From assembly GCF_008039565.1 (NCBI RefSeq), contig NZ_VDUX01000001.1, positions 310,001-374,000 on the forward strand: DNA of 64,000 nt, given 5' to 3'. Shown one piece after another: positions 1-64,000 of the stretch (position 1 is the stretch's first letter; each line of letters opens with the position of its first letter). The DNA is from Aeromicrobium terrae. Lineage in GTDB: Bacteria > Actinomycetota > Actinomycetes > Propionibacteriales > Nocardioidaceae. The notes beneath the pieces are model-generated. The model saw only the letters and a list, made by a program, of their open reading frames with translations, had not been told where the DNA came from and searched no databases. The translations under genes were made by a program, and so were the position numbers.

Positions 1-1
1 C

Positions 2-481
2 TGCGACGGCCTGATCATGCCCGGCGGCGAGTCCACCACGATGGTGAAGCTGGTCCGCGCGTTCGGCCTGTTCGACGACTTCGCCAAGCGCATCCACGAG
101 GGCCTGCCCACCCTCGGTACCTGCGCCGGGATGATCATGCTCGCCGACCGCATCCGCGACGGCATCGAGGGCCAGGAGACGTTCGGCGGGCTCGACATCA
201 CGGTCCGGCGCAACGCGTTCGGCCGCCAGGTCGACTCCTTCGAGGGCGACGTCGACTTCACGATCTTCGACGACCCGGTCCACGCCGTCTTCATCCGCGC
301 GCCGTGGGTCGAGGAGGTCGGCCCCGACGTCGAGGTGCTCGCGCGCGTCGACGTGCCGGACGTCGGCGATAGGATCGTGGCGGTCCAGCAAGGCCCGTTG
401 GTCGCCACGTCGTTCCACCCGGAGGTGGGCGACGACCTCCGCATCCACCGGTACTTCATCGACCTCGTCACGCAGTCGTAG
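2..481 (+). CDS. pdxT: Pyridoxal 5'-phosphate synthase glutaminase subunit PdxT, 5' end outside window
   Basis: Glutaminase partner of PdxS; it releases ammonia from glutamine for PLP synthesis by the ribose-5-phosphate-dependent route. The frame is open from base 2, so the N-terminus is missing and 159 residues are visible. Seen: the PGGEST oxyanion loop at the very start, the nucleophile elbow LGTCAGM (Cys near visible residue 41), and the SFHPEV His-Glu pair near the C-terminus, which complete a class I glutamine amidotransferase triad. The gene ends 15 bases before yebC, the usual actinobacterial pdxS-pdxT-yebC order; pdxS should lie just upstream of the window. Confidence 0.96.
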   Translation, partial: CDGLIMPGGESTTMVKLVRAFGLFDDFAKRIHEGLPTLGTCAGMIMLADRIRDGIEGQETFGGLDITVRRNAFGRQVDSFEGDVDFTIFDDPVHAVFIRAPWVEEVGPDVEVLARVDVPDVGDRIVAVQQGPLVATSFHPEVGDDLRIHRYFIDLVTQS

Positions 482-496
482 GGAAGGTTCCACCAG

Positions 497-1255
<759 letters not shown>

Positions 1256-1297
1256 CCCGCAGCTGCTCTCAATCCCGTGAAGCTCAAAGCATCACAC

Positions 1298-1356
1298 GGT
1301 CGTTGAGCCTGTCGAAACGACTCCTGCTGGCAGTCCTTTCGACAAGCTCAAGGACC
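1298..1356. repeat. Imperfect palindrome (REP-like), copy 1
   Basis: Left arm GGTCGTTGAGCCTGTCGAAA and the reverse complement of the right arm, GGTCCTTGAGCTTGTCGAAA, match at 18 of 20 positions around a short spacer, so a long hairpin can form. The TTGAGCCTGTCGAAA core resembles dispersed extragenic palindromes common in GC-rich bacteria. It sits just after yebC and could also act in termination or mRNA stabilisation, though no U-tract follows. Confidence 0.75.
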
Positions 1357-1422
1357 GTTGGCCGAGGCCATGGAGAAGGTCTGACCCGCAGCTGCAATCC
1401 CGTGAAGCTCAAAGCAACACAC

Positions 1423-1481
1423 GGTCGTTGAGCCTGTCGAAACGACTCCTGCTGGCAGTCCTTTCGACAAGCTCAAGGACC
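1423..1481. repeat. Imperfect palindrome (REP-like), copy 2
   Basis: Second copy of the 59-base inverted repeat at 1298-1356, identical in sequence and produced by the local tandem duplication. It lies 29 bases from the stop codon of the reverse-strand flavin-binding gene, so the pair separates two convergent genes. Confidence 0.75.
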
Positions 1482-1509
1482 GTTGGCCGAGGCCATGGAG
1501 AAGGTCTAG

Positions 1510-2094
1510 CTAGTCCCTGGCCGGGTCGTTCGCCGGAAGCGCGTCGAACGCCCAGTCGGACCGCTTCCAGTCCGGCACCGGCGGGGGAGCGCCGCGCGGC
1601 ACGTACACCGACGGCTCCACCTGCTGCATGCGGTGGATGTACCGCGGGCAGTTCGGGAACACCTCGGTCACCGTCACGCGGACGACGAGCTTCGCGCCCG
1701 TCCAGGTGTCGAGGAGCGCGTCGTCCGTCGCGACGCTCGCCTCGCCGTGCACGCGCAGGCGGTTGGGATTCGTGAAGTCGATGAACAGCAGCCCGATCTT
1801 CGCCGTCTCGGCGGCGTTGCCGAGGGTGAGGAACATGCCGTTCCCGTCGTAGGAGGGGAAGGCGAGCGTCTTCTGGTCCAGCACGCGGACGAACCCGGGG
1901 TCGCCGCCCTTGTACGAGCACGTGGGCTGGCCGGACGCGTCGACGGTGGACACGAACATCATGTCCACCGACTCGATGAAGGCCGCCGAGCCGGGGTCGA
2001 TCGTGTCGTGCACCAGCAGGTCGTTGATCCGGTCGGCGATCCGGCGGCTGTCGAACCGGTCCTGGAGGTCGCGCTGCGCAGCGGTGAAGTCCAT
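1510..2094 (-). CDS. Pyridoxamine 5'-phosphate oxidase-like FMN-binding split-barrel protein
   Basis: About 194 residues from the ATG at 2094, preceded by GAGAGG about 7 bases upstream; a longer reading from 2151 has no such site. Seen: a split-barrel pattern typical of the general-stress/PPOX class, with the segments [33 protein letters not shown] and IGLLFIDF, and a C-terminal CPRYIH motif found in this family. The exact substrate (flavin reductase, F420- or haem-binding) cannot be told. It is transcribed against its neighbours and interrupts the usual yebC-ruvC junction, so it is probably an accessory insertion. It faces ruvC across a roughly 105-base divergent region. Confidence 0.85.
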
Positions 2095-2188
2095 CGTCGT
2101 TCCTCTCGCCCCTGCCCAGGGTCGCCCGGGCTCGGGGCGGCGCACAAGCACCCCGGCGTGTCGGACTCGTGACGTCGGCCGGCCGCGT

Positions 2189-2194
2189 TACGGT
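2189..2194 (+). promoter_or_regulatory. Putative -10 box for leaderless ruvC transcript
   Basis: TACGGT lies 6 bases before the ATG at 2201 and no ribosome binding site intervenes. This spacing matches the other leaderless-type starts in the window. Confidence 0.45.
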
Positions 2195-2200
2195 TCGAAC

Positions 2201-2728
2201 ATGCGTTCGCAGACGATGCGGGTCCTCGGCGTCGACCCCGGGCTCACCCGGTGCGGCGTGGGCGTCGTGGAGGGCAGCGTCGGACGTCCGCTGACCATGG
2301 TCGACGTCGGTGTCGTCCGCACGCCGGCCGACCTCGACATCGCCCTCCGCCTGCACCGGCTGGAGGAGGGTCTCGAGGCCGCCGTGCTGAAGCACCGCCC
2401 CGACGTCGTCGCCGTGGAGCGCGTGTTCAGCCAGCACAACGTCCGCACCGTCATGGGCACCGCCCAGGCGAGCGCCGTGGCCATGCTCGTCGCGGCCCGG
2501 CACGGCATCGCGGTGCACCTGCACACGCCGAGCGAGGTCAAGGCGGCCGTCACCGGCAGCGGCCGGGCAGACAAGGCCCAGGTCGCCGCCATGGTGGTGC
2601 GGCTGCTGCGGCTGTCCGCAGCCCCCAAGCCGGTCGACGCCACCGACGCGCTGGCGCTGGCCATCTGCCACGTCTGGCGCGGGGGAGCGCAGAACCGGCT
2701 GCTACAGGCCATGGAGGCCGCCCGATGA
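2201..2728 (+). CDS. ruvC: Holliday junction endonuclease RuvC
   Basis: Resolves Holliday junctions by symmetric nicking, working with RuvAB. 175 residues. The acidic catalytic set is visible: Asp12 in GVDPGLTR, Glu73 in AVERVF, and Asp146/Asp149 in [13 protein letters not shown]. The frame stays open upstream to 1910, but homology starts at [12 protein letters not shown] 2201 is preferred because a TANNNT box lies 6 bases upstream; ATG 2216 is the alternative. The stop overlaps the ruvA ATG (ATGA), giving a coupled ruvC-ruvA-ruvB operon. Confidence 0.97.
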
Positions 2729-3309
2729 TCGCGTTCGTCCGCGGCCCGGTGGCCGCCCTCACGCTCAACTCGGCCGTGGTCGACGTCGGTGGCGTCGGCT
2801 ACCAGGTGATGTGCACACCCGGCACCATCGCCGGCCTGCGCGTCGGCACCGAGGCCCAGCTGGCCACGTCCATGGTGGTCCGCGAGGACTCCATGACCAT
2901 CTACGGCTTCGCCGACACCGACGAGCGCGACATGTTCGAGCTCGTGCAGACGGCCAGCGGTGTCGGCCCCAAGGTCGCGCAGGCCATGCTCGCGGTGCTG
3001 TCGCCGGAGCGGCTGCGCACCGCGATCTCCCAGGCCGACCACGCCGCCCTCACGTCGGTGCCCGGCATCGGGCGCAAGGGCGCCGAGCGCATCGTCGTCG
3101 AGCTCAAGGACCGGATCGGCACGCCCATGGCCGTCGCGCCCAGCAGCGACGGCCGGTGGCGGGGCCAGGTGCGGGACGCCCTGCAGGGCCTCGGCTGGTC
3201 CACGCGCGACGCCGAGTCCGCCGTCGACGCCGTGGCTCCCGACGCCGGGTCCGACCCCGACGTCCCCACGCTGCTGCGCGCAGCCCTCCAGACCCTGTCG
3301 AAGGCATGA
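2725..3309 (+). CDS. ruvA: Holliday junction branch-migration protein RuvA
   Basis: 194 residues. RuvA tetramers bind the junction and load RuvB rings. Seen: the OB-fold domain I from MIAFVRGPV, the helix-hairpin-helix pairs around [12 protein letters not shown] and [19 protein letters not shown] (residues about 78-135), and a C-terminal RuvB-binding domain III from about 150 ([10 protein letters not shown]). It overlaps ruvC by 4 bases at the start and ruvB by 4 bases at the end. Confidence 0.97.
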
Positions 3310-4367
3310 GCATGGACAACGACATCGACCTCGAGGCACTGAGGACGGTCACGGCCGACCTCACCGCCGACGACCGCGCCTACGAGGCGGCGCTGCGTCC
3401 GCGCACGCTCGACGAGCTCGTCGGGCAGGAGCGCGTGCGCGAGCAGCTGTCGCTGATGCTCGAGGCGGCCGTCGCGCGCGGTCGTACGCCCGACCACGTC
3501 CTGCTGTCCGGCCCGCCCGGCCTGGGCAAGACCACCATCGCGATGATCATCGCCCACCAGCTCTCCGCGCCGCTGCGCATCACCAGCGGACCGGCCATCC
3601 AGCACGCCGGCGACCTCGCAGCCATCCTGTCCGGCGTCAACGAGGGCGACGTCCTGTTCATCGACGAGATCCACCGGATGTCCCGGCCCGCCGAGGAGCT
3701 CCTCTACATGGCCATGGAGGACTTCCGCGTCGACGTCGTCGTCGGCAAGGGGCCCGGCGCCACCGCCATCCCGCTGGAGATCCCGCCGTTCACCGTCGTC
3801 GGCGCCACCACGCGCGCCGGCCTGCTGCCCGGGCCGCTGCGCGACCGGTTCGGCTTCACCGGCCAGCTCGACTACTACGCCACCGACGAGCTGCACCGCA
3901 TCGTGCAGCGGTCCGCCGGGCTGCTCGAGCTCGACGTCACCGACGACGGCGGCCGCGAGATCGCGTCCCGTTCCCGCGGCACGCCGCGCATCGCCAACCG
4001 GCTGCTGCGCCGGGTCCGCGACTTCGCCGAGGTGCGCGCCGACGGCGTGATCTCCGAAGAGGTCGCGCACGACGCCCTCGCCCTCTACGAGGTCGACGAC
4101 CTCGGCCTCGACCGGCTCGACCGTGCCGTGCTCAGCGCCCTGTGCGACGGGTTCGGCGGCGGTCCGGTCGGCGTCGCCACGCTCGCGGTGGCCGTCGGGG
4201 AGGAGCGCGAGACGGTCGAGGAGCTCGCCGAGCCGTTCCTCGTGCGGCTGGGCTTCCTGGCCCGTACGCCGCGCGGACGGGTGGCCACGGCGGCCGCCTG
4301 GCGGCATCTGGGACTGACCCCTCCGGCAGCCGATCAACTCACCTTCGACGGCGGCACCGCAGACTGA
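3306..4367 (+). CDS. ruvB: Holliday junction ATP-dependent DNA helicase RuvB
   Basis: 353 residues. AAA+ motor of the RuvABC resolvasome. Seen: Walker [10 protein letters not shown] (about residues 68-76), Walker B LFIDEIHR, the sensor 1/arginine-finger region [18 protein letters not shown], sensor 2 [15 protein letters not shown], and the C-terminal winged-helix domain ending in FDGG. The start at 3306 makes an ATGA overlap with ruvA; a second ATG at 3312 is possible. An 86-base gap with a promoter-like hexamer separates it from yajC. Confidence 0.97.
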
Positions 4368-4378
4368 GGTCGGGTGAT

Positions 4379-4384
4379 TAGACT
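4379..4384 (+). promoter_or_regulatory. Putative -10 box upstream of yajC-secD-secF
   Basis: TAGACT lies about 70 bases before the yajC GTG. The same hexamer recurs before infC, metK, rpoZ, pheS and the FMN riboswitch. No convincing -35 box is seen. Confidence 0.4.
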
Positions 4385-4453
4385 GCACGGTGGCCCTCGC
4401 GCCATCGCGTCGTCACTCGACGAGAAATTCCCAACGTCTTCGGAGTCCTCACC

Positions 4454-4747
4454 GTGTCCAACTGGGTCGAATTCCTGCCCCTGGCCCTGATCATCCTGGT
4501 CTTCTACCTGCTCGTGCTGCGGCCCGCCCGCAACCGGCAGAAGGACTTCATGGCGACCCAGGACTCCCTCGAGAGCGGGAAGCGGGTCATGCTCGCCAGC
4601 GGCATCTTCGGCGACGTCGCCTCGGTCCGCGACGACGAGGTCGACCTCGTCATCGCCCCGAACGTCACGGTGACCGTCGCCCGCCAGGCCGTCGCCCGGG
4701 TCGTCACCCCTGAGGTCGCCCCCACCGACGAGGAGAGCACGGACTGA
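4454..4747 (+). CDS. yajC: Preprotein translocase accessory subunit YajC
   Basis: 97 residues. Small membrane partner of SecDF at the Sec translocon. One N-terminal transmembrane helix (about residues 7-23, LPLALIILVFYLLVLRP), then the typical RNRQKDF...L..G.RV.L.SG.FG cytoplasmic domain. GTG start at 4454 with GGAG 8 bases upstream. The stop overlaps the secD ATG (TGATG). Confidence 0.94.
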   Translation: MSNWVEFLPLALIILVFYLLVLRPARNRQKDFMATQDSLESGKRVMLASGIFGDVASVRDDEVDLVIAPNVTVTVARQAVARVVTPEVAPTDEESTD

Positions 4748-6429
4748 TGGCTGCTCCTCCCTCCCGGCGCAACCTCCCGCGCCCTCGCCGCACGCTGATC
4801 ATCTTCCTCGTCGGCATGGCCGCGGTGTACGCCCTGCTGGCCGTCCTCGGTGTCACCGGGAAAGGGGAGCACGACGACGGGCAGAGCGTCTGGAAGCCGC
4901 GCCTCGGCCTCGACCTCCAGGGCGGCACCCGCATCACCCTCGAGGCCAAGGCCACGTCGGGCGACGTCACCCCCGACAAGCTGAAGCAGGCCCGCAGCAT
5001 CATCGACCAGCGCGTCAACGCCACCGGCGTCACCGAGGCCGAGGTCTCCACGCAGGGCGGCAACCAGGTCATCATCGAGATCCCCGGGCAGAAGAAGGGG
5101 AACATCGTCGACCAGGTCGGCCGCACCGCCCAGCTGCGGTTCCGCCTCCTCTGGGCCTCCGCGCAGAGCGCCCAGCAGCCCATCGCGGCCGAGGAGAAGA
5201 CGAAGCAGGAAGCGATCGTCGACAAGGTCGACTGGTCGAAGCTGTCGCTCGACCAGCTCCTCGCCGCCGAGACCCAGGGCACCCAGTCGCTGCCCAAGGA
5301 GTACGCCGAGGGCGTCGCCGCACTGCAGGAGCTGGCCAAGGGCTTCGTGTGCGACAAGAAGAGCCTGCCCACCGACGACGTCTCCAAGAAGCCGCTCGTC
5401 ACCTGCGACACCAAGACCGGCGAGGTCTTCGTCCTCAGTCCCACGGTGATCGAGGGCACCGACGTCAAGAGCGCCGCCGCCGTCGTCCCGCAGAACCAGG
5501 TCTCCTGGGTCGTCTCGCTGCAGCTCAAGGGCGAGGGCAAGAAGACCTTCGACAAGGTCACCGACGCCCTGTTCAAGCAGGAGCAGGCCGGCAGCGACCA
5601 GACCAGCCGCTTCGCGATCGTGCTCGACGGCGAGGTGCTGAGCGCACCCACCACCAACGGTCACTTCACCGACGGCTCGTCGCAGATCTCGGGCAACTTC
5701 ACCGCCACCACCGCGCGTGACCTCGCCAACCAGCTGAAGTACGGCGCCCTGCCGCTCACGTTCGGCGTCAACGGCGTGTCCGTGGAGGGCCCGACCCTGG
5801 CCGGCACGCAGCTCGACGCCGGCCTCTACGCCGGCGCCGTGGGCCTCGTGCTCGTCGTCATCTACCTGCTCCTCTACTACCGCGGACTCGGTCTGGTGGC
5901 CATCGGCTCGCTGATCGCCGCCGCCGGGCTCACCTACGCGATGGTGCTGCTTCTCGGCCAGGGCCTCGGCTTCACGCTGACCCTGCCCGGCATCGCGGGT
6001 CTGATCGTCGCCATCGGCATCACGGCCGACTCGTTCATCGTGTTCTTCGAGCGGCTCCGCGACGAGGTGCGTGACGGCAAGTCGCTCAGGCTCGCCGTGG
6101 AGAGCGGCTGGGAGCGCGCCCGGGGCACGATCCTGGCGGCGGACGCCGTCTCGATCATGGCCGCGCTGATCCTCTACATCTTCGCCATCGGCGTCGTCCG
6201 CGGGTTCGCGTTCGCGCTCGGCCTGAGCACGCTGATCGACGTGGTCGTCGTGTTCCTGTTCACCAAGCCGCTGGTCTCGCTGCTGGCCCGCACGAAGTTC
6301 TTCGGCCAGGGGCACAAGCTCTCCGGCCTCGACGCCAAGCACCTCGGCATCAGCGGTCGCAAGGTCGACCAGATCGGTCGTGGCACCGCCCCGGCCGCCC
6401 GGCCCGCGACGGAAGGGGGGACGGTCTGA
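4747..6429 (+). CDS. secD: Protein translocase subunit SecD
   Basis: 560 residues. Uses the proton-motive force with SecF to pull secreted proteins through SecYEG. Seen: TM1 at about residues 17-37, the family motif LGLDLQGGTRITLEA, a large extracytoplasmic P1 domain to about residue 350, then five helices from LYAGAVGLVLVVIYLLLYYRG to the C-terminus including GIAGLIVAIGITADSFIVFFERLRDE, the proton-relay region. Overlaps yajC and secF by one base each (TGATG), implying fixed stoichiometry. Confidence 0.97.
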   Translation: MAAPPSRRNLPRPRRTLIIFLVGMAAVYALLAVLGVTGKGEHDDGQSVWKPRLGLDLQGGTRITLEAKATSGDVTPDKLKQARSIIDQRVNATGVTEAEVSTQGGNQVIIEIPGQKKGNIVDQVGRTAQLRFRLLWASAQSAQQPIAAEEKTKQEAIVDKVDWSKLSLDQLLAAETQGTQSLPKEYAEGVAALQELAKGFVCDKKSLPTDDVSKKPLVTCDTKTGEVFVLSPTVIEGTDVKSAAAVVPQNQVSWVVSLQLKGEGKKTFDKVTDALFKQEQAGSDQTSRFAIVLDGEVLSAPTTNGHFTDGSSQISGNFTATTARDLANQLKYGALPLTFGVNGVSVEGPTLAGTQLDAGLYAGAVGLVLVVIYLLLYYRGLGLVAIGSLIAAAGLTYAMVLLLGQGLGFTLTLPGIAGLIVAIGITADSFIVFFERLRDEVRDGKSLRLAVESGWERARGTILAADAVSIMAALILYIFAIGVVRGFAFALGLSTLIDVVVVFLFTKPLVSLLARTKFFGQGHKLSGLDAKHLGISGRKVDQIGRGTAPAARPATEGGTV

Positions 6430-7538
6430 TGGGACGCGTCAGCTCGTTCGGCCAGCACCTGTACTCCGGCCAGGTCTCGTTCGACTTCGTCGGGCGTCGC
6501 AAGCTCTGGTACTCGATCTCCGTCGTCATCATCGTGCTCTGCGCGGTGGCGTTCGTCGTCCGCGGCTTCAACATGGGCATCGAGTTCAAGGGCGGCGTCG
6601 AGTTCACCGCCCAGGTCCAGAAGGCAAGCTCGCAAGCCGTCGACGACATGACCCAGGCGGTCGAGGACGCCGGCGTCCCCGAGGCGGGCGACCCGATCGT
6701 CAACACCTCCGGGTCCGACACCGTCCGCATCCAGACCCGGGCGCTCACCCAGGACCAGGCCACCCAGATCGAGCAGTCGCTCACCAAGGCGGGCGCCTCG
6801 GAGGTCAGCCAGAACCTGATCGGCCCCTCGTGGGGCAAGCAAGTGGCGACCAAGGCGCTCACCGGCCTGATCGTCTTCGTCGTCCTCGTCATCCTGTTCA
6901 TCTGGGCGTACTTCCGTGAGTGGAAGATGTCCGTCGCCGCCGTCGTGGCGCTGGCGCACGACCTCCTCATCACGGCCGGCGTCTACGCCTGGTCCGGATT
7001 CGAGGTCACGCCGGCCACGGTCACCGGCCTGCTGACGATCCTCGGCTACTCGCTGTACGACACCGTCGTCGTGTTCGACAAGGTGCGCGAGAACACCAAG
7101 GGCATCCAGCGCTCCAGCACGCGCACGTACGCCGAGCGCGCGAACCTCGCGGTCAACCAGACGCTGGTCCGCTCGATCAACACGTCCATCACGGCGCTGC
7201 TGCCCGTCGCGGCCCTGCTGATCGTCGGAGCGGCCGTGCTGGGCACCGGCCCGCTGAAGGACCTGGCGCTCGCGCTGTTCGTCGGCATGGCGGCCGGCAC
7301 GTACTCGTCGATCTGCATCGCGACGCCGCTCTCCACCCAGCTGGTGGAGCGCGACCCCGCCATCAAGGCGCACACCAAGCGCGTCATGAAGAAGCGGGAG
7401 GAGAGCGGCGGCGTCGTCACCGACGACCCCGAGCCCCTCGCCGTCGCCCCGGCCCGCCCCGTGGGCGTCTCGAAGGCGGCCAAGCGCAACCAGCCCACCC
7501 GCACCACCCGGTCCCGACGACCCAAGGGCAAGGCCTGA
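6429..7538 (+). CDS. secF: Protein translocase subunit SecF
   Basis: 369 residues. Partner of SecD. TM1 at about residues 30-47, the motif GIEFKGGVEFTAQ, then five C-terminal helices with the conserved ILGYSLYDTVVVFDKVREN segment and the SINTSITALLPV region. The C-terminal tail after about residue 310 is basic and rich in Lys/Arg, as in many actinobacterial SecF proteins. It is last in the yajC-secDF unit; 49 bases follow before the lipoprotein gene. Confidence 0.97.
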   Translation: MGRVSSFGQHLYSGQVSFDFVGRRKLWYSISVVIIVLCAVAFVVRGFNMGIEFKGGVEFTAQVQKASSQAVDDMTQAVEDAGVPEAGDPIVNTSGSDTVRIQTRALTQDQATQIEQSLTKAGASEVSQNLIGPSWGKQVATKALTGLIVFVVLVILFIWAYFREWKMSVAAVVALAHDLLITAGVYAWSGFEVTPATVTGLLTILGYSLYDTVVVFDKVRENTKGIQRSSTRTYAERANLAVNQTLVRSINTSITALLPVAALLIVGAAVLGTGPLKDLALALFVGMAAGTYSSICIATPLSTQLVERDPAIKAHTKRVMKKREESGGVVTDDPEPLAVAPARPVGVSKAAKRNQPTRTTRSRRPKGKA

Positions 7539-7587
7539 CCCAGGCACCTGTTTCTGACATGCTGGTGCCACCGATCAAGGAGATCCC

Positions 7588-8046
7588 ATGAAGACCTCAC
7601 TCGCCCTCGCCACGGCAGCGGCTCTGCTCACGACTCTCAGCGCCTGCGGTGGTGACGACGGAGGCAAGGGCAGCGAGTACTGCAAGGACCTCAAGTCGGC
7701 GTCCACGCAGTTCGACTCGCTCTCGTCCAGCGACGTGTCCAAGCTCGACGAGGCGTTCAAGACGTTCCACTCGCTGTCCAAGGAAGCCCCGGGCGACGTG
7801 AAGGACGACTGGAAGACGCTCGACGACGGCATCACGCAGGTCGAGAAGGCCCTCAAGGAGGCCGGCCTCAAGTTCTCCGACTTCGCCCAGATCCAGCAGG
7901 GCAAGATGCCCGAGGGCGTCGACGTCGCGAAGCTGCAGGGCCTGGCCACTGAGTTCTCCAAGCTGAACAGCAAGGAGTTCGACAAGGCGTCCAAGGCGAT
8001 CGAGAAGCACGCCAAGGACGTCTGCAAGGTCAACCTGACCTCCTGA
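7588..8046 (+). CDS. Small secreted lipoprotein of unknown function (paralogue of 40773-41204)
   Basis: 152 residues, function unknown. Seen: a lipoprotein signal peptide with lipobox LSAC (Cys20), then a helix-rich charged domain with two further cysteines, one in EYCKDLK and one in DVCKVN at the C-terminus, which could form a disulfide. Good ribosome binding site AAGGAG 5 bases before the ATG. The stop overlaps the apt start (TGATG), so it is translationally coupled to apt. The protein at 40773-41204 has the same plan: a lipobox near residue 20, a YC-x2-x-K motif, P-x-x-VK-x-DW mid-domain and a terminal Cys-x2-x-L-T. Confidence 0.88.
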   Translation: MKTSLALATAAALLTTLSACGGDDGGKGSEYCKDLKSASTQFDSLSSSDVSKLDEAFKTFHSLSKEAPGDVKDDWKTLDDGITQVEKALKEAGLKFSDFAQIQQGKMPEGVDVAKLQGLATEFSKLNSKEFDKASKAIEKHAKDVCKVNLTS

Positions 8047-8579
8047 TGCCGGTGGATGCCTCGACCGCGCTCGAGGAGTGGGTCCGGCCGGTCGAGGACT
8101 GGCCGGTCCCCGGCGTCACGTTCCGCGACCTCACGCCGCTGTTCGCCCGTCCCGAGCCGTTCGCCGCGGTGATCGACGCTCTCGTCGACATCGCGCGCTC
8201 GGCCGGACCGGTCGACCGCGTCCTCGGCGTCGAGGCGCGCGGGTTCATCGTCGGTGCGCCGGTGGCGCTCGAGCTGGGCGTGGGCTTCGTGCCGGTGCGC
8301 AAGGCCGGCAAGCTGCCGCACACCACGCTCTCCACGTCGTACGCCCTCGAGTACGGCGAGGCCACCATCGAGATGCACGCCGACGCGGTCGCGCCCGGTG
8401 ACCGCGTGCTCGTCGTCGACGACGTCCTGGCCACCGGCGGAACGCTCGCCGCGACCGCCGATCTCGTCCGCGAGGCCGGGGGAGAGGTCGTCGCCGACCT
8501 CGTCATCATCGAGCTGCCCGCGCTGGGCGGGCGCGCCGTCGTCGGCGACGTCCCCGTGCACAGCCTCACCACGTACTGA
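8046..8579 (+). CDS. apt: Adenine phosphoribosyltransferase
   Basis: 177 residues. Salvages adenine with PRPP to AMP. Seen: the N-terminal VPGVTFRDLTPLF, typical of Apt, EARGFIVGAPVALELG, and the PRPP-binding loop VLVVDDVLATGGTLAA (about residues 121-136). The position between secDF and rel is common in actinobacteria and links purine salvage to the (p)ppGpp gene next door. The start shares a base with the preceding lipoprotein stop. Confidence 0.97.
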   Translation: MPVDASTALEEWVRPVEDWPVPGVTFRDLTPLFARPEPFAAVIDALVDIARSAGPVDRVLGVEARGFIVGAPVALELGVGFVPVRKAGKLPHTTLSTSYALEYGEATIEMHADAVAPGDRVLVVDDVLATGGTLAATADLVREAGGEVVADLVIIELPALGGRAVVGDVPVHSLTTY

Positions 8580-8590
8580 CAGGAGCCGGC

Positions 8591-8683
8591 ATGAATCCCC
8601 GACAGGTCCGCGTCGTCGCCCTCGTCCTCGTCGCCGTGCTCGTGCTGGCGACCGCAGCCACGCTGATCAGCCAAGCCGTCTGA
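8591..8683 (+). CDS. Possible 30-residue single-pass membrane peptide
   Basis: Open frame of 30 codons: MNPRQVR followed by an unbroken hydrophobic helix (about residues 8-26) and a short polar tail. ATG preceded by AGGAG 5 bases upstream, one of the better ribosome binding sites nearby, and placed 11 bases after apt, so likely co-transcribed. A basic N-terminus with one helix suggests a small membrane protein with the tail outside. No family recognised; it could be chance. Confidence 0.5.
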   Translation: MNPRQVRVVALVLVAVLVLATAATLISQAV

Positions 8684-8729
8684 GCTGCTGACCCTCTGAC
8701 CTACCATGGGAGGTAGGACAGGAGGCGCT

Positions 8730-11048
8730 GTGGCCGAACGCATCGACGTGGGCACGGAGGCGCCCGAGACCCCGGCCGAGACCAAGCCGGCCGACTCGGC
8801 GCCCGCGTCCGCGCGCGTCCGGAACCGCCTGGCCCGGATCGGTGGCCGCGGATCGTCCGGCAACCCGGTGCTCGAGCCGCTGCTGAAGGTCTACCGGTCC
8901 ACCCACCCGAAGGGTGACGTCGACTCGATCCAGAAGGCGTACGACATCGCCGAGCGGGCGCACGAGGGGCAGACCCGCAAGAGCGGCGACCCGTACATCA
9001 CCCACCCGCTCGCCGTCGCCACGATCCTCGCCGAGCTCGGCATGACCGCCCCGACGCTGTGCGCCGCGCTGCTGCACGACACCGTCGAGGACACGCCGTA
9101 CACGCTGGAGGAGCTGCGCAACGACTTCGGCGACGAGGTCGTCCAGCTCGTCGACGGCGTCACGAAGCTCGACAAGGTCACGTACGGCGAGACGGCGCAG
9201 TCGCAGACCATCCGCAAGATGGTCGTCGCGATGAGCCGCGACATCCGCGTGCTCGTCATCAAGCTGGCCGACCGGCTCCACAACATGCGCACCCTGCGCT
9301 ACCTGCGCCAGGACAAGCAGGAGCGCATCGCCCGCGAGACCATCGAGATCTTCGCGCCGCTGGCCCACCGCCTCGGCATGAACACCATCAAGTGGGAGCT
9401 GGAGGACCTCGCGTTCGCCACCCTGCACCCCAAGGTCTACGACGAGATCGTCCGACTCGTCGCGGACCGCGCACCGTCGCGCGAGCAGTTCCTCGAGCGC
9501 GTCATCGGCGACGTCGAGTCCGACCTGCGCCACGCCAAGCTCAAGGCCACCGTCAGCGGCCGGCCGAAGCACTACTACTCGATCTACCAGAAGATGCTCG
9601 TGCGCGGCCGGGAGTTCTCCGACATCTTCGACCTCGTCGGCGTGCGCATCCTCGTCGACTCCGTGGCCGACTGCTACGGCGTGCTGGGTGTGCTCCACGC
9701 GCGCTGGAACCCGATCCCCGGGCGGTTCAAGGACTACATCTCGGTCCCGAAGTTCAACATGTACCAGTCGCTGCACACCACGGTGATCGGCCCGCAGGGC
9801 AAGGCGGTGGAGCTGCAGATCCGCACGTTCGCGATGCACCGCCGCGCCGAGTACGGCGTCGCGGCCCACTGGAAGTACAAGGAGGACGGCACCGCGGGGT
9901 CCACCGGCGGCAAGGCGCCGAGCGGCGAGGACATGGTCTGGCTGCGGGAGCTGCTCGACTGGCAGTCCGAGACCGAGGACTCCGTCGACTTCCTGGACTC
10001 GCTGCGCTTCGAGATGAACAGCGCGGGCGTCTACGCGTACACGCCGCGCGGCGACGTCATCCAGCTGCCGGCGCAGGCCACGCCCGTCGACTTCGCCTAC
10101 GCCGTGCACACCGAGGTGGGGCACGCCTGTATCGGCGCCCGCGTGAACGGGCGGCTGGTGTCCTTGGAGTCGGAGCTGCAGACCGGCGACGTCGTCGAGA
10201 TCTTCACCTCCAAGTCGCCCGACGCCGGTCCGAGCCGCGATTGGCTGGAGTTCGTCAAGAGCCCACGGGCGCGCAACAAGATCAAGCACTGGTTCACCAA
10301 GGAGCGTCGCGAGGAGGCCATCGAGACCGGCCGCGACCTCATCGCGAAGCAGATGCGCAAGGAGAACCTGCCGCTCCACCGCCTGTTCAAGCACGAGTCG
10401 CTCGACGCGGTCGCCAAGGAGCTGCACCTCGCCGACGTCTCCGCGCTCTACGCGGCGGTGGGCGAGGGCAACGTCGGCGCCCAGAACGTCGTCGAGCGGG
10501 TCATCGCGCTGGCCGGCGGCCGCGAGGGTGCCGAGGAGGACCTGGCCGAGGCCACGTCGATGCCGGCCATCGGCAAGCGGTCACGACACGACCACGGCGA
10601 CGCGGGCGTGGTGGTCGAGGGCGTCGACGGCGACCTGATGGTGAAGCTCGCGCGCTGCTGCACCCCGGTGCCGGGTGACGCGATCGAGGGCTTTGTCACC
10701 CGGGGGAGTGGTGTCTCGGTGCACCGCTCGGACTGCGTGAACCTCGCGGCGCTCCGCAGCCAGCCCGAGCGGCTGGTCGGGGTGCATTGGGCGCCCACCG
10801 GCCAGAGCACCTTCCTCGTCGCGATCCAGGTGGAGGCGCTCGACCGCCCGCACCTGCTGAGCGACATCACCCGGATCATCTCCGACCAGCACGTCAACAT
10901 CCTGTCAGCGTCGCTGAGCACCGGTCGCGACCGCGTCGCGAAGTCGAAGTTCACCTTCGAGATGGCCGACGCCAAGCACCTCGGCCACGTCCTGTCCGCC
11001 GTACGTACCGTCGACGGCGTCTACGACGTCTACCGCCTCACCCAGTAA
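8730..11048 (+). CDS. rel: Bifunctional (p)ppGpp synthetase/hydrolase Rel
   Basis: 772 residues from GTG 8730, preceded by AGGAGG with 4-base spacing; ATG 8706 in the same frame lacks a ribosome binding site. Makes and degrades the stringent-response alarmone. Domains in order: HD hydrolase (about 55-200, with HPLAVATIL and ALLHDTVED), synthetase (about 230-350, GVRILVDS and [19 protein letters not shown]), TGS (about 430-490), zinc-finger/conserved Cys segment with RCCTPVPGD, and C-terminal ACT (about 690-770). Both catalytic domains look intact, as in the single long Rel of actinobacteria. Confidence 0.97.
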
Positions 11049-11050
11049 CG

Positions 11051-11143
11051 CTGACGAGAGACTTCCGGCCCCCTGACGAGAGGATTCCGGCTCCCTGACG
11101 AGCGCCGAAAGTCTCTCGTCAAGGGGCCGGAATCCTCTCGTCA
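11051..11143. terminator. Large inverted repeat between convergent rel and DUF349 genes
   Basis: CTGACGAGAGGATTCCGG (11074-11091) and the following CTCCCTGACGAG pair with the reverse-complement segment up to 11143, giving a stem of about 30 bases with two mismatches. An extra direct copy, CTGACGAGAGACTTCCGG, lies at 11051-11068. It sits between two 3' ends and may terminate both transcripts, although no T-tract is present. It could equally be a dispersed repeat. Confidence 0.6.
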
Positions 11144-11147
11144 GCGG

Positions 11148-12380
11148 TTACGAGAAGTCGGCCTGGGCCTTCTGGGCCATCTCGAGGAAGGACTCGCGCG
11201 ACTTCAGCGACTCCTCGAGCTCGGCGATCTTCTTGGCGTCCTGGCTCGCCTGGGCGCGCTCGAGGGCCTCGCGGGTCTCGTCGATGGCGCGCTGCAGCTT
11301 GCCGATCATGTCGTCGGCGCGGGCGGACTTCTCCGGGTCGGTCTTCTTCCAGGCCTCGTCGCCGGCGGCGCGGACGGCTTGCTCGACGGCACGGAGCCGC
11401 CCCTCCATCTCCTTGACGCGGGCGCGGGGCACCTTGCCGGCGGCCTCCCAGCGGTCGGCGATGTCGTGCATCGCGCGGCGGGCGGCCTCCAGGTCGGTGA
11501 TCGGCAGCAGCTTCTCCGCCTCGAGGAGGATCTGCTCCTTGACCACCGCGTTGGCCTCGTACTCCTGGTCGAGCGCGGCGTTGGCCTCGTCGCGGGCGGT
11601 GAAGAAGACGTCCTGCGCAGCACGGAACCGCTTCCAGAGCTTGTCCTCGACGTTCCGCGGGGCCGCGCCGGCCGCCTTCCAGCGGGTCATCAGGTCGCGG
11701 TACGCCCCGGACGTCGGTCCCCAGTCGGTGGACGACGAGAGCGCCTCGGCCTCGGCGATCAGCTTCTCCTTGACGACGGCCGCCTCCTCACGCTGGGCGT
11801 GCTGCTCGGAGAAGTGCGCCTTGCGGCGACGCGTGTACGTGGTGCGGGCGGAGCTGAACCGGTGCCAGAGCTCGTCGTCGGTCTTCCGGTCGAGTCGGGC
11901 GAGGGTCTTCCACTCGTCGAGCAGGGCGCGCATGCGGTCGGCCCCGCCGCGCCAGTCGGTGCCCGCGGCGATGGCCTCGGCCTCATCGGCGATGCGTGCC
12001 TTGGCGGCCTGGGCCTCCGCGACACGGGCCTCCTTCTCGGCCTTCTGCTTCTCGCGGTGCTCGGCGATGACCGGCTCGAGCGCGTCGAGGCGCTTGAGGA
12101 GCCCGTCGAGGTCGCCGATGGCCTGGGCGCCGTCGACCTGCTCCCGCACGGTGGCGACGGCCTTGGCCGCGTCGTTGGGGCCGAGGGTGCCGCCCTTGAG
12201 GCGCTGCTCGAGCAGCTCGACCTCGATCTCGAGACCCTCGAAACGCCGCACGAACAGGGCCAACGTCTCCTGGGGATCGCCGCCGGGCCACTGGCCGATC
12301 TCGCGCTCACCGTCGGCCGTCTTCACGAAGGCACGGCCCTCGTCGTCGACGCGTCCCCACGCGTGCTCGGCGGAAGTCAT
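11148..12380 (-). CDS. DUF349-containing coiled-coil protein
   Basis: 410 residues from the ATG at 12380; the same frame runs open far upstream but homology begins near MTSAEHAWGRVDDEGRAF. Three DUF349-type repeats are visible, each with the pattern D-W-x(n)-L...W...G......D..LW..F..A (about residues 125-200, 205-285 and 290-350), surrounded by long charged helices (Glu/Ala/Lys-rich, predicted coiled coil). Function unknown; family members have been linked to RNA or nucleic-acid binding in a few bacteria. It is transcribed convergently to rel and divergently from the metallo-hydrolase, a common actinobacterial layout. Confidence 0.88.
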   Translation of the reverse strand: MTSAEHAWGRVDDEGRAFVKTADGEREIGQWPGGDPQETLALFVRRFEGLEIEVELLEQRLKGGTLGPNDAAKAVATVREQVDGAQAIGDLDGLLKRLDALEPVIAEHREKQKAEKEARVAEAQAAKARIADEAEAIAAGTDWRGGADRMRALLDEWKTLARLDRKTDDELWHRFSSARTTYTRRRKAHFSEQHAQREEAAVVKEKLIAEAEALSSSTDWGPTSGAYRDLMTRWKAAGAAPRNVEDKLWKRFRAAQDVFFTARDEANAALDQEYEANAVVKEQILLEAEKLLPITDLEAARRAMHDIADRWEAAGKVPRARVKEMEGRLRAVEQAVRAAGDEAWKKTDPEKSARADDMIGKLQRAIDETREALERAQASQDAKKIAELEESLKSRESFLEMAQKAQADFS

Positions 12381-12430
12381 GCGGGACAGTCTAGGAGGAC
12401 GCGGCCGTGCTTCGGCATTCTGACCTCGCG

Positions 12431-12436
12431 TACCCT
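12431..12436 (+). promoter_or_regulatory. Putative -10 box for leaderless metallo-hydrolase transcript
   Basis: TACCCT lies 7 bases before GTG 12444, with no ribosome binding site between them. Confidence 0.45.
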
Positions 12437-12443
12437 GTCGGTC

Positions 12444-13139
12444 GTGCTTCTGACGTCCTTCCCAGCGGGTCCGCTGCAGGCCAACTGCTACGTGATCTCG
12501 CGCGGTCCGGGAGCCGGTTGTGCGCTCGTCGACCCCGGCATGGACGCCATGGACGGCGTGCACACGGTGGTGTCCGAGCAGAACCTGACGCCGCAGGCCG
12601 TGCTCATCACGCACGGCCACTTCGACCACATGTGGTGCGCCCAGGACGTCGCCGCCGAGTACGGCTGCCCGGTGTGGATCCACCCGGACGACCGGCACCT
12701 GCTGGCCGACCCGATGGCCGCCATCTCCGGGGAGTCCGCGGCGATGCTGCGGGCCCAGCTGGGCATGCACGACCTGCCCACGTTCGCCGAGCCGGCCGAC
12801 GTCCGCGACGCCGTCGACGGCGCCACGATCGAGGTCGACGGCCTGACGTTCACCGTCGACCACGTGCCCGGCCACACGCCCGGCACCGTCGTCTACCGGA
12901 TCCCGTGGGACGGCCCCGAGGAGGTCTCGGAGCTGATGTTCTCCGGCGACTTCCTGTTCCAGGGCTCGATCGGCCGCACGGACCTCACCGGCGGCTCGCA
13001 CCCGCAGATGGAGCAGAGCCTGCGCGACCGCGTGCTGCCGCTCGCCGACGACATCGTCGTGCTGCCCGGCCACGGCCCGCAGACGTCGATCGGCCGCGAG
13101 CGCGTCACCAACCCCTTCCTCCTCGAGCTCAGCGCATGA
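12444..13139 (+). CDS. MBL-fold metallo-hydrolase (glyoxalase II-like)
   Basis: 231 residues. Zinc ligands are all visible: THGHFDH (the HxHxDH motif, near residue 57), HVPGHTPG (near 142), FSGDFLF and LPGHGP near the C-terminus. This resembles the hydroxyacylglutathione-hydrolase-like group; the real substrate thiol ester is unknown, and actinobacteria generally use mycothiol. The leaderless-type GTG start is placed by the upstream TACCCT. The stop overlaps the hisS start (ATGA), the usual partner in actinobacteria. Confidence 0.9.
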   Translation: MLLTSFPAGPLQANCYVISRGPGAGCALVDPGMDAMDGVHTVVSEQNLTPQAVLITHGHFDHMWCAQDVAAEYGCPVWIHPDDRHLLADPMAAISGESAAMLRAQLGMHDLPTFAEPADVRDAVDGATIEVDGLTFTVDHVPGHTPGTVVYRIPWDGPEEVSELMFSGDFLFQGSIGRTDLTGGSHPQMEQSLRDRVLPLADDIVVLPGHGPQTSIGRERVTNPFLLELSA

Positions 13140-14467
13140 GCAAGTTGTCCGGGTTCCCCGAGCTGCTGCCGGCGGAGCGGAACGTCGAGCTGTACGTGCT
13201 CGACCACCTGCGCCGGGTCTTCGAGCTGCACGGCTTCGCGAACGTCGAGACGCGAGCCGTCGAGCCGCTCGAGACGCTGCTTAGCAAGGGTGAGATCGAC
13301 AAGGAGGTCTACACGCTGCGGCGCCTGCAGGCCACGGACGAGGAGTCCGACGCCGGCGACACCTTGGCTCTGCACTACGACCTCACCGTGCCCATCGCCC
13401 GTTACGTCGTCGAGAACGCCAACGCCCTGGAGTTCCCGTTCCGTCGCTACCAGATCCAGAAGGTGTGGCGGGGGGAGCGGCCGCAGCAGGGACGCTTCCG
13501 CGAGTTCACGCAGGCCGACATCGACATCGTCGGCCGCGACACGCTGCCGTTCCACGCCGACGTCGAGATCGCCCAGGTCATGGGCGAGGCGCTCGCCGGG
13601 CTCCCGGTCCCGCACCTGACGCTGCAGATCAGCAACCGCAAGGTGCTCGAGGGCTTCTACCTCGGCCTGGGCGTCGCCGACCCCGTCGCGGTCATGCGCA
13701 TCGTCGACAAGCTCGACAAGGTGCCCGCCGACGCCGTCAAGAAGATGCTCACCGACGCCGGCCTGTCCGACGACCAGGCGCACGCCTGCCTCGCCCTGGC
13801 CGACATCCGCGCCACCGACACCTCGTTCGTCGAGCAGGTGCGCGCCCTCGGCGTCACCCACGACGTCCTCGAGACCGGGCTCGACGAGCTGGCGAGCGTC
13901 GTCGGCGCGTGCCGGCCGGTCGACGGCGTCACGGTCACCGCCGACCTGCGGATCGCGCGCGGCCTCGACTACTACACCGGCACCGTCTTCGAGACGCGCA
14001 TGGCGGGCTACGAGTCCCTCGGGTCCATCTGCTCGGGCGGGCGGTACGACCAGCTCGCCGCCGACAACCGCAACACGTACCCCGGCACCGGCATCTCGCT
14101 CGGCATCTCCCGCCTGCTCGTGCCGCTGCTGGCCGACGGGCTCACCAGCGACCGCTCGGTGCCGTCCGCCGTCCTGATCGCCCTCGTCGACGAGGAGTCC
14201 CGCGCGACCAGCACGGACGTCGCCCAGCGGCTCAGGGCCCGCGGCATCCCCACCGAGGTCGCGCACAAGGCCGCCAAGTTCGGTCAGCAGATCAAGCAGG
14301 CCGAGCGTCGCGGCATCCCGTACGTGTGGTTCCCGCCCGCCGCGGGCACCGACGGCCAGCACAGCGTCCGGGACATCCGCTCGGGCGAGCAGCGCGACGC
14401 GGACCCGGACAGCTGGCTGCCGCCCACCACCGACCTCACGCCCCAGATCAAGGAGCCCACCTCGTGA
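13136..14467 (+). CDS. hisS: Histidyl-tRNA synthetase
   Basis: 443 residues. Class II synthetase. Seen: motif 1 region with [12 protein letters not shown], motif 2 [30 protein letters not shown] segments, the histidine-specific loop [11 protein letters not shown] and motif 3 GISLGISRL (about residue 325), then the C-terminal anticodon-binding domain. Overlaps the metallo-hydrolase by 4 bases and aspS by 4 bases (GTGA). Confidence 0.96.
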
Positions 14468-16236
14468 TCCGTACCCGCCAAGCCGGAAGCCTGCGCGCGA
14501 GCGACGTCGGCGACCAGGTCACCCTCGCCGGGTGGGTCGCCCGGCGCCGCGACCACGGCGGTGTCGCCTTCATCGACCTCCGCGACGCGAGCGGCGTGGC
14601 GCAGGTCGTCATCCGCGAGGACGTCGCGCACCAGCTGCGCGCGGAGTACTGCCTCAAGATCGTCGGCACCGTGTCCGAGCGTCCCGAGGGCAACCAGAAC
14701 GACAAGCTCCCCACCGGTGCCATCGAGGTCATCGCCGACGACGTCGAGGTGCTCAGCGCGGCCGCCCCGCTGCCGTTCCCGATCGACGACCACATTGACG
14801 TCGGCGAGGAGGCGCGGCTCAAGTACCGCTACCTGGACCTGCGCCGCACCGAGCCGGGCGAGGCGCTCCGCCTGCGCAGCAAGGTGAACCGTGCGGCCCG
14901 CGCCGTGCTCGACGCCCACGACTTCGTCGAGATCGAGACGCCGACGCTCACCCGCTCGACGCCCGAGGGCGCCCGCGACTTCCTGGTGCCGGCCCGCCTG
15001 CGCCCGGGCAGCTGGTACGCCCTGCCGCAGAGCCCGCAGCTGTTCAAGCAGCTGCTGATGGTCGCCGGCATGGAGCGCTACTACCAGATCGCGCGCTGCT
15101 ACCGCGACGAGGACTTCCGCGCCGACCGCCAGCCGGAGTTCACCCAGCTCGACGTCGAGATGAGCTTCGTCGAGCAGGACGACGTTCTCGCCGTCGCCGA
15201 GGAGATCCTCACGGCGCTCTGGGCCCTGATCGACGTCGAGGTGCCCACCCCGCTGCCGCGGATGACGTACGAGGAGGCCATGCGCCGCTTCGGCACCGAC
15301 AAGCCCGACCTGCGCATGGGCCAGGAGCTCGTCGAGTGCACCGAGTACTTCGCCGACACCCCGTTCCGGGTGTTCCAGGCGCCGTACGTCGGCGCGGTGG
15401 TCATGCCGGGTGGCGCGTCGCAGCCGCGGCGCCAGCTCGACGCCTGGCAGGAGTGGGCCAAGCAGCGCGGCGCCAAGGGGCTCGCGTACGTGCTCGTGCA
15501 GGAGGACGGCGAGCTCGGCGGCCCCGTGGCCAAGAACCTCACCGACGCCGAGCGCGAGGGCCTCGTCGCCCACGTCGGCGCGCAACCCGGCGACTGCGTC
15601 TTCTTCGGCGCCGGCCCGGTGAAGTCGACGCGAGCGCTGCTCGGTGCCGCCCGGCTCGAGATCGGTCGTCGCTGCGACCTGCTCGACGAGTCGGCCTGGA
15701 GCTTCCTGTGGGTCGTCGACGCCCCGCTGTTCGAGCCCACCAGCGACGCCACGGCCGCCGGCGACGTCGCCGTCGGCTCCGGCTCCTGGACCGCCGTGCA
15801 CCACGCGTTCACGTCGCCGCAGGACCTCGACACGTTCGACACCGATCCGGGCAACGCGCTGGCCTGGGCCTACGACATCGTGTGCAACGGGAACGAGATC
15901 GGCGGCGGGTCCATCCGTATCCACCGCGAGGACATCCAGAAGCGGGTGTTCGCGATCATGGGCCTGGACGAGGCCGAGGCGCAGGAGAAGTTCGGCTTCC
16001 TGCTCGAGGCGTTCAAGTACGGCGCCCCGCCGCACGGCGGCATCGCGTTCGGCTGGGACCGCATCTGCGCCCTGCTCAGCGGCGCCGACTCCATCCGCGA
16101 GGTCATCGCGTTCCCGAAGTCCGGCGGCGGCTACGACCCGCTCACCGCGGCTCCCGCGCCCATCACGCCGGAGCAGCGCAAGGAGGCCGGCGTCGACGCG
16201 AAGCCGGAGCCGAAGGACGTCAGCACCGACGACTAG
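14464..16236 (+). CDS. aspS: Aspartyl-tRNA synthetase
   Basis: 590 residues, the long bacterial form. N-terminal OB-fold anticodon domain ([19 protein letters not shown]), class II motif 1 near FVEIETPTL, the flexible-loop STPEGARDF, motif 2 [20 protein letters not shown], the bacterial GAD insertion (about residues 290-420), and motif 3 GIAFGWDRI with FPKSGGG. GTG start inside the hisS stop. Whether it also charges tRNA-Asn cannot be told from this window. Its TAG stop begins the -10-like TAGGCT before rarA. Confidence 0.96.
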
Positions 16237-16239
16237 GCT
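16234..16239 (+). promoter_or_regulatory. Putative -10 box for rarA, overlapping the aspS stop codon
   Basis: TAGGCT is formed by the aspS stop TAG plus GCT and sits 6 bases before GTG 16246, with no ribosome binding site. Confidence 0.45.
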
Positions 16240-16245
16240 CACCGC

Positions 16246-17643
16246 GTGAGTGACGACGGGCTGTTCGACCTGCCGGATGCGCCCGCGCCCGCCTCCGGTG
16301 GAGGCGGCGGCAGCCTGGCCGGCAACGCCCACTCGTCGGCTCCGCTCGCGGTCCGCATGCGGCCGCGCACGCTCGACGAGCTGGTCGGGCAGCAGCACCT
16401 GCTCGCACCGGGTTCGCCGCTGCGCCAGGTGATCGACGGCGACCAGCCGCTCACCCTGCTGCTGTGGGGGCCGCCGGGCACCGGCAAGACCACGATCGCG
16501 TCGCTGATCAGCCGACACACGGACCGCCGGTTCGTCGAGGTCTCGGCGGTCTCGGCCGGGGTCAAGGAGGTCCGCGACGTCATCGCCGGCGCGCGCCGCG
16601 CCCTGGCCAACGGCGTCGAGACGGTGCTGTTCGTCGACGAGGTCCACCGCTTCAGCAAGACGCAGCAGGACGCGCTCCTGCCGGGCGTCGAGAATCGCTG
16701 GGTCTCGCTGATCGGCGCCACCACGGAGAACCCGCACTTCAGCGTCATCTCGCCACTGCTCAGCCGGTCCCTGCTGCTGACCCTCGACTCGCTCACCGAC
16801 GCGGACATCGCCGAGGTCATCGATCGCGCCCTCGTCGACGAGCGCGGGCTGAAGGGGGCGGTCACCCTCACCGGCGACGCCAAGGACCACCTCGTCCGGC
16901 TGGCCGGTGGTGACGGGCGTCGCGCCCTCACGTACCTCGAGGCCGCGGCCGGCGTCGCGAGGAACCAGGACCGCACCGAGGTCACGGTCGACGACGCGGC
17001 GCTCGCCGTCGACCGCGCGGCCGTCCGCTACGACCGCCAGGGCGACCAGCACTACGACGTCATCAGCGCGTTCATCAAGTCCATCCGCGGCTCCGACGTT
17101 GACGCCGCCCTGCACTACCTCGCCCGGATGATCGAGGCGGGGGAGGACCCGCGGTTCATCGCCCGGCGCCTGATGATCTCGGCGAGCGAGGACATCGGCA
17201 TGGCCGACCCCACCGCGCTCACCACGGCGGTCGCCGCGGCGCAGGCCGTCGCGCTGATCGGCTTCCCCGAGGCACGCCTCACGCTCGCGCAAGCCGTGAT
17301 CGCCCTGGCGACGGCGCCGAAGTCGAACGCCGTCATCCGTGCCATCGACGCCGCCTCGGCCGACGTCCAGGCGGGGAAGGTCGGCGCCGTCCCGCCCGCG
17401 CTGCGCGACGCCCACTACGCCGGGGCCAAGAAGCTCGGCCACGGGCACGACTACATCTACTCGCACGACGACCCACGCGGCGTCGTAGCCCAGCAGTACG
17501 CGCCCGACGACGTCGACGGCTCCGTGTACTACGAGCCGAGCGAGCACGGCGCCGAGGCGGCGCTCGGCGAGCGGCTCGAGCGCATCCGGGCCATCCTGGG
17601 CGATCGTCCTGGGGCCGGTGAGCCGCGACGCCGCGACGAGTAA
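16246..17643 (+). CDS. rarA: Replication-associated recombination protein RarA (MgsA)
   Basis: 465 residues. AAA+ ATPase acting at stalled forks, related to clamp loaders. Seen: [16 protein letters not shown], Walker [10 protein letters not shown] (about residues 76-84), Walker [11 protein letters not shown], sensor 1 [10 protein letters not shown], and the C-terminal tetramerisation/MgsA region with [16 protein letters not shown] and [20 protein letters not shown] start without a Shine-Dalgarno sequence. Its TAA stop likewise contributes to a hexamer before the next gene. Confidence 0.95.
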
Positions 17644-17646
17644 CCT
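17641..17646 (+). promoter_or_regulatory. Putative -10 box overlapping the rarA stop codon
   Basis: TAACCT is formed by the rarA stop TAA plus CCT, 7 bases before GTG 17654, with no ribosome binding site. Confidence 0.4.
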
Positions 17647-17653
17647 CGTACCC

Positions 17654-18112
17654 GTGCCTCTCGACGTCCTGCTCCTGGTCCTGACCGCCGCGCTGGCGGC
17701 GGTGGCCCTTGGTGCTGCCGTCGTGGCTGTCCGGGCCTCGCGCCGACGTCCGCCGGAGCCGGAGCCGGGATCCGTAGAGCCTACCCGGCCCGCGGTGCTC
17801 GTGCCGCTGCCCGACCATCGCGACGCGTCCGTGGTCCCGCTGGTCACACGCGTCGTGGACGACCGGATCGTGGCGCCGCCCACCGAGGCGCAGGTGGTCA
17901 ACACCGCGCTCGGGCGTCCGCAGGTCCGGCTCGCGGTGGCGATCCGCGGCGTGGCCTACGCGCTGCGTGCCGAGAGCCGTGACCGCATCGTCGCGATGAT
18001 GCGCCGCGAGTACCGCCGTCGCCGCACCGAGCGTCTGCGCGCCGGGCGCCGTGCTGTCCGTGCGGTTCGTCCTGCTCCTGCCGATCGCTGGATGGGGGAG
18101 ATCGAGTCATGA
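17654..18112 (+). CDS. Hypothetical membrane-anchored basic protein
   Basis: 152 residues from GTG 17654; an upstream in-frame ATG at 17618 lies inside rarA and has no better support. One N-terminal transmembrane segment (about residues 3-25, LLLVLTAALAAVALGAAVVAV), a short Pro/Glu-rich linker, a middle domain with LVTRVVDDRIVAPPTEAQV, and a strongly basic C-terminus with an R-R-R-R run. The cytoplasmic tail could touch RNA or membrane lipid. No family recognised. The stop overlaps the next ATG (ATGA), so the two small genes form a unit leading into alaS. Confidence 0.8.
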   Translation: MPLDVLLLVLTAALAAVALGAAVVAVRASRRRPPEPEPGSVEPTRPAVLVPLPDHRDASVVPLVTRVVDDRIVAPPTEAQVVNTALGRPQVRLAVAIRGVAYALRAESRDRIVAMMRREYRRRRTERLRAGRRAVRAVRPAPADRWMGEIES

Positions 18113-18389
18113 AGCGCACCACCTGGTTCGTGGCCGGCGCCGCGGCAGGCCTGTACGCCAGCGTGAAGGCCAAGCGAGCCGCCTACCGCCTGTCGATGCC
18201 CGGCTTGATCGACCAGGCCGCCGCCCTCGGCGTCGGCGTCCGCGCCTTCGCCTCCGAGCTGCGCACCGGCATCGACCAGGAGGAGCAGCGCGTCGCCGCC
18301 CGACTCGGCGGGGGTGCCGGGCCACGGGCGGCAGATGACGCCGAGCAGCCGCTCCGCACGCCCACCCCGATCGAGAGAGACACCGCCTG

Positions 18390-18390
<1 letters not shown>
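18109..18390 (+). CDS. Small hypothetical protein upstream of alaS (DUF6167-like)
   Basis: 93 residues. Begins MKRTTWFVAGAAAGLYASVKAKR, a short hydrophobic helix with a basic patch, then an amphipathic helix (VRAFASELRTGIDQEEQRVA) and an acidic/proline tail. Genes of this kind regularly precede alaS in actinobacteria and I believe they are catalogued as DUF6167; that assignment is from memory. Coupled to both neighbours: ATGA with the upstream gene and TGATG with alaS. Confidence 0.82.
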
Positions 18391-21050
<2,660 letters not shown>

Positions 21051-21052
21051 TC

Positions 21053-21499
21053 ATGAGATCAGGCCGGCGGGTTGGTGTGGACGTGGGCGACGTCCGCATC
21101 GGCATCGCCGTCTGCGACCCGGACGGGATGATCGCGACCCCGCTGGAGACCGTTCCCGCAGGTCCGGACGCCATCGGCCGTCTCACGGCGATCGTGGCCG
21201 AGCACGAGCCGCTCGAGTGCGTCGTAGGTCTGCCGCTGTCGCTGAACGGCCGGGAGGGCCCGGCCGCCGGAAAGGTGCGGGCGTTCGCCACCGCGTTGCG
21301 CGACGCGATCGCGCCCGTGCCTGTCCGCCTCTTCGACGAGCGGATGTCTACGATGACTGCGGACGGGCAGCTCCGTGAGAGCGGACGGTCCGGTCGAGGA
21401 AAGCGCGCGATCATCGACCAGGTGGCGGCCACGGTGATCCTCCAGGGGGCGCTGGACGCCGAACGCACACGGGGGACCGCCCCCGGCCAGACCTTGTGA
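21053..21499 (+). CDS. ruvX: RuvX/YqgF-family putative pre-16S rRNA nuclease
   Basis: 148 residues. RNase H-like fold. Seen: VGVDVGDVRIGIAVCD (first Asp), VVGLPLSLNGREGP and the DERMSTMTAD segment with later conserved acidic residues at AIIDQVAATVIL. Homologues mature the 16S rRNA 5' end. ATG 21053 lies 2 bases after alaS. The usual actinobacterial alaS-ruvX-mltG-aroE order holds. Confidence 0.93.
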   Translation: MRSGRRVGVDVGDVRIGIAVCDPDGMIATPLETVPAGPDAIGRLTAIVAEHEPLECVVGLPLSLNGREGPAAGKVRAFATALRDAIAPVPVRLFDERMSTMTADGQLRESGRSGRGKRAIIDQVAATVILQGALDAERTRGTAPGQTL

Positions 21500-21507
21500 A
21501 GGATGCG

Positions 21508-22638
21508 ATGAGCCACAGCAGCGGGATCGACATGCTCAGCGGAGGTTCGGGACGCGGCGGACGTCGCGCCGAGCGGCCACCCCGTGGCGGCGGACGAGGC
21601 TTCGGCACGATCATCGTGCTCGGCCTGATCGTCGTCGCCCTGTTCTTCGGCTACCAGAAGGCCAAGGACGTGTTCGGCGGCCCGGACGACTACAGCGGAG
21701 CGGGCACCGGGTCCGTCACGGTGGAGATCCCGGCCGGCGCGAACGGCCAGCAGATCGCGAACATCCTGGCGAAGCAGGACGTCGTGAAGAGTGCCGAGGC
21801 GTTCTACCAGCTGTCCATCAAGGACGAGCGCGCGCAGACCATCCAGCCAGGCTTCTACAACCTCAAGAAGCAGATGTCGTCCGAGTACGCGCTCCGGGCG
21901 CTGATCGACCGCAAGAACCGGGTCGAGGGTAAGGTGACCATCCCCGAGGGTGCCCGCGTCGGCCAGATCGTGACGCTGATCGCGAAGAACACCGAGATCT
22001 CGGAGAAGGCGCTCACGACCGCGCTCGAGAAGCCGGACACGCTCGGCCTCCCCGCCGTGGCGAAGGGCAACCCCGAGGGCTACCTCTTCCCGGCCACGTA
22101 CACGGTCGAGCCGGGCACCACGGCCACCCAGCTGCTGAAGCAGATGGTGAAGAAGACGCTCGACACCGCGAAGAAGCTCGACATCGGGGAGCGGGCCCAG
22201 GCGCTCGGGCTCAGCGGCGAGGAGGTCCTCACCGTCGCCAGCATCCTGGAGTACGAGGCGAAGAAGGACGAGGACTACCCGAAGGTCGCCCGCGTCCTCT
22301 ACAACCGGCTGAAGATCGGGATGGCCCTGCAGCTCGACTCGACGGTGTCGTACGTGAGCAAGCGCAAGGGCGACGTGTTCACCACGCAGGCCGAGCGCGA
22401 CGACCCGTCGGAGTACAACACGTACCAGCACACCGGCCTGCCGCCCGGACCGATCGGATCGCCCGGCGAGAAGACCATCGAGGCCGCGCTGAACCCGGCT
22501 GAGGGGAACTGGCTGTACTTCGTCGCCATCAACCTGGAGACCGGCGAGACGGTGTTCTCGGAGACCAAGGCAGAGCACGACCGCGCGGTGGAGAAGCTGC
22601 GCGACTACTGCCGGTCCGCCGACGACAAGATCTGCTGA
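21508..22638 (+). CDS. mltG: Endolytic peptidoglycan transglycosylase MltG (YceG-like)
   Basis: About 376 residues from ATG 21508, chosen because GAAGGA lies just upstream; GTG 21496 in the ruvX stop is an alternative adding 4 residues. Cleaves nascent glycan strands at the membrane. Glycine/arginine-rich cytoplasmic tail, one transmembrane helix (about 33-52, IIVLGLIVVALFFGY), a LysM-like domain, then the YceG catalytic part with EGYLFPATY, the active-site Glu in VASILEYEAKK and NTYQHTGLPPGPIGSPG. The stop overlaps the aroE start (TGATG). Confidence 0.94.
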   Translation: MSHSSGIDMLSGGSGRGGRRAERPPRGGGRGFGTIIVLGLIVVALFFGYQKAKDVFGGPDDYSGAGTGSVTVEIPAGANGQQIANILAKQDVVKSAEAFYQLSIKDERAQTIQPGFYNLKKQMSSEYALRALIDRKNRVEGKVTIPEGARVGQIVTLIAKNTEISEKALTTALEKPDTLGLPAVAKGNPEGYLFPATYTVEPGTTATQLLKQMVKKTLDTAKKLDIGERAQALGLSGEEVLTVASILEYEAKKDEDYPKVARVLYNRLKIGMALQLDSTVSYVSKRKGDVFTTQAERDDPSEYNTYQHTGLPPGPIGSPGEKTIEAALNPAEGNWLYFVAINLETGETVFSETKAEHDRAVEKLRDYCRSADDKIC

Positions 22639-23441
22639 TGACACGCTGCGCCGTTCTCGGGTCGCCGATCGGGCACTCGTTGTCCCCGGTCATGCACCGG
22701 GCCGCGTACGCCGCGCTGGACCTCGACTGGACCTACGAAGCCGTCGAGGTCCAGGAGGACGGACTGCCGGCGTTCCTCGACGGTCTCGACGACGGCTGGC
22801 GCGGATTCTCCGTCACGGCACCGCTCAAGCGGGCCGCGGCCCGGCTGGCCACCAGCGTCGACGACGAGGTCGATCGACTCGGGGTGGCCAACACCGTCCT
22901 GCTCGACGGCGACGGCCGCTCGGCCCACAACACCGACGTCCCCGGCGCCGTGGCGGCGCTGGCCGAGCGCGGCGTCGAGGACGTCGAGCTCGTGCGCATC
23001 CTCGGCGGGGGAGCGACGGCGGCGTCGTTCGCCAGCGTCGCCCAACGGATGGGTGCCCGGCGTGTCGAGCTGTTCGTGCGGGAGCCGTCGCGAGCCGTGG
23101 ACGCGGCCCAGGTCGCCGAGAAGCTCGGGCTGGAGGTGGGGGTCCGGACGATCGACAAGCCGATTCTCGACGTGGCCGAGCTGCTGGTGTCGACGGTCCC
23201 GTCCGACGTCATCGGCTCGCGCAGCCACGAGCTCGTCGAGTCGGCGCGAGCGGTCTTCGACGTCGTGTACGACCCCTGGCCGTCCCGCCTGGTGGAGGCG
23301 GCGGTCAGCGCCGAGCGACCCGCGGTCTCGGGGATCGACCTGCTGGCGCACCAGGCCGCGCTGCAGGTCGAGCTGATGACCGGGCGCACCGTGGACGTCG
23401 CGGTGCTCCGCGACGCCGCGCTTGACTCCCTTCCTGACTAG
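22638..23441 (+). CDS. aroE: Shikimate dehydrogenase
   Basis: 267 residues. Reduces 3-dehydroshikimate. Seen: substrate loop GSPIGHSLSPVMHRAAY, lysine/aspartate pair region with TAPLKRAAARL and HNTDVPG, then the nucleotide-binding glycine loop ILGGGATAAS (about residue 120). The second Rossmann motif lacks the classic NRT sequence (VELFVREPS), so cofactor preference is unclear. The TAG stop begins the hexamer before the next gene. Confidence 0.94.
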   Translation: MTRCAVLGSPIGHSLSPVMHRAAYAALDLDWTYEAVEVQEDGLPAFLDGLDDGWRGFSVTAPLKRAAARLATSVDDEVDRLGVANTVLLDGDGRSAHNTDVPGAVAALAERGVEDVELVRILGGGATAASFASVAQRMGARRVELFVREPSRAVDAAQVAEKLGLEVGVRTIDKPILDVAELLVSTVPSDVIGSRSHELVESARAVFDVVYDPWPSRLVEAAVSAERPAVSGIDLLAHQAALQVELMTGRTVDVAVLRDAALDSLPD

Positions 23442-23444
23442 GCT
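23439..23444 (+). promoter_or_regulatory. Putative -10 box overlapping the aroE stop codon
   Basis: TAGGCT, made of the aroE stop TAG plus GCT, 6 bases before GTG 23451, with no ribosome binding site. Confidence 0.45.
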
Positions 23445-23450
23445 GCGCGG

Positions 23451-24125
23451 GTGACTGTCCTGCTCGCCGCGCTCGCGGCTGCCCTGATCGGTGCCGTGGG
23501 ACCGCAGGCGATCCGCCGACTTCCCGAGCCGGAGCCCGATCCCGAGGACGACGAGGTCAAGCCGCTCTACGCCGACATCGCCGACGCGCGACTGCTGGCC
23601 GTGTGGCTCGCCGTCGGGTCGGCCGCCGCGGCTGCGCTGGTCGCGTGGCAGGTCCCAGACGAGCTGGTCCCCGCATGGGTGCTGTTCTGCGCGATGGGGT
23701 CGTGGCTGACGTACATCGACCTGCGCACCCGGTACCTCCCGTTCCTGCTGACCGTCCCGCTGCACGTCGGCGTGCTCGCGCTCGTCGCGCTGGCCGCCCT
23801 CCTGTTGGACGACTGGGACGTCCTCCTCCACGGAGTCGTCGGCAACGCGGTCGTGTTCGGCGCGTTCTGGCTGATCCACTTCGTCGGCCGGTTCTTCCGC
23901 GGCGGGAGCTTCGGCTACGGCGACGTGCGGCTCGGCGGCATCATCGGCCTCGCCCTCGGAGCCCTCGGGTCGCAGCCCACGTTCATCGGCACGTACGCCG
24001 GCTGGCTGCTCGGCGCGATCTTCGGCGTCGTGCACACGATGCGCACGCGGCGGGGCATCCGGTCGTCCTACGCGTTCGGTCCGTACCTCGTCATCGGCGC
24101 CGTCATCGGAGCAGCGACCTCCTAG
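23451..24125 (+). CDS. A24-family prepilin peptidase-like membrane protein
   Basis: 224 residues with about six hydrophobic helices. The two aspartates expected of the aspartyl protease are visible: Asp in YIDLRTRYLP and Asp in GYGDVRLG (the GxGD motif). The N-terminal methyltransferase domain with its four-cysteine zinc site is absent, so it is the short peptidase-only form. No pilin or pilus genes are in the window. The gene sits between aroE and aroC, a position seen in several actinobacteria; substrates may be Flp-type pilins encoded elsewhere. Confidence 0.85.
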   Translation: MTVLLAALAAALIGAVGPQAIRRLPEPEPDPEDDEVKPLYADIADARLLAVWLAVGSAAAAALVAWQVPDELVPAWVLFCAMGSWLTYIDLRTRYLPFLLTVPLHVGVLALVALAALLLDDWDVLLHGVVGNAVVFGAFWLIHFVGRFFRGGSFGYGDVRLGGIIGLALGALGSQPTFIGTYAGWLLGAIFGVVHTMRTRRGIRSSYAFGPYLVIGAVIGAATS

Positions 24126-24152
24126 CAGGACCCGCGTGGGAGAATCGTTGCC

Positions 24153-25331
24153 ATGCTCCGTTGGCTGACTGCCGGTGAATCCCACGGCCCCGCACTCGTC
24201 GCGGTCCTCGAAGGACTGCCGGCGGGCGTCCAGGTGACCAGCAAGGACATCCAGGACGCGCTGGCCCGCCGCCGGCTCGGCTACGGCCGTGGTGCCCGGA
24301 TGTCGTTCGAGGCCGACGAGCTCGAGATCGTCGGGGGCATCCGGCACGGCTCCACCCTGGGCAGCCCGGTCGCCCTGCGCATCGGCAACAGCGAGTGGCC
24401 GAAGTGGGAGCAGGTCATGGCCGCCGACCCGGTCGACGAGGAGACGCTCGCCGGCCTCAAGCGTGGAGCGCCGCTGACCCGACCGCGCCCCGGGCACGCC
24501 GACCTCGCCGGCATGCAGAAGTACGGCTTCGACGAGGCCCGCCCGGTGCTCGAGCGGGCCAGCGCCCGCGAGACCGCCGCCCGCGTGGCCCTCGGCGAGA
24601 TCGCCGCCCAGTTCATCGAGCAGGCCACCGGAGCCACGATCGTGTCCCACGTCGTCGAGCTCGGCACGGTGCGCGCGCCGGCCGGGGTCATCCCGAGCCG
24701 CTCCGACCTGGAGGCGCTCGACGCCGACCCGGTCCGCTGCTTCGACGCGGCCACCAGCGCCGCGATGGTGGCCGAGATCGACGCCGCCCACAAGGACGGC
24801 GACACGCTCGGTGGGGTCGTCGAGGTCGTCGTGGAGGGGCTGCCGCCCGGACTCGGCTCGCACACGCACTGGGACCGTCGTCTCGACTCGCGCCTCGCCG
24901 CCGCGCTCATGGGCATCCAGGCCATCAAGGGCGTCGAGCTCGGCGACGGCTTCGACCTCGCCCGCACGCGCGGATCGCTCGCGCACGACGAGATGGAGCC
25001 CACCGACGAGGGCATCCGCCGGACCTCCGGACGCTCCGGCGGCACCGAGGGCGGCATGACCACGGGAGAGCTGCTGCGGGTCCGCGCCGCCATGAAGCCG
25101 ATCGCCACCGTGCCGCGGGCCCTGCGCACCGTCGACGTCGAGACCGGCGAGGCCACCACCGCGCACCACCAGCGCTCCGACGTCTGTGCGGTGCCGGCTG
25201 CCGGCATCGTCGCCGAGGCGATGGTGGCGCTCGTCGTCGCCGACGCCGTCCTGGAGAAGTTCGGCGGTGACTCGGTCCCGGAGACCCGGCGCAACGTCGA
25301 GGGCTACCTCGCGAACCTGAGACACCGGTGA
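24153..25331 (+). CDS. aroC: Chorismate synthase
   Basis: 392 residues. Converts EPSP to chorismate with reduced FMN. Seen: [18 protein letters not shown] at the N-terminus, [11 protein letters not shown], the [12 protein letters not shown] and AHDEMEP segments, and the C-terminal signature with [20 protein letters not shown] 24153 has no ribosome binding site; GAGAAT lies 7 bases upstream, which may be a weak leaderless promoter. The stop overlaps the aroK GTG (GTGA). Confidence 0.96.
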
Positions 25332-25852
25332 GCACGGCCGGGAACCGGCCCGTCGTGGTCGTCGTGGGCCCGCCGGGTGCCGGCAAGTCGACGGTCGCCG
25401 CGGCGCTGGCGGAGCGGCTCGGTGTGCCCTTCCGCGACACCGACGACGACGTCGCCGAGCTGGCGGCCGCGAGCATCGAGGAGATCTTCGTCGACCACGG
25501 CGAGGCGCACTTCCGCGCGCTGGAGGAGCAGGCGGTCGAGCGGGCTCTCGCCGAGCACTCCGGCGTCCTGGCCCTGGGCGGCGGAGCCGTGCTGAGCGAA
25601 GCCACCCGTCGGCGCCTGGCGGACCACCGCGTCCTCTACCTCGAGGTCGGGCTGGCCGAGGCCTCCCGCCGGGTCGGGCTCAACGCCGCGGGCCGGCCGC
25701 TGCTGCTCGGGAACGTCCGGTCCCAGCTGAAGCAGATGCTCGACGCGCGGACCCCGCTCTACCGTGAGGTCGCCGACCTGACCGTGGCCACGGACGGCCT
25801 CGACGTCGACGCGGTCACCGACGCCGCCTACGACCTGCTGGAGAAGCCATGA
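25328..25852 (+). CDS. aroK: Shikimate kinase
   Basis: 174 residues. Phosphorylates shikimate. P-loop GPPGAGKST (about residues 13-21), shikimate-binding [18 protein letters not shown] and the lid region with RPLL. GTG start coupled to aroC; the stop overlaps the aroB ATG (ATGA), so aroC-aroK-aroB is a tight unit. Confidence 0.95.
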
Positions 25853-26928
25853 CGACGCGTCTCACCGTGGCCACCGGTGCGCCCTACGACGTGGTGATCG
25901 GGCACGGCGTCCTGTCGGAGCTGCGTGGCCTGGTGGGGACCGACGCCCGTCGCGTCGCCGTGGTGCACAGCCCCACGTTGCAGGACCGGGCCGAGGCGCT
26001 GCGGTCCGAGCTCACGGAGCTCGACGTCCACCTGCTCGAGGTGCCGGACGGCGAGGCCGCCAAGAACGCCGACGTGCTGACCAGCTGCTGGCGCACGCTG
26101 GGGGAGGCGGGCTTCACGCGCTCCGACGTCGTCATCGGCCTCGGCGGCGGCGCCACTACCGACCTGGCCGGCTTCGTGGCGGCCAGCTGGCTGCGCGGCG
26201 TGCGCTTCGTCAACCTGCCCACCACCGTCCTGGGCATGGTGGACGCCGCGGTGGGCGGCAAGACCGGCATCAACACCGAGGCCGGCAAGAACCTGGTCGG
26301 CGCGTTCCACGAGCCGGCCGGCGTGCTGTGCGAGCTCGACGTCCTCGCCACGCTGCCGCCCGAGGAGGTGCGCAGTGGACTCGCCGAGGTGGCGAAGTGC
26401 GGCTTCATCGCCGACCCCACGATCCTCGAGCTGATCGAGGCGGCCCCCGAGGCCGTCGCCGACACCGCGTCCCCGCTCGTCGCCGAGCTGATCACGAAGG
26501 GGATCGCCGTGAAGGCGGCCGTGGTGGCGGGAGACCTGAAGGAGACCGGGCCCGGCGGTTCCGTGGGACGTGAGGCGCTGAACTACGGACACACACTCGG
26601 CCACGCGCTGGAGCGGGTGAACAGCTTCGGGATCCGGCACGGTGAGGCGATCTCCGTCGGCATGGTCTTCGTCGCCGAGCTGGCGCACCGCAGCGGACGC
26701 ATCGACGCCGATCTCCTGGAGCGCCATCGTTCGGTCCTGCGGAGCCTCGGCCTGCCCACCACGGACGAGACACCGTTCGACACGCTGCTCGAGGCCATGC
26801 GGCTCGACAAGAAGACGCGCGGCACCCAGCTGCGCTTCGTCGTGCTCGACGACCTCGCCCGCCCGGCCGTCCTCGCCGGTCCCGACGACGACCTGCTGCG
26901 TGAGGCTCACGCGGCTCTGCGCCCGTGA
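25849..26928 (+). CDS. aroB: 3-dehydroquinate synthase
   Basis: 359 residues. Second shikimate step, NAD- and metal-dependent. Seen: DGEAAKN, the GLGGGATTDLAGFVAASWLRGV nucleotide-binding stretch, the TTVLGMVDAAVGGKTGIN core, and metal ligands in NYGHTLGHALE (His pair) plus an upstream Glu. Overlaps aroK at its start and the peptidase gene at its end (GTGA). Confidence 0.96.
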   Translation: MTTRLTVATGAPYDVVIGHGVLSELRGLVGTDARRVAVVHSPTLQDRAEALRSELTELDVHLLEVPDGEAAKNADVLTSCWRTLGEAGFTRSDVVIGLGGGATTDLAGFVAASWLRGVRFVNLPTTVLGMVDAAVGGKTGINTEAGKNLVGAFHEPAGVLCELDVLATLPPEEVRSGLAEVAKCGFIADPTILELIEAAPEAVADTASPLVAELITKGIAVKAAVVAGDLKETGPGGSVGREALNYGHTLGHALERVNSFGIRHGEAISVGMVFVAELAHRSGRIDADLLERHRSVLRSLGLPTTDETPFDTLLEAMRLDKKTRGTQLRFVVLDDLARPAVLAGPDDDLLREAHAALRP

Positions 26929-27980
26929 CCGTCGAGCGGCGCGCCCGGGCCGTCGAGGCGATCCAGGCACTGGGCGCGGACGGCCTGCTCGTGACCACGC
27001 TGGTCAACGTCCGGTACCTGACCGGGTTCACCGGCTCCAACGGAGCGCTGCTCGTGCCCGCCGACGGACCCGCCGTGTTCCTGACCGACGGCCGGTACAA
27101 GGACCAGGCGGCGGCCGAGCTGCCCGACGTGGAGCACGTCATCACCCGCGACCTCGTCGGCGAGGCCTCCGGACGCATGCCGGGCCGCTGGGCCGTCGAG
27201 ACGCACACGCTGAGCGTCGACGACCACGCCCGTCTGACCGACCTCGACACCGTCTCAGCGGACCGGCTCGTCGAGGGTCTCCGCGAGGTGAAGGACGAGA
27301 TCGAGGTCGCGGCGCTGCGTCGCGCGTGCGCCATCTCCGTCGAGGCTCTGCAGGGGCTGCTGACCGGCCCGTTGGTGGGCCGCACCGAGCGCGAGGTGGC
27401 CCGCGACCTCGAGAACCGCATGATCGACCTCGGCGCCGAGGCGATCGCCTTCGACACGATCCTGGCGTCCGGCCCGAACAGCGCCATCCCGCACCACAGC
27501 CCCACCGACCGCGTGCTCGCCGCCGGCGACCTCGTGAAGGCCGACTTCGGAGCACGGGTCGACGGCTATCACGCCGACTGCACCCGCACCGTCGTGCTCG
27601 GCACACCGGACGACTGGCAGCGCGAGGCGCACGCCGTCGTGCAGGCGTCGCAGGCGGCCGGGGTCCAGGCACTCGTCGAGGGGGCTGCCCTCGCCGACGT
27701 GGACGCCCTCGCCCGGGAGGTCCTGGACGACGCGGGCTGGCTCGAGCACTTCACCACCGGCCTCGGCCACGGCGTCGGGCTCGAGATCCACGAGGACCCG
27801 TTCATCGGCCGCAGCCACGCCGGTAGACTGGCGCGCTGCACCACCCTGACGATGGAGCCGGGCGTCTACGTCCCGGGTCGCGGGGGCGTGCGCATCGAGG
27901 ACACCGTCGCGGTGACCGGCTCGGGCGCACCGCCCGAGGTGCTCACCACCATGACTACCGACCTGTTGGAGATCGCCTGA
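26925..27980 (+). CDS. pepQ: M24-family Xaa-Pro aminopeptidase/dipeptidase
   Basis: 351 residues. Creatinase N-terminal domain (about 1-125, [13 protein letters not shown]) and pita-bread catalytic domain with the metal ligands visible: two Asp in [18 protein letters not shown], His in [14 protein letters not shown], Glu in [10 protein letters not shown] and Glu in GVRIEDTV. It should cleave proline-containing peptides in the cytosol. It is a standard neighbour of aroB and efp. The stop overlaps the efp ATG. Confidence 0.93.
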
Positions 27981-28543
27981 TGGCCACCACGAACGACCTG
28001 AAGAACGGCATGGTTCTGAACCTCGAGGGACAGCTCTGGTCCATCGTGGAGTTCCAGCACGTGAAGCCCGGCAAGGGCCCGGCCTTCGTGCGCACCAAGA
28101 TGAAGAACATCGAGTCCGGCAAGGTCGTCGACAAGACGTTCAACGCCGGCACCAAGGTCGAGACCGCCACGGTCGACCGCCGCGACATGCAGTACCTGTA
28201 CAACGACGGCACCAGCTATGTCTTCATGGACGTCCAGACCTACGACCAGCTCGAGGTTCCGCGCGAGGCGATGGGCTCGGCCGTGGACTTCCTGCTGGAG
28301 AACCAGAACGCCGTCGTCGCCACCAACGAGGGCCGCGTGCTGTACGTCGAGCTCCCGGCCTCGGTCGAGCTCCTCATCGAGCACACCGACCCGGGCCTGC
28401 AGGGCGACCGCTCCAGCGGCGGCACCAAGCCCGCGCGCCTGGAGACGGGCCGCGAGATCCAGGTCCCGCTGTTCCTCACCACCGGCGAGAAGGTCAAGGT
28501 CGACACCCGCGACGGCAACTACCTCGGCCGCGTCTCCTCGTAA
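27980..28543 (+). CDS. efp: Elongation factor P
   Basis: 187 residues. Relieves ribosome stalling at polyproline. Three OB-like domains; the loop that carries the functional lysine reads [12 protein letters not shown] (about residues 29-40). Actinobacterial EF-P generally acts without the beta-lysyl modification, and no modification genes are seen here. Start in TGATG with the peptidase, stop in TAATG with nusB. Confidence 0.97.
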
Positions 28544-28947
28544 TGGGAGCGCGCACCCGCTACCGGAAGCGCGCACTCGACATCCTCTTCGAGTCCGAGC
28601 TGCAGGGCCTGCCACCGGGCGGTTCGCTGGCCGAGCGTCGTGAGACCAACGAGCCGCCGATCAACGAGTACACCGTCGGCCTGGTCGAGGGCGTCGCCGC
28701 TCACCTCGAGCAGATCGACGCCGCCCTGGCCGAGCACTCCACCGGCTGGTCGCTGGACCGGATGCCCGGGGTCGACCGCAACCTGCTGCGCATCGCCACG
28801 TACGAGATCTGGTTCGCCGACGACGTCCCCGACGCGGTCGCCGTGAGCGAGGCCGTCGAGCTGGCCCGTGAGCTGTCCACGGACGAGTCGCCCGGATTCG
28901 TCAGCGGCCTGCTCAGCGCCGTCGTCCGAGCCAAGGCAGCGAGCTAG
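28543..28947 (+). CDS. nusB: Transcription antitermination protein NusB
   Basis: 134 residues. Binds boxA RNA with S10 to support rRNA transcription. Arg-rich N-terminal helix (GARTRYRKRALDILFESEL), then the all-helical fold with IDAALAEHS, VDRNLLRIATYEI and the C-terminal DESPGFVSGLLSAVV signature. Coupled to efp by TAATG. Confidence 0.95.
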   Translation: MGARTRYRKRALDILFESELQGLPPGGSLAERRETNEPPINEYTVGLVEGVAAHLEQIDAALAEHSTGWSLDRMPGVDRNLLRIATYEIWFADDVPDAVAVSEAVELARELSTDESPGFVSGLLSAVVRAKAAS

Positions 28948-28982
28948 CCCGCTCCCGATTCGCGGTCGCCGCTCGACTCGCC

Positions 28983-28988
28983 TACGGT
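28983..28988 (+). promoter_or_regulatory. Putative -10 box for the osmoprotectant transporter operon
   Basis: TACGGT lies 7 bases before ATG 28996 with no ribosome binding site, a leaderless-type start. Confidence 0.45.
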
Positions 28989-28995
28989 CGAAGCG

Positions 28996-29646
28996 ATGAC
29001 TGGCTTCGTCGAGTTCGTGCAAGACCGATGGAGTGTTCTCTCGTTCCTCGCCTACCAGCACGCGAGTCTCGTGGTGCAGACGCTCCTGATCGCCACGGCC
29101 ATCGCGGTCGTGCTCGGAGTGCTCGTCTACCGTTCGCCGGTGGGCGTCAGCGCGGCGCAGACCTTCTCCGCGGTCGGCCTGACGTTCCCGTCGTACGCGA
29201 TGCTCGGCCTGCTGGTGGGCATCGTCAGCATCGGCGTGCTCCCGTCGGTCATCACGCTCGTGTTCTTCGGCGTGCTGCCGATCCTGCGCAACGTCGTGGT
29301 CGGCCTCACCGGTGTCGACCAGACGCTCGTCGAGTCCGCGCGCGGGATGGGGATGACGCGCCTCGGCACGCTGCTGCGCCTCGAGCTGCCGCTCGCGTGG
29401 CCGGTGATCATGACCGGCGTCCGGGTGTCCGGCCAGATGCTGATGGGCATCGCGGCCATCGCGGCCTACGCCCTCGGGCCGGGTCTGGGCGGCTACATCT
29501 TCTCCGGCATCTCCCGCACCGGTGGAGCCAACGCCACCAACTCGATCGTCGCGGGCACCGTCGGGATCCTGCTCCTCGCGGTGCTGCTCGACCTCGCCCT
29601 GAACCTCGTCACCCGCCTCACCACCCCCAGGGGGATTCGTGTCTGA
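28996..29646 (+). CDS. Glycine betaine/choline-type ABC transporter permease (OpuCB/OpuCD-like)
   Basis: 216 residues, about six hydrophobic helices. The EAA-type coupling loop reads ESARGMGMTRLGTLLRLELPLAWPVI in two pieces (about residues 115-140), typical of the OpuC/ProW permeases. First gene of a four-gene importer (permease, ATPase, permease, binding lipoprotein). Its stop overlaps the ATPase start by 8 bases. The two permeases are related but not identical, so the channel is probably a heterodimer. Confidence 0.92.
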   Translation: MTGFVEFVQDRWSVLSFLAYQHASLVVQTLLIATAIAVVLGVLVYRSPVGVSAAQTFSAVGLTFPSYAMLGLLVGIVSIGVLPSVITLVFFGVLPILRNVVVGLTGVDQTLVESARGMGMTRLGTLLRLELPLAWPVIMTGVRVSGQMLMGIAAIAAYALGPGLGGYIFSGISRTGGANATNSIVAGTVGILLLAVLLDLALNLVTRLTTPRGIRV

Positions 29647-30784
29647 CAGCGAGCACGGCCAGAGCATCCGGCTGGAGAACGTCACCAAGCGGTACCCGGG
29701 ACAGCGCACGCCCGCCGTCGACGACGTGACGATGGAGATCCCGGCCGGGGAGATCGTGATGCTCGTCGGCCCGTCCGGGTGCGGCAAGACCACCACGATG
29801 AAGATGATCAACCGCCTGATCGAGCCCACCAGCGGCCGGATCTTCATCGGCGACGACGACGTCACGAAGGCGAACGCCGACGACCTGCGCCGCCACATCG
29901 GCTACGTGATCCAGGGCGCCGGGCTGTTCCCGCACATGAGCGTTGGCGACAACATCGCGCTGGTGCCGCGACTGCTGAAGTGGGACAAGAAGAAGGTCGA
30001 CGCCCGCATCGACGAGCTGCTGGAGCTGGTGAACCTCGACCCCGGCCAGTACCGCGACCGGTACCCGAAGGAGCTGTCCGGCGGCCAGCAGCAGCGCGTG
30101 GGCGTGGCCCGGGCGCTCGCCGCCGACCCGCCGGTGCTCCTCATGGACGAGCCGTTCGGCGCGGTGGACCCGATCACCCGCCAGCGTCTGCAGGACGAGC
30201 TGCTGCGCCTGCAGGAGGAGCTGCGCAAGACGATCGTGTTCGTCACGCACGACTTCGACGAGGCGATGAAGCTCGGCGACCGCATCGCGATCCTCCAGGT
30301 CGGCTCGCAGATCGTGCAGTACGACACCCCCGAGGCGATCCTCGCCGACCCGGCCGACGAGTTCGTCGAGGACTTCGTCGGCAGCGGCACCGCGCTCAAG
30401 CAGCTCAGCCTGACACGCGTGCGCGACGTGGAGCTGCACGACGCCGCCGTCGCGCGGGTCGGGGCCGACGCCCGCGAGGCCGTCTCCGCGGCCCGCGACC
30501 TGGGTCGCGAGTGGATCATCGTGCTCGACGACCAGGACCGCCCGCTGCGCTGGGTCCCGGTCCGCGACGTGGAGCGGAACGGCACGCTGAGCTCCGTCAC
30601 CCGCGACGACGACCTCGAGGCCGTCACCCTCTCGTCCACGCTGAACGACGCGCTCGACGAGATGCTCACCTCGTCGCACGGGGTCGTCGTAGTCACCGGG
30701 CGCCGCAACGCCTATCAGGGCGTCGTCCGGGTCGAGACGATCATGGACGCGATGCAGCAGCTCCAGGGGGCGAGCTCGCCGTGA
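29639..30784 (+). CDS. Osmoprotectant ABC transporter ATPase with C-terminal CBS region (OpuCA-like)
   Basis: 381 residues. Walker A GPSGCGKTT (about residues 40-48), Q-loop VIQGAGLFPHMSV, signature LSGGQQQRVGVARAL, Walker B VLLMDEPFGAVDP and switch His VTHDFDEAM. A C-terminal extension after about residue 255 carries a CBS-like module (WVPVRDVERNGTL...MLTSSHGVVVV), which in this family can sense ionic strength. GTG start with a GGGGG tract 5 bases upstream. The stop overlaps the next GTG. Confidence 0.94.
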   Translation: MSDSEHGQSIRLENVTKRYPGQRTPAVDDVTMEIPAGEIVMLVGPSGCGKTTTMKMINRLIEPTSGRIFIGDDDVTKANADDLRRHIGYVIQGAGLFPHMSVGDNIALVPRLLKWDKKKVDARIDELLELVNLDPGQYRDRYPKELSGGQQQRVGVARALAADPPVLLMDEPFGAVDPITRQRLQDELLRLQEELRKTIVFVTHDFDEAMKLGDRIAILQVGSQIVQYDTPEAILADPADEFVEDFVGSGTALKQLSLTRVRDVELHDAAVARVGADAREAVSAARDLGREWIIVLDDQDRPLRWVPVRDVERNGTLSSVTRDDDLEAVTLSSTLNDALDEMLTSSHGVVVVTGRRNAYQGVVRVETIMDAMQQLQGASSP

Positions 30785-31566
30785 GCACCGCCACCGCCGT
30801 CGATCCGGGTACCCAGGTCACCGGCGCGACCGTCGCGACGGAGCGCCCCGGGCTCGCCCGGTGGATCGTCCAGCCGCTGGTCTGCGTGGCGGTGGTCGTG
30901 GGCGCCCTCGTCTACGTGAACCGGGCCAGCGTGTCCGACAGCGAGCGGCGATCCCTGAGCGTCGACAACCTGACCACGCTCCTCGGCCAGCACATGTTCA
31001 TCAGCGTCGCCGCCACCGTGCTGACGTGCGTCATCGCGATCCCGCTCGGCGTCCTGCTGACCCGCGGCGCGATGCGCCGGTTCTCCAAGCCCGTGATCAC
31101 CGTCGCCGGGTTCGGCCAGGCCGCCCCCGCGATCGGCCTGATCGCCCTCGGCGCCGTGGTGTTCGACGTCGGGCGGACCGGGGCCATCGCGGCGCTGACC
31201 GTCTACGGCGTGCTGCCGATCGTCGCCAACACCGTCACCGGGCTCGACGGGGTCGACTCGCGGCTCGTCGAGGCGGCCCGCGGCATGGGGATGTCCGCCG
31301 TGTCCACGCTCCTGCGGGTCGAGCTGCCGCTCGCGCTGAAGGTCATCGTCGCGGGGGTCCGGACCGCGCTCGTGCTGATCGTGGGCACCGCGTCGCTGGC
31401 GACGTTCACCGGGGCGGGCGGCCTGGGCAACCTGATCACCACCGGCATCACCCTGCAGCAGAACGTGGTGCTGGTCGTCGGCGCCATCCTCGTCGCCGCG
31501 CTCGCCCTGTTCATCGACTGGCTCGCCCGGCTCGTGGAGCTGGTGGCGGCCCCGAAGGGACTGTGA
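30781..31566 (+). CDS. Osmoprotectant ABC transporter permease, second subunit
   Basis: 261 residues. It has an extra N-terminal helix and a roughly 40-residue periplasmic loop before the common permease core, then the coupling motif EAARGMGMSAVSTLLRVELP and FTGAGGLGNLITTGI. GTG start inside the ATPase stop (GTGA). It pairs with the shorter permease at 28996. Confidence 0.92.
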   Translation: MSTATAVDPGTQVTGATVATERPGLARWIVQPLVCVAVVVGALVYVNRASVSDSERRSLSVDNLTTLLGQHMFISVAATVLTCVIAIPLGVLLTRGAMRRFSKPVITVAGFGQAAPAIGLIALGAVVFDVGRTGAIAALTVYGVLPIVANTVTGLDGVDSRLVEAARGMGMSAVSTLLRVELPLALKVIVAGVRTALVLIVGTASLATFTGAGGLGNLITTGITLQQNVVLVVGAILVAALALFIDWLARLVELVAAPKGL

Positions 31567-31568
31567 GG

Positions 31569-32540
31569 ATGCTCCGCTCGACTCGTGACCGACTCGCCGC
31601 CGCCGTCAGTGGCCTGGCGTGCCTGGCCGCGGCCGGGTGCGGGCTGCAGTCCGCGTCGGGCACCGTGCTGGACGCCGACCCCGCCGCCGTGAAGCACTAC
31701 GACTCGCTCGAGGGCGTGAAGGTCACGGTCGCGGCCAAGAACTTCACCGAGCAGCTCATCCTCGGCAACATGGTCTCGATCGTGCTGAACACCGCCGGCG
31801 CGGACGTCACCAACAACACCAACACCCCGGGGAGCTTCGGCGTCCGGCAGTCGCTGCTCAACGGCGACGCCAACATTTCGCCGGAGTACACGGGCACCGG
31901 CTGGATCAACTACCTCGGTCACGAGAAGCCGGTGAAGGGCGCGACGGAGCAGTGGAAGGCCGTCGACTCCGAGGACCGGAAGAAGAACGGCCTCACCTGG
32001 CTCGAGCCGGCACCGATGAACAACACCTACGCGTTCGCGATCCGCGAGAAGGCCGGCAAGCGGCTGAAGGTCACGAGGCTGTCGGACCTGAAGAGTCTGC
32101 CCAAGAAGGAGCTCACGTTCTGCGTCGAGAGCGAGTTCGCGAAGCGCAACGACGGGTTCGTGCCGATGCTCAAGACGTACGGCCTCACCCAGAAGGACCT
32201 CGGCAAGGTCACGACGCTCGACACCGGCGTCGTCTACACGGCCACCGCCAAGGGCACGTGCAACTTCGGCGAGGTGTTCACCACCGACGGCCGCATCCCC
32301 GGCCTGGGGCTCACCGTGCTCGAGGACGACCGGCGCTTCTTCCCGCTGTACAACCTCACCGAGGTCATCGACAGCAGGCTCCTCAGGGCGCATCCGGAGC
32401 TGAAGGAGATCTTCGCCGAGCTGAACCCCAAGCTCACCAACACGGTGATGCTGAAGCTCAACGCCAAGGTCGACGCCGACGGGGAGGACCCGGCGATCGT
32501 CGCCCTCGACTGGCTCAAGGCCGAGGGCTTGGTCCAGTAG
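31569..32540 (+). CDS. Osmoprotectant-binding lipoprotein (OpuAC/ProX-type)
   Basis: 323 residues. Lipoprotein signal with lipobox AAGC (Cys24). The mature part begins VKVTVAAKNFTEQLILGNM, the hallmark of quaternary-ammonium binding proteins, followed by ANISPEYTGTGWINYLG and a second lobe with KKELTFCVESEFAKRNDGF. Substrate is probably glycine betaine, choline or carnitine; which one cannot be decided from sequence. Last gene of the importer; ATG two bases after the permease stop. Confidence 0.92.
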   Translation: MLRSTRDRLAAAVSGLACLAAAGCGLQSASGTVLDADPAAVKHYDSLEGVKVTVAAKNFTEQLILGNMVSIVLNTAGADVTNNTNTPGSFGVRQSLLNGDANISPEYTGTGWINYLGHEKPVKGATEQWKAVDSEDRKKNGLTWLEPAPMNNTYAFAIREKAGKRLKVTRLSDLKSLPKKELTFCVESEFAKRNDGFVPMLKTYGLTQKDLGKVTTLDTGVVYTATAKGTCNFGEVFTTDGRIPGLGLTVLEDDRRFFPLYNLTEVIDSRLLRAHPELKEIFAELNPKLTNTVMLKLNAKVDADGEDPAIVALDWLKAEGLVQ

Positions 32541-32566
32541 CCGCAGAACACGTCGGGGCTCGCTGA

Positions 32567-32572
32567 TAGGCT
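32567..32572 (+). promoter_or_regulatory. Putative -10 box of the pyrimidine operon
   Basis: TAGGCT places a start site near 32579, giving a leader of about 55 bases that contains the PyrR-binding element. Confidence 0.55.
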
Positions 32573-32593
32573 GACGTCACGACAACCCGACAT

Positions 32594-32628
32594 CCTTTAA
32601 CGGCCGTCCCGTGAGGCGGAGAAGGAGG
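32594..32628 (+). promoter_or_regulatory. PyrR-binding leader element overlapping the pyrR ribosome binding site
   Basis: The stretch starts CCTTTAACGG, continues GTCCCGTGAGGCGGAGAAGG and ends in the Shine-Dalgarno AAGGAGG, 5 bases before the pyrR ATG. The GTCC(C)GTGAGGC hairpin core matches known PyrR-binding RNAs. CCTT at the 5' edge can pair with AAGG of the Shine-Dalgarno, so PyrR bound to UMP/UTP should block translation, the mode established for mycobacteria. No terminator follows. Confidence 0.8.
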
Positions 32629-32633
32629 TCAGA

Positions 32634-33215
32634 ATGGTCGCGCCGTCCGGTGCTGCCCGACCTGATCCGGTCCCAGCCGACGCCCGCACCGTTCTCGACG
32701 AGAACGACATCGCCCGGGCGCTCACGCGCATCACGCACGAGATCCTCGAGCGCAACCGCGGCTCCGCCGACGTGCTGCTGCTCGGCATCCCGACCCGCGG
32801 CGTCCACCTCGCGCACCGCGTCGCCCGCCGCATGAGCGAGGTCGAGGGCCGCGAGATCACTGCCGGCTCGCTCGACGTCACGATGTACCGCGACGACCTG
32901 CGGCTCAAGCCCGCGCGATCGCTGGAGCACACCGAGATCCCGGATGACATCGACGACCGCGTCGTCGTGCTCGTCGACGACGTCCTGTACTCCGGCCGCA
33001 CGATCCGCGCCGCCCTCGACGCCCTGAACGAGCTCGGCCGGCCCCGCCTGGTCCAGCTGGCGGTCCTCGTGGACCGGGGGCACCGCGAGCTGCCGATCCG
33101 CGCCGACTTCGTCGGCAAGAACCTGCCGACGTCCCTGGCCGAGAAGGTCAAGGTCACGCTCGTCGAGACCGACGACGTCGACGCCGTCACGATCGTCGGA
33201 GGTGCGCCGGCATGA
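32634..33215 (+). CDS. pyrR: Pyrimidine operon regulator PyrR / uracil phosphoribosyltransferase
   Basis: 193 residues. RNA-binding regulator of pyr genes with PRTase fold. PRPP loop [18 protein letters not shown] (about residues 106-123), the [12 protein letters not shown] segment and [10 protein letters not shown]. It heads pyrR-pyrB-pyrC-carA-carB-pyrF and probably regulates the operon through the leader just upstream. Overlaps pyrB by 4 bases. Confidence 0.96.
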
Positions 33216-34186
33216 CGTTCACCCACCTGCTGAGTGCGGCCGACCTGAGTCGCGAGGACGCCGTCCGGATCCTCGACACGGCCGAGGAGCTCCTCTCGGT
33301 CGCGAGCCGGCCGATCAAGAAGCTGCCCACCCTGCGCGGGCGCACCGTGGTCAACCTGTTCTTCGAGGACTCGACCCGCACGCGCATCTCGTTCGAGGCC
33401 GCGGCCAAGCGGCTCTCCGCCGACGTCATCAACTTCTCGGCCAAGGGATCGAGCGTGTCCAAGGGGGAGAGCCTCAAGGACACCGCGCTCACCCTGCAGG
33501 CCATGGGCGCCGACGCGGTCGTCGTGCGGCACCACCACTCCGGCGCGCCGCACCGCCTGGCCCACGCCCAGTGGACGCAGGGCGCCGTGGTCAACGCCGG
33601 CGACGGCACGCACGAGCACCCCACGCAGGCGCTGCTCGACGCGTTCACGATGCGCCGCCACCTCGTCGGCGGGGGTGCCGGGCCGTTGGGCGGCAAAGGG
33701 CAGAGCCTGGAGGGCAAGAACATCACCATCGTGGGTGACGTGCTGCACAGCCGGGTCGCCCGGTCGAACGCGCTGCTGCTGGACACCCTCGGCGCGCACG
33801 TCACGCTCGTCGCGCCGCCCACGCTGCTGCCGGTCGGCGTCGACCACTGGCCGGTGCAGACGTCGTACGACCTCGACGCCGCGATGGAGAAGTCCGACGC
33901 CGTGATGATGCTGCGCGTGCAGCGCGAGCGGATGAACGCCGCGTTCTTCCCGAGCGCCCGCGAGTACAGCCGCCGCTACGGCCTCGACGTCGCCCGGATG
34001 AACCGGCTGCCCGACCACGCCATCGTCATGCACCCCGGCCCGATGAACCGCGGCATGGAGATCAACGCCGACGTCGCCGACTCGGACCGCTCGGTCATCG
34101 TCGAGCAGGTCACCAACGGCGTCGCCGTCCGCATGGCCGTCCTGTACCTGCTGCTCGGCGGAGCGGCCGAGGAGGAGAACGAATGA
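33212..34186 (+). CDS. pyrB: Aspartate carbamoyltransferase catalytic subunit
   Basis: 324 residues. Carbamoyl-phosphate loop [15 protein letters not shown] (STRT, about residues 52-55), [22 protein letters not shown] and the aspartate-side [11 protein letters not shown]. No pyrI regulatory subunit is present. Starts in the pyrR stop (ATGA) and ends in the pyrC start (ATGA). Confidence 0.97.
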
Positions 34187-35484
34187 GCACCACCGTCATC
34201 CGCAACGCCCGCCTGCTCGACGAGGACGTCGTGGACCTGCTGATCGAGGACGGGGCGTTCACCGCGGTCGGCACCGGCCTGGACGCGCCCGCGGACGCAC
34301 ACGAGGTGGATGCCACCGACCTGGTCGCGCTGCCCGGACTCGTCGACCTGCACACGCACGTGCGCGAGCCCGGCCGCGAGGACGCGGAGACCGTGCTCAC
34401 CGGCTCCCGGGCGGCCGCGCGAGGCGGCTTCACCTGCGTCCACGCCATGGCCAACACCGACCCGGTCGCCGACACCGCCGGCGTCGTCGAGCAGGTCTGG
34501 CGGCTCGGGCTCGAGGGCGGCTTCTGCGACGTCCAGCCCGTCGGCGCCGTCACGGTCGGCCTCGGGGGAGAGCGGCTCGCCGAGCTCGGCGCGATGGCCG
34601 ACTCCGCCGCCGGCGTCCGGGTCTTCTCCGACGACGGCAAGTGCGTCTCCGACGCCGTGCTGATGCGCCGCGCCTTGGAGTACGTCAAGGCGTTCGACGG
34701 CGTCATCGCCCAGCACGCCCAGGAGCCGCGGCTCACCGAGGGCGCCCAGATGAACGAGGGCCCGCTGTCCGGCGAGCTCGGACTCACCGGGTGGCCGGCG
34801 GTCGCCGAGGAGGCGATCGTCGCCCGCGACGTCCTGCTCGCCGAGCACGTCGGGTCGCGGCTGCACGTCTGCCACGTGTCCACGCGCGGCTCGGTCGAGA
34901 TCATCCGCTGGGCCAAGAGCCGCGGCATCAACGTCACGGCCGAGGTCACCCCGCACCATCTGCTCCTCAGCGACGAGGTGGTCCGCAGCTACGACCCCAT
35001 CTACAAGGTCAACCCGCCGCTGCGCTCCGCCGACGACGTCCAGGCCGTGCGCGAGGCGCTGGCCGACGGCACCATCGACGTCGTGGCCACCGATCACGCC
35101 CCGCACCCCATGGAGGACAAGGAGTGCGAGTGGTCGGCCGCCGCGTTCGGCATGCTCGGCCTGGAGACGGCCCTGTCGGTGGTCCAGCAGACGATGGTCG
35201 ACCCCGGCCTGTTGACCTGGGCCGACGTCGCCGGACGGATGTCCTACCGTCCGGCCGAGATCGGCCGCGTGGCCGGGCACGGCCGCCCGATCGCCGTCGG
35301 GGAGCCGGCCAACCTCGCGCTGGTCGACCCGTCGGCGGAGCGCGTCGTCGAGGCCACCGACACGGCCTCCCTCTCGCGCAACACGCCCTACGCCGGCCTG
35401 ACCGTCCCCGGTCGGGTCGTCGCCACCTTCCTCCGGGGCCGGGCCACCGTCCTCGACGGCGAGCTGCAGGAGGTCTACGCATGA
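34183..35484 (+). CDS. pyrC: Dihydroorotase
   Basis: 433 residues, class I type. Zinc motif [16 protein letters not shown] (about residues 55-70), later metal His in AQHAQEP and CHVSTRG, and the catalytic-Asp motif TDHAPHP (about residue 305). It closes carbamoyl-aspartate to dihydroorotate. ATG 34183 overlaps pyrB; the stop overlaps the carA ATG. Confidence 0.97.
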
Positions 35485-36604
35485 GTGACGCGGTCCTCGT
35501 CCTGGAGGACGGGCGGACGTTCCACGGCCAGGCCTACGGCGCGCGCGGCACCACGGTCGCCGAGGTGGTGTTCGCCACCGGCATGACCGGCTACCAGGAG
35601 ACGCTCACCGACCCGTCCTACCGCGGCCAGATCGTCGTGATGACGGCCCCGCACATCGGCAACACCGGCGCCAACACCACCGACTTCGAGTCCGGGCGCG
35701 TGTGGGTCGACGGCTACGTGGTGCGCGACCCGGCACGCGTGCCGAGCAGCTGGCGCTCGCAGCGGTCCCTCGACGACCTGCTCGTCGAGCAGAACGTGGT
35801 CGGCATCAGCGGCATCGACACCCGCGCGCTCACCCGGCACCTGCGCGAGCGCGGGTCCATGCGCGGCGTCGTCAGCTCGGAGACCTCCGACGTCGCGTCG
35901 CTGCTCGGTCAGGTGCGGTCGGCCCCGACGATGGCCGGCTCCAACTTCCTCGACGACGTCACCACTCCCGAGCCGTACGTCGTGCACGCACGCGGCGAGA
36001 AGCGGTTCACCGTCGCCGCCGTCGACCTCGGCATCAAGGGGATGACGCCCCGGCGGATGGCCGAGCGCGGCATCGAGGTGCACGTCCTCCCGGCGTCGTC
36101 GACGATCGACGACATCGAGCGCCTCGGCGCCGACGGCGTGTTCATGTCGAACGGACCGGGCGACCCCAGCACCGCCGACCACGCGGTGGAGCTGCTGCAG
36201 GAGGTCCTGCGCCGGAGGCTGCCGTACTTCGGCATCTGCCTGGGCAACCAGATCTTCGGCCGGGCCCTGGGCCGTGGCACGTACAAGCTCACGTACGGCC
36301 ACCGCGGCATCAACCAGCCGGTGCAGGACCGCACCACCGGCAAGGTCGAGGTCACCGCGCACAACCACGGCTTCGCGGTCGACGCTCCGCTGGACGGCTC
36401 GTTCTCCACGCCGTTCGGCTCGGCCCACGTCACGCACGTCTGCCTGAACGACGACGTCGTCGAGGGCATCGCCCTGCTCGACGCGCCGGGCTTCAGCGTG
36501 CAGTACCACCCGGAGGCTGCGGCCGGACCGCACGACGCCGCCTATCTCTTCGACCGATTCGCCGATCTCATGGCTTCGACCAGCTCAACCACCGGGAGGG
36601 CCTG

Positions 36605-36605
<1 letters not shown>
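35481..36605 (+). CDS. carA: Carbamoyl-phosphate synthase small (glutaminase) subunit
   Basis: 374 residues. N-terminal CPSase domain ([14 protein letters not shown]) and C-terminal class I glutaminase with Cys in FGICLGNQ, the HNHGFAV segment, and His-Glu in [12 protein letters not shown]. It makes ammonia for CarB. The last ~10 residues ([10 protein letters not shown]) are low-complexity and are encoded by DNA resembling the palindromic repeat near yebC. The stop overlaps the carB ATG (TGATG). Confidence 0.96.
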
Positions 36606-39915
<3,310 letters not shown>

Positions 39916-39919
<4 letters not shown>

Positions 39920-40776
39920 AGTCAGGATTCGGCGCTCGAGCCCGCGCGGCGATGGACGCCTACGGGCCGCTGTGCGTGGGCATCGACCCGCACGCGGCGC
40001 TGATCGAGGAGTGGGGGCTCCCCGACTCGGTCGAGGGCCTCGAGCGGTTCGCGGCGACGTGCGTCGAGGCGTTCGCCGGGCACGTGGCGTTCGTGAAGCC
40101 GCAGTCGGCCTTCTTCGAGCGGTTCGGCGCCGGGGGAGTGGCCGTGCTGGAGCGCACGATCCAGGACCTCCGGCACACCGGCACGCTGGTGCTCCTCGAC
40201 GTGAAGCGCGGCGACATCGGCAGCACCGCGGCCGCCTACGCCGAGGCCTACCTCGACGAGGACAGCCCGATGTGCGCGGACGCCGTCACGGTTAGCCCGT
40301 ACCTCGGCTTCGGCTCGCTGGAGCCGTTCTTCGAGACCGCCGAGCGGAACGACACCGGCGTCTTCGTCCTGGCGTTGACCTCCAACCCGGAGGGGCCGCA
40401 GGTTCAGCGAGCACGGCAGGGCGACACCGAGGGGACCGTCGCCGGTTCGGTGCTGGCGCAGCTCAAGGCGCTGAACGGCGACCGCACGCCGATGGGGCCG
40501 TTCGGTGCGGTCATCGGCGCGACGCTCGAGACACTCGACGAGGACGTCGCGTTCAACGGGCCGATCCTCGCGCCCGGGCTCGGCGCCCAGGGCGGCACGG
40601 CCGACGACGTCGCCCGGCTGTTCGGGCCGGTCGCCGACCGAGTCCTCCCGTCCACCTCACGGGGGGTCCTGAAGGCCGGGCCCGACCCGGCCGCACTCCG
40701 CGATTCTGCTGCTCAGGTCAATGCGGAACTTGTACGCTCGCTGGAGATGTACCGGACGTCCAGGAGCCCTGCATGA
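39916..40776 (+). CDS. pyrF: Orotidine 5'-phosphate decarboxylase, actinobacterial type
   Basis: 286 residues, longer than the enteric enzyme and typical of the family 2 OMPDC. Seen: [23 protein letters not shown], the catalytic [21 protein letters not shown] (Lys/Asp/Lys-Asp array) and the phosphate loop LPSTSRGVL. Last pyrimidine enzyme in the operon. Its TGA lies inside the ATGATG that starts the following lipoprotein, so they are coupled. pyrD and pyrE-type genes are not in the window. Confidence 0.96.
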
Positions 40777-41204
40777 TGCGTGCCGTCGCGTTGATGGTCA
40801 CCGCTGTGCTGGCGCTCGTCACCCTCTCGGCCTGCGGGAGCGACGACCCGTACTGCGGCGAGGTCAAGGAGCACGAGTCCACGCTCAACACGTTCGGCCA
40901 GAAGCGGACCACGACGGCCTACACCGGCTACGCCCGCACGTTCCGAGCCGTCGCCAAGGTCGCGCCCGCGTCGGTGAAGCCCGACTGGACCGCGATCGCC
41001 AAGGTCACCGAAGGCGTCCTGGCTGCCCAGGACGAGGTCGGGGTCAAGCTCGAGCAGATGACCGACACCGCTCGGGTCAAGAAGCTCAGCACTGCCCAGC
41101 TCAAGAAGCTCAACAACGCGTATGAGGCGTTCAACAAGACGGCCGACCAACGGCGGGCCGTCGTGAAGAATGTCCAGCAGGAATGCGACATCAAGCTCAC
41201 GTGA
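40773..41204 (+). CDS. Small secreted lipoprotein of unknown function (paralogue of 7588-8046)
   Basis: 143 residues, function unknown. Signal peptide with lipobox LSAC (Cys21), then DDPYCGEVKEHESTLN, a helical middle with PASVKPDWTAI, a Lys/Asn/Ala-rich stretch, and a second cysteine in ECDIKLT at the C-terminus. AGGAG 6 bases upstream supports ATG 40773; ATG 40776 is also possible. Its layout mirrors the lipoprotein coupled to apt. It sits between pyrF and mihF, a junction that is normally direct in actinobacteria. Confidence 0.88.
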   Translation: MMRAVALMVTAVLALVTLSACGSDDPYCGEVKEHESTLNTFGQKRTTTAYTGYARTFRAVAKVAPASVKPDWTAIAKVTEGVLAAQDEVGVKLEQMTDTARVKKLSTAQLKKLNNAYEAFNKTADQRRAVVKNVQQECDIKLT

Positions 41205-41249
41205 CCCCCTCGCGTGCGCTCGCACTCCGAACAACAGAGAGGTGAAGTT

Positions 41250-41582
41250 GTGGCACTCCCCATCTTGACGCCCGAGCAGCGTCAGGCAGCACTCGAGAAG
41301 GCCGCGCAAGCACGTCAGCTGCGAGCCGAGGTGAAGAACCGACTCAAGAACTCCGGCGCCACCCTCGCGGAGGTCATCCAGGAGTCCAAGGCCAACGAGA
41401 TCATCGCGAAGCTCAAGGTCAAGGACCTCCTGCAGTCCATGCCCGGCGTGGGCAAGGTCCGCGCCCAGGAGATCATGCAGCGCATCGGGATCGCCGACAG
41501 CCGGCGGCTCCGGGGCCTGGGGGCCAACCAGATCGCGGCCCTCCTGAAGGAGTTCGGCGGCCGAGACGGAAACCGTGGCTGA
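41250..41582 (+). CDS. mihF: Actinobacterial integration host factor MihF
   Basis: 110 residues from GTG 41250, preceded by AGAGAGG with 7-base spacing; the frame is open from 41214 but family members start MALP. N-terminal basic helix ([15 protein letters not shown]) followed by the helix-two-turn-helix DNA-binding region with [19 protein letters not shown] and [10 protein letters not shown]. Nucleoid-associated protein that bends DNA, unrelated to enteric IHF. The usual neighbour is gmk, which it overlaps by 8 bases. Confidence 0.95.
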
Positions 41583-42198
41583 CGGGTCACCCCCGATCGG
41601 CAGCCCCTCCGTCCCAGCCACCCGTCTCGTCGTCCTTGCCGGCCCCACGGCGGTCGGCAAGGGCACGGTCGCGGCGTGTGTGCGCCGCGATCACCCGGAC
41701 ATCTGGATCTCGGTGTCCGTCACCACCCGTCGGCCCCGACCAGGCGAGGTCGACGGGGTGCACTACCACTTCGTCTCCGACGCGGAATTCGACCGGCTCA
41801 TCGCCGAGGACGGACTCCTCGAGTGGGCCGTCGTGCACGGCGCGTCGCGCTACGGAACGCCGCGTGCCCCCGTCGAGGAGCACCTCGCCGCCGGAGTGCC
41901 CTCGCTCCTGGAGATCGACCTCCAGGGCGCCCGCCAGGTCCGCGAGCGCATGCCCGAGGCCCTGATGTGCTTCCTCGCCCCGCCGGACATGGCCGAGCTG
42001 GAGCGCCGGCTCGTCGGGCGCGGCACCGAGGACGCGGAGGAGCGGGCCCGGCGCCTGCGCACCGCCGTCGACGAGCTCGCCGCGGAGTCCGAGTTCGACG
42101 TCACCATCGTCAACACCGACGTCGCCGAAGCGTGTTCGCAGTTGGTAGACTTGATCCGTTCCGGCACCAGCCGCGACACCACCCCCAATCTTTCGTAA
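41575..42198 (+). CDS. gmk: Guanylate kinase
   Basis: 207 residues. P-loop [11 protein letters not shown] (about residues 22-32), GMP-binding [21 protein letters not shown], and the lid region with [13 protein letters not shown] start in the mihF 3' end. The promoter-like element for rpoZ lies inside its last 20 codons. Confidence 0.96.
42146..42151 (+). promoter_or_regulatory. Putative extended -10 promoter for rpoZ inside gmk
   Basis: TTGGTAGACT gives an extended -10 (TGGTAGACT) about 75 bases before the rpoZ GTG. The resulting leader ends with a small GGCC-loop-GGCC hairpin (42200-42214 region) just before the GGGAGG ribosome binding site. Confidence 0.45.
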
Positions 42199-42224
42199 GG
42201 CCTGAAAACGGCCGGGAGGCACCT

Positions 42225-42539
42225 GTGACCACCACGCGCTCCGTCGCCGAGGGCATCACCAACCCGCCCATCGACGACCTGCTCGAGAAGTCGGACTCCA
42301 AGTACAAGCTCGTCCTGTACAGCGCCAAGCGGGCCCGGCAGATCAACGCGTACTACTCGCAGCTGGGCGAGGGCCTGCTCGAGTACGTCGGCCCCCTGCT
42401 GGAGACGCACGTGCAGGAGAAGCCGCTGTCGATCGCGCTGCGCGAGATCAACGGCGACCTGCTGACCGTCGAGGACATCGACGGCACGGAGGAGGCCACG
42501 GCCTCCGCCGACGACGCGTCCGAGGACACCGGAGCCTGA
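42225..42539 (+). CDS. rpoZ: RNA polymerase omega subunit
   Basis: 104 residues from GTG 42225 with GGGAGG 5 bases upstream. Seen: the conserved [20 protein letters not shown] and [11 protein letters not shown] helices, then [11 protein letters not shown], and an acidic, alanine-rich tail. Aids assembly and ppGpp response of RNA polymerase. It precedes coaBC, as is usual. Confidence 0.95.
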
Positions 42540-42540
42540 C

Positions 42541-43746
42541 CTGAGCGAGATCGTCCTCGGCGTCTCAGGCGGCATTGCGTCCTACAAGGCCGCGTCACTG
42601 CTGCGCCTGCTCACCGAGTCCGGTCACTCCGTCACGGTCGTCCCCACCGAGGCCGCGCTGAAGTTCGTCGGCGCCCCCACGTGGGAGGCGCTGTCGGGCC
42701 GTCCGGTGCACACCGACGTCTTCGAGGACGTCCACGAGGTGCCGCACGTCCGGCTCGGCCAGCACGCCGACCTCGTCGTCGTCGCGCCCTCCACCGCCAA
42801 CCTGCTGGCCAAGGCAGCGCACGGCCTGGCCGACGACCTGCTCACCAACACGCTGCTCACCGCGCGCTGTCCGGTGCTGTTCGCCCCGGCCATGCACACC
42901 GAGATGTGGCTGAACGCGGCCACGCAGCACAACGTCGAGCTGCTGCGCTCGCGCGGGTTCTCCGTGCTGGAGCCCGCCAGCGGCCGGCTCACCGGCGCCG
43001 ACACCGGGCCCGGACGTCTTCCCGAGCCCGAGCAGATCTACACGGCGTGCGTGAACCTCCTCGACGAGCGCCCGCGCGACCTCCAGGGCAAGCACGTCGT
43101 GGTCTCCGCCGGCGGCACGCGCGAGTACCTCGACCCCGTCCGGTTCCTGGGCAATCGCTCGTCCGGGCTCCAGGGCTATGCCCTCGCCGAGGCCGCCATC
43201 GCGCGTGGTGCCACGGTCACGGTGGTGTCGGCCAACGTCGCGCTCCCGGATCCTGCCGGCGCGGAGATCGTCCGCGTGGTGAGCACCGAGGACATGCGCC
43301 GCGAGGTGCTCTCCGCCGCTGCCGATGCCGACGCGGTGGTCATGGCCGCCGCCCCGGCCGACTTCCGGCCCGCGGAGCGCGTCGACGCCAAGATCAAGAA
43401 GACCCCGGACGGCACCACGCCCGACATCCAGCTGGTCGAGAACCCCGACATCCTGGCCGAGCTCGTCCGCACGCGGCCCGAGAAGAAGCCGATGATCGTC
43501 GGGTTCGCCGCCGAGACCGGCGACGACCGCGGCTCCGTCCTCGACCACGCCCGCGCCAAGCTCGAGCGCAAGGGCTGCGACCTGCTCGTCGTCAACGACG
43601 TCAGCGGCGAGCGGGTGTTCGGCCAGGCCGACAGCGAGGTCGTGATCCTCGGCGCGGACGGCACCGAGGCACCCGTGCCGCACGGCCCGAAGCTGTCCGT
43701 CGCCCACGCCGTCTGGGACGCGGTCGTGGACCGACTCGGCCAATGA
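42541..43746 (+). CDS. coaBC: Bifunctional phosphopantothenoylcysteine decarboxylase/synthetase CoaBC, probable CTG start
   Basis: 401 residues if read from CTG 42541. Homology begins with SEIVLGVSGGIASYKAA, immediately after that codon. In this frame there is no ATG, GTG or TTG between the upstream stop (near 42463) and GTG 42703, which would delete the flavin-binding N-terminus. GGAG sits 6 bases before the CTG. CoaC half (about 1-180) with VGAPTWEALSGRPV and PAMHTEMW; CoaB half from about 185 with SAGGTREYLDPVRFLGN and KLERKGCDLLVVNDVS. Two steps of coenzyme A synthesis. Confidence 0.92.
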   Translation: MSEIVLGVSGGIASYKAASLLRLLTESGHSVTVVPTEAALKFVGAPTWEALSGRPVHTDVFEDVHEVPHVRLGQHADLVVVAPSTANLLAKAAHGLADDLLTNTLLTARCPVLFAPAMHTEMWLNAATQHNVELLRSRGFSVLEPASGRLTGADTGPGRLPEPEQIYTACVNLLDERPRDLQGKHVVVSAGGTREYLDPVRFLGNRSSGLQGYALAEAAIARGATVTVVSANVALPDPAGAEIVRVVSTEDMRREVLSAAADADAVVMAAAPADFRPAERVDAKIKKTPDGTTPDIQLVENPDILAELVRTRPEKKPMIVGFAAETGDDRGSVLDHARAKLERKGCDLLVVNDVSGERVFGQADSEVVILGADGTEAPVPHGPKLSVAHAVWDAVVDRLGQ

Positions 43747-43787
43747 CCGCTTTTCGGACTCCTCCGCCAGCATGCGGACAGAGCGTC

Positions 43788-43793
43788 TAGACT
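43788..43793 (+). promoter_or_regulatory. Putative -10 box for metK
   Basis: TAGACT would start a leader of about 58 bases before GTG 43858. The leader is too short for a known SAM riboswitch class and no strong fold is seen. Confidence 0.45.
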
Positions 43794-43857
43794 GCCTGCA
43801 GTTACCGCTGCTCGACGGACAGGTCCGTCGGCGCCGAATCATCCTCCAGGAGCTTGA

Positions 43858-45045
43858 GTGAGCCGTTTCTTCACGTCCGAGTCCGTGACCGAGGGTCACC
43901 CGGACAAGATCGCCGACCAGATCAGCGACAGCATCCTCGACGCCCTGCTCGCGCAGGACCCGAAGAGCCGCGTCGCGTGCGAGACCTTCGTGACGACCGG
44001 CCTCGCGCTCGTCGGTGGCGAGATCACCACGCAGGCCCAGATCGACTACAACGCGATCATCCGTGAGCGCATCCTCGAGATCGGCTACGACGCCTCCGAG
44101 AAGGGCTACGACGGCAAGACCGCGTCGGTCCAGATCGCCCTCGACCCGCAGTCGCCCGACATCGCCCAGGGCGTCGACAACTCCGAGGACACGCGCCGCT
44201 ACGCCTCCGACGACGAGCTCGACCGTCAGGGCGCGGGCGACCAGGGCCTCATGTTCGGCTACGCGTGCGACGAGACCCCCGAGCTGATGCCGCTGCCGAT
44301 CACCATCGCGCACCGCCTCGCCGAGCAGCTCACCGCGGTCCGCAAGGACGGCACGCTGCCGTACCTGCGCCCGGACGGCAAGACCCAGGTCACCATCGAG
44401 TACGACGACGACCTCAAGCCGGTGCGCGTCGAGGCGATCGTCATCTCCACCCAGCACGAGGACGGCCTCGACCTCGAGGGCCAGCTCGAGCCGGACCTGC
44501 AGAAGCACGTCATCGACTCGGTGCTGAGCCAGTACGACATCGACTCGTCGGACTACAAGCTGCACATCAACCCCACCGGCAAGTTCGTGATCGGCGGCCC
44601 GCAGGGCGACGCCGGCCTCACCGGCCGCAAGATCATCGTCGACACCTACGGCGGCTACGCCCGTCACGGTGGTGGCGCGTTCTCCGGCAAGGACCCGAGC
44701 AAGGTCGACCGCTCCGCCGCCTACGCGATGCGCTGGGTCGCCAAGAACATCGTTGCGGCCGGCCTGGCCACGAAGGCCGAGGCCCAGGTCGCCTACGCCA
44801 TCGGCGTGGCGAAGCCGGTCGGCTTCTACGTCGACACCTACGGCACGGAGACCGTCCCGGTCGAGAAGATCACCGAGGCCGTCCTCGAGGTCTTCGACCT
44901 GCGTCCGGGCGCCATCGTCCGCGACCTCGACCTGCTGCGTCCCATCTACGTACAGACCGCCGCGTACGGCCACTTCGGCCGTGCGGGCCTGCCGTGGGAG
45001 TCCACGGACCGCGCCGAGGCGCTGAAGGCCGCCGCCGGCGCCTGA
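43858..45045 (+). CDS. metK: S-adenosylmethionine synthetase
   Basis: 395 residues. GTG start with AGGAG 5 bases upstream. Seen: [39 protein letters not shown] (the GAGDQG motif), and the P-loop-like [19 protein letters not shown] (about residues 267-285). Makes SAM from methionine and ATP in the cytosol. It has its own promoter-like element after coaBC. Confidence 0.97.
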
Positions 45046-45090
45046 CCCGCTCTCGGTGATCGAGTGCCTGCGAGCGCCAGCGACGTCGTT

Positions 45091-45122
45091 GGGGGCACCT
45101 CCCGCGGGCCTGCCCGTGGGGG
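45091..45122. repeat. GC-rich palindrome between metK and priA
   Basis: GGGGGCACCTCCCGCGGG and CCCGTGGGGGA form a hairpin with a short loop; flanking GGTGATCGAG and TCGAGATCACC extend the dyad outward. It may end metK transcription without a U-tract. The GGGGGCACCTCCC...GGGGGA layout resembles dispersed palindromes I recall from Streptomyces; that likeness is from memory. Confidence 0.5.
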
Positions 45123-45166
45123 AATCGAGATCACCATGGTCGGCAGCGGCTGGTAGGAACGGGGGC

Positions 45167-47038
45167 GTGATCGCACGCGTCCTCGTCGACACGCCGCTGC
45201 CGCACCTGGACCGGCCGTTCGACTACCTCGTCCCCGACGAGCTGCGCGACGACGTGCACGAAGGCTGCCGCGTCAAGGTGCGGTTCGCCGGGCGCATGGT
45301 CGACGGGTTCGTCGCCGAGCTCGTCGAGGAGTCCGAGCACGACGGCAGGCTGGCGCCGATCGCCAAGGCAGTCTCGCCGGAGCCGGTGCTCTCGCCTGCG
45401 GTGATCACGCTGGCCCGCGCGGTCGCGGATCGGTGGGCCGGCACGCTCAGTGACGTCCTGCGCCTCGCGGTGCCGCCGCGCCAGGCCCGCGTCGAGGCGC
45501 AGCCCTCCGGGCCGGTCGACGGCGACCTGCCCCAGGTCACCGACGACGGCTGGCAGCTCTGGCCGCAGGGTCCGGCGTTCGTCGCCGCGCTGGCGGCGGG
45601 GGAGCGGCCCCGGGCCTGCTGGTCCGCGCTCCCGAACCGCGACCCGGCGCGGGCGATGGCCGAAGCCTGCCTCGCCACGCTCCACGCCGGCCGCGGCAGC
45701 ATCGTGTGCGTCCCCGGCGTGCGCGACGTCGCGCGGTGGGACGCCGTCTTCACCGAGGTGCTGGGGAAGGGCCGCCACGTGGTCCTCACCGGCGGCGAGA
45801 AGCCGGCCGAGCGCTACCGGTCGTTCCTGGCGGTCGCTCGCGGGGCGGTCCAGGTCGTCCTGGGCACGCGAGCCGCCGCGTACGCGCCCGTGAAGGATCT
45901 CGGGCTCGTGGCGCTGTTCGACGACGGCGACGACCTGTTCGCCGAGCCCCGGGCGCCCTACCCGCACGCCCGCGAAGTGCTGCTGACCCGCGCCGTCCAG
46001 GAGTCCACGGCCGTCCTGGTCGGCGGTTTCGCGCGGACGCCGGAGGCCCAGTCGCTGGTCGACTCCGGCTGGTGCGCCGAGATCGTCGCCGAGGCCACCA
46101 CCCGGCGACGCGCGTGGCCGCGCCTCGACGTCACCGACGGCTCGGTCGACGGAGGAGCACCGGCCCGCCTGCCGCACGAGGTGTTCAAGGCCATCCGGGC
46201 CGCCGAGGGACCGGTGCTCGTGCAGGTGCCACGGCGCGGGTACCGGTCGTCCCTGGCCTGCCAGGCCTGCCGCGAACCGGCCCGCTGCGCCACGTGCTCC
46301 GGCCCGCTCGGACAGGCCGGACCGTCCGCGCCGCTGGCCTGCCGCTGGTGTGGCACGGTCGCAGCCGACTGGGCGTGCCCCGCGTGCGGCGGCACCACGG
46401 TGCGCGCCACCAGCATCGGCCACCGCCGCACGGCGGAGGAGTACGCCCGCGCCTTCCCGGACCGTGAGGTCGTCACGTCCGGCGGCGACACCGTGCTCGA
46501 CACCGTCGGCCACGAGGCCCTCGTCGTGCTTGCGACGCCTGGCGCGGAACCGGTCGCCGCAGGCGGCTACGAGCTCGTGGTGCTGATGGACACCTGGCTG
46601 ATGCTCGGCCGCGACGACGTCCGCGTGGTCGAGGAGTCGCACCGCCGCTGGTTCAACGCCCTCGCCCTGGCTCGCGAGACGGCCACCGCCATCGCCGTCG
46701 GCGACCCGGCCGTGCTCCAGGCGCTCGTCCGTGCCGATCCGACCGGGCTGGCGGCGCAGGAGCTGGCCGACCGTGCGGCCACCCACCTGCCGCCGATCGG
46801 CCGGCTCGCCACCGTCGACGGCGACGCGGAGACCCTCGCGGCGCTCGGCGCTCGCTCCTGGACCCCGAACACCGAGGTCCTCGGCCCCGTCCCGCACGAG
46901 GAGGGGGAGCGGCTCGTGCTCCGCGCCCCTCGGCGCGAGGGTGCCGAGCTGGCCCGGTCGCTGCAACAGGTCCAGGCCGAGCGGTCAGCCGCGAAGCTCA
47001 CTCCGGTGCGCGTCCGGATCGACCCGCTCGGCTTCTGA
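45167..47038 (+). CDS. priA: Primosomal protein N' (PriA-like), helicase motifs degenerate
   Basis: 623 residues from GTG 45167, where homology begins ([20 protein letters not shown], the 3'-DNA-binding domain). A winged-helix-like part follows ([19 protein letters not shown]). The expected Walker A GxxGxGKT is missing; the region reads [14 protein letters not shown], and the DEAH box position reads LFDDGDD. The zinc-binding cysteines are kept ([30 protein letters not shown]). Such helicase-deficient PriA is the actinobacterial norm, so it is probably a DNA-binding restart factor rather than a motor. TAGGAA 7 bases upstream is a weak promoter candidate. Confidence 0.9.
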
Positions 47039-47047
47039 CCGGATCCC

Positions 47048-47053
47048 TACACT
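47048..47053 (+). promoter_or_regulatory. Putative -10 box for leaderless fmt transcript
   Basis: TACACT is 7 bases before GTG 47061, with no ribosome binding site between. Confidence 0.45.
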
Positions 47054-47060
47054 CGACCGG

Positions 47061-47984
47061 GTGAGAGTCGTCTTCGCCGGAACGCCCGAGACCGCCCTTC
47101 CGACGCTCGACGCTCTCGTCGCGAGCCGGCACGAGGTGGCCGCGGTGCTCACCCGGCCCGACGCGCCGGCCGGCCGCGGCCGCACGCTCCAGCCCTCCCC
47201 GGTCGCGCAGCGAGCGGCCGAGCTCGGCATCGAGGTCCTCAGGCCGGAGAAGCCCTCCGACCCGGCGTTCATGGCTCGCCTGCGCGAGATCGGCCCGGCG
47301 TGCTGCCCGATCGTCGCCTACGGCGCGCTCATCCGCCGCGAGGCGCTCGACATCCCCGAGCTCGGCTGGGTCAACCTGCACTTCTCGGTCCTGCCCGCCT
47401 GGCGCGGCGCCGCTCCGGTGCAGCGCTCGATCATGGCCGGCGACGAGATCACCGGCGCCACCGTCTTCAGCCTCGTCGAGGAGCTCGACGCCGGACCGGT
47501 GCTCGGCACCATCACCGAGCGGATCCGCGACGAGGACACCGCGGGCACGCTGCTCGACCGCCTGGCCGGCCTCGGCGCCGGCCTGCTCGTCGACGCGCTC
47601 GACCACATCGAGGACGGCGACATCGGCGCCCACCAGCAGCCGGAGGACGGCGTCTCGTACGCCGCCAAGCTCACCACCGAGGACGCGCGGGTCGACTGGA
47701 CCCGGCCGGCGTTCGCCGTCGACCGTCAGGTCCGCGGCTGCACCCCCGCACCGGGCGCGTGGACCGTCGTGGGCGACCAGCGGCTCAAGCTCGGCCCCGT
47801 GACGATCACGCCCGAGGACACCCTCCGTCCCGGAGTGATCCAGGTCGGCAAGCGGGAGGTCCGGGTCGGCACCGCCACCACCGACGTCGTGCTGGGCGAG
47901 GTCCAGCCGGTCGGGAAGAAGGCGATGGCCGCCGCCGACTGGGGCCGCGGTGCCGGTGTCCCGGACGGCACGGTTCTGGCGTGA
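47061..47984 (+). CDS. fmt: Methionyl-tRNA formyltransferase
   Basis: 307 residues. N-terminal hydrolase domain starting [16 protein letters not shown], the folate loop region [20 protein letters not shown] (about residues 108-127, with the His and conserved SLLP-like segment), DAGPVLG and a C-terminal OB-fold domain. Leaderless-type GTG start. The stop overlaps the rsmB GTG (GTGA). Confidence 0.95.
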
Positions 47985-49258
47985 GCGACCCGGTCCGGGG
48001 CACCGCCTTCGACGTGCTGCGCGCCGTCGACGAGCGGGACGCCTACGTCAACCTGCTCCTCCCGACGCTGCTGCGCGAGCGCGGCATCACCGGCCGGGAC
48101 GCCGGACTGGCCACCGAGCTGACCCACGGCACGCTGCGCCGCCGTGGCACCTACGACGCGATCCTGGGCCATCTCTCTCGCCAGGGCATCGAGGGCATCG
48201 ACCCGCCGGTGCTCGACGCGCTGCGGCTCGGGACCCACCAGCTGCTCGGCATGCGCGTCCCGGCCCACGCCGCGGTCTCGACCACGGTCGACCTCGTCCG
48301 CCGCACGTCCGGCCACAAACCGGTCGGCTTCGCCAACGCCCTGCTCCGTCGGGTGGGGGAGAAGGACCTCGACACCTGGGTCACCGAGCTCACCGCCGGG
48401 CTGGGCGAGGACCAGGCGCTGTCCATCAGTGCGTCGCACCCGGTGTGGATCGTCCAGGCACTTCGCGACGCGCTTGGACCGGACGGCGATCTCCGAGGCC
48501 TGCTCGACGCGGACAACCTGCCGCCCAAGGTCACGCTCGTCGCCCGACCGGGCCTGTCCGATCCGTCCGAGCTGCCCGGCGAACCTGGTCGTTGGTCGCC
48601 GTACGCGCGGATCCTCGAAGGTGGTGACCCCGGCGAGATCGCTGCCGTCCGTGACGGCCGCGCCGGCGTGCAGGACGAGGGGTCACAGCTCGTCGCCATC
48701 ACGCTCGCGGAGGCGACGGTCGACGGCCAGGACGACCGATGGCTCGACCTGTGCGCCGGACCCGGCGGAAAGGCGGCTCTGCTGGCTGCCCTGGCCACCC
48801 GGCGCGGCGCGCACCTGGTGGCCAACGAGGTGCAGCGGCACCGGGCCGAGCTGGTCGAGCAGGCGCTCCGACAGCTGCCGGACGTCGAGGTCACCGTGCA
48901 CGACGGCCGGCACGGCCCGTGGGAGCCGGAGTCGTTCGACCGGGTGCTCGTCGACGCGCCGTGCACCGGTCTCGGGGCGCTGCGGCGACGCCCGGAGTCC
49001 CGCTGGCGCCGCCGCCCCGAGGACCTCGCGACGCTCGTCCCGCTCCAGCGCGATCTGTTGGACCGAGCGCTGGACCTGACGCGGCCCGGGGGAGTCGTCG
49101 CCTACGCCACGTGCTCGCCCCACCGCGCGGAGACGGTCGAGGTCGTCGACGCCGTCGTGTCCGCTCGCCCGGACGTGACCGTGGAGGCCGACCACCAGTG
49201 GTGGCCGCACCTCCACGGCACGGACGCGATGTTCTGCGCCCTACTCCGTCGCGGCTGA
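47981..49258 (+). CDS. rsmB: 16S rRNA (cytosine-5) methyltransferase RsmB-like (NOL1/NOP2/Sun)
   Basis: 425 residues. N-terminal NusB-like RNA-binding domain (about 1-140) and a SAM-dependent methylase domain with [17 protein letters not shown] (motif I), [16 protein letters not shown] (motif IV, first catalytic Cys) and [11 protein letters not shown] (motif VI, second Cys). It probably methylates C967 of 16S rRNA. Coupled to fmt. Its 3' end overlaps the convergent efflux gene by 18 bases. Confidence 0.92.
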
Positions 49259-50665
49259 GACCAGCGCCGGCGTGCGGCCGGGCCGCAGCTGCCGGGCGGC
49301 CATCGTGCCCGCGACGAGGACGGCCAGCAGCCCGAAGATCGACGCGGTGTCGAGCGCCTCGCGCACGCCCGGGATGAACTCGCCGGGCACGGCGTACGAG
49401 GCGTAGACCGACACGATGACGGCGAGTCCCAGGGCGCCGCCGATCTGCTGCGTCGTCTGGAGCATGCCGGCCGCGGTCCCGGTGTGACGGTCGTCGACCT
49501 TGGACAGCACCACCACGGTGATCGGCATGAACGCGAGCCCCGCGCCGATGCCGTTGATCAGCAGCGGCGTGGCGACGTCGCCCCAGTACGTGCTGGTCGT
49601 GGTGAGCTCCCGCAGCCAGGCAACGCTGATGAGTCCCAGCGTCGAGCCGGCGGTGATGAGCGGCCACGGGCCGAAGCGCGCCACCAGGCGCGGGGTCACC
49701 CGCGAGACCGCGAAGATCGCCAGGCTCAGCGGCAGGAACGCCAGCCCCGACGTGAAGGCGCCGAGGCCGAGCGTGCGCTGCATGAATTGCACCATGAGGA
49801 AGAACAGCGCCATCTGCACGCCGATGAACAGCATCATCGTGGTGAGAGCCGCGACGCGTGAGCGGGCCTGGAGCAGCGACGGCAGCAGCAGCGGCTGACG
49901 CGCCCGGCGCTCCACGGCGGCGAACGAGCTCAGCAGGGCGGCGGCGACGACGAACGCGCTGATCGTGACCGGCGACGTCCAGCCGTGGTCCGCGACGCTG
50001 ATGAACCCGTACACCAGGGCGACCGAGCCGGCCGTCGCGGTGATGGCGCCGAGCACGTCGAAGTGTCCGGGCTGACGGTTCGTCTCGGGAACGAAGCGAC
50101 GGACGAGCAGGACGGCCATGAGGCCGATCGGCACGTTGATGATCAGGGCCCAGCGCCACGAGGCGTACCCGGTGAGGGCGCCGCCGAGGATCAGGCCGAT
50201 GGAGGCGCCGGCGGACGACACCGCGCTGAACAGCGCGAGCCCGCGGTTGCGGGCCGCCTCGGTGGGCGCGCCGGCGACGATGAGCGCCAGCACGCTCGGA
50301 GCCGCGATGGCGGCGCCGACGCCTTGCAGGGCGCGGGAGGCGACGAGCATGGCGGGGTCCTGGGCCAGGCCGCCGAGCAGGGACGCCACCGAGAAGACGG
50401 TGACACCGATCTCGAACGACCGCAGGCGCCCGATGACGTCGCCGAGACGGCCGCCGAACAGCAGCAGGCCGCCGAAGGCGAGGGCGTAGGCGTTGAGGAC
50501 CCACGAGAGATTCGCCGCGCTGAACCCGAGGTCGGTCTTGAGCAGGGGGAGCGCGACGTTCACGACGGTCATGTCGAGGATGAGCATGAGCTGCGCCGTG
50601 AGCACCAGCGCAAGGCCGACGGTGGCCCGCCGTTGCGCCGGTGGAGCGGAGGTGATGGTGGTCAT
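49241..50665 (-). CDS. MFS drug/proton antiporter, DHA2 (EmrB/QacA) family
   Basis: 474 residues from the ATG at 50665, about 14 hydrophobic helices. Seen: motif LDMTVVNVALPLLKTDLGFS in helix 1, GGRLGDVIGRLRSF (loop 2-3 motif A), ALQGVGAAIAAPSVLALI (motif B) and GASIGLILGGALTGYASWRWALIINVPIG in pieces (motif C and the DHA2 signature). Exports an unknown drug or metabolite. Divergent from a TetR gene across twin operators, so it is probably repressed by it. The pair interrupts the normal rsmB-rpe neighbourhood. Confidence 0.92.
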   Translation of the reverse strand: MTTITSAPPAQRRATVGLALVLTAQLMLILDMTVVNVALPLLKTDLGFSAANLSWVLNAYALAFGGLLLFGGRLGDVIGRLRSFEIGVTVFSVASLLGGLAQDPAMLVASRALQGVGAAIAAPSVLALIVAGAPTEAARNRGLALFSAVSSAGASIGLILGGALTGYASWRWALIINVPIGLMAVLLVRRFVPETNRQPGHFDVLGAITATAGSVALVYGFISVADHGWTSPVTISAFVVAAALLSSFAAVERRARQPLLLPSLLQARSRVAALTTMMLFIGVQMALFFLMVQFMQRTLGLGAFTSGLAFLPLSLAIFAVSRVTPRLVARFGPWPLITAGSTLGLISVAWLRELTTTSTYWGDVATPLLINGIGAGLAFMPITVVVLSKVDDRHTGTAAGMLQTTQQIGGALGLAVIVSVYASYAVPGEFIPGVREALDTASIFGLLAVLVAGTMAARQLRPGRTPALVSAATE

Positions 50666-50710
50666 GAAGACGGCTTTCTGTCGTACGAGTCGAAGTGACG
50701 TACACTGGAA

Positions 50711-50725
50711 CGGAGGATGACTCCG
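50711..50725. promoter_or_regulatory. Putative TetR operator 1
   Basis: CGGAGGATGACTCCG is a 5+5 base inverted repeat with 5-base spacer, in the divergent region between the efflux gene and the TetR gene. A second copy lies 33 bases on. Confidence 0.7.
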
Positions 50726-50743
50726 GTTACTTGACCGACTATA

Positions 50744-50758
50744 CGGAGAGTGTCTCCG
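50744..50758. promoter_or_regulatory. Putative TetR operator 2
   Basis: CGGAGAGTGTCTCCG shares both arms and the flanking ACGGAG/CTCCGGT with operator 1 but has a different spacer. It lies 22 bases before the GTG of the regulator, so binding should affect both divergent promoters; TATAC at 50740-50744 may be part of the -10 box. Confidence 0.7.
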
Positions 50759-50779
50759 GTTAGCAAGGAGGGTTGTGCT

Positions 50780-51394
50780 GTGGCCTCCACCACACCTGCC
50801 GTCATCGCGTCCGAGGAGACCGCCAAGCCGAGGCGCGCGGACGCCCAGCGGAACTACGACAAGCTGCTCGCCGCGGCCCGGGAGATCTTCCGGGAGCACG
50901 GGGCCCAGGCGTCGCTGGACGACATCGCCAAGCGCGCGGGCGTCGGTCCGGGCACCTTGTACCGGCACTTCCCGACGCGCGACGACCTGATCGACGCCGT
51001 CATGCGCGAGTGGTCCGAGGACGTCGACTCCGACAGTGACGAGGTCATCGCCGCGGGCCTCGACGCCCAGGAGACGCTGCGGACGTGGTTCGGCAAGTTC
51101 GTCGAGAACATCGGCGTCTACCGCGGCGCCGCCGCCAAGGTGATGTCCGCGATGGACGACGAGTCCTCGCCGATCTACCGCAAGTGCCAGGTCCTGGTCG
51201 GCGCGAACGACAAGGTCCTCACGCACCTGGCCGGCCGGGGCGAGCTGCGCGACGGCGTCGACTCGCGCGAGGTCATGCGGCTCGTCAGCGGCATCGCCAC
51301 CGTCGCCGACCAGTCGCACCTGAGCGTGGACGAGTCCACGCCGATGCTCGACATCGTGATCCAGGGCATCCTGCGCGACCCGTCGGCACCCTGA
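50780..51394 (+). CDS. TetR-family transcriptional repressor
   Basis: 204 residues from GTG 50780 with AAGGAGGG 7 bases upstream; earlier in-frame starts to 50750 would overlap operator 2. N-terminal helix-turn-helix (about 25-70): ARE-IFREHGAQASLDDIAKRAGVGPGTLYRHFPTRDDLI in pieces, the textbook TetR pattern. The C-terminal ligand domain (FGKFVENIGVYRG, SGIATVADQS) matches the SbtR-like group loosely. It probably controls the divergent efflux gene and itself through the two palindromes. Confidence 0.92.
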   Translation: MASTTPAVIASEETAKPRRADAQRNYDKLLAAAREIFREHGAQASLDDIAKRAGVGPGTLYRHFPTRDDLIDAVMREWSEDVDSDSDEVIAAGLDAQETLRTWFGKFVENIGVYRGAAAKVMSAMDDESSPIYRKCQVLVGANDKVLTHLAGRGELRDGVDSREVMRLVSGIATVADQSHLSVDESTPMLDIVIQGILRDPSAP

Positions 51395-51413
51395 GCTCCC
51401 ACTAGGCTTTCGG

Positions 51414-51455
51414 GGTCTCGATACATCCCGCTCGTTCCTCGCGGGACACTCGACC
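51414..51455. repeat. Palindromic extragenic element upstream of rpe
   Basis: GGTCTCGA at the left and TCGACC at the right enclose an inner TCCCGC...GCGGGA stem. It resembles short dispersed palindromes often seen between genes in GC-rich actinobacteria. It may also end the tetR transcript. Confidence 0.45.
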
Positions 51456-51463
51456 TCCTTCGC

Positions 51464-51469
51464 TACGCT
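51464..51469 (+). promoter_or_regulatory. Putative -10 box for leaderless rpe transcript
   Basis: TACGCT is 6 bases before ATG 51476 with no ribosome binding site. Confidence 0.45.
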
Positions 51470-51475
51470 CCGGAC

Positions 51476-52141
<666 letters not shown>

Positions 52142-52153
52142 CGAGGTCCGCGC

Positions 52154-52159
52154 TAGACT
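52154..52159 (+). promoter_or_regulatory. Putative -10 box of the riboflavin operon
   Basis: TAGACT lies about 27 bases before the riboswitch helix P1, suitable for a start near 52166. Confidence 0.5.
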
Positions 52160-52180
52160 GAGGGCAACGAGCAACACGCT

Positions 52181-52312
52181 CGCGTGCACAGGGGTCGGTG
52201 AAATTCCGAGCCGGCGGTGACAGTCCGCGACCCGAGTCCAGCTTGCTGGACGAGGTTGAACCGGTGGAACTCCGGTACCGACGGTCAGAGTCCGGATGGG
52301 ATGCGCACGCGT
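52181..52312 (+). ncRNA. FMN riboswitch (RFN element)
   Basis: The conserved core is clear: AGGGGTCGGTGAAATTCCGA, CCGGCGGTGACAGTCCGCGA, GGTTGAACCGGTGGAACTCC and GGTACCGACGGTCAGAGTCC, then GGATGGGA. The ends CGCGTGCAC and TGCGCACGCG pair as helix P1. About 76 bases separate it from ribD and no terminator with a U-run is seen, so control of translation is more likely than attenuation. FMN binding should shut ribD-ribE-ribBA-ribH. Confidence 0.96.
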
Positions 52313-52388
52313 CGGGTTCCGCGTCGCGTGAGTGACGCCCGCCCGCCATCGCCCCGGTGCACCAGGAGATCTGGAGCTGGAGAGAACG

Positions 52389-53426
52389 ATGGCCACCGAG
52401 ACGGAGCTGCGAGCGATGCGCCGCGCGATCGACGTCGCGCGCTCCGTGCCCCGCACGCTGCCGAACCCGCGGGTCGGCTGCGTCCTCCTGGCGCCGGACG
52501 GCGCCGAGATCGCCGTCGGCGTCCACCGTGGTGCCGGCACGCCGCACGCGGAGGCCGACGCCCTCGCGCGGGCGGGGGACCAGGCGCGTGGTGCCACGGC
52601 CGTCGTCACGCTCGAGCCCTGCAACCACACCGGACGCACCGAGCCGTGTGCCAGCGCGCTGATCGCGGCCGGCGTCGCCCGCGTCATCCATGCCCAGACC
52701 GATCCGAACCCGAAGGCTGCCGGGGGAGCGGCCGCGCTCCAGGCCGCGGGCATCAACGTGGAGTCCGGCGTGCTCGCCGACGAGGCCACCGCGCTGAACG
52801 TCGAGTGGACCTTTTCCATCACGCACGGCCGTCCGTTCGTCACCTGGAAGTACGCCGCGACGCTCGACGGGCTGAGCGCCGCGCCCGACGGCAGCAGCAA
52901 GTGGATCACCAGCGCGGAGGCACGTCGCGACGTCCAGGCGTTCCGTGCCGAGTCCGACGCGATCATGGCCGGCACCGGCGCGGTCCTTGCCGACGACCCC
53001 CGCCTCACCGTGCGCGACGAGGACGACCTGCCGCTGCCCTACGAGCAGCAGCCGTTGCGCGTCGTGGTCGGCGAGACGCAGATCCCGCAGTACTACCGGG
53101 TGTTCGACCGGGTCGCCCCGACACTCCTGATCCAGAGCCGCGACCCCGACACGGTCCTGGCCAAGCTGACCGAGAACGAGATCCACCACGTCTGGCTGGA
53201 GGGCGGTCCGCGTCTCGCCGGCGGGTTCTGGAACGCCGGGCTGATCGACCGCGTCATCGGCTACATCGCGCCGTCCATGCTCGGCTCCGGCCGCGCCGCC
53301 CTGGAGGGCGAGGCCACCACGCTCGCCGACCTGCGCCCCATCGACGTGCAGGACCTGCGCACCGTCGGGCCCGACATCCGCATCATCGGCACGCCTGGTC
53401 GCTGCGCACGAGAGGAGATGCCCTGA
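52389..53426 (+). CDS. ribD: Bifunctional riboflavin biosynthesis deaminase/reductase RibD
   Basis: 345 residues from ATG 52389 with GGAGAG upstream; the frame is open to 52332, which lies in the leader. Deaminase half (about 1-140) with zinc ligands in HAEADAL and PCNHTGRTEPC, reductase half from about 150 with KYAATLDGLSAAPDGSSKWI and EGGPRLAGGFW. Carries out the second and third steps of riboflavin synthesis. TGATG junction with ribE. Confidence 0.95.
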   Translation: MATETELRAMRRAIDVARSVPRTLPNPRVGCVLLAPDGAEIAVGVHRGAGTPHAEADALARAGDQARGATAVVTLEPCNHTGRTEPCASALIAAGVARVIHAQTDPNPKAAGGAAALQAAGINVESGVLADEATALNVEWTFSITHGRPFVTWKYAATLDGLSAAPDGSSKWITSAEARRDVQAFRAESDAIMAGTGAVLADDPRLTVRDEDDLPLPYEQQPLRVVVGETQIPQYYRVFDRVAPTLLIQSRDPDTVLAKLTENEIHHVWLEGGPRLAGGFWNAGLIDRVIGYIAPSMLGSGRAALEGEATTLADLRPIDVQDLRTVGPDIRIIGTPGRCAREEMP

Positions 53427-54058
53427 TGTTCACCGGACTGGTCGAGGAGACCGGCACCGTCACCGCGATCGAGTCGCTCGGCGACTCGGTCCGCCTCACC
53501 GTGCGCGGCCCCGTCGTCACCGCCGACGCCACGCACGGCGCGTCGATCGCCGTGAACGGCTGCTGCCTGACCGTGATGGCCCAGGACGACGACACGTTCT
53601 CCGCCGACGTCATGGCCGAGTCGCTCGCCAAGACGTCGCTCGGCGACCTCGCGGTGGGCGACGCCGTGAACCTCGAGCGCGCCATGGCCGCCGGCGCCCG
53701 GATGGGCGGACACGTCGTCCAGGGCCACGTCGACGGCACCGGCACGCTGATCGACCGCACGCCCGGTGACCACTGGGAAGTGCTGCGCTTCGCGATCCCG
53801 GCCGAGCTGGCCCGCTACCTGGTGCCCAAGGGCTCCATCACCGTCGACGGGGTCTCGTTGACCGTCGTCGACGTCGTCGACGCGGTGCCGGACGAGGAGG
53901 GGGAGCCCTGGTTCTCGGTCTCCCTGATCCCCACGACCCTCGCCGACACCACGCTCGGCACCACGCGACCCGGCGACCGGGTCAACCTCGAGGTGGACAT
54001 CCTCGCCAAGTACGTCGAGCGGCTGCTGGCCGCTCAGCAGAAGGAGGCACGCGCATGA
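53426..54058 (+). CDS. ribE: Riboflavin synthase alpha subunit
   Basis: 210 residues. Internal duplication of the lumazine-binding fold: [12 protein letters not shown] and NGCCLTVM in the first half, [12 protein letters not shown] and [13 protein letters not shown] in the second. Forms riboflavin by dismutating two lumazines. The stop overlaps the ribBA ATG (ATGA). Confidence 0.96.
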
Positions 54059-55275
54059 AGGTGCGACTCGACAGCATCGAACGGGCGCTCGCTGACATCC
54101 GCGACGGCAAGGCCGTCGTCGTGGTCGACGACGAGAACCGCGAGAACGAGGGCGACATCATCTTCGCCGCCAGCAAGGCGACGCCGGAGCTGATGGGCTT
54201 CCTCGTGCGGCACTCCAGCGGCTACGTCTGCGCGCCGATCACCGGGGAGATCCTCGACCGCCTCGGCATCCCGCTGATGACGCCACACAACCGCGAGCTG
54301 ATGCGCACCGCGTACACGATCTCCATCGACGCCCGCGACGGCATCACCACCGGCATCTCTGCCGCCGACCGCGCGCGCACGTGCCGCGTGCTGGCCGACT
54401 CGGCCACGGAGCCGTTCGAGCTCGTCCAGCCCGGCCACGTCCTGCCGCTGCGCGCCAAGGACGGCGGGGTGCTGGAGCGCGCCGGCCACACCGAGGCCGC
54501 CGTCGACCTGACCCGGCTCGCCGGGCTCACCCCGGCCGGCGTGATCGGCGAGGTCGTCCACGACGACGGCACGCTGATGCGCGCCCCCGCGTTGCGGGAG
54601 TTCGCCGACGAGAACGACCTCGCTCTCGTCTCGATCGAGGACCTGCAGATCTATCGCCGCCTGCACGAGTCGCAGGTCGAGCGGCTGGCCGAGACCAGCC
54701 TGCCCACGGAGTTCGGGCAGTTCACCGCGCTCGGCTACCGGGACACGATCGACGGCTCCGAGCACATCGCCCTCGTCCACGGTGAGCCGAGCACCCAGGA
54801 TGTCCTGGTGCGCCTGCACTCGGAGTGCCTGACCGGCGACGTGCTCGGCTCGCGTCGTTGCGACTGCGGCCCGCAGCTCCAGGCGTCGATGGCCGAGATC
54901 ACCGCCGAGGGCGCCGGCGTGGTCGTCTACCTCCGCGGCCACGAGGGTCGCGGCATCGGCCTGCTGCACAAGCTGCAGGCGTACGCGCTGCAGGACGACG
55001 GTCGCGACACGGTCGACGCGAACCTCGAGCTCGGGTTCGCCGAGGACGACCGCGACTACGCCGCGGGCGCGCAGATCCTGCGCGACCTCGGCATCACCTC
55101 GGTCCGCCTGCTCACCAACAACCCGGACAAGGCGAACGGCCTGGAGACGTACGGCGTCAAGGTGGCCGAGCGCCTGCCGCTGGCCATCACGCCGACGCCG
55201 GAGAACATCCGGTACCTGCGCACCAAGGCCGAGCGGATGGGTCACGACCTGCCCGGGCTGGAGGTCCCCGAATGA
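54055..55275 (+). CDS. ribBA: Bifunctional DHBP synthase / GTP cyclohydrolase II
   Basis: 406 residues. RibB half (about 1-200): [28 protein letters not shown], and [10 protein letters not shown]. RibA half from about 205: zinc cysteines in [20 protein letters not shown] and the arginine loop [10 protein letters not shown], then [15 protein letters not shown]. It starts both branches of riboflavin synthesis from GTP and ribulose-5-P. Coupled to ribE and ribH. Confidence 0.97.
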
Positions 55276-55745
55276 GCGGGCACGGAGCACCCAGCCTGCA
55301 CGTCGACGCCGCCGGCGCACGCGTCGCGGTCGTCGCGTCCAGCTGGCACGACGAGGTGATGGACGGGCTGCTGGCCGGCGCCCAGACCGCGCTCGCCGAC
55401 GCCGGGGTCACCGACGTCACTGTGCTGCGCGCCCCGGGCTCGTTCGAGCTGCCGATCATCGCCCAGGCCTGCGCGACGTCCGGGTACGACGCCGTCATCG
55501 CGCTCGGTGTGATCATCCGCGGCGGCACGCCGCACTTCGAGTACGTCAGCGCCGCCGCCACCGACGGCTTGGCGCGCGTCGCACTCGACACCGGCGTCCC
55601 GGTCGGCTTCGGCCTGCTCACGTGCGACGACGAGCAGCAGGCCCTCGACCGGGCCGGTCTGCCGGACAGCCGGGAGGACAAGGGCCGCGAGGCCGTCGAG
55701 GCCGCGCTGGCGACGTGGACGGTGCTGCGCGGCGTCCGGGGCTAG
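55272..55745 (+). CDS. ribH: 6,7-dimethyl-8-ribityllumazine synthase
   Basis: 157 residues. Seen: [16 protein letters not shown], the substrate loop [30 protein letters not shown] with the catalytic His, and [16 protein letters not shown]. Forms the icosahedral or pentameric lumazine synthase. ATG inside the ribBA stop. Confidence 0.95.
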
Positions 55746-55757
55746 CTCGCGGGCCGA

Positions 55758-55763
55758 TACGCT
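55758..55763 (+). promoter_or_regulatory. Putative -10 box for hisE-hisG
   Basis: TACGCT is 9 bases before ATG 55773 with no ribosome binding site; this spacing is a little longer than for the other leaderless-type starts. Confidence 0.35.
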
Positions 55764-55772
55764 GGACACACG

Positions 55773-56036
55773 ATGAAGACCTTCGACCAGCTGTTCGCCG
55801 AGCTCGCCGACAAGGCGAGCACCCGCCCAGAGGGCTCGCGCACCGTCGCCGAGCTCGACGCCGGCGTGCATGCGATCGGCAAGAAGCTGGTCGAGGAGGC
55901 GGCGGAGTCGTGGATGGCGGCGGAGCACGAGAGCCCCGAACGCGCGGCCGAGGAGATCAGCCAGCTGCTCTACCACGCCCAGGTGATGATGCTCGCGAAG
56001 GGCATCACCCTCGACGACGTCTACGCCCACCTGTAA
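55773..56036 (+). CDS. hisE: Phosphoribosyl-ATP pyrophosphatase
   Basis: 87 residues. All-alpha MazG-like fold: [33 protein letters not shown] with the metal-binding E..E pattern, and [14 protein letters not shown]. Second step of histidine synthesis. Ten bases before hisG. Confidence 0.94.
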
Positions 56037-56046
56037 GAGGACCTTC

Positions 56047-56895
56047 ATGCTCAAGATCGCCGTCCCCAACAAGGGGTCACTCGCCGACGCCGCGGCCCAG
56101 ATGCTGCAGGAGGCCGGCTACCGCCAGCGCCGCAGCGCCAAGGACCTCGTGGTCCTGGACGCCGACAACGGCGTCGAGCTGTTCTACCTGCGCCCGCGCG
56201 ACATCGCCATCTACGTGGGGGAGGGCACGCTCGACGTCGGCATCACCGGCCGCGACCTGCTGCTCGACTCCGGCGCCAGCGCCACCGAGGTGATGCCGCT
56301 CGGCTTCGCCGCCTCCACGTTCCGCTACGCCGCGCCCACCGGCACGATGAGCGACACCGCCGACCTCGCCGGCGCCCGCATCGCCACATCGTACCCGGGC
56401 ATCGTCGAGCGCGACCTCACCGCCCGCGGGATCGACGCCACCGTCGTCCGGCTGGACGGTGCGGTCGAGTCGTCGGTGCGCCTCGGCGTGGCCGACGCCA
56501 TCGCCGACGTCGTCGAGACCGGCAGCACGCTCCGCCAGGCCGACCTCGAGGTCTTCGGCGACCCGATCCTCGCGTCGGAGGCCGTGCTGGTCACGCACGC
56601 CCGCGGTGACGAGCCGGCCGAGGGCTTCGACGTGTTCAAGCGGCGCCTCGACGGCGTCATCGCCGCGCGGAACTACGTCATGGTCGAGTACGACATCCCG
56701 TCCGACCTCGTCGACCGAGCGGTCGAGCTGACGCCGGGCATGGACTCGCCGACGATCTCGCCGCTGCGACTCGAGGGCTGGGTCGAGGTGCGGTCGATGG
56801 TGCCGCGCGACGCGGCGCAGAAGATCATGGACGGCCTGTACGACCTCGGCGCCCGCGGCATCCTCGTCACGGACATCCTGGCGTGTCGAGTGTGA
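56047..56895 (+). CDS. hisG: ATP phosphoribosyltransferase, long form
   Basis: 282 residues, so the long form with its own regulatory domain and no HisZ partner. Catalytic domains: LKIAVPNKGSLADAA, EGTLDVGITGRDLL, ATSYPGIVERDL and the PRPP loop region VADAIADVVETGSTL. The C-terminal ACT-like histidine-binding domain is from about residue 205 (MDSPTISPLRLEGWVEVRSMV). AGAGG is present before the ATG. Overlaps the next gene by 13 bases. Confidence 0.95.
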   Translation: MLKIAVPNKGSLADAAAQMLQEAGYRQRRSAKDLVVLDADNGVELFYLRPRDIAIYVGEGTLDVGITGRDLLLDSGASATEVMPLGFAASTFRYAAPTGTMSDTADLAGARIATSYPGIVERDLTARGIDATVVRLDGAVESSVRLGVADAIADVVETGSTLRQADLEVFGDPILASEAVLVTHARGDEPAEGFDVFKRRLDGVIAARNYVMVEYDIPSDLVDRAVELTPGMDSPTISPLRLEGWVEVRSMVPRDAAQKIMDGLYDLGARGILVTDILACRV

Positions 56896-57293
56896 CGTAC
56901 CGACCCGTCGGGGCCCGGATCGTCGCCTACGGGTCGTCCGTCGCGCTGGTCGTCGTCACGATCGTCATCGGCGTCGCGCTGCCGTCGGACATCGAGTTCA
57001 CGGTCCCGGAGCTGATCACGCTCGCCCTGACCCTGGGCGCCATGCTCGCGGTGCTGCACGGCATCGGGCGCAGCTACGTGCGCGCCGACGACACCGGCCT
57101 GGAGATCCTCAACGGCTACCGGCGCCACCACATCCCGTGGGACCGGATGAAGGGCATCTCGATGAACACCGGCGCGCCCTGGCCGACCCTCGTCCTGAAG
57201 GACGACGACCGCGTCCTGCTGTTCGCCATCCAGGGCTCCGACGGGGCGACGGCCCGCGCCGCCGTCGACGACCTGGTCCGGCGGATCCCGTGA
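56883..57293 (+). CDS. PH-like domain membrane protein (PH_6/DUF2581 type)
   Basis: 136 residues. Two N-terminal transmembrane helices (about 12-30 and 38-58), then a cytoplasmic PH-like beta domain with DDTGLEILNGYRRHHIPWDRM and LVLKDDDRVLLFAIQ. Members commonly follow hisG in actinobacteria; function unknown. Start GTG 56883 lies inside hisG; GTG 56892 is an alternative. The stop overlaps the next GTG. Confidence 0.83.
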   Translation: MSSVTYRPVGARIVAYGSSVALVVVTIVIGVALPSDIEFTVPELITLALTLGAMLAVLHGIGRSYVRADDTGLEILNGYRRHHIPWDRMKGISMNTGAPWPTLVLKDDDRVLLFAIQGSDGATARAAVDDLVRRIP

Positions 57294-57682
57294 GCCCGTC
57301 GCTGGCCGAACCGGCTTTTCCCGACGACGACGGGGAGGCCTACCCGGAGCTCGCCCGTGCGCTGGGGGACGAGACCGCTGTCGCAGCGGTGCTGCCGGAC
57401 GTTCGTGTCTTCGTGCCCGTGGTCGCACTGCTGGGAGACGTACCCGCGGATGGCGACAAGGAAGCAGACATGGCGGCGGTGCTGATGACCGGCGCCGACG
57501 GTCGTCAGGCCCTGCTGACGTTCAGCAGCGTCGACGCGATGAGGGCCTGGAACCCCGAGGCCCGGCCGGTGCCGGTGTGGGGCCGCGACGCTGCCCGGGC
57601 CGCCCTGGACGAGGGCGCGTCGGCGCTCCTGGTCGACCTCGGCAGCCCGGGGTTCACCGTGGTGGAGATCAGCGCGGGCTGA
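57290..57682 (+). CDS. SseB-family N-terminal domain protein
   Basis: 130 residues. It has the SseB-like pattern seen in many actinobacterial small proteins: FVPVVALL, AAVLMTGADGRQALLTFSSVDAMRAWNP and ALLVDLGSPGFTVVEI. Function unknown; no enzymatic motif is seen. GTG start coupled to the PH-like gene. Its 3' end overlaps the convergent ACT-GNAT gene by 14 bases. Confidence 0.82.
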   Translation: MSPSLAEPAFPDDDGEAYPELARALGDETAVAAVLPDVRVFVPVVALLGDVPADGDKEADMAAVLMTGADGRQALLTFSSVDAMRAWNPEARPVPVWGRDAARAALDEGASALLVDLGSPGFTVVEISAG

Positions 57683-58655
57683 GCGGCAGGGTCACGTGCA
57701 GCTCGTCGTCGTGACGCTCGACCCGGGCGACGAAGCCGGCCGACCCCACGGCGCGCAGCACCCGGTCGTCGGCGGCGCCGGACACGATCGTGAGCCGCTC
57801 GAGCCCGCGCTCGCGCGCGACGCGAGCGCCCTGCCGCACGAGCATGGTGGTCAGGCCCCGGTCGCGCCACGCGTCCTCCACCAGGATCCGGAGCGTCCAG
57901 CGGCCCTGTTCCTCCTCGAGCACCGCGTGCGCCACGAGGTCGAGACCGGACTGCACCACGAGGGCGTGTCCGTGGTCCGGCTGCACGAGCCGCCGCGCCA
58001 TCCGCGTGGTCAGCGGCATGCGGAGCGGCACCTGGTAGCGCGCGTACAGCGTCTCGATGCTGCACCGCTCGTGCAGCGCGGCGACGCCCTCGAGGTCCGC
58101 CGGGGCGGCGTCGCGGACCATCGGTGACGGGCCGAGGTCCGTCGGGGCGATCAGCGGCTGGTCGAACCCGGCGTCACCCACGAGCGAGAGCAGCGCCTGT
58201 GCCCGGGAGCGCTCGACCGGCGTGAACGGCACCGCCCGGCTCACTCGAAGGGTCCGGCCGTCGCGGCGGACGAGGTCCAGCACGTCGTGGCCCCGGTAGT
58301 CGGCGACGTCCGGCGTCTCCGTGCCGAGGAGCTCCCGCAGCACCTCCTCGACGGGGCGGCCGCCGTCCAGCACCTCGGACGCGCCCGCCAGGTAGCGCGT
58401 CGGCGCGTCGTCCGGGGCGCCGGCCGACACCCGGGTGGCGACGACGTCCTCGCCGCCGGCCTTCTCGAACAGGTCGGCGACCTGCACGTCGGTCCAGCCG
58501 TCCGGAGCGACGACCACCAGCTCGTCGGTGACGTGCGGCGACCCCGGGAACACCTGCATGCCGACGATGTTGAGCTCCGCCTCGCCGCACGCGGCCGCGA
58601 TCCGCGCCAGGAGTCCTGGGCGGTCGGGGAGCGTGGTCCTGACCCGCCATTGCAT
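57669..58655 (-). CDS. ACT domain / GNAT acetyltransferase fusion
   Basis: 328 residues. N-terminal ACT-like domain (about 1-70): RVRTTLPDRPGLLARIAAACGEAELNIVGMQVF, in pieces, the classic ligand-binding start. A linker follows and then a GNAT fold (about 178-320) with MVRDAAPADLEGVAALHERC, VEDAWRDRGLTTMLVRQGARVA (acetyl-CoA loop; R-x-x-G-L/x degenerate) and RAVGSAGFVARV. It may be an amino-acid-regulated protein acetyltransferase, as in ACT-controlled lysine acetyltransferases; that function is inference. It is the only reverse gene in the region and lies just before the infC promoter. Confidence 0.85.
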   Translation of the reverse strand: MQWRVRTTLPDRPGLLARIAAACGEAELNIVGMQVFPGSPHVTDELVVVAPDGWTDVQVADLFEKAGGEDVVATRVSAGAPDDAPTRYLAGASEVLDGGRPVEEVLRELLGTETPDVADYRGHDVLDLVRRDGRTLRVSRAVPFTPVERSRAQALLSLVGDAGFDQPLIAPTDLGPSPMVRDAAPADLEGVAALHERCSIETLYARYQVPLRMPLTTRMARRLVQPDHGHALVVQSGLDLVAHAVLEEEQGRWTLRILVEDAWRDRGLTTMLVRQGARVARERGLERLTIVSGAADDRVLRAVGSAGFVARVERHDDELHVTLPLSPR

Positions 58656-58734
58656 GGATCCAGGGTGCTCCGCGCTCGTTGCCGCCCCGCGACGTCGCGG
58701 TTTCGATCAGGTCAACAGTCCGGCGTCGGCGGAT

Positions 58735-58764
58735 TTCACGAGATCACAGGCTCGCTGGTAGACT
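58735..58764 (+). promoter_or_regulatory. Putative infC operon promoter
   Basis: TTCACG (58735-58740) and extended -10 TGGTAGACT (TAGACT 58759-58764) are 18 bases apart. A start near 58771 would give a leader of about 170 bases. Confidence 0.55.
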
Positions 58765-58770
58765 CAGAAG

Positions 58771-58940
58771 TGAAGTGGAGATCACTCCCACCTGCTTGAT
58801 CCGCGGATCTTGGGGTTGACGGCCGGAATTCCGGCTGGGTGGTTGCGTCCCGCGCGAGCGGGGAATGCGCCGCCGGTGGCCTTCGTTTCGCACGGAGGTC
58901 ATTTTTTTTATGGCCTCCCACACGACCATCAGGAGGATCC
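58771..58940 (+). promoter_or_regulatory. Structured leader of infC with mutually exclusive pairings
   Basis: Several hairpins are possible: GCCGGAATTCCGGC (58822-58835), TCCCGC-GCGA-GCGGGGA (around 58848-58865), and GGAGGTCAT / ATGGCCTCC (58894-58902 with 58910-58918) closed by a loop of seven T. CCTCC at 58914-58918 can pair either with GGAGG at 58894-58898 or with the Shine-Dalgarno GGAGG at 58932-58936. This suggests translational autoregulation of IF3. No Rfam family was recognised. Confidence 0.55.
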
Positions 58941-59630
58941 ATCAGCACAGAGCTGCGCGTCAACGATCGCATTCGCGTCCCGGAGGTCCGACTCGTCGGC
59001 CCCAGCGGCGAGCAAGTCGGCATCGTCCGTATCGAGCAGGCCCTCAGCCTCGCTGCCGAGGTCGATCTCGATCTCGTCGAGGTGGCCCCGACGGCACGCC
59101 CCCCGGTCTGCCGGATCATGGACTACGGCAAGTTCAAGTACGAAGCCGCCCAGAAGGCACGCGAGTCACGGCGCAACCAGACGAACACCATCATCAAGGA
59201 GATGAAGCTCCGCCCGAAGATCGACCAGCACGACTACGACACCAAGAAGGGTCACGTCGTCCGGTTCCTGAAGGCAGGCGACAAGGTCAAGATCACGATC
59301 ATGTTCCGCGGTCGCGAGCAGCACCGTCCCGAGCTCGGGTACCGGCTGCTGCAGAAGCTGGCCGAGGACGTGCAGGATCTCGGCGTCGTCGAGGCGCACC
59401 CGCGCCAGGACGGCCGCAACATGACGATGGTGCTCGCGCCGCTCAAGAAGAAGTCCGAGGCCCAGGCCGAGGTCAAGGCCGAGAAGGCCCAGGCCACGGC
59501 GAACAAGGCAGCGGAACGCGAAGCCGAGGCGGAGGCCGAGAAGGCCCACCGTGAGGAACAGAAGAAGACCGCGACCCCGAAGAAGCCCCGGCGTCGCTCC
59601 GAGAACCTCGACCCAGACATGGAGGCATGA
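58941..59630 (+). CDS. infC: Translation initiation factor IF-3, ATC start
   Basis: 229 residues. Homology starts [20 protein letters not shown], and the codon at 58941 is ATC, 4 bases after AGGAGG. No ATG, GTG or TTG fits the family N-terminus; the nearest in-frame upstream start (58839) adds 34 unrelated residues. Rare start codons on infC (ATT in E. coli) allow IF3 to repress its own synthesis. N-domain to about residue 80, linker, C-domain with [14 protein letters not shown] long Ala/Glu/Lys-rich tail (about 180-229) is lineage-specific. Confidence 0.95.
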
Positions 59631-59631
59631 G

Positions 59632-59826
59632 ATGCCGAAGTTCAAGCCCCACTCGGGCATGAAGAAGCGCGTCAAGATCACCGGCAAGGGCAAGCTGCGC
59701 CGCGAGCAGGCCAACCGCCGTCACCTGCTGGAGCACAAGACCAGCACCCGGACCCGCCGCCTGGACGGCACGGTCGACGTGTCGAAGGCGGACACCAAGA
59801 AGGCCAAGAAGCTGCTCGGCCTCTGA
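59632..59826 (+). CDS. rpmI: 50S ribosomal protein L35
   Basis: 64 residues from ATG 59632, one base after the infC stop. Conserved [20 protein letters not shown] and RRHLLEHKT, very basic. Part of the infC-rpmI-rplT operon. Confidence 0.97.
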
Positions 59827-59864
59827 GGCGAGCCCACCGAACTCTGATCTGAAGGAGAACTGAG

Positions 59865-60257
59865 ATGGCACGCGTCAAGCGTTCTGTCAACGCACAGAAG
59901 AAGCGCCGCGAGACTCTCGAGCGCGCATCGGGCTACCGCGGCCAGCGGTCCCGTCTGTACCGCAAGGCCAAGGAGCAGGTCACGCACTCGCTGGTCTACT
60001 CCTACCGCGACCGCAAGGCGCGCAAGGGTGACTTCCGCCGGCTCTGGATCCAGCGCATCAACGCTGCCGTCCGTGCCGAGGGCATGACCTACAACCGCTT
60101 CATCCAGGGCCTGCGGGCCGCGGGTGTCGAGGTCGACCGCAAGAACCTCGCCGAGCTCGCGGTGAACGAGCCGGCGGCGTTCTCTGCGCTCGTCCAGGTC
60201 GCCAAGGACAACCTGCCGGCCGACGTCAACGCTCCCAAGGACGACGCGGCTGCCTGA
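59865..60257 (+). CDS. rplT: 50S ribosomal protein L20
   Basis: 130 residues. [38 protein letters not shown] in pieces, [20 protein letters not shown] and a short C-terminal extension. AAGGAG lies about 8 bases before the ATG. A known 23S-binding assembly protein, which in some bacteria also represses this operon. Confidence 0.97.
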
Positions 60258-60279
60258 GCAGCTTCGCGTCCTCCCGCAC

Positions 60280-61095
60280 GTGGCGAGCACAGAACAGAGC
60301 AACGAGGGGCCGCTCACCGTCCGTAGTGGACGCGTGAAGCACGCTCGGCGGCTCGCCACTCGTGCGTTCCGGGACAAGACCGGCGAGTTCCTCGCCGAGG
60401 GGCCGCAGGCCGTGCGCGAGGCCCTGGCGGCCGGCGCCGTGATCGAGGTCTTCGCCACGTCCAAGTACGACGACTGGCGCGACGACGCCGTCACCTGGAA
60501 CGTCGTCGACGACGACCTGCTGGGCGAGATCGCCGACGCGGTCACGCCGCAGGGCATCGTCGCCCGGTGTCGCAGCGTGGTCGGGACGCTCGACGACCTG
60601 CCGGCCGAGGCCGGCTTCGTCGTGGTCTGCGCCGACGTCCGCGATCCCGGCAACGCCGGTGCCGTGATCCGCTGTGCCGACGCGGCCGGCGCCGACGCGG
60701 TGATCCTCGCCGGCGACAGCGTCGACCCCCTGAACCCCAAGGCGGTCCGGGCCGGCGTCGGCAGCCTGTTCCACCTGCCCGTCGTGGTGGACGGCGACGT
60801 CGCCGCGGTGATCGCCCTCCTGCGCGAGCGCGGTCTCCGCGTGCTGGCGGCCGACGGCCACGGCGAGCTCGACCTGTTCGACCCCGCCGTCGACCTCGTG
60901 CCGCCCACGGCCTGGCTGTTCGGCAACGAGGCGTGGGGCCTGCCGGAGGACGTCCGGGACCTCGCCGACGCCGTCGTCGCGGTCCCGATCTTCGGCCGCG
61001 CGGAGAGCCTGAACCTGGCCACCGCCGCCGCCGTCTGCCTGTACGCCACGGCCTGGGCACGACGACGTGACCCCGAGGTTGACGTACGCAACTAG
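60280..61095 (+). CDS. TrmH/SpoU-family RNA 2'-O-methyltransferase
   Basis: 271 residues. N-terminal substrate-binding domain (RLATRAFRDKTGEFLAEGPQAVREAL) and SPOUT knot with ADVRDPGNAGAVIRCADAAGA (motif 1), LFGNEAWGLP (motif 2) and IFGRAESLNLATAAAVCLY (motif 3). Acts on 23S rRNA or tRNA. The position after rplT is standard in actinobacteria, where relatives include thiostrepton-type (TsnR) methylases; resistance cannot be claimed from sequence alone. Confidence 0.92.
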   Translation: MASTEQSNEGPLTVRSGRVKHARRLATRAFRDKTGEFLAEGPQAVREALAAGAVIEVFATSKYDDWRDDAVTWNVVDDDLLGEIADAVTPQGIVARCRSVVGTLDDLPAEAGFVVVCADVRDPGNAGAVIRCADAAGADAVILAGDSVDPLNPKAVRAGVGSLFHLPVVVDGDVAAVIALLRERGLRVLAADGHGELDLFDPAVDLVPPTAWLFGNEAWGLPEDVRDLADAVVAVPIFGRAESLNLATAAAVCLYATAWARRRDPEVDVRN

Positions 61096-61111
61096 TCCCT
61101 TCGGACTAGTT
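61090..61111 (+). terminator. Perfect 9-base stem-loop overlapping the methyltransferase stop codon
   Basis: AACTAGTCC and GGACTAGTT flank a CTTC loop. The stop codon TAG lies in the left arm. The stem is less GC-rich than the surroundings and no U-tract follows, so it may be a weak terminator or a protein-binding site. Confidence 0.5.
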
Positions 61112-61116
61112 CGTAC

Positions 61117-61122
61117 TACCCT
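61117..61122 (+). promoter_or_regulatory. Putative -10 box for the histidine kinase gene
   Basis: TACCCT is 6 bases before ATG 61129, with no ribosome binding site. Confidence 0.4.
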
Positions 61123-61128
61123 CCCGCC

Positions 61129-62163
61129 ATGGACCTCGACGAGTTCCCCGACGGCGTGCTGATCGCCGGACCGGACGGAACCGTCGAGTACGTCAATGCC
61201 CGCATCCGGGCCATGGCGCGCGCCACCGGCGACGAGATGATCGGGATGCGCCTGGAGGACGCGCTCCCGTTCGACGACCTCAACGGCAACTCCTGGTACG
61301 CGTGCACCCGGCCGTACGACGGCCTGAGCACGCGCACCCGCATCTCCGAGCAGGCCTGGTGGTCACCGCGGGGGAGTGAGTACCTGATCACCGCACGGCT
61401 CATCCGTGACCGTCCTGGCGGCAAGGTCCAGCGGGTGGTCGTCGGCGTGCGCAACGCCCGCATCCGCAACCAGCGCGACCGCGAGCGGTCCGACCTGGTC
61501 GCCACCGTCGCGCACGAGCTCCGCTCGCCGCTCACCGGCATCAAGGGATTCACCTCGACCCTGCTGACGAAGTGGGACCGGTTCTCCGAGGAGCAGCGCC
61601 AGCTGATGCTGGAGACCGTCGACGCCGACGCCGACCGGCTCAGCCGCCTGATCACCGAGCTCCTCGACGCCGCCCGCATCGACTCCGGACGGCTGACGCT
61701 GCGACGTGGGCCCGTCCGCCTCGACGAGGTCGCGCGGCACGTCATGACGATCGTCTCGGCGGGCGCCGGCGACCCGTTCGCCGTCACCGCGCCGGACGAC
61801 GTGCCGACCATCTGGGGCGACGCCGACCGGCTCACCCAGGTCGTCACGAACCTGGTCGAGAACGCCATGCGGCACGGGTTCGGCCTCAAGAAGGTCGAGG
61901 TCAGTCCCACCAGTCCGCCCGACGACGGCGTGGCCCTGGAGATCCACGACAACGGACCGGGCATCCCCAAGGAGATGCGCCAGCGGGTCTTCAGTCGCTT
62001 CTGGCGGGCCGGTCCCGGGGCGGGCAGCGGCCTCGGCATGTACATCGTCCGCGGCATCGTCGAGGAGCACGGCGGCTCCATCGACATCCAGGACTCCGAC
62101 GGCGGCGGCGCCCTGATCCGGATCTGGCTCCCGGTCAACGAGCCCGACGCCCTGGCTGAATAG
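61129..62163 (+). CDS. Soluble PAS-domain sensor histidine kinase
   Basis: 344 residues. PAS-like domain at about 5-110 (EFPDGVLIAGPDGTVEYVN), HisKA dimerisation helix with phospho-acceptor His129 in VATVAHELRSPLTGIKGF, and HATPase with N box LVENAMRHG, G1 IHDNGPGIP and G2 GSGLGMYIVRGIVEEHGG. No transmembrane helix is present, so it senses a cytoplasmic cue. No response regulator is adjacent, so it is an orphan kinase. Its TAG stop begins the hexamer before pheS. Confidence 0.94.
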   Translation: MDLDEFPDGVLIAGPDGTVEYVNARIRAMARATGDEMIGMRLEDALPFDDLNGNSWYACTRPYDGLSTRTRISEQAWWSPRGSEYLITARLIRDRPGGKVQRVVVGVRNARIRNQRDRERSDLVATVAHELRSPLTGIKGFTSTLLTKWDRFSEEQRQLMLETVDADADRLSRLITELLDAARIDSGRLTLRRGPVRLDEVARHVMTIVSAGAGDPFAVTAPDDVPTIWGDADRLTQVVTNLVENAMRHGFGLKKVEVSPTSPPDDGVALEIHDNGPGIPKEMRQRVFSRFWRAGPGAGSGLGMYIVRGIVEEHGGSIDIQDSDGGGALIRIWLPVNEPDALAE

Positions 62164-62166
62164 ACT
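62161..62166 (+). promoter_or_regulatory. Putative -10 box for pheS, overlapping the kinase stop codon
   Basis: TAGACT, formed from the upstream stop TAG plus ACT, 7 bases before GTG 62174, with no ribosome binding site. Confidence 0.5.
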
Positions 62167-62173
62167 CCTCTTC

Positions 62174-63274
62174 GTGCCATCGAGCTCCGACTACGACCCC
62201 GTCGAGGTCACGCCCCTGCGTGCCGACGAGGTCGAGCGCATGCGTGACGACGCCCTCGCGGCCATCGCCAAGGCGGCGACGCTCGCCGAGCTGAAGCAGG
62301 TACGCATCGATCACGCCGGTGACCGCTCGCCGCTCGCACTCGCGAACCGCGAGATCGGCGCGCTGCCGCCGCAGGCCCGCAAGGAGGCCGGCCAGCGCGT
62401 CGGCCAGGCCCGCGGCGCCGTCAGCGAGGCGCTCGCGGCGCGGACCGCCGAGGTGGAGGCCGCGGAGCTGGAGCAGTCGCTGGCCGCCGAGGCCGTCGAC
62501 GTCACCCTGCCGGTCGACGTGGAGCCGGTCGGATCCCGCCACCCGCTCACGACGATCTCCGAGCACGTCGCCGACATCTTCATCGCCATGGGCTGGGAGA
62601 TCGCCGAGGGCCCCGAGGTCGAGGCCGAGTGGCTCAACTTCGACGCCCTCAACCTCGGTCCCGACCACCCGGCCCGCACGATGCAGGACACCTTCTGGGT
62701 GAGCCCGGAGAGTGCCGCCATGGTGCTGCGCACGCACACGTCGCCCGTCCAGGCGCGCACGATGCTCACGCGCACGCCCCCGATCTACATCGCCTGCCCG
62801 GGCCGGGTGTTCCGCACCGACGAGCTCGACGCCACGCACTCGCCGGTCTTCCACCAGGTCGAGGGGCTGGCCATCGACGAGGGCCTGTCGATGGCCCACC
62901 TCAAGGGCACGCTCGACCACTTCGCCCAGGCGATGTTCGGCGACGGCATCACCACGCGGTTCCGCCCCTCGTACTTCCCGTTCACCGAGCCCAGCGCCGA
63001 GGTCGACCTGCTCTGCCACGTCTGCCACAACGTGCCGGGCACCGTCGAGAGCTGCCGCACGTGCAAGGGCGAGGGCTGGATCGAGTGGGGCGGCTGCGGC
63101 GTCGTGAACCCGCGCGTGCTGATCGCCTGCGGCGTGGATCCCGAGCGCTATTCCGGCTTCGCCTTCGGCATGGGTCTGGACCGCACCATCACCGGCCGCT
63201 ACGACATCGCCGACCTGCGCGACCTGTTCGACGGCGACATCCGCTTCACCGAGCCGTTCGGGGTTGGTCTGTAG
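62174..63274 (+). CDS. pheS: Phenylalanyl-tRNA synthetase alpha subunit
   Basis: 366 residues. N-terminal coiled-coil arm (about 15-100), then the class II core: HPLTTISEHVADIFIAMGW, FDALNLGPDHPARTMQDTF, RTHTSPVQARTM (motif 2 region), FHQVEGLAIDEG, FRPSYFPFTEPSAEVD and motif 3 GFAFGMGLDRT. A CxxC...CxxC set (CHVCHNVPGTVESCRTC) is inserted near residue 280, a feature of some family members. GTG start, leaderless-type. TAGTG junction with pheT. Confidence 0.96.
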   Translation: MPSSSDYDPVEVTPLRADEVERMRDDALAAIAKAATLAELKQVRIDHAGDRSPLALANREIGALPPQARKEAGQRVGQARGAVSEALAARTAEVEAAELEQSLAAEAVDVTLPVDVEPVGSRHPLTTISEHVADIFIAMGWEIAEGPEVEAEWLNFDALNLGPDHPARTMQDTFWVSPESAAMVLRTHTSPVQARTMLTRTPPIYIACPGRVFRTDELDATHSPVFHQVEGLAIDEGLSMAHLKGTLDHFAQAMFGDGITTRFRPSYFPFTEPSAEVDLLCHVCHNVPGTVESCRTCKGEGWIEWGGCGVVNPRVLIACGVDPERYSGFAFGMGLDRTITGRYDIADLRDLFDGDIRFTEPFGVGL

Positions 63275-64000
63275 TGCGCGTCCCCATCGAGTGGCTGCGC
63301 GAGCTCGTCGCGCTGCCGGACGACCTCACCGCCGAGCAGATCGCTGCCCGCCTGACCGCGTTCGACCTCAAGCTCGAGGAGATCATCTCCGCCGGGCTGT
63401 CCGGCCCGATCGTGGTCGGCCGCGCCCTGAGCGTCGAGCCGGAGCCGCAGAAGAACGGCAAGACCATCAACTGGTGCCAGGTCGACGTGGGGGAGGACGA
63501 GCCGCGCGGCATCGTCTGCGGTGCCCACAACTTCGGCCCGGACGACCTCGTCGTCGTCGCGCTGCCCGGCGCCACCCTGCCCGGCGACTTCACGATCACC
63601 GCCCGCAAGACTTACGGCCACGTCTCCGACGGCATGATCTGCTCGCCGCCGGAGCTCGGGCTATCCGGCGACTCTGCCTTCCTCCGCCCAGGGCCCGGAA
63701 CCCCTGCCGAGTCGGGCATCCTCGTGCTCGACGCTGAGTCCGCCCAGCCGGGCGACGACGCCGTGGCGCTGCTCGGTCTCGGCGGCGACGTCGTCGACCT
63801 CGAGGTCAACCCGGATCGCGCCTACGCGCTGTCGATGCGCGGCGTCGCCCGTGACGCCGCCCTGGCCTTCGGCCTGCCGTTCTCCGACCCCGCCGATCGC
63901 GACGTCCCGGCCGACGGTGAGGCGTACCCGGTCCGGGTCGACGACCCGGCCGGCTGCCCGGTCTTCGTCGCCCGTGAGGTCACCGGGTTCGACCCCTCGC
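63274..64000 (+). CDS. pheT: Phenylalanyl-tRNA synthetase beta subunit, 3' end outside window
   Basis: First 242 codons of about 830. GTG 63274 shares a base with the pheS stop. Seen: VRVPIEWLRELV, the tRNA-binding OB domain with GRALSVEP, IVCGAHNFGPDDLVVVALPGATLPG, KTYGHVSDGMICS, and the start of B1 with DLEVNPDRAYALSMRGVARD. After SPPELGL there is an unusual stretch SGDSAFLRPGPGTPAES, about 12 residues longer than the ELxLGxDHSGI form I recall from other actinobacteria, and with codons ending in A or T (CTA, TCT, CCA, GGA, CCT). Confidence 0.95.
   Translation, partial: MRVPIEWLRELVALPDDLTAEQIAARLTAFDLKLEEIISAGLSGPIVVGRALSVEPEPQKNGKTINWCQVDVGEDEPRGIVCGAHNFGPDDLVVVALPGATLPGDFTITARKTYGHVSDGMICSPPELGLSGDSAFLRPGPGTPAESGILVLDAESAQPGDDAVALLGLGGDVVDLEVNPDRAYALSMRGVARDAALAFGLPFSDPADRDVPADGEAYPVRVDDPAGCPVFVAREVTGFDPS

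Follow-up and report, generated by a model that had tools for sequence, protein, structure and literature searches.

The infC-rpmI-rplT leader of Aeromicrobium terrae as a probable feedback attenuator with its terminator wired to the ribosome-binding site

Introduction

Attenuators of the Escherichia coli trp type are built from several strands whose neighbouring pairings are mutually exclusive. A close described counterpart of the locus reported here is the L20 leader of Bacillus subtilis, which shares with it the operon (infC-rpmI-rplT), the place of the leader and the use of a leader terminator as the switch (PMC6097659, PMC10931766). In that organism bL20 attenuates the operon via a terminator at the same leader position, and the available text of the source describes the leader RNA as narrowly distributed in Firmicutes (PMC6097659). 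A second described control, autocontrol by IF3 through a rare start codon (ATT in E. coli, and ATC in Streptomyces according to the accessible part of PMC5472188), shares the ATC codon with our locus but acts at the start codon itself, unlike the leader structure considered below.

In the actinobacteria, transcript data come from other organisms. Expression of scr1601 has been confirmed in Streptomyces coelicolor, and its homologue in S. ambofaciens is placed in a UTR and not counted as an sRNA (PMC8388888, as far as its available text goes); a report whose accessible portion does not name scr1601 finds that 12 previously described Streptomyces ‘sRNAs’ resemble 5′ UTRs with high expression (PMC3765725). 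The infC 5′ UTR of Mycobacterium tuberculosis is long (326 nt) and more abundant than the coding part, with a UTR/CDS read ratio of 2.6 during exponential growth and 4.9 in stationary phase. Drawing a parallel with L20 control in B. subtilis, the authors of that study suggest that regulation is post-transcriptional; the part of the paper available reports homology to the infA UTR and describes neither the element, the terminator nor the Shine-Dalgarno (SD) coupling discussed here (PMC3207917). Apart from that suggestion, our searches of an open-access library yielded no paper on the actinobacterial infC leader as an attenuator. Here we analyze this leader in A. terrae and its relatives, and consider it probable that it is a feedback attenuator whose terminator is coupled to ribosome binding.

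Results and Discussion

Operon context and the infC start codon

The window (the whole 64,000-nucleotide stretch of A. terrae DNA that was analyzed) carries infC, encoding IF3, at 58941–59630 of the forward strand, on which all features below lie; a translated search recovered relatives of this ORF at 67–95% identity. It is followed by ORFs at 59632–59826 and 59865–60257 which we take to be rpmI (bL35) and rplT (bL20), giving the order infC, rpmI, rplT after the leader. The in-frame infC start is the ATC at 58941–58943, and another ATC, at 58937 directly after GGAGG, is out of frame. The start is ATC in all 47 leaders from the genus Aeromicrobium, in 58 of 60 from the rest of the family (the remaining two have ATT) and in 77 of 80 named contigs, the other three having ATC directly before the matched start.

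Two other starts were considered and set aside. The ATG at 58910, with GGAGGT (58894–58899) in front of it, opens an out-of-frame reading frame and, by eye, is not conserved; that frame spans 58910–59554 and overlaps infC. A leaderless upstream ORF beginning at GTG 58770, nine codons long, was entertained as an IF3 sensor, and inspection of the relatives by eye showed no conserved start codon or frame.

A terminator-like hairpin and its alternative pairings

A scan of 58600–59000 returned a single terminator-like hairpin, at 58875–58903, which runs directly into a run of T. Its stem joins 58877–58886 to 58892–58901 and counts 12 pairs including two outer G.U pairs; arm A (58875–58888) forms the 5′ side, arm B (58892–58902) the 3′ side, and the eight T at 58902–58909 (T8) the U-tract. 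T8 is the sole run of eight T or A anywhere in the window, which is 71% GC. Hairpin and T8 together have the form of an intrinsic terminator, at which transcription would probably stop in vivo. Since this hairpin takes the GGAGG at 58894–58898 into its 3′ arm and T8 as its U-tract, the leader of infC-rpmI-rplT resembles a transcription attenuator, a reading to which its sequence points strongly.

The next strand, arm C (AUGGCCUCC, 58910–58918), contains CCTCC at 58914–58918 and has two possible partners. With arm B it reaches 9 bp (58894–58902 with 58910–58918, one G.U), leaving seven T (58903–58909) as the loop; the other partner is arm D, the infC SD sequence GGAGG at 58932–58936. B can therefore pair either with A or with C, and C either with B or with D, which recalls the mutually exclusive strands of the trp-type attenuators. 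Unlike those, this leader showed no conserved leader peptide, and its last strand is the SD and not a terminator strand.

Both partnerships of arm C exceed chance. When the 28-base stretch separating B from the SD was shuffled with dinucleotides preserved, complementarity to arm B at least as great as observed arose in 1/1000 shuffles and to the SD in 20/1000. The same test, with a threshold of 50/1000, was passed by 19/21 clusters of genus leaders for B and by 12/21 for D. The local fold has z = −2.97; the leader as a whole is less marked, at z = −1.64. The minimum-energy fold of the whole leader contains A:B and C:D together, whereas B:C appears in the fold of its last 81 bases. The first-pass annotation of this DNA had placed the three GGAGG and CCTCC arms, the T run and both CCTCC pairings where we find them, and its remark that eight consecutive T are rare in DNA of this GC content is borne out across the 64 kb.

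Conservation of the leader in relatives

infC was found in 47 of 49 Aeromicrobium genomes (G000 included), and the leader was read in these 47, of which 46 are distinct. All 46 have a recognisable 5′ motif (described below), both arms A and B and a GGAGG ahead of the start (arm A of one, L101, was set by hand), and at least four T occur in the eight bases after arm B in every one of them. Our own scan for a hairpin followed by at least four T in eight bases succeeded in 43/47 genus, 45/59 family and 66/73 named-contig leaders; the 4, 14 and 7 leaders in which it found no terminator are partly faults of the scan. A separate terminator finder sometimes chooses a larger upstream hairpin, and its counts serve as a guide only. 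A G-G mismatch in the terminator-like stem, with GGTGGCGTCC in arm A facing GGGGG in arm B, was seen in L108, L117, L120 and others.

Arm C is distributed more narrowly. CCTC precedes the SD in all 47 genus leaders, and the full CCTCC in 41 of them. Among the 60 further family leaders, which were picked among the matches listed (239 of 245 genomes matched) with different genera favoured and two of which (L155 and L157) are incomplete at contig ends, CCTC occurs in 18 and is missing from 42. It occurs in 12 of the 80 named contigs, three of these 80 being Aeromicrobium. Since so few other family leaders carry CCTC before the SD, the B:C/C:D toggle is a local refinement in the genus Aeromicrobium, the tail of a larger conserved leader.

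Covariation of the arms

Covariation was assessed with a partner-swap test, which asks whether an arm forms a better pairing with the partner strand of its own species than with one taken from another species. Across the 46 leaders, A:B averaged −17.56 kcal/mol with the own partner versus −16.84 with others, and B:C −14.76 versus −13.49; in neither case was any of 5000 permutations as good (0/5000 each). For C:D and X:A (X is introduced below) 1097/5000 and 726/5000 permutations did as well. The test was repeated with one leader per cluster at 80% identity (cut-off 0.80; 0.78 for the test of X against the downstream leader), which gave 21 clusters; these still share ancestry and are not fully independent, so that the permutation counts are not exact probabilities. 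At a cut-off of 0.70, or with a laxer identity measure, all leaders fell into one cluster and no test was possible. The 18 infC genes whose coding start fitted the pattern were used for a tree, on which no test rests.

With the 21 clusters, 20/20000 permutations were as good for A:B and 1/20000 for B:C, and 83/20000 for the B:C pairs outside CCUCC alone. The last B:C pair illustrates a compensatory change, being U-A in the window (58902:58910) and C-G in L083. C:D gave 12264/20000, a result that is uninformative because the SD hardly varies. The first-pass annotation had staked its proposed GGAGG:CCTCC toggle on conservation or compensatory change of the arms in close relatives, and the hairpin passed on both counts (CCTC in 47/47; 1/20000 over 21 clusters). 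What did not survive is the toggle as a free-standing device, since the terminator-like hairpin uses the same GGAGG in its 3′ arm and T8 as its U-tract.

These data bear on two alternatives. A plain attenuator would consist of the terminator and the 5′ element only; C would simply mask the SD or be a drifting copy of A, and B:C would serve no separate role. It suits the absence of CCTC from 42 of 60 other family leaders, a family in which the element and the terminator-like hairpin persist (hairpin plus T in 45 of the 59 scanned), but it leaves unexplained why B:C co-varies within the genus, also beyond CCUCC, and why CCTC is present in every genus leader; we regard it as unlikely, though as a serious competitor. 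A switch acting on translation only, in which B:C alternates with C:D and IF3 adds a second layer through the ATC start, draws on the two above-chance pairings in the window and on the invariant ATC of the genus; arm B, however, is at the same time a terminator arm with a U-tract, and binding by IF3 is unsupported, and we give this explanation little credence. A feedback attenuator with its terminator wired to the ribosome-binding site remains our preferred reading, and the sequence comparisons that argue for it are a conserved element before infC, a terminator-like hairpin conserved in the genus, and covariation of A:B and B:C.

A conserved element at the 5′ end

The leader begins with a conserved element at 58771–58817 (AAGUGGAG...CUCCCACC...GGGGU), for which a model, R1, was built from 60 elements, the window's own and both Streptomyces elements among them. 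R1 matched the window significantly at 58771–58817 only (43.7 bits, E = 4.5e-9; next best E = 0.31). Two hairpins can be drawn in it: P1, joining 58777–58780 to 58785–58788, and P2 (58790–58816), in which ACCU at 58790–58793 pairs with GGGU at 58813–58816 and an inner stem joins 58798–58802 to 58805–58809, as proposed from the sequence and the consensus fold. Leaders from the family, from Streptomyces and from several further named actinobacteria have in common the motif AAGYGG[AG]G...UCCCACC...GGGU, and a regular expression for it hit 166 of the 187 leaders fetched (some genomes are represented twice, and one miss is a cut contig). The 60 elements of R1 were chosen by this expression, so that its letters are invariant in the alignment by construction. 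Covariation in the element is slight, with changes on both sides in 2 of 9 predicted pairs, and the modelled structure of the element itself is weakly supported. An extension of P1 to GYG/CAC was rejected: in many family members the Y is a C that would face A, which breaks the pair (that A was fixed by the row-picking expression), and only GGRG/CUCC is kept.

In the window's class R1 matched 120/197 genomes and 62/90 genera, training genomes included, with one match per genome; in a sample of the phylum it matched 7/119, all seven within the same class. All 34 matches that were fetched of the 120 (the 30 top-ranking ones plus four others, with that of the window among them) precede an IF3 gene, which was recognised by pattern in 31 and by reading in three. 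As in autogenous leaders of ribosomal-protein operons, the 5′ UTR here carries a conserved, structured RNA, and an operon product probably binds to the element. Because the element is defined to 47 nt and occurs once per genome where found, the question of its ligand is directly testable.

Transcription probably begins at the element, since TANNNT lies 7–9 nt before the AAGYGGAG motif in 47/47 genus leaders. In the window this is the −10-like hexamer TAGACT (58759–58764), which would place the transcript start at about 58770–58772; a scan with the sigma-70 consensus found no promoter.

A candidate antiterminator strand

The 5′ side of P1 lies within strand X (58773–58785; AAGYGGAG plus the bases before CUCCC), which can form 9–13 pairs with arm A in 46/46 distinct genus leaders and is a candidate antiterminator. 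In the window this pairing is weak, at 9 pairs and −6.9 kcal/mol versus a mean of −16.3, and the best downstream partner of X is arm C, which does no better than shuffles (66/100); C rather than A is the best partner in 19/47 genus leaders. The best downstream partner of X beat shuffles at ≤5/100 in 31/47 genus, 23/59 family and 24/73 named-contig leaders, and outside the genus that partner was often, on reading and without a count, the 5′ arm of the terminator-like hairpin.

A partner-swap test that set X against the complete downstream leader, and not arm A alone, gave 36/20000 for 68 clusters (the family and other named leaders not of Streptomyces type, with at most three Aeromicrobium), 364/20000 for the family alone (46 clusters), 69/20000 for the family, other contigs and Aeromicrobium together (84 clusters) and 984/20000 for five Streptomyces clusters. 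Within Aeromicrobium no covariation was detected, either for X in this test (11205/20000) or for X:A (21 clusters, 5800/20000), and the variable part of X alone gave no significant result in any set. A role of X as antiterminator thus has moderate support in the relatives and weak support in the window.

In L132 and L133, which belong to one genus, no U-rich terminator was seen on reading and the 5′ element is clearly kept, as would be expected if the output part is exchangeable. X is complementary there to CGGUGGUC[UC]CCGCG near the SD, suggestive of translational control only.

Coupling of the terminator to the Shine-Dalgarno sequence

The consequences of the two partnerships of arm A were estimated on full leaders. 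With A:B forced, the SD was unpaired with a median probability of 0.03, versus 0.43 with X:A and B:C forced; the SD was more open in the latter state in 21/21 clusters, marginally so in L117. The terminator state is favoured by ~6 kcal/mol (full-length medians of −97.1 with A:B and −90.7 with X:A), which means that the leader would have to enter the open state co-transcriptionally, arm A being made before arm B. Arm B and the SD are separated by 25–70 nt in the 21 genus clusters, which leaves little room for a separate infC promoter after the terminator. We place moderate confidence in a coupling of terminator and SD in the genus Aeromicrobium; the antiterminator role of X:A, the order of folding and the masking of the SD by C are parts of it that we infer.

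The feedback attenuator would then work as follows. An operon product would bind the 5′ element (P1/P2, 58771–58817). With the factor bound, X would be held in P1, A would pair with B and RNA polymerase would stop at T8; in any transcript that leaked through, C would be free to cover the SD. With the factor absent, X would pair with A as A emerges, the leftover B would pair with C, and the SD would be open. If so, the leader would be a compact example of a single strand that governs termination as well as ribosome access, and the cell may be able to halt production of IF3 and of two ribosomal proteins at two stages simultaneously. A more ambitious version is possible rather than probable: a leak-proof attenuator in which the 3′ strand of the terminator controls the SD mask, such that leaked transcripts stay silent and only antiterminated RNAs are translated, built on an actinobacterial family of infC-leader elements (so far catalogued by Rfam as a Streptomyces ‘sRNA’ only) that would sense an operon product via a new RNA fold. 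The feedback attenuator itself would explain how the supply of IF3, bL35 and bL20 is set in many actinobacteria, antibiotic producers included.

As the factor we tentatively favour bL20, by analogy with B. subtilis. The first-pass annotation had cited L20 binding among the controls known from other bacteria, and this agrees with the available account of B. subtilis, in which control runs through a terminator in the same leader position (PMC6097659). A search for 23S rRNA mimicry as a bL20 site was unrewarding, with one 7-mer shared with the region examined and about one expected by chance on our own estimate. The annotation had also suggested two layers of IF3 autocontrol: an ATC start is indeed the rule (47/47 in the genus), and control by IF3 through it may add to the leader attenuator, but IF3 as the signal for the leader itself found no support.

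Relation to Scr1601 and other RNA families

The Streptomyces form of the 5′ element lies inside the Rfam family Scr1601 (RF02830). Like the window's leader, Scr1601 stands directly before infC, carries AAGUGGAG..CUCCCACCUG..GGGUC and ends in a final hairpin followed by a U-run; unlike it, the family is filed as an sRNA gene, and its arms A and B differ. RF02830 gave gathering-level matches directly before infC in three Streptomyces loci and none in one Kitasatospora locus; in 3 of 12 Nocardioidaceae loci it matched at the same place below the gathering threshold (L089 30.1, L004 26.4 and L020 20.1 bits, against 100), and it had no match in the window at 50000–64000 (E≤5) or 58700–58980 (E≤10). 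The 5′ element and a terminator-like end directly before infC are common to the RF02830 alignment and the window. That an independent small RNA of this type lies before infC by chance and ends at its own terminator, as the filing of the Streptomyces form as an sRNA gene might suggest, is very improbable, given that every fetched R1 match (34 of the 120) precedes infC, that the S. ambofaciens homologue lies in a UTR (PMC8388888, in its available text) and that the 25–70 nt between terminator and SD in the genus leave little promoter room. The feedback attenuator, by comparison, would reassign this Rfam ‘sRNA’ of Streptomyces as a cis-regulator, and the transcript data from S. ambofaciens, other Streptomyces and M. 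tuberculosis, organisms other than Aeromicrobium, fit premature termination.

The L20_leader family of Rfam (RF00558) is matched here by arrangement and not by its element: an infC-rpmI-rplT leader with a terminator-like hairpin and U-tract is present, as judged by sequence only, and the L20_leader covariance model had no match in the window at 50000–64000 (E≤5) or 58700–58980 (E≤10), in 12 Nocardioidaceae loci (E≤5) or in four Streptomycetaceae loci (gathering threshold). The Aeromicrobium leader differs from that of B. subtilis in this element and in adding a strand that would tie the terminator to the SD.

Many Streptomyces loci (L016–L079) show, by eye, a second conserved hairpin-like stretch, ACGCGGC..GUCCGCCAGAC..GCCGUGU, between the terminator and the SD. 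It sits ~20–50 bases before the infC start and may act as arm C does in Aeromicrobium. Elsewhere in the window, an FMN riboswitch (Rfam RF00050, 90.4 bits) was identified at 52180–52312 on the forward strand.
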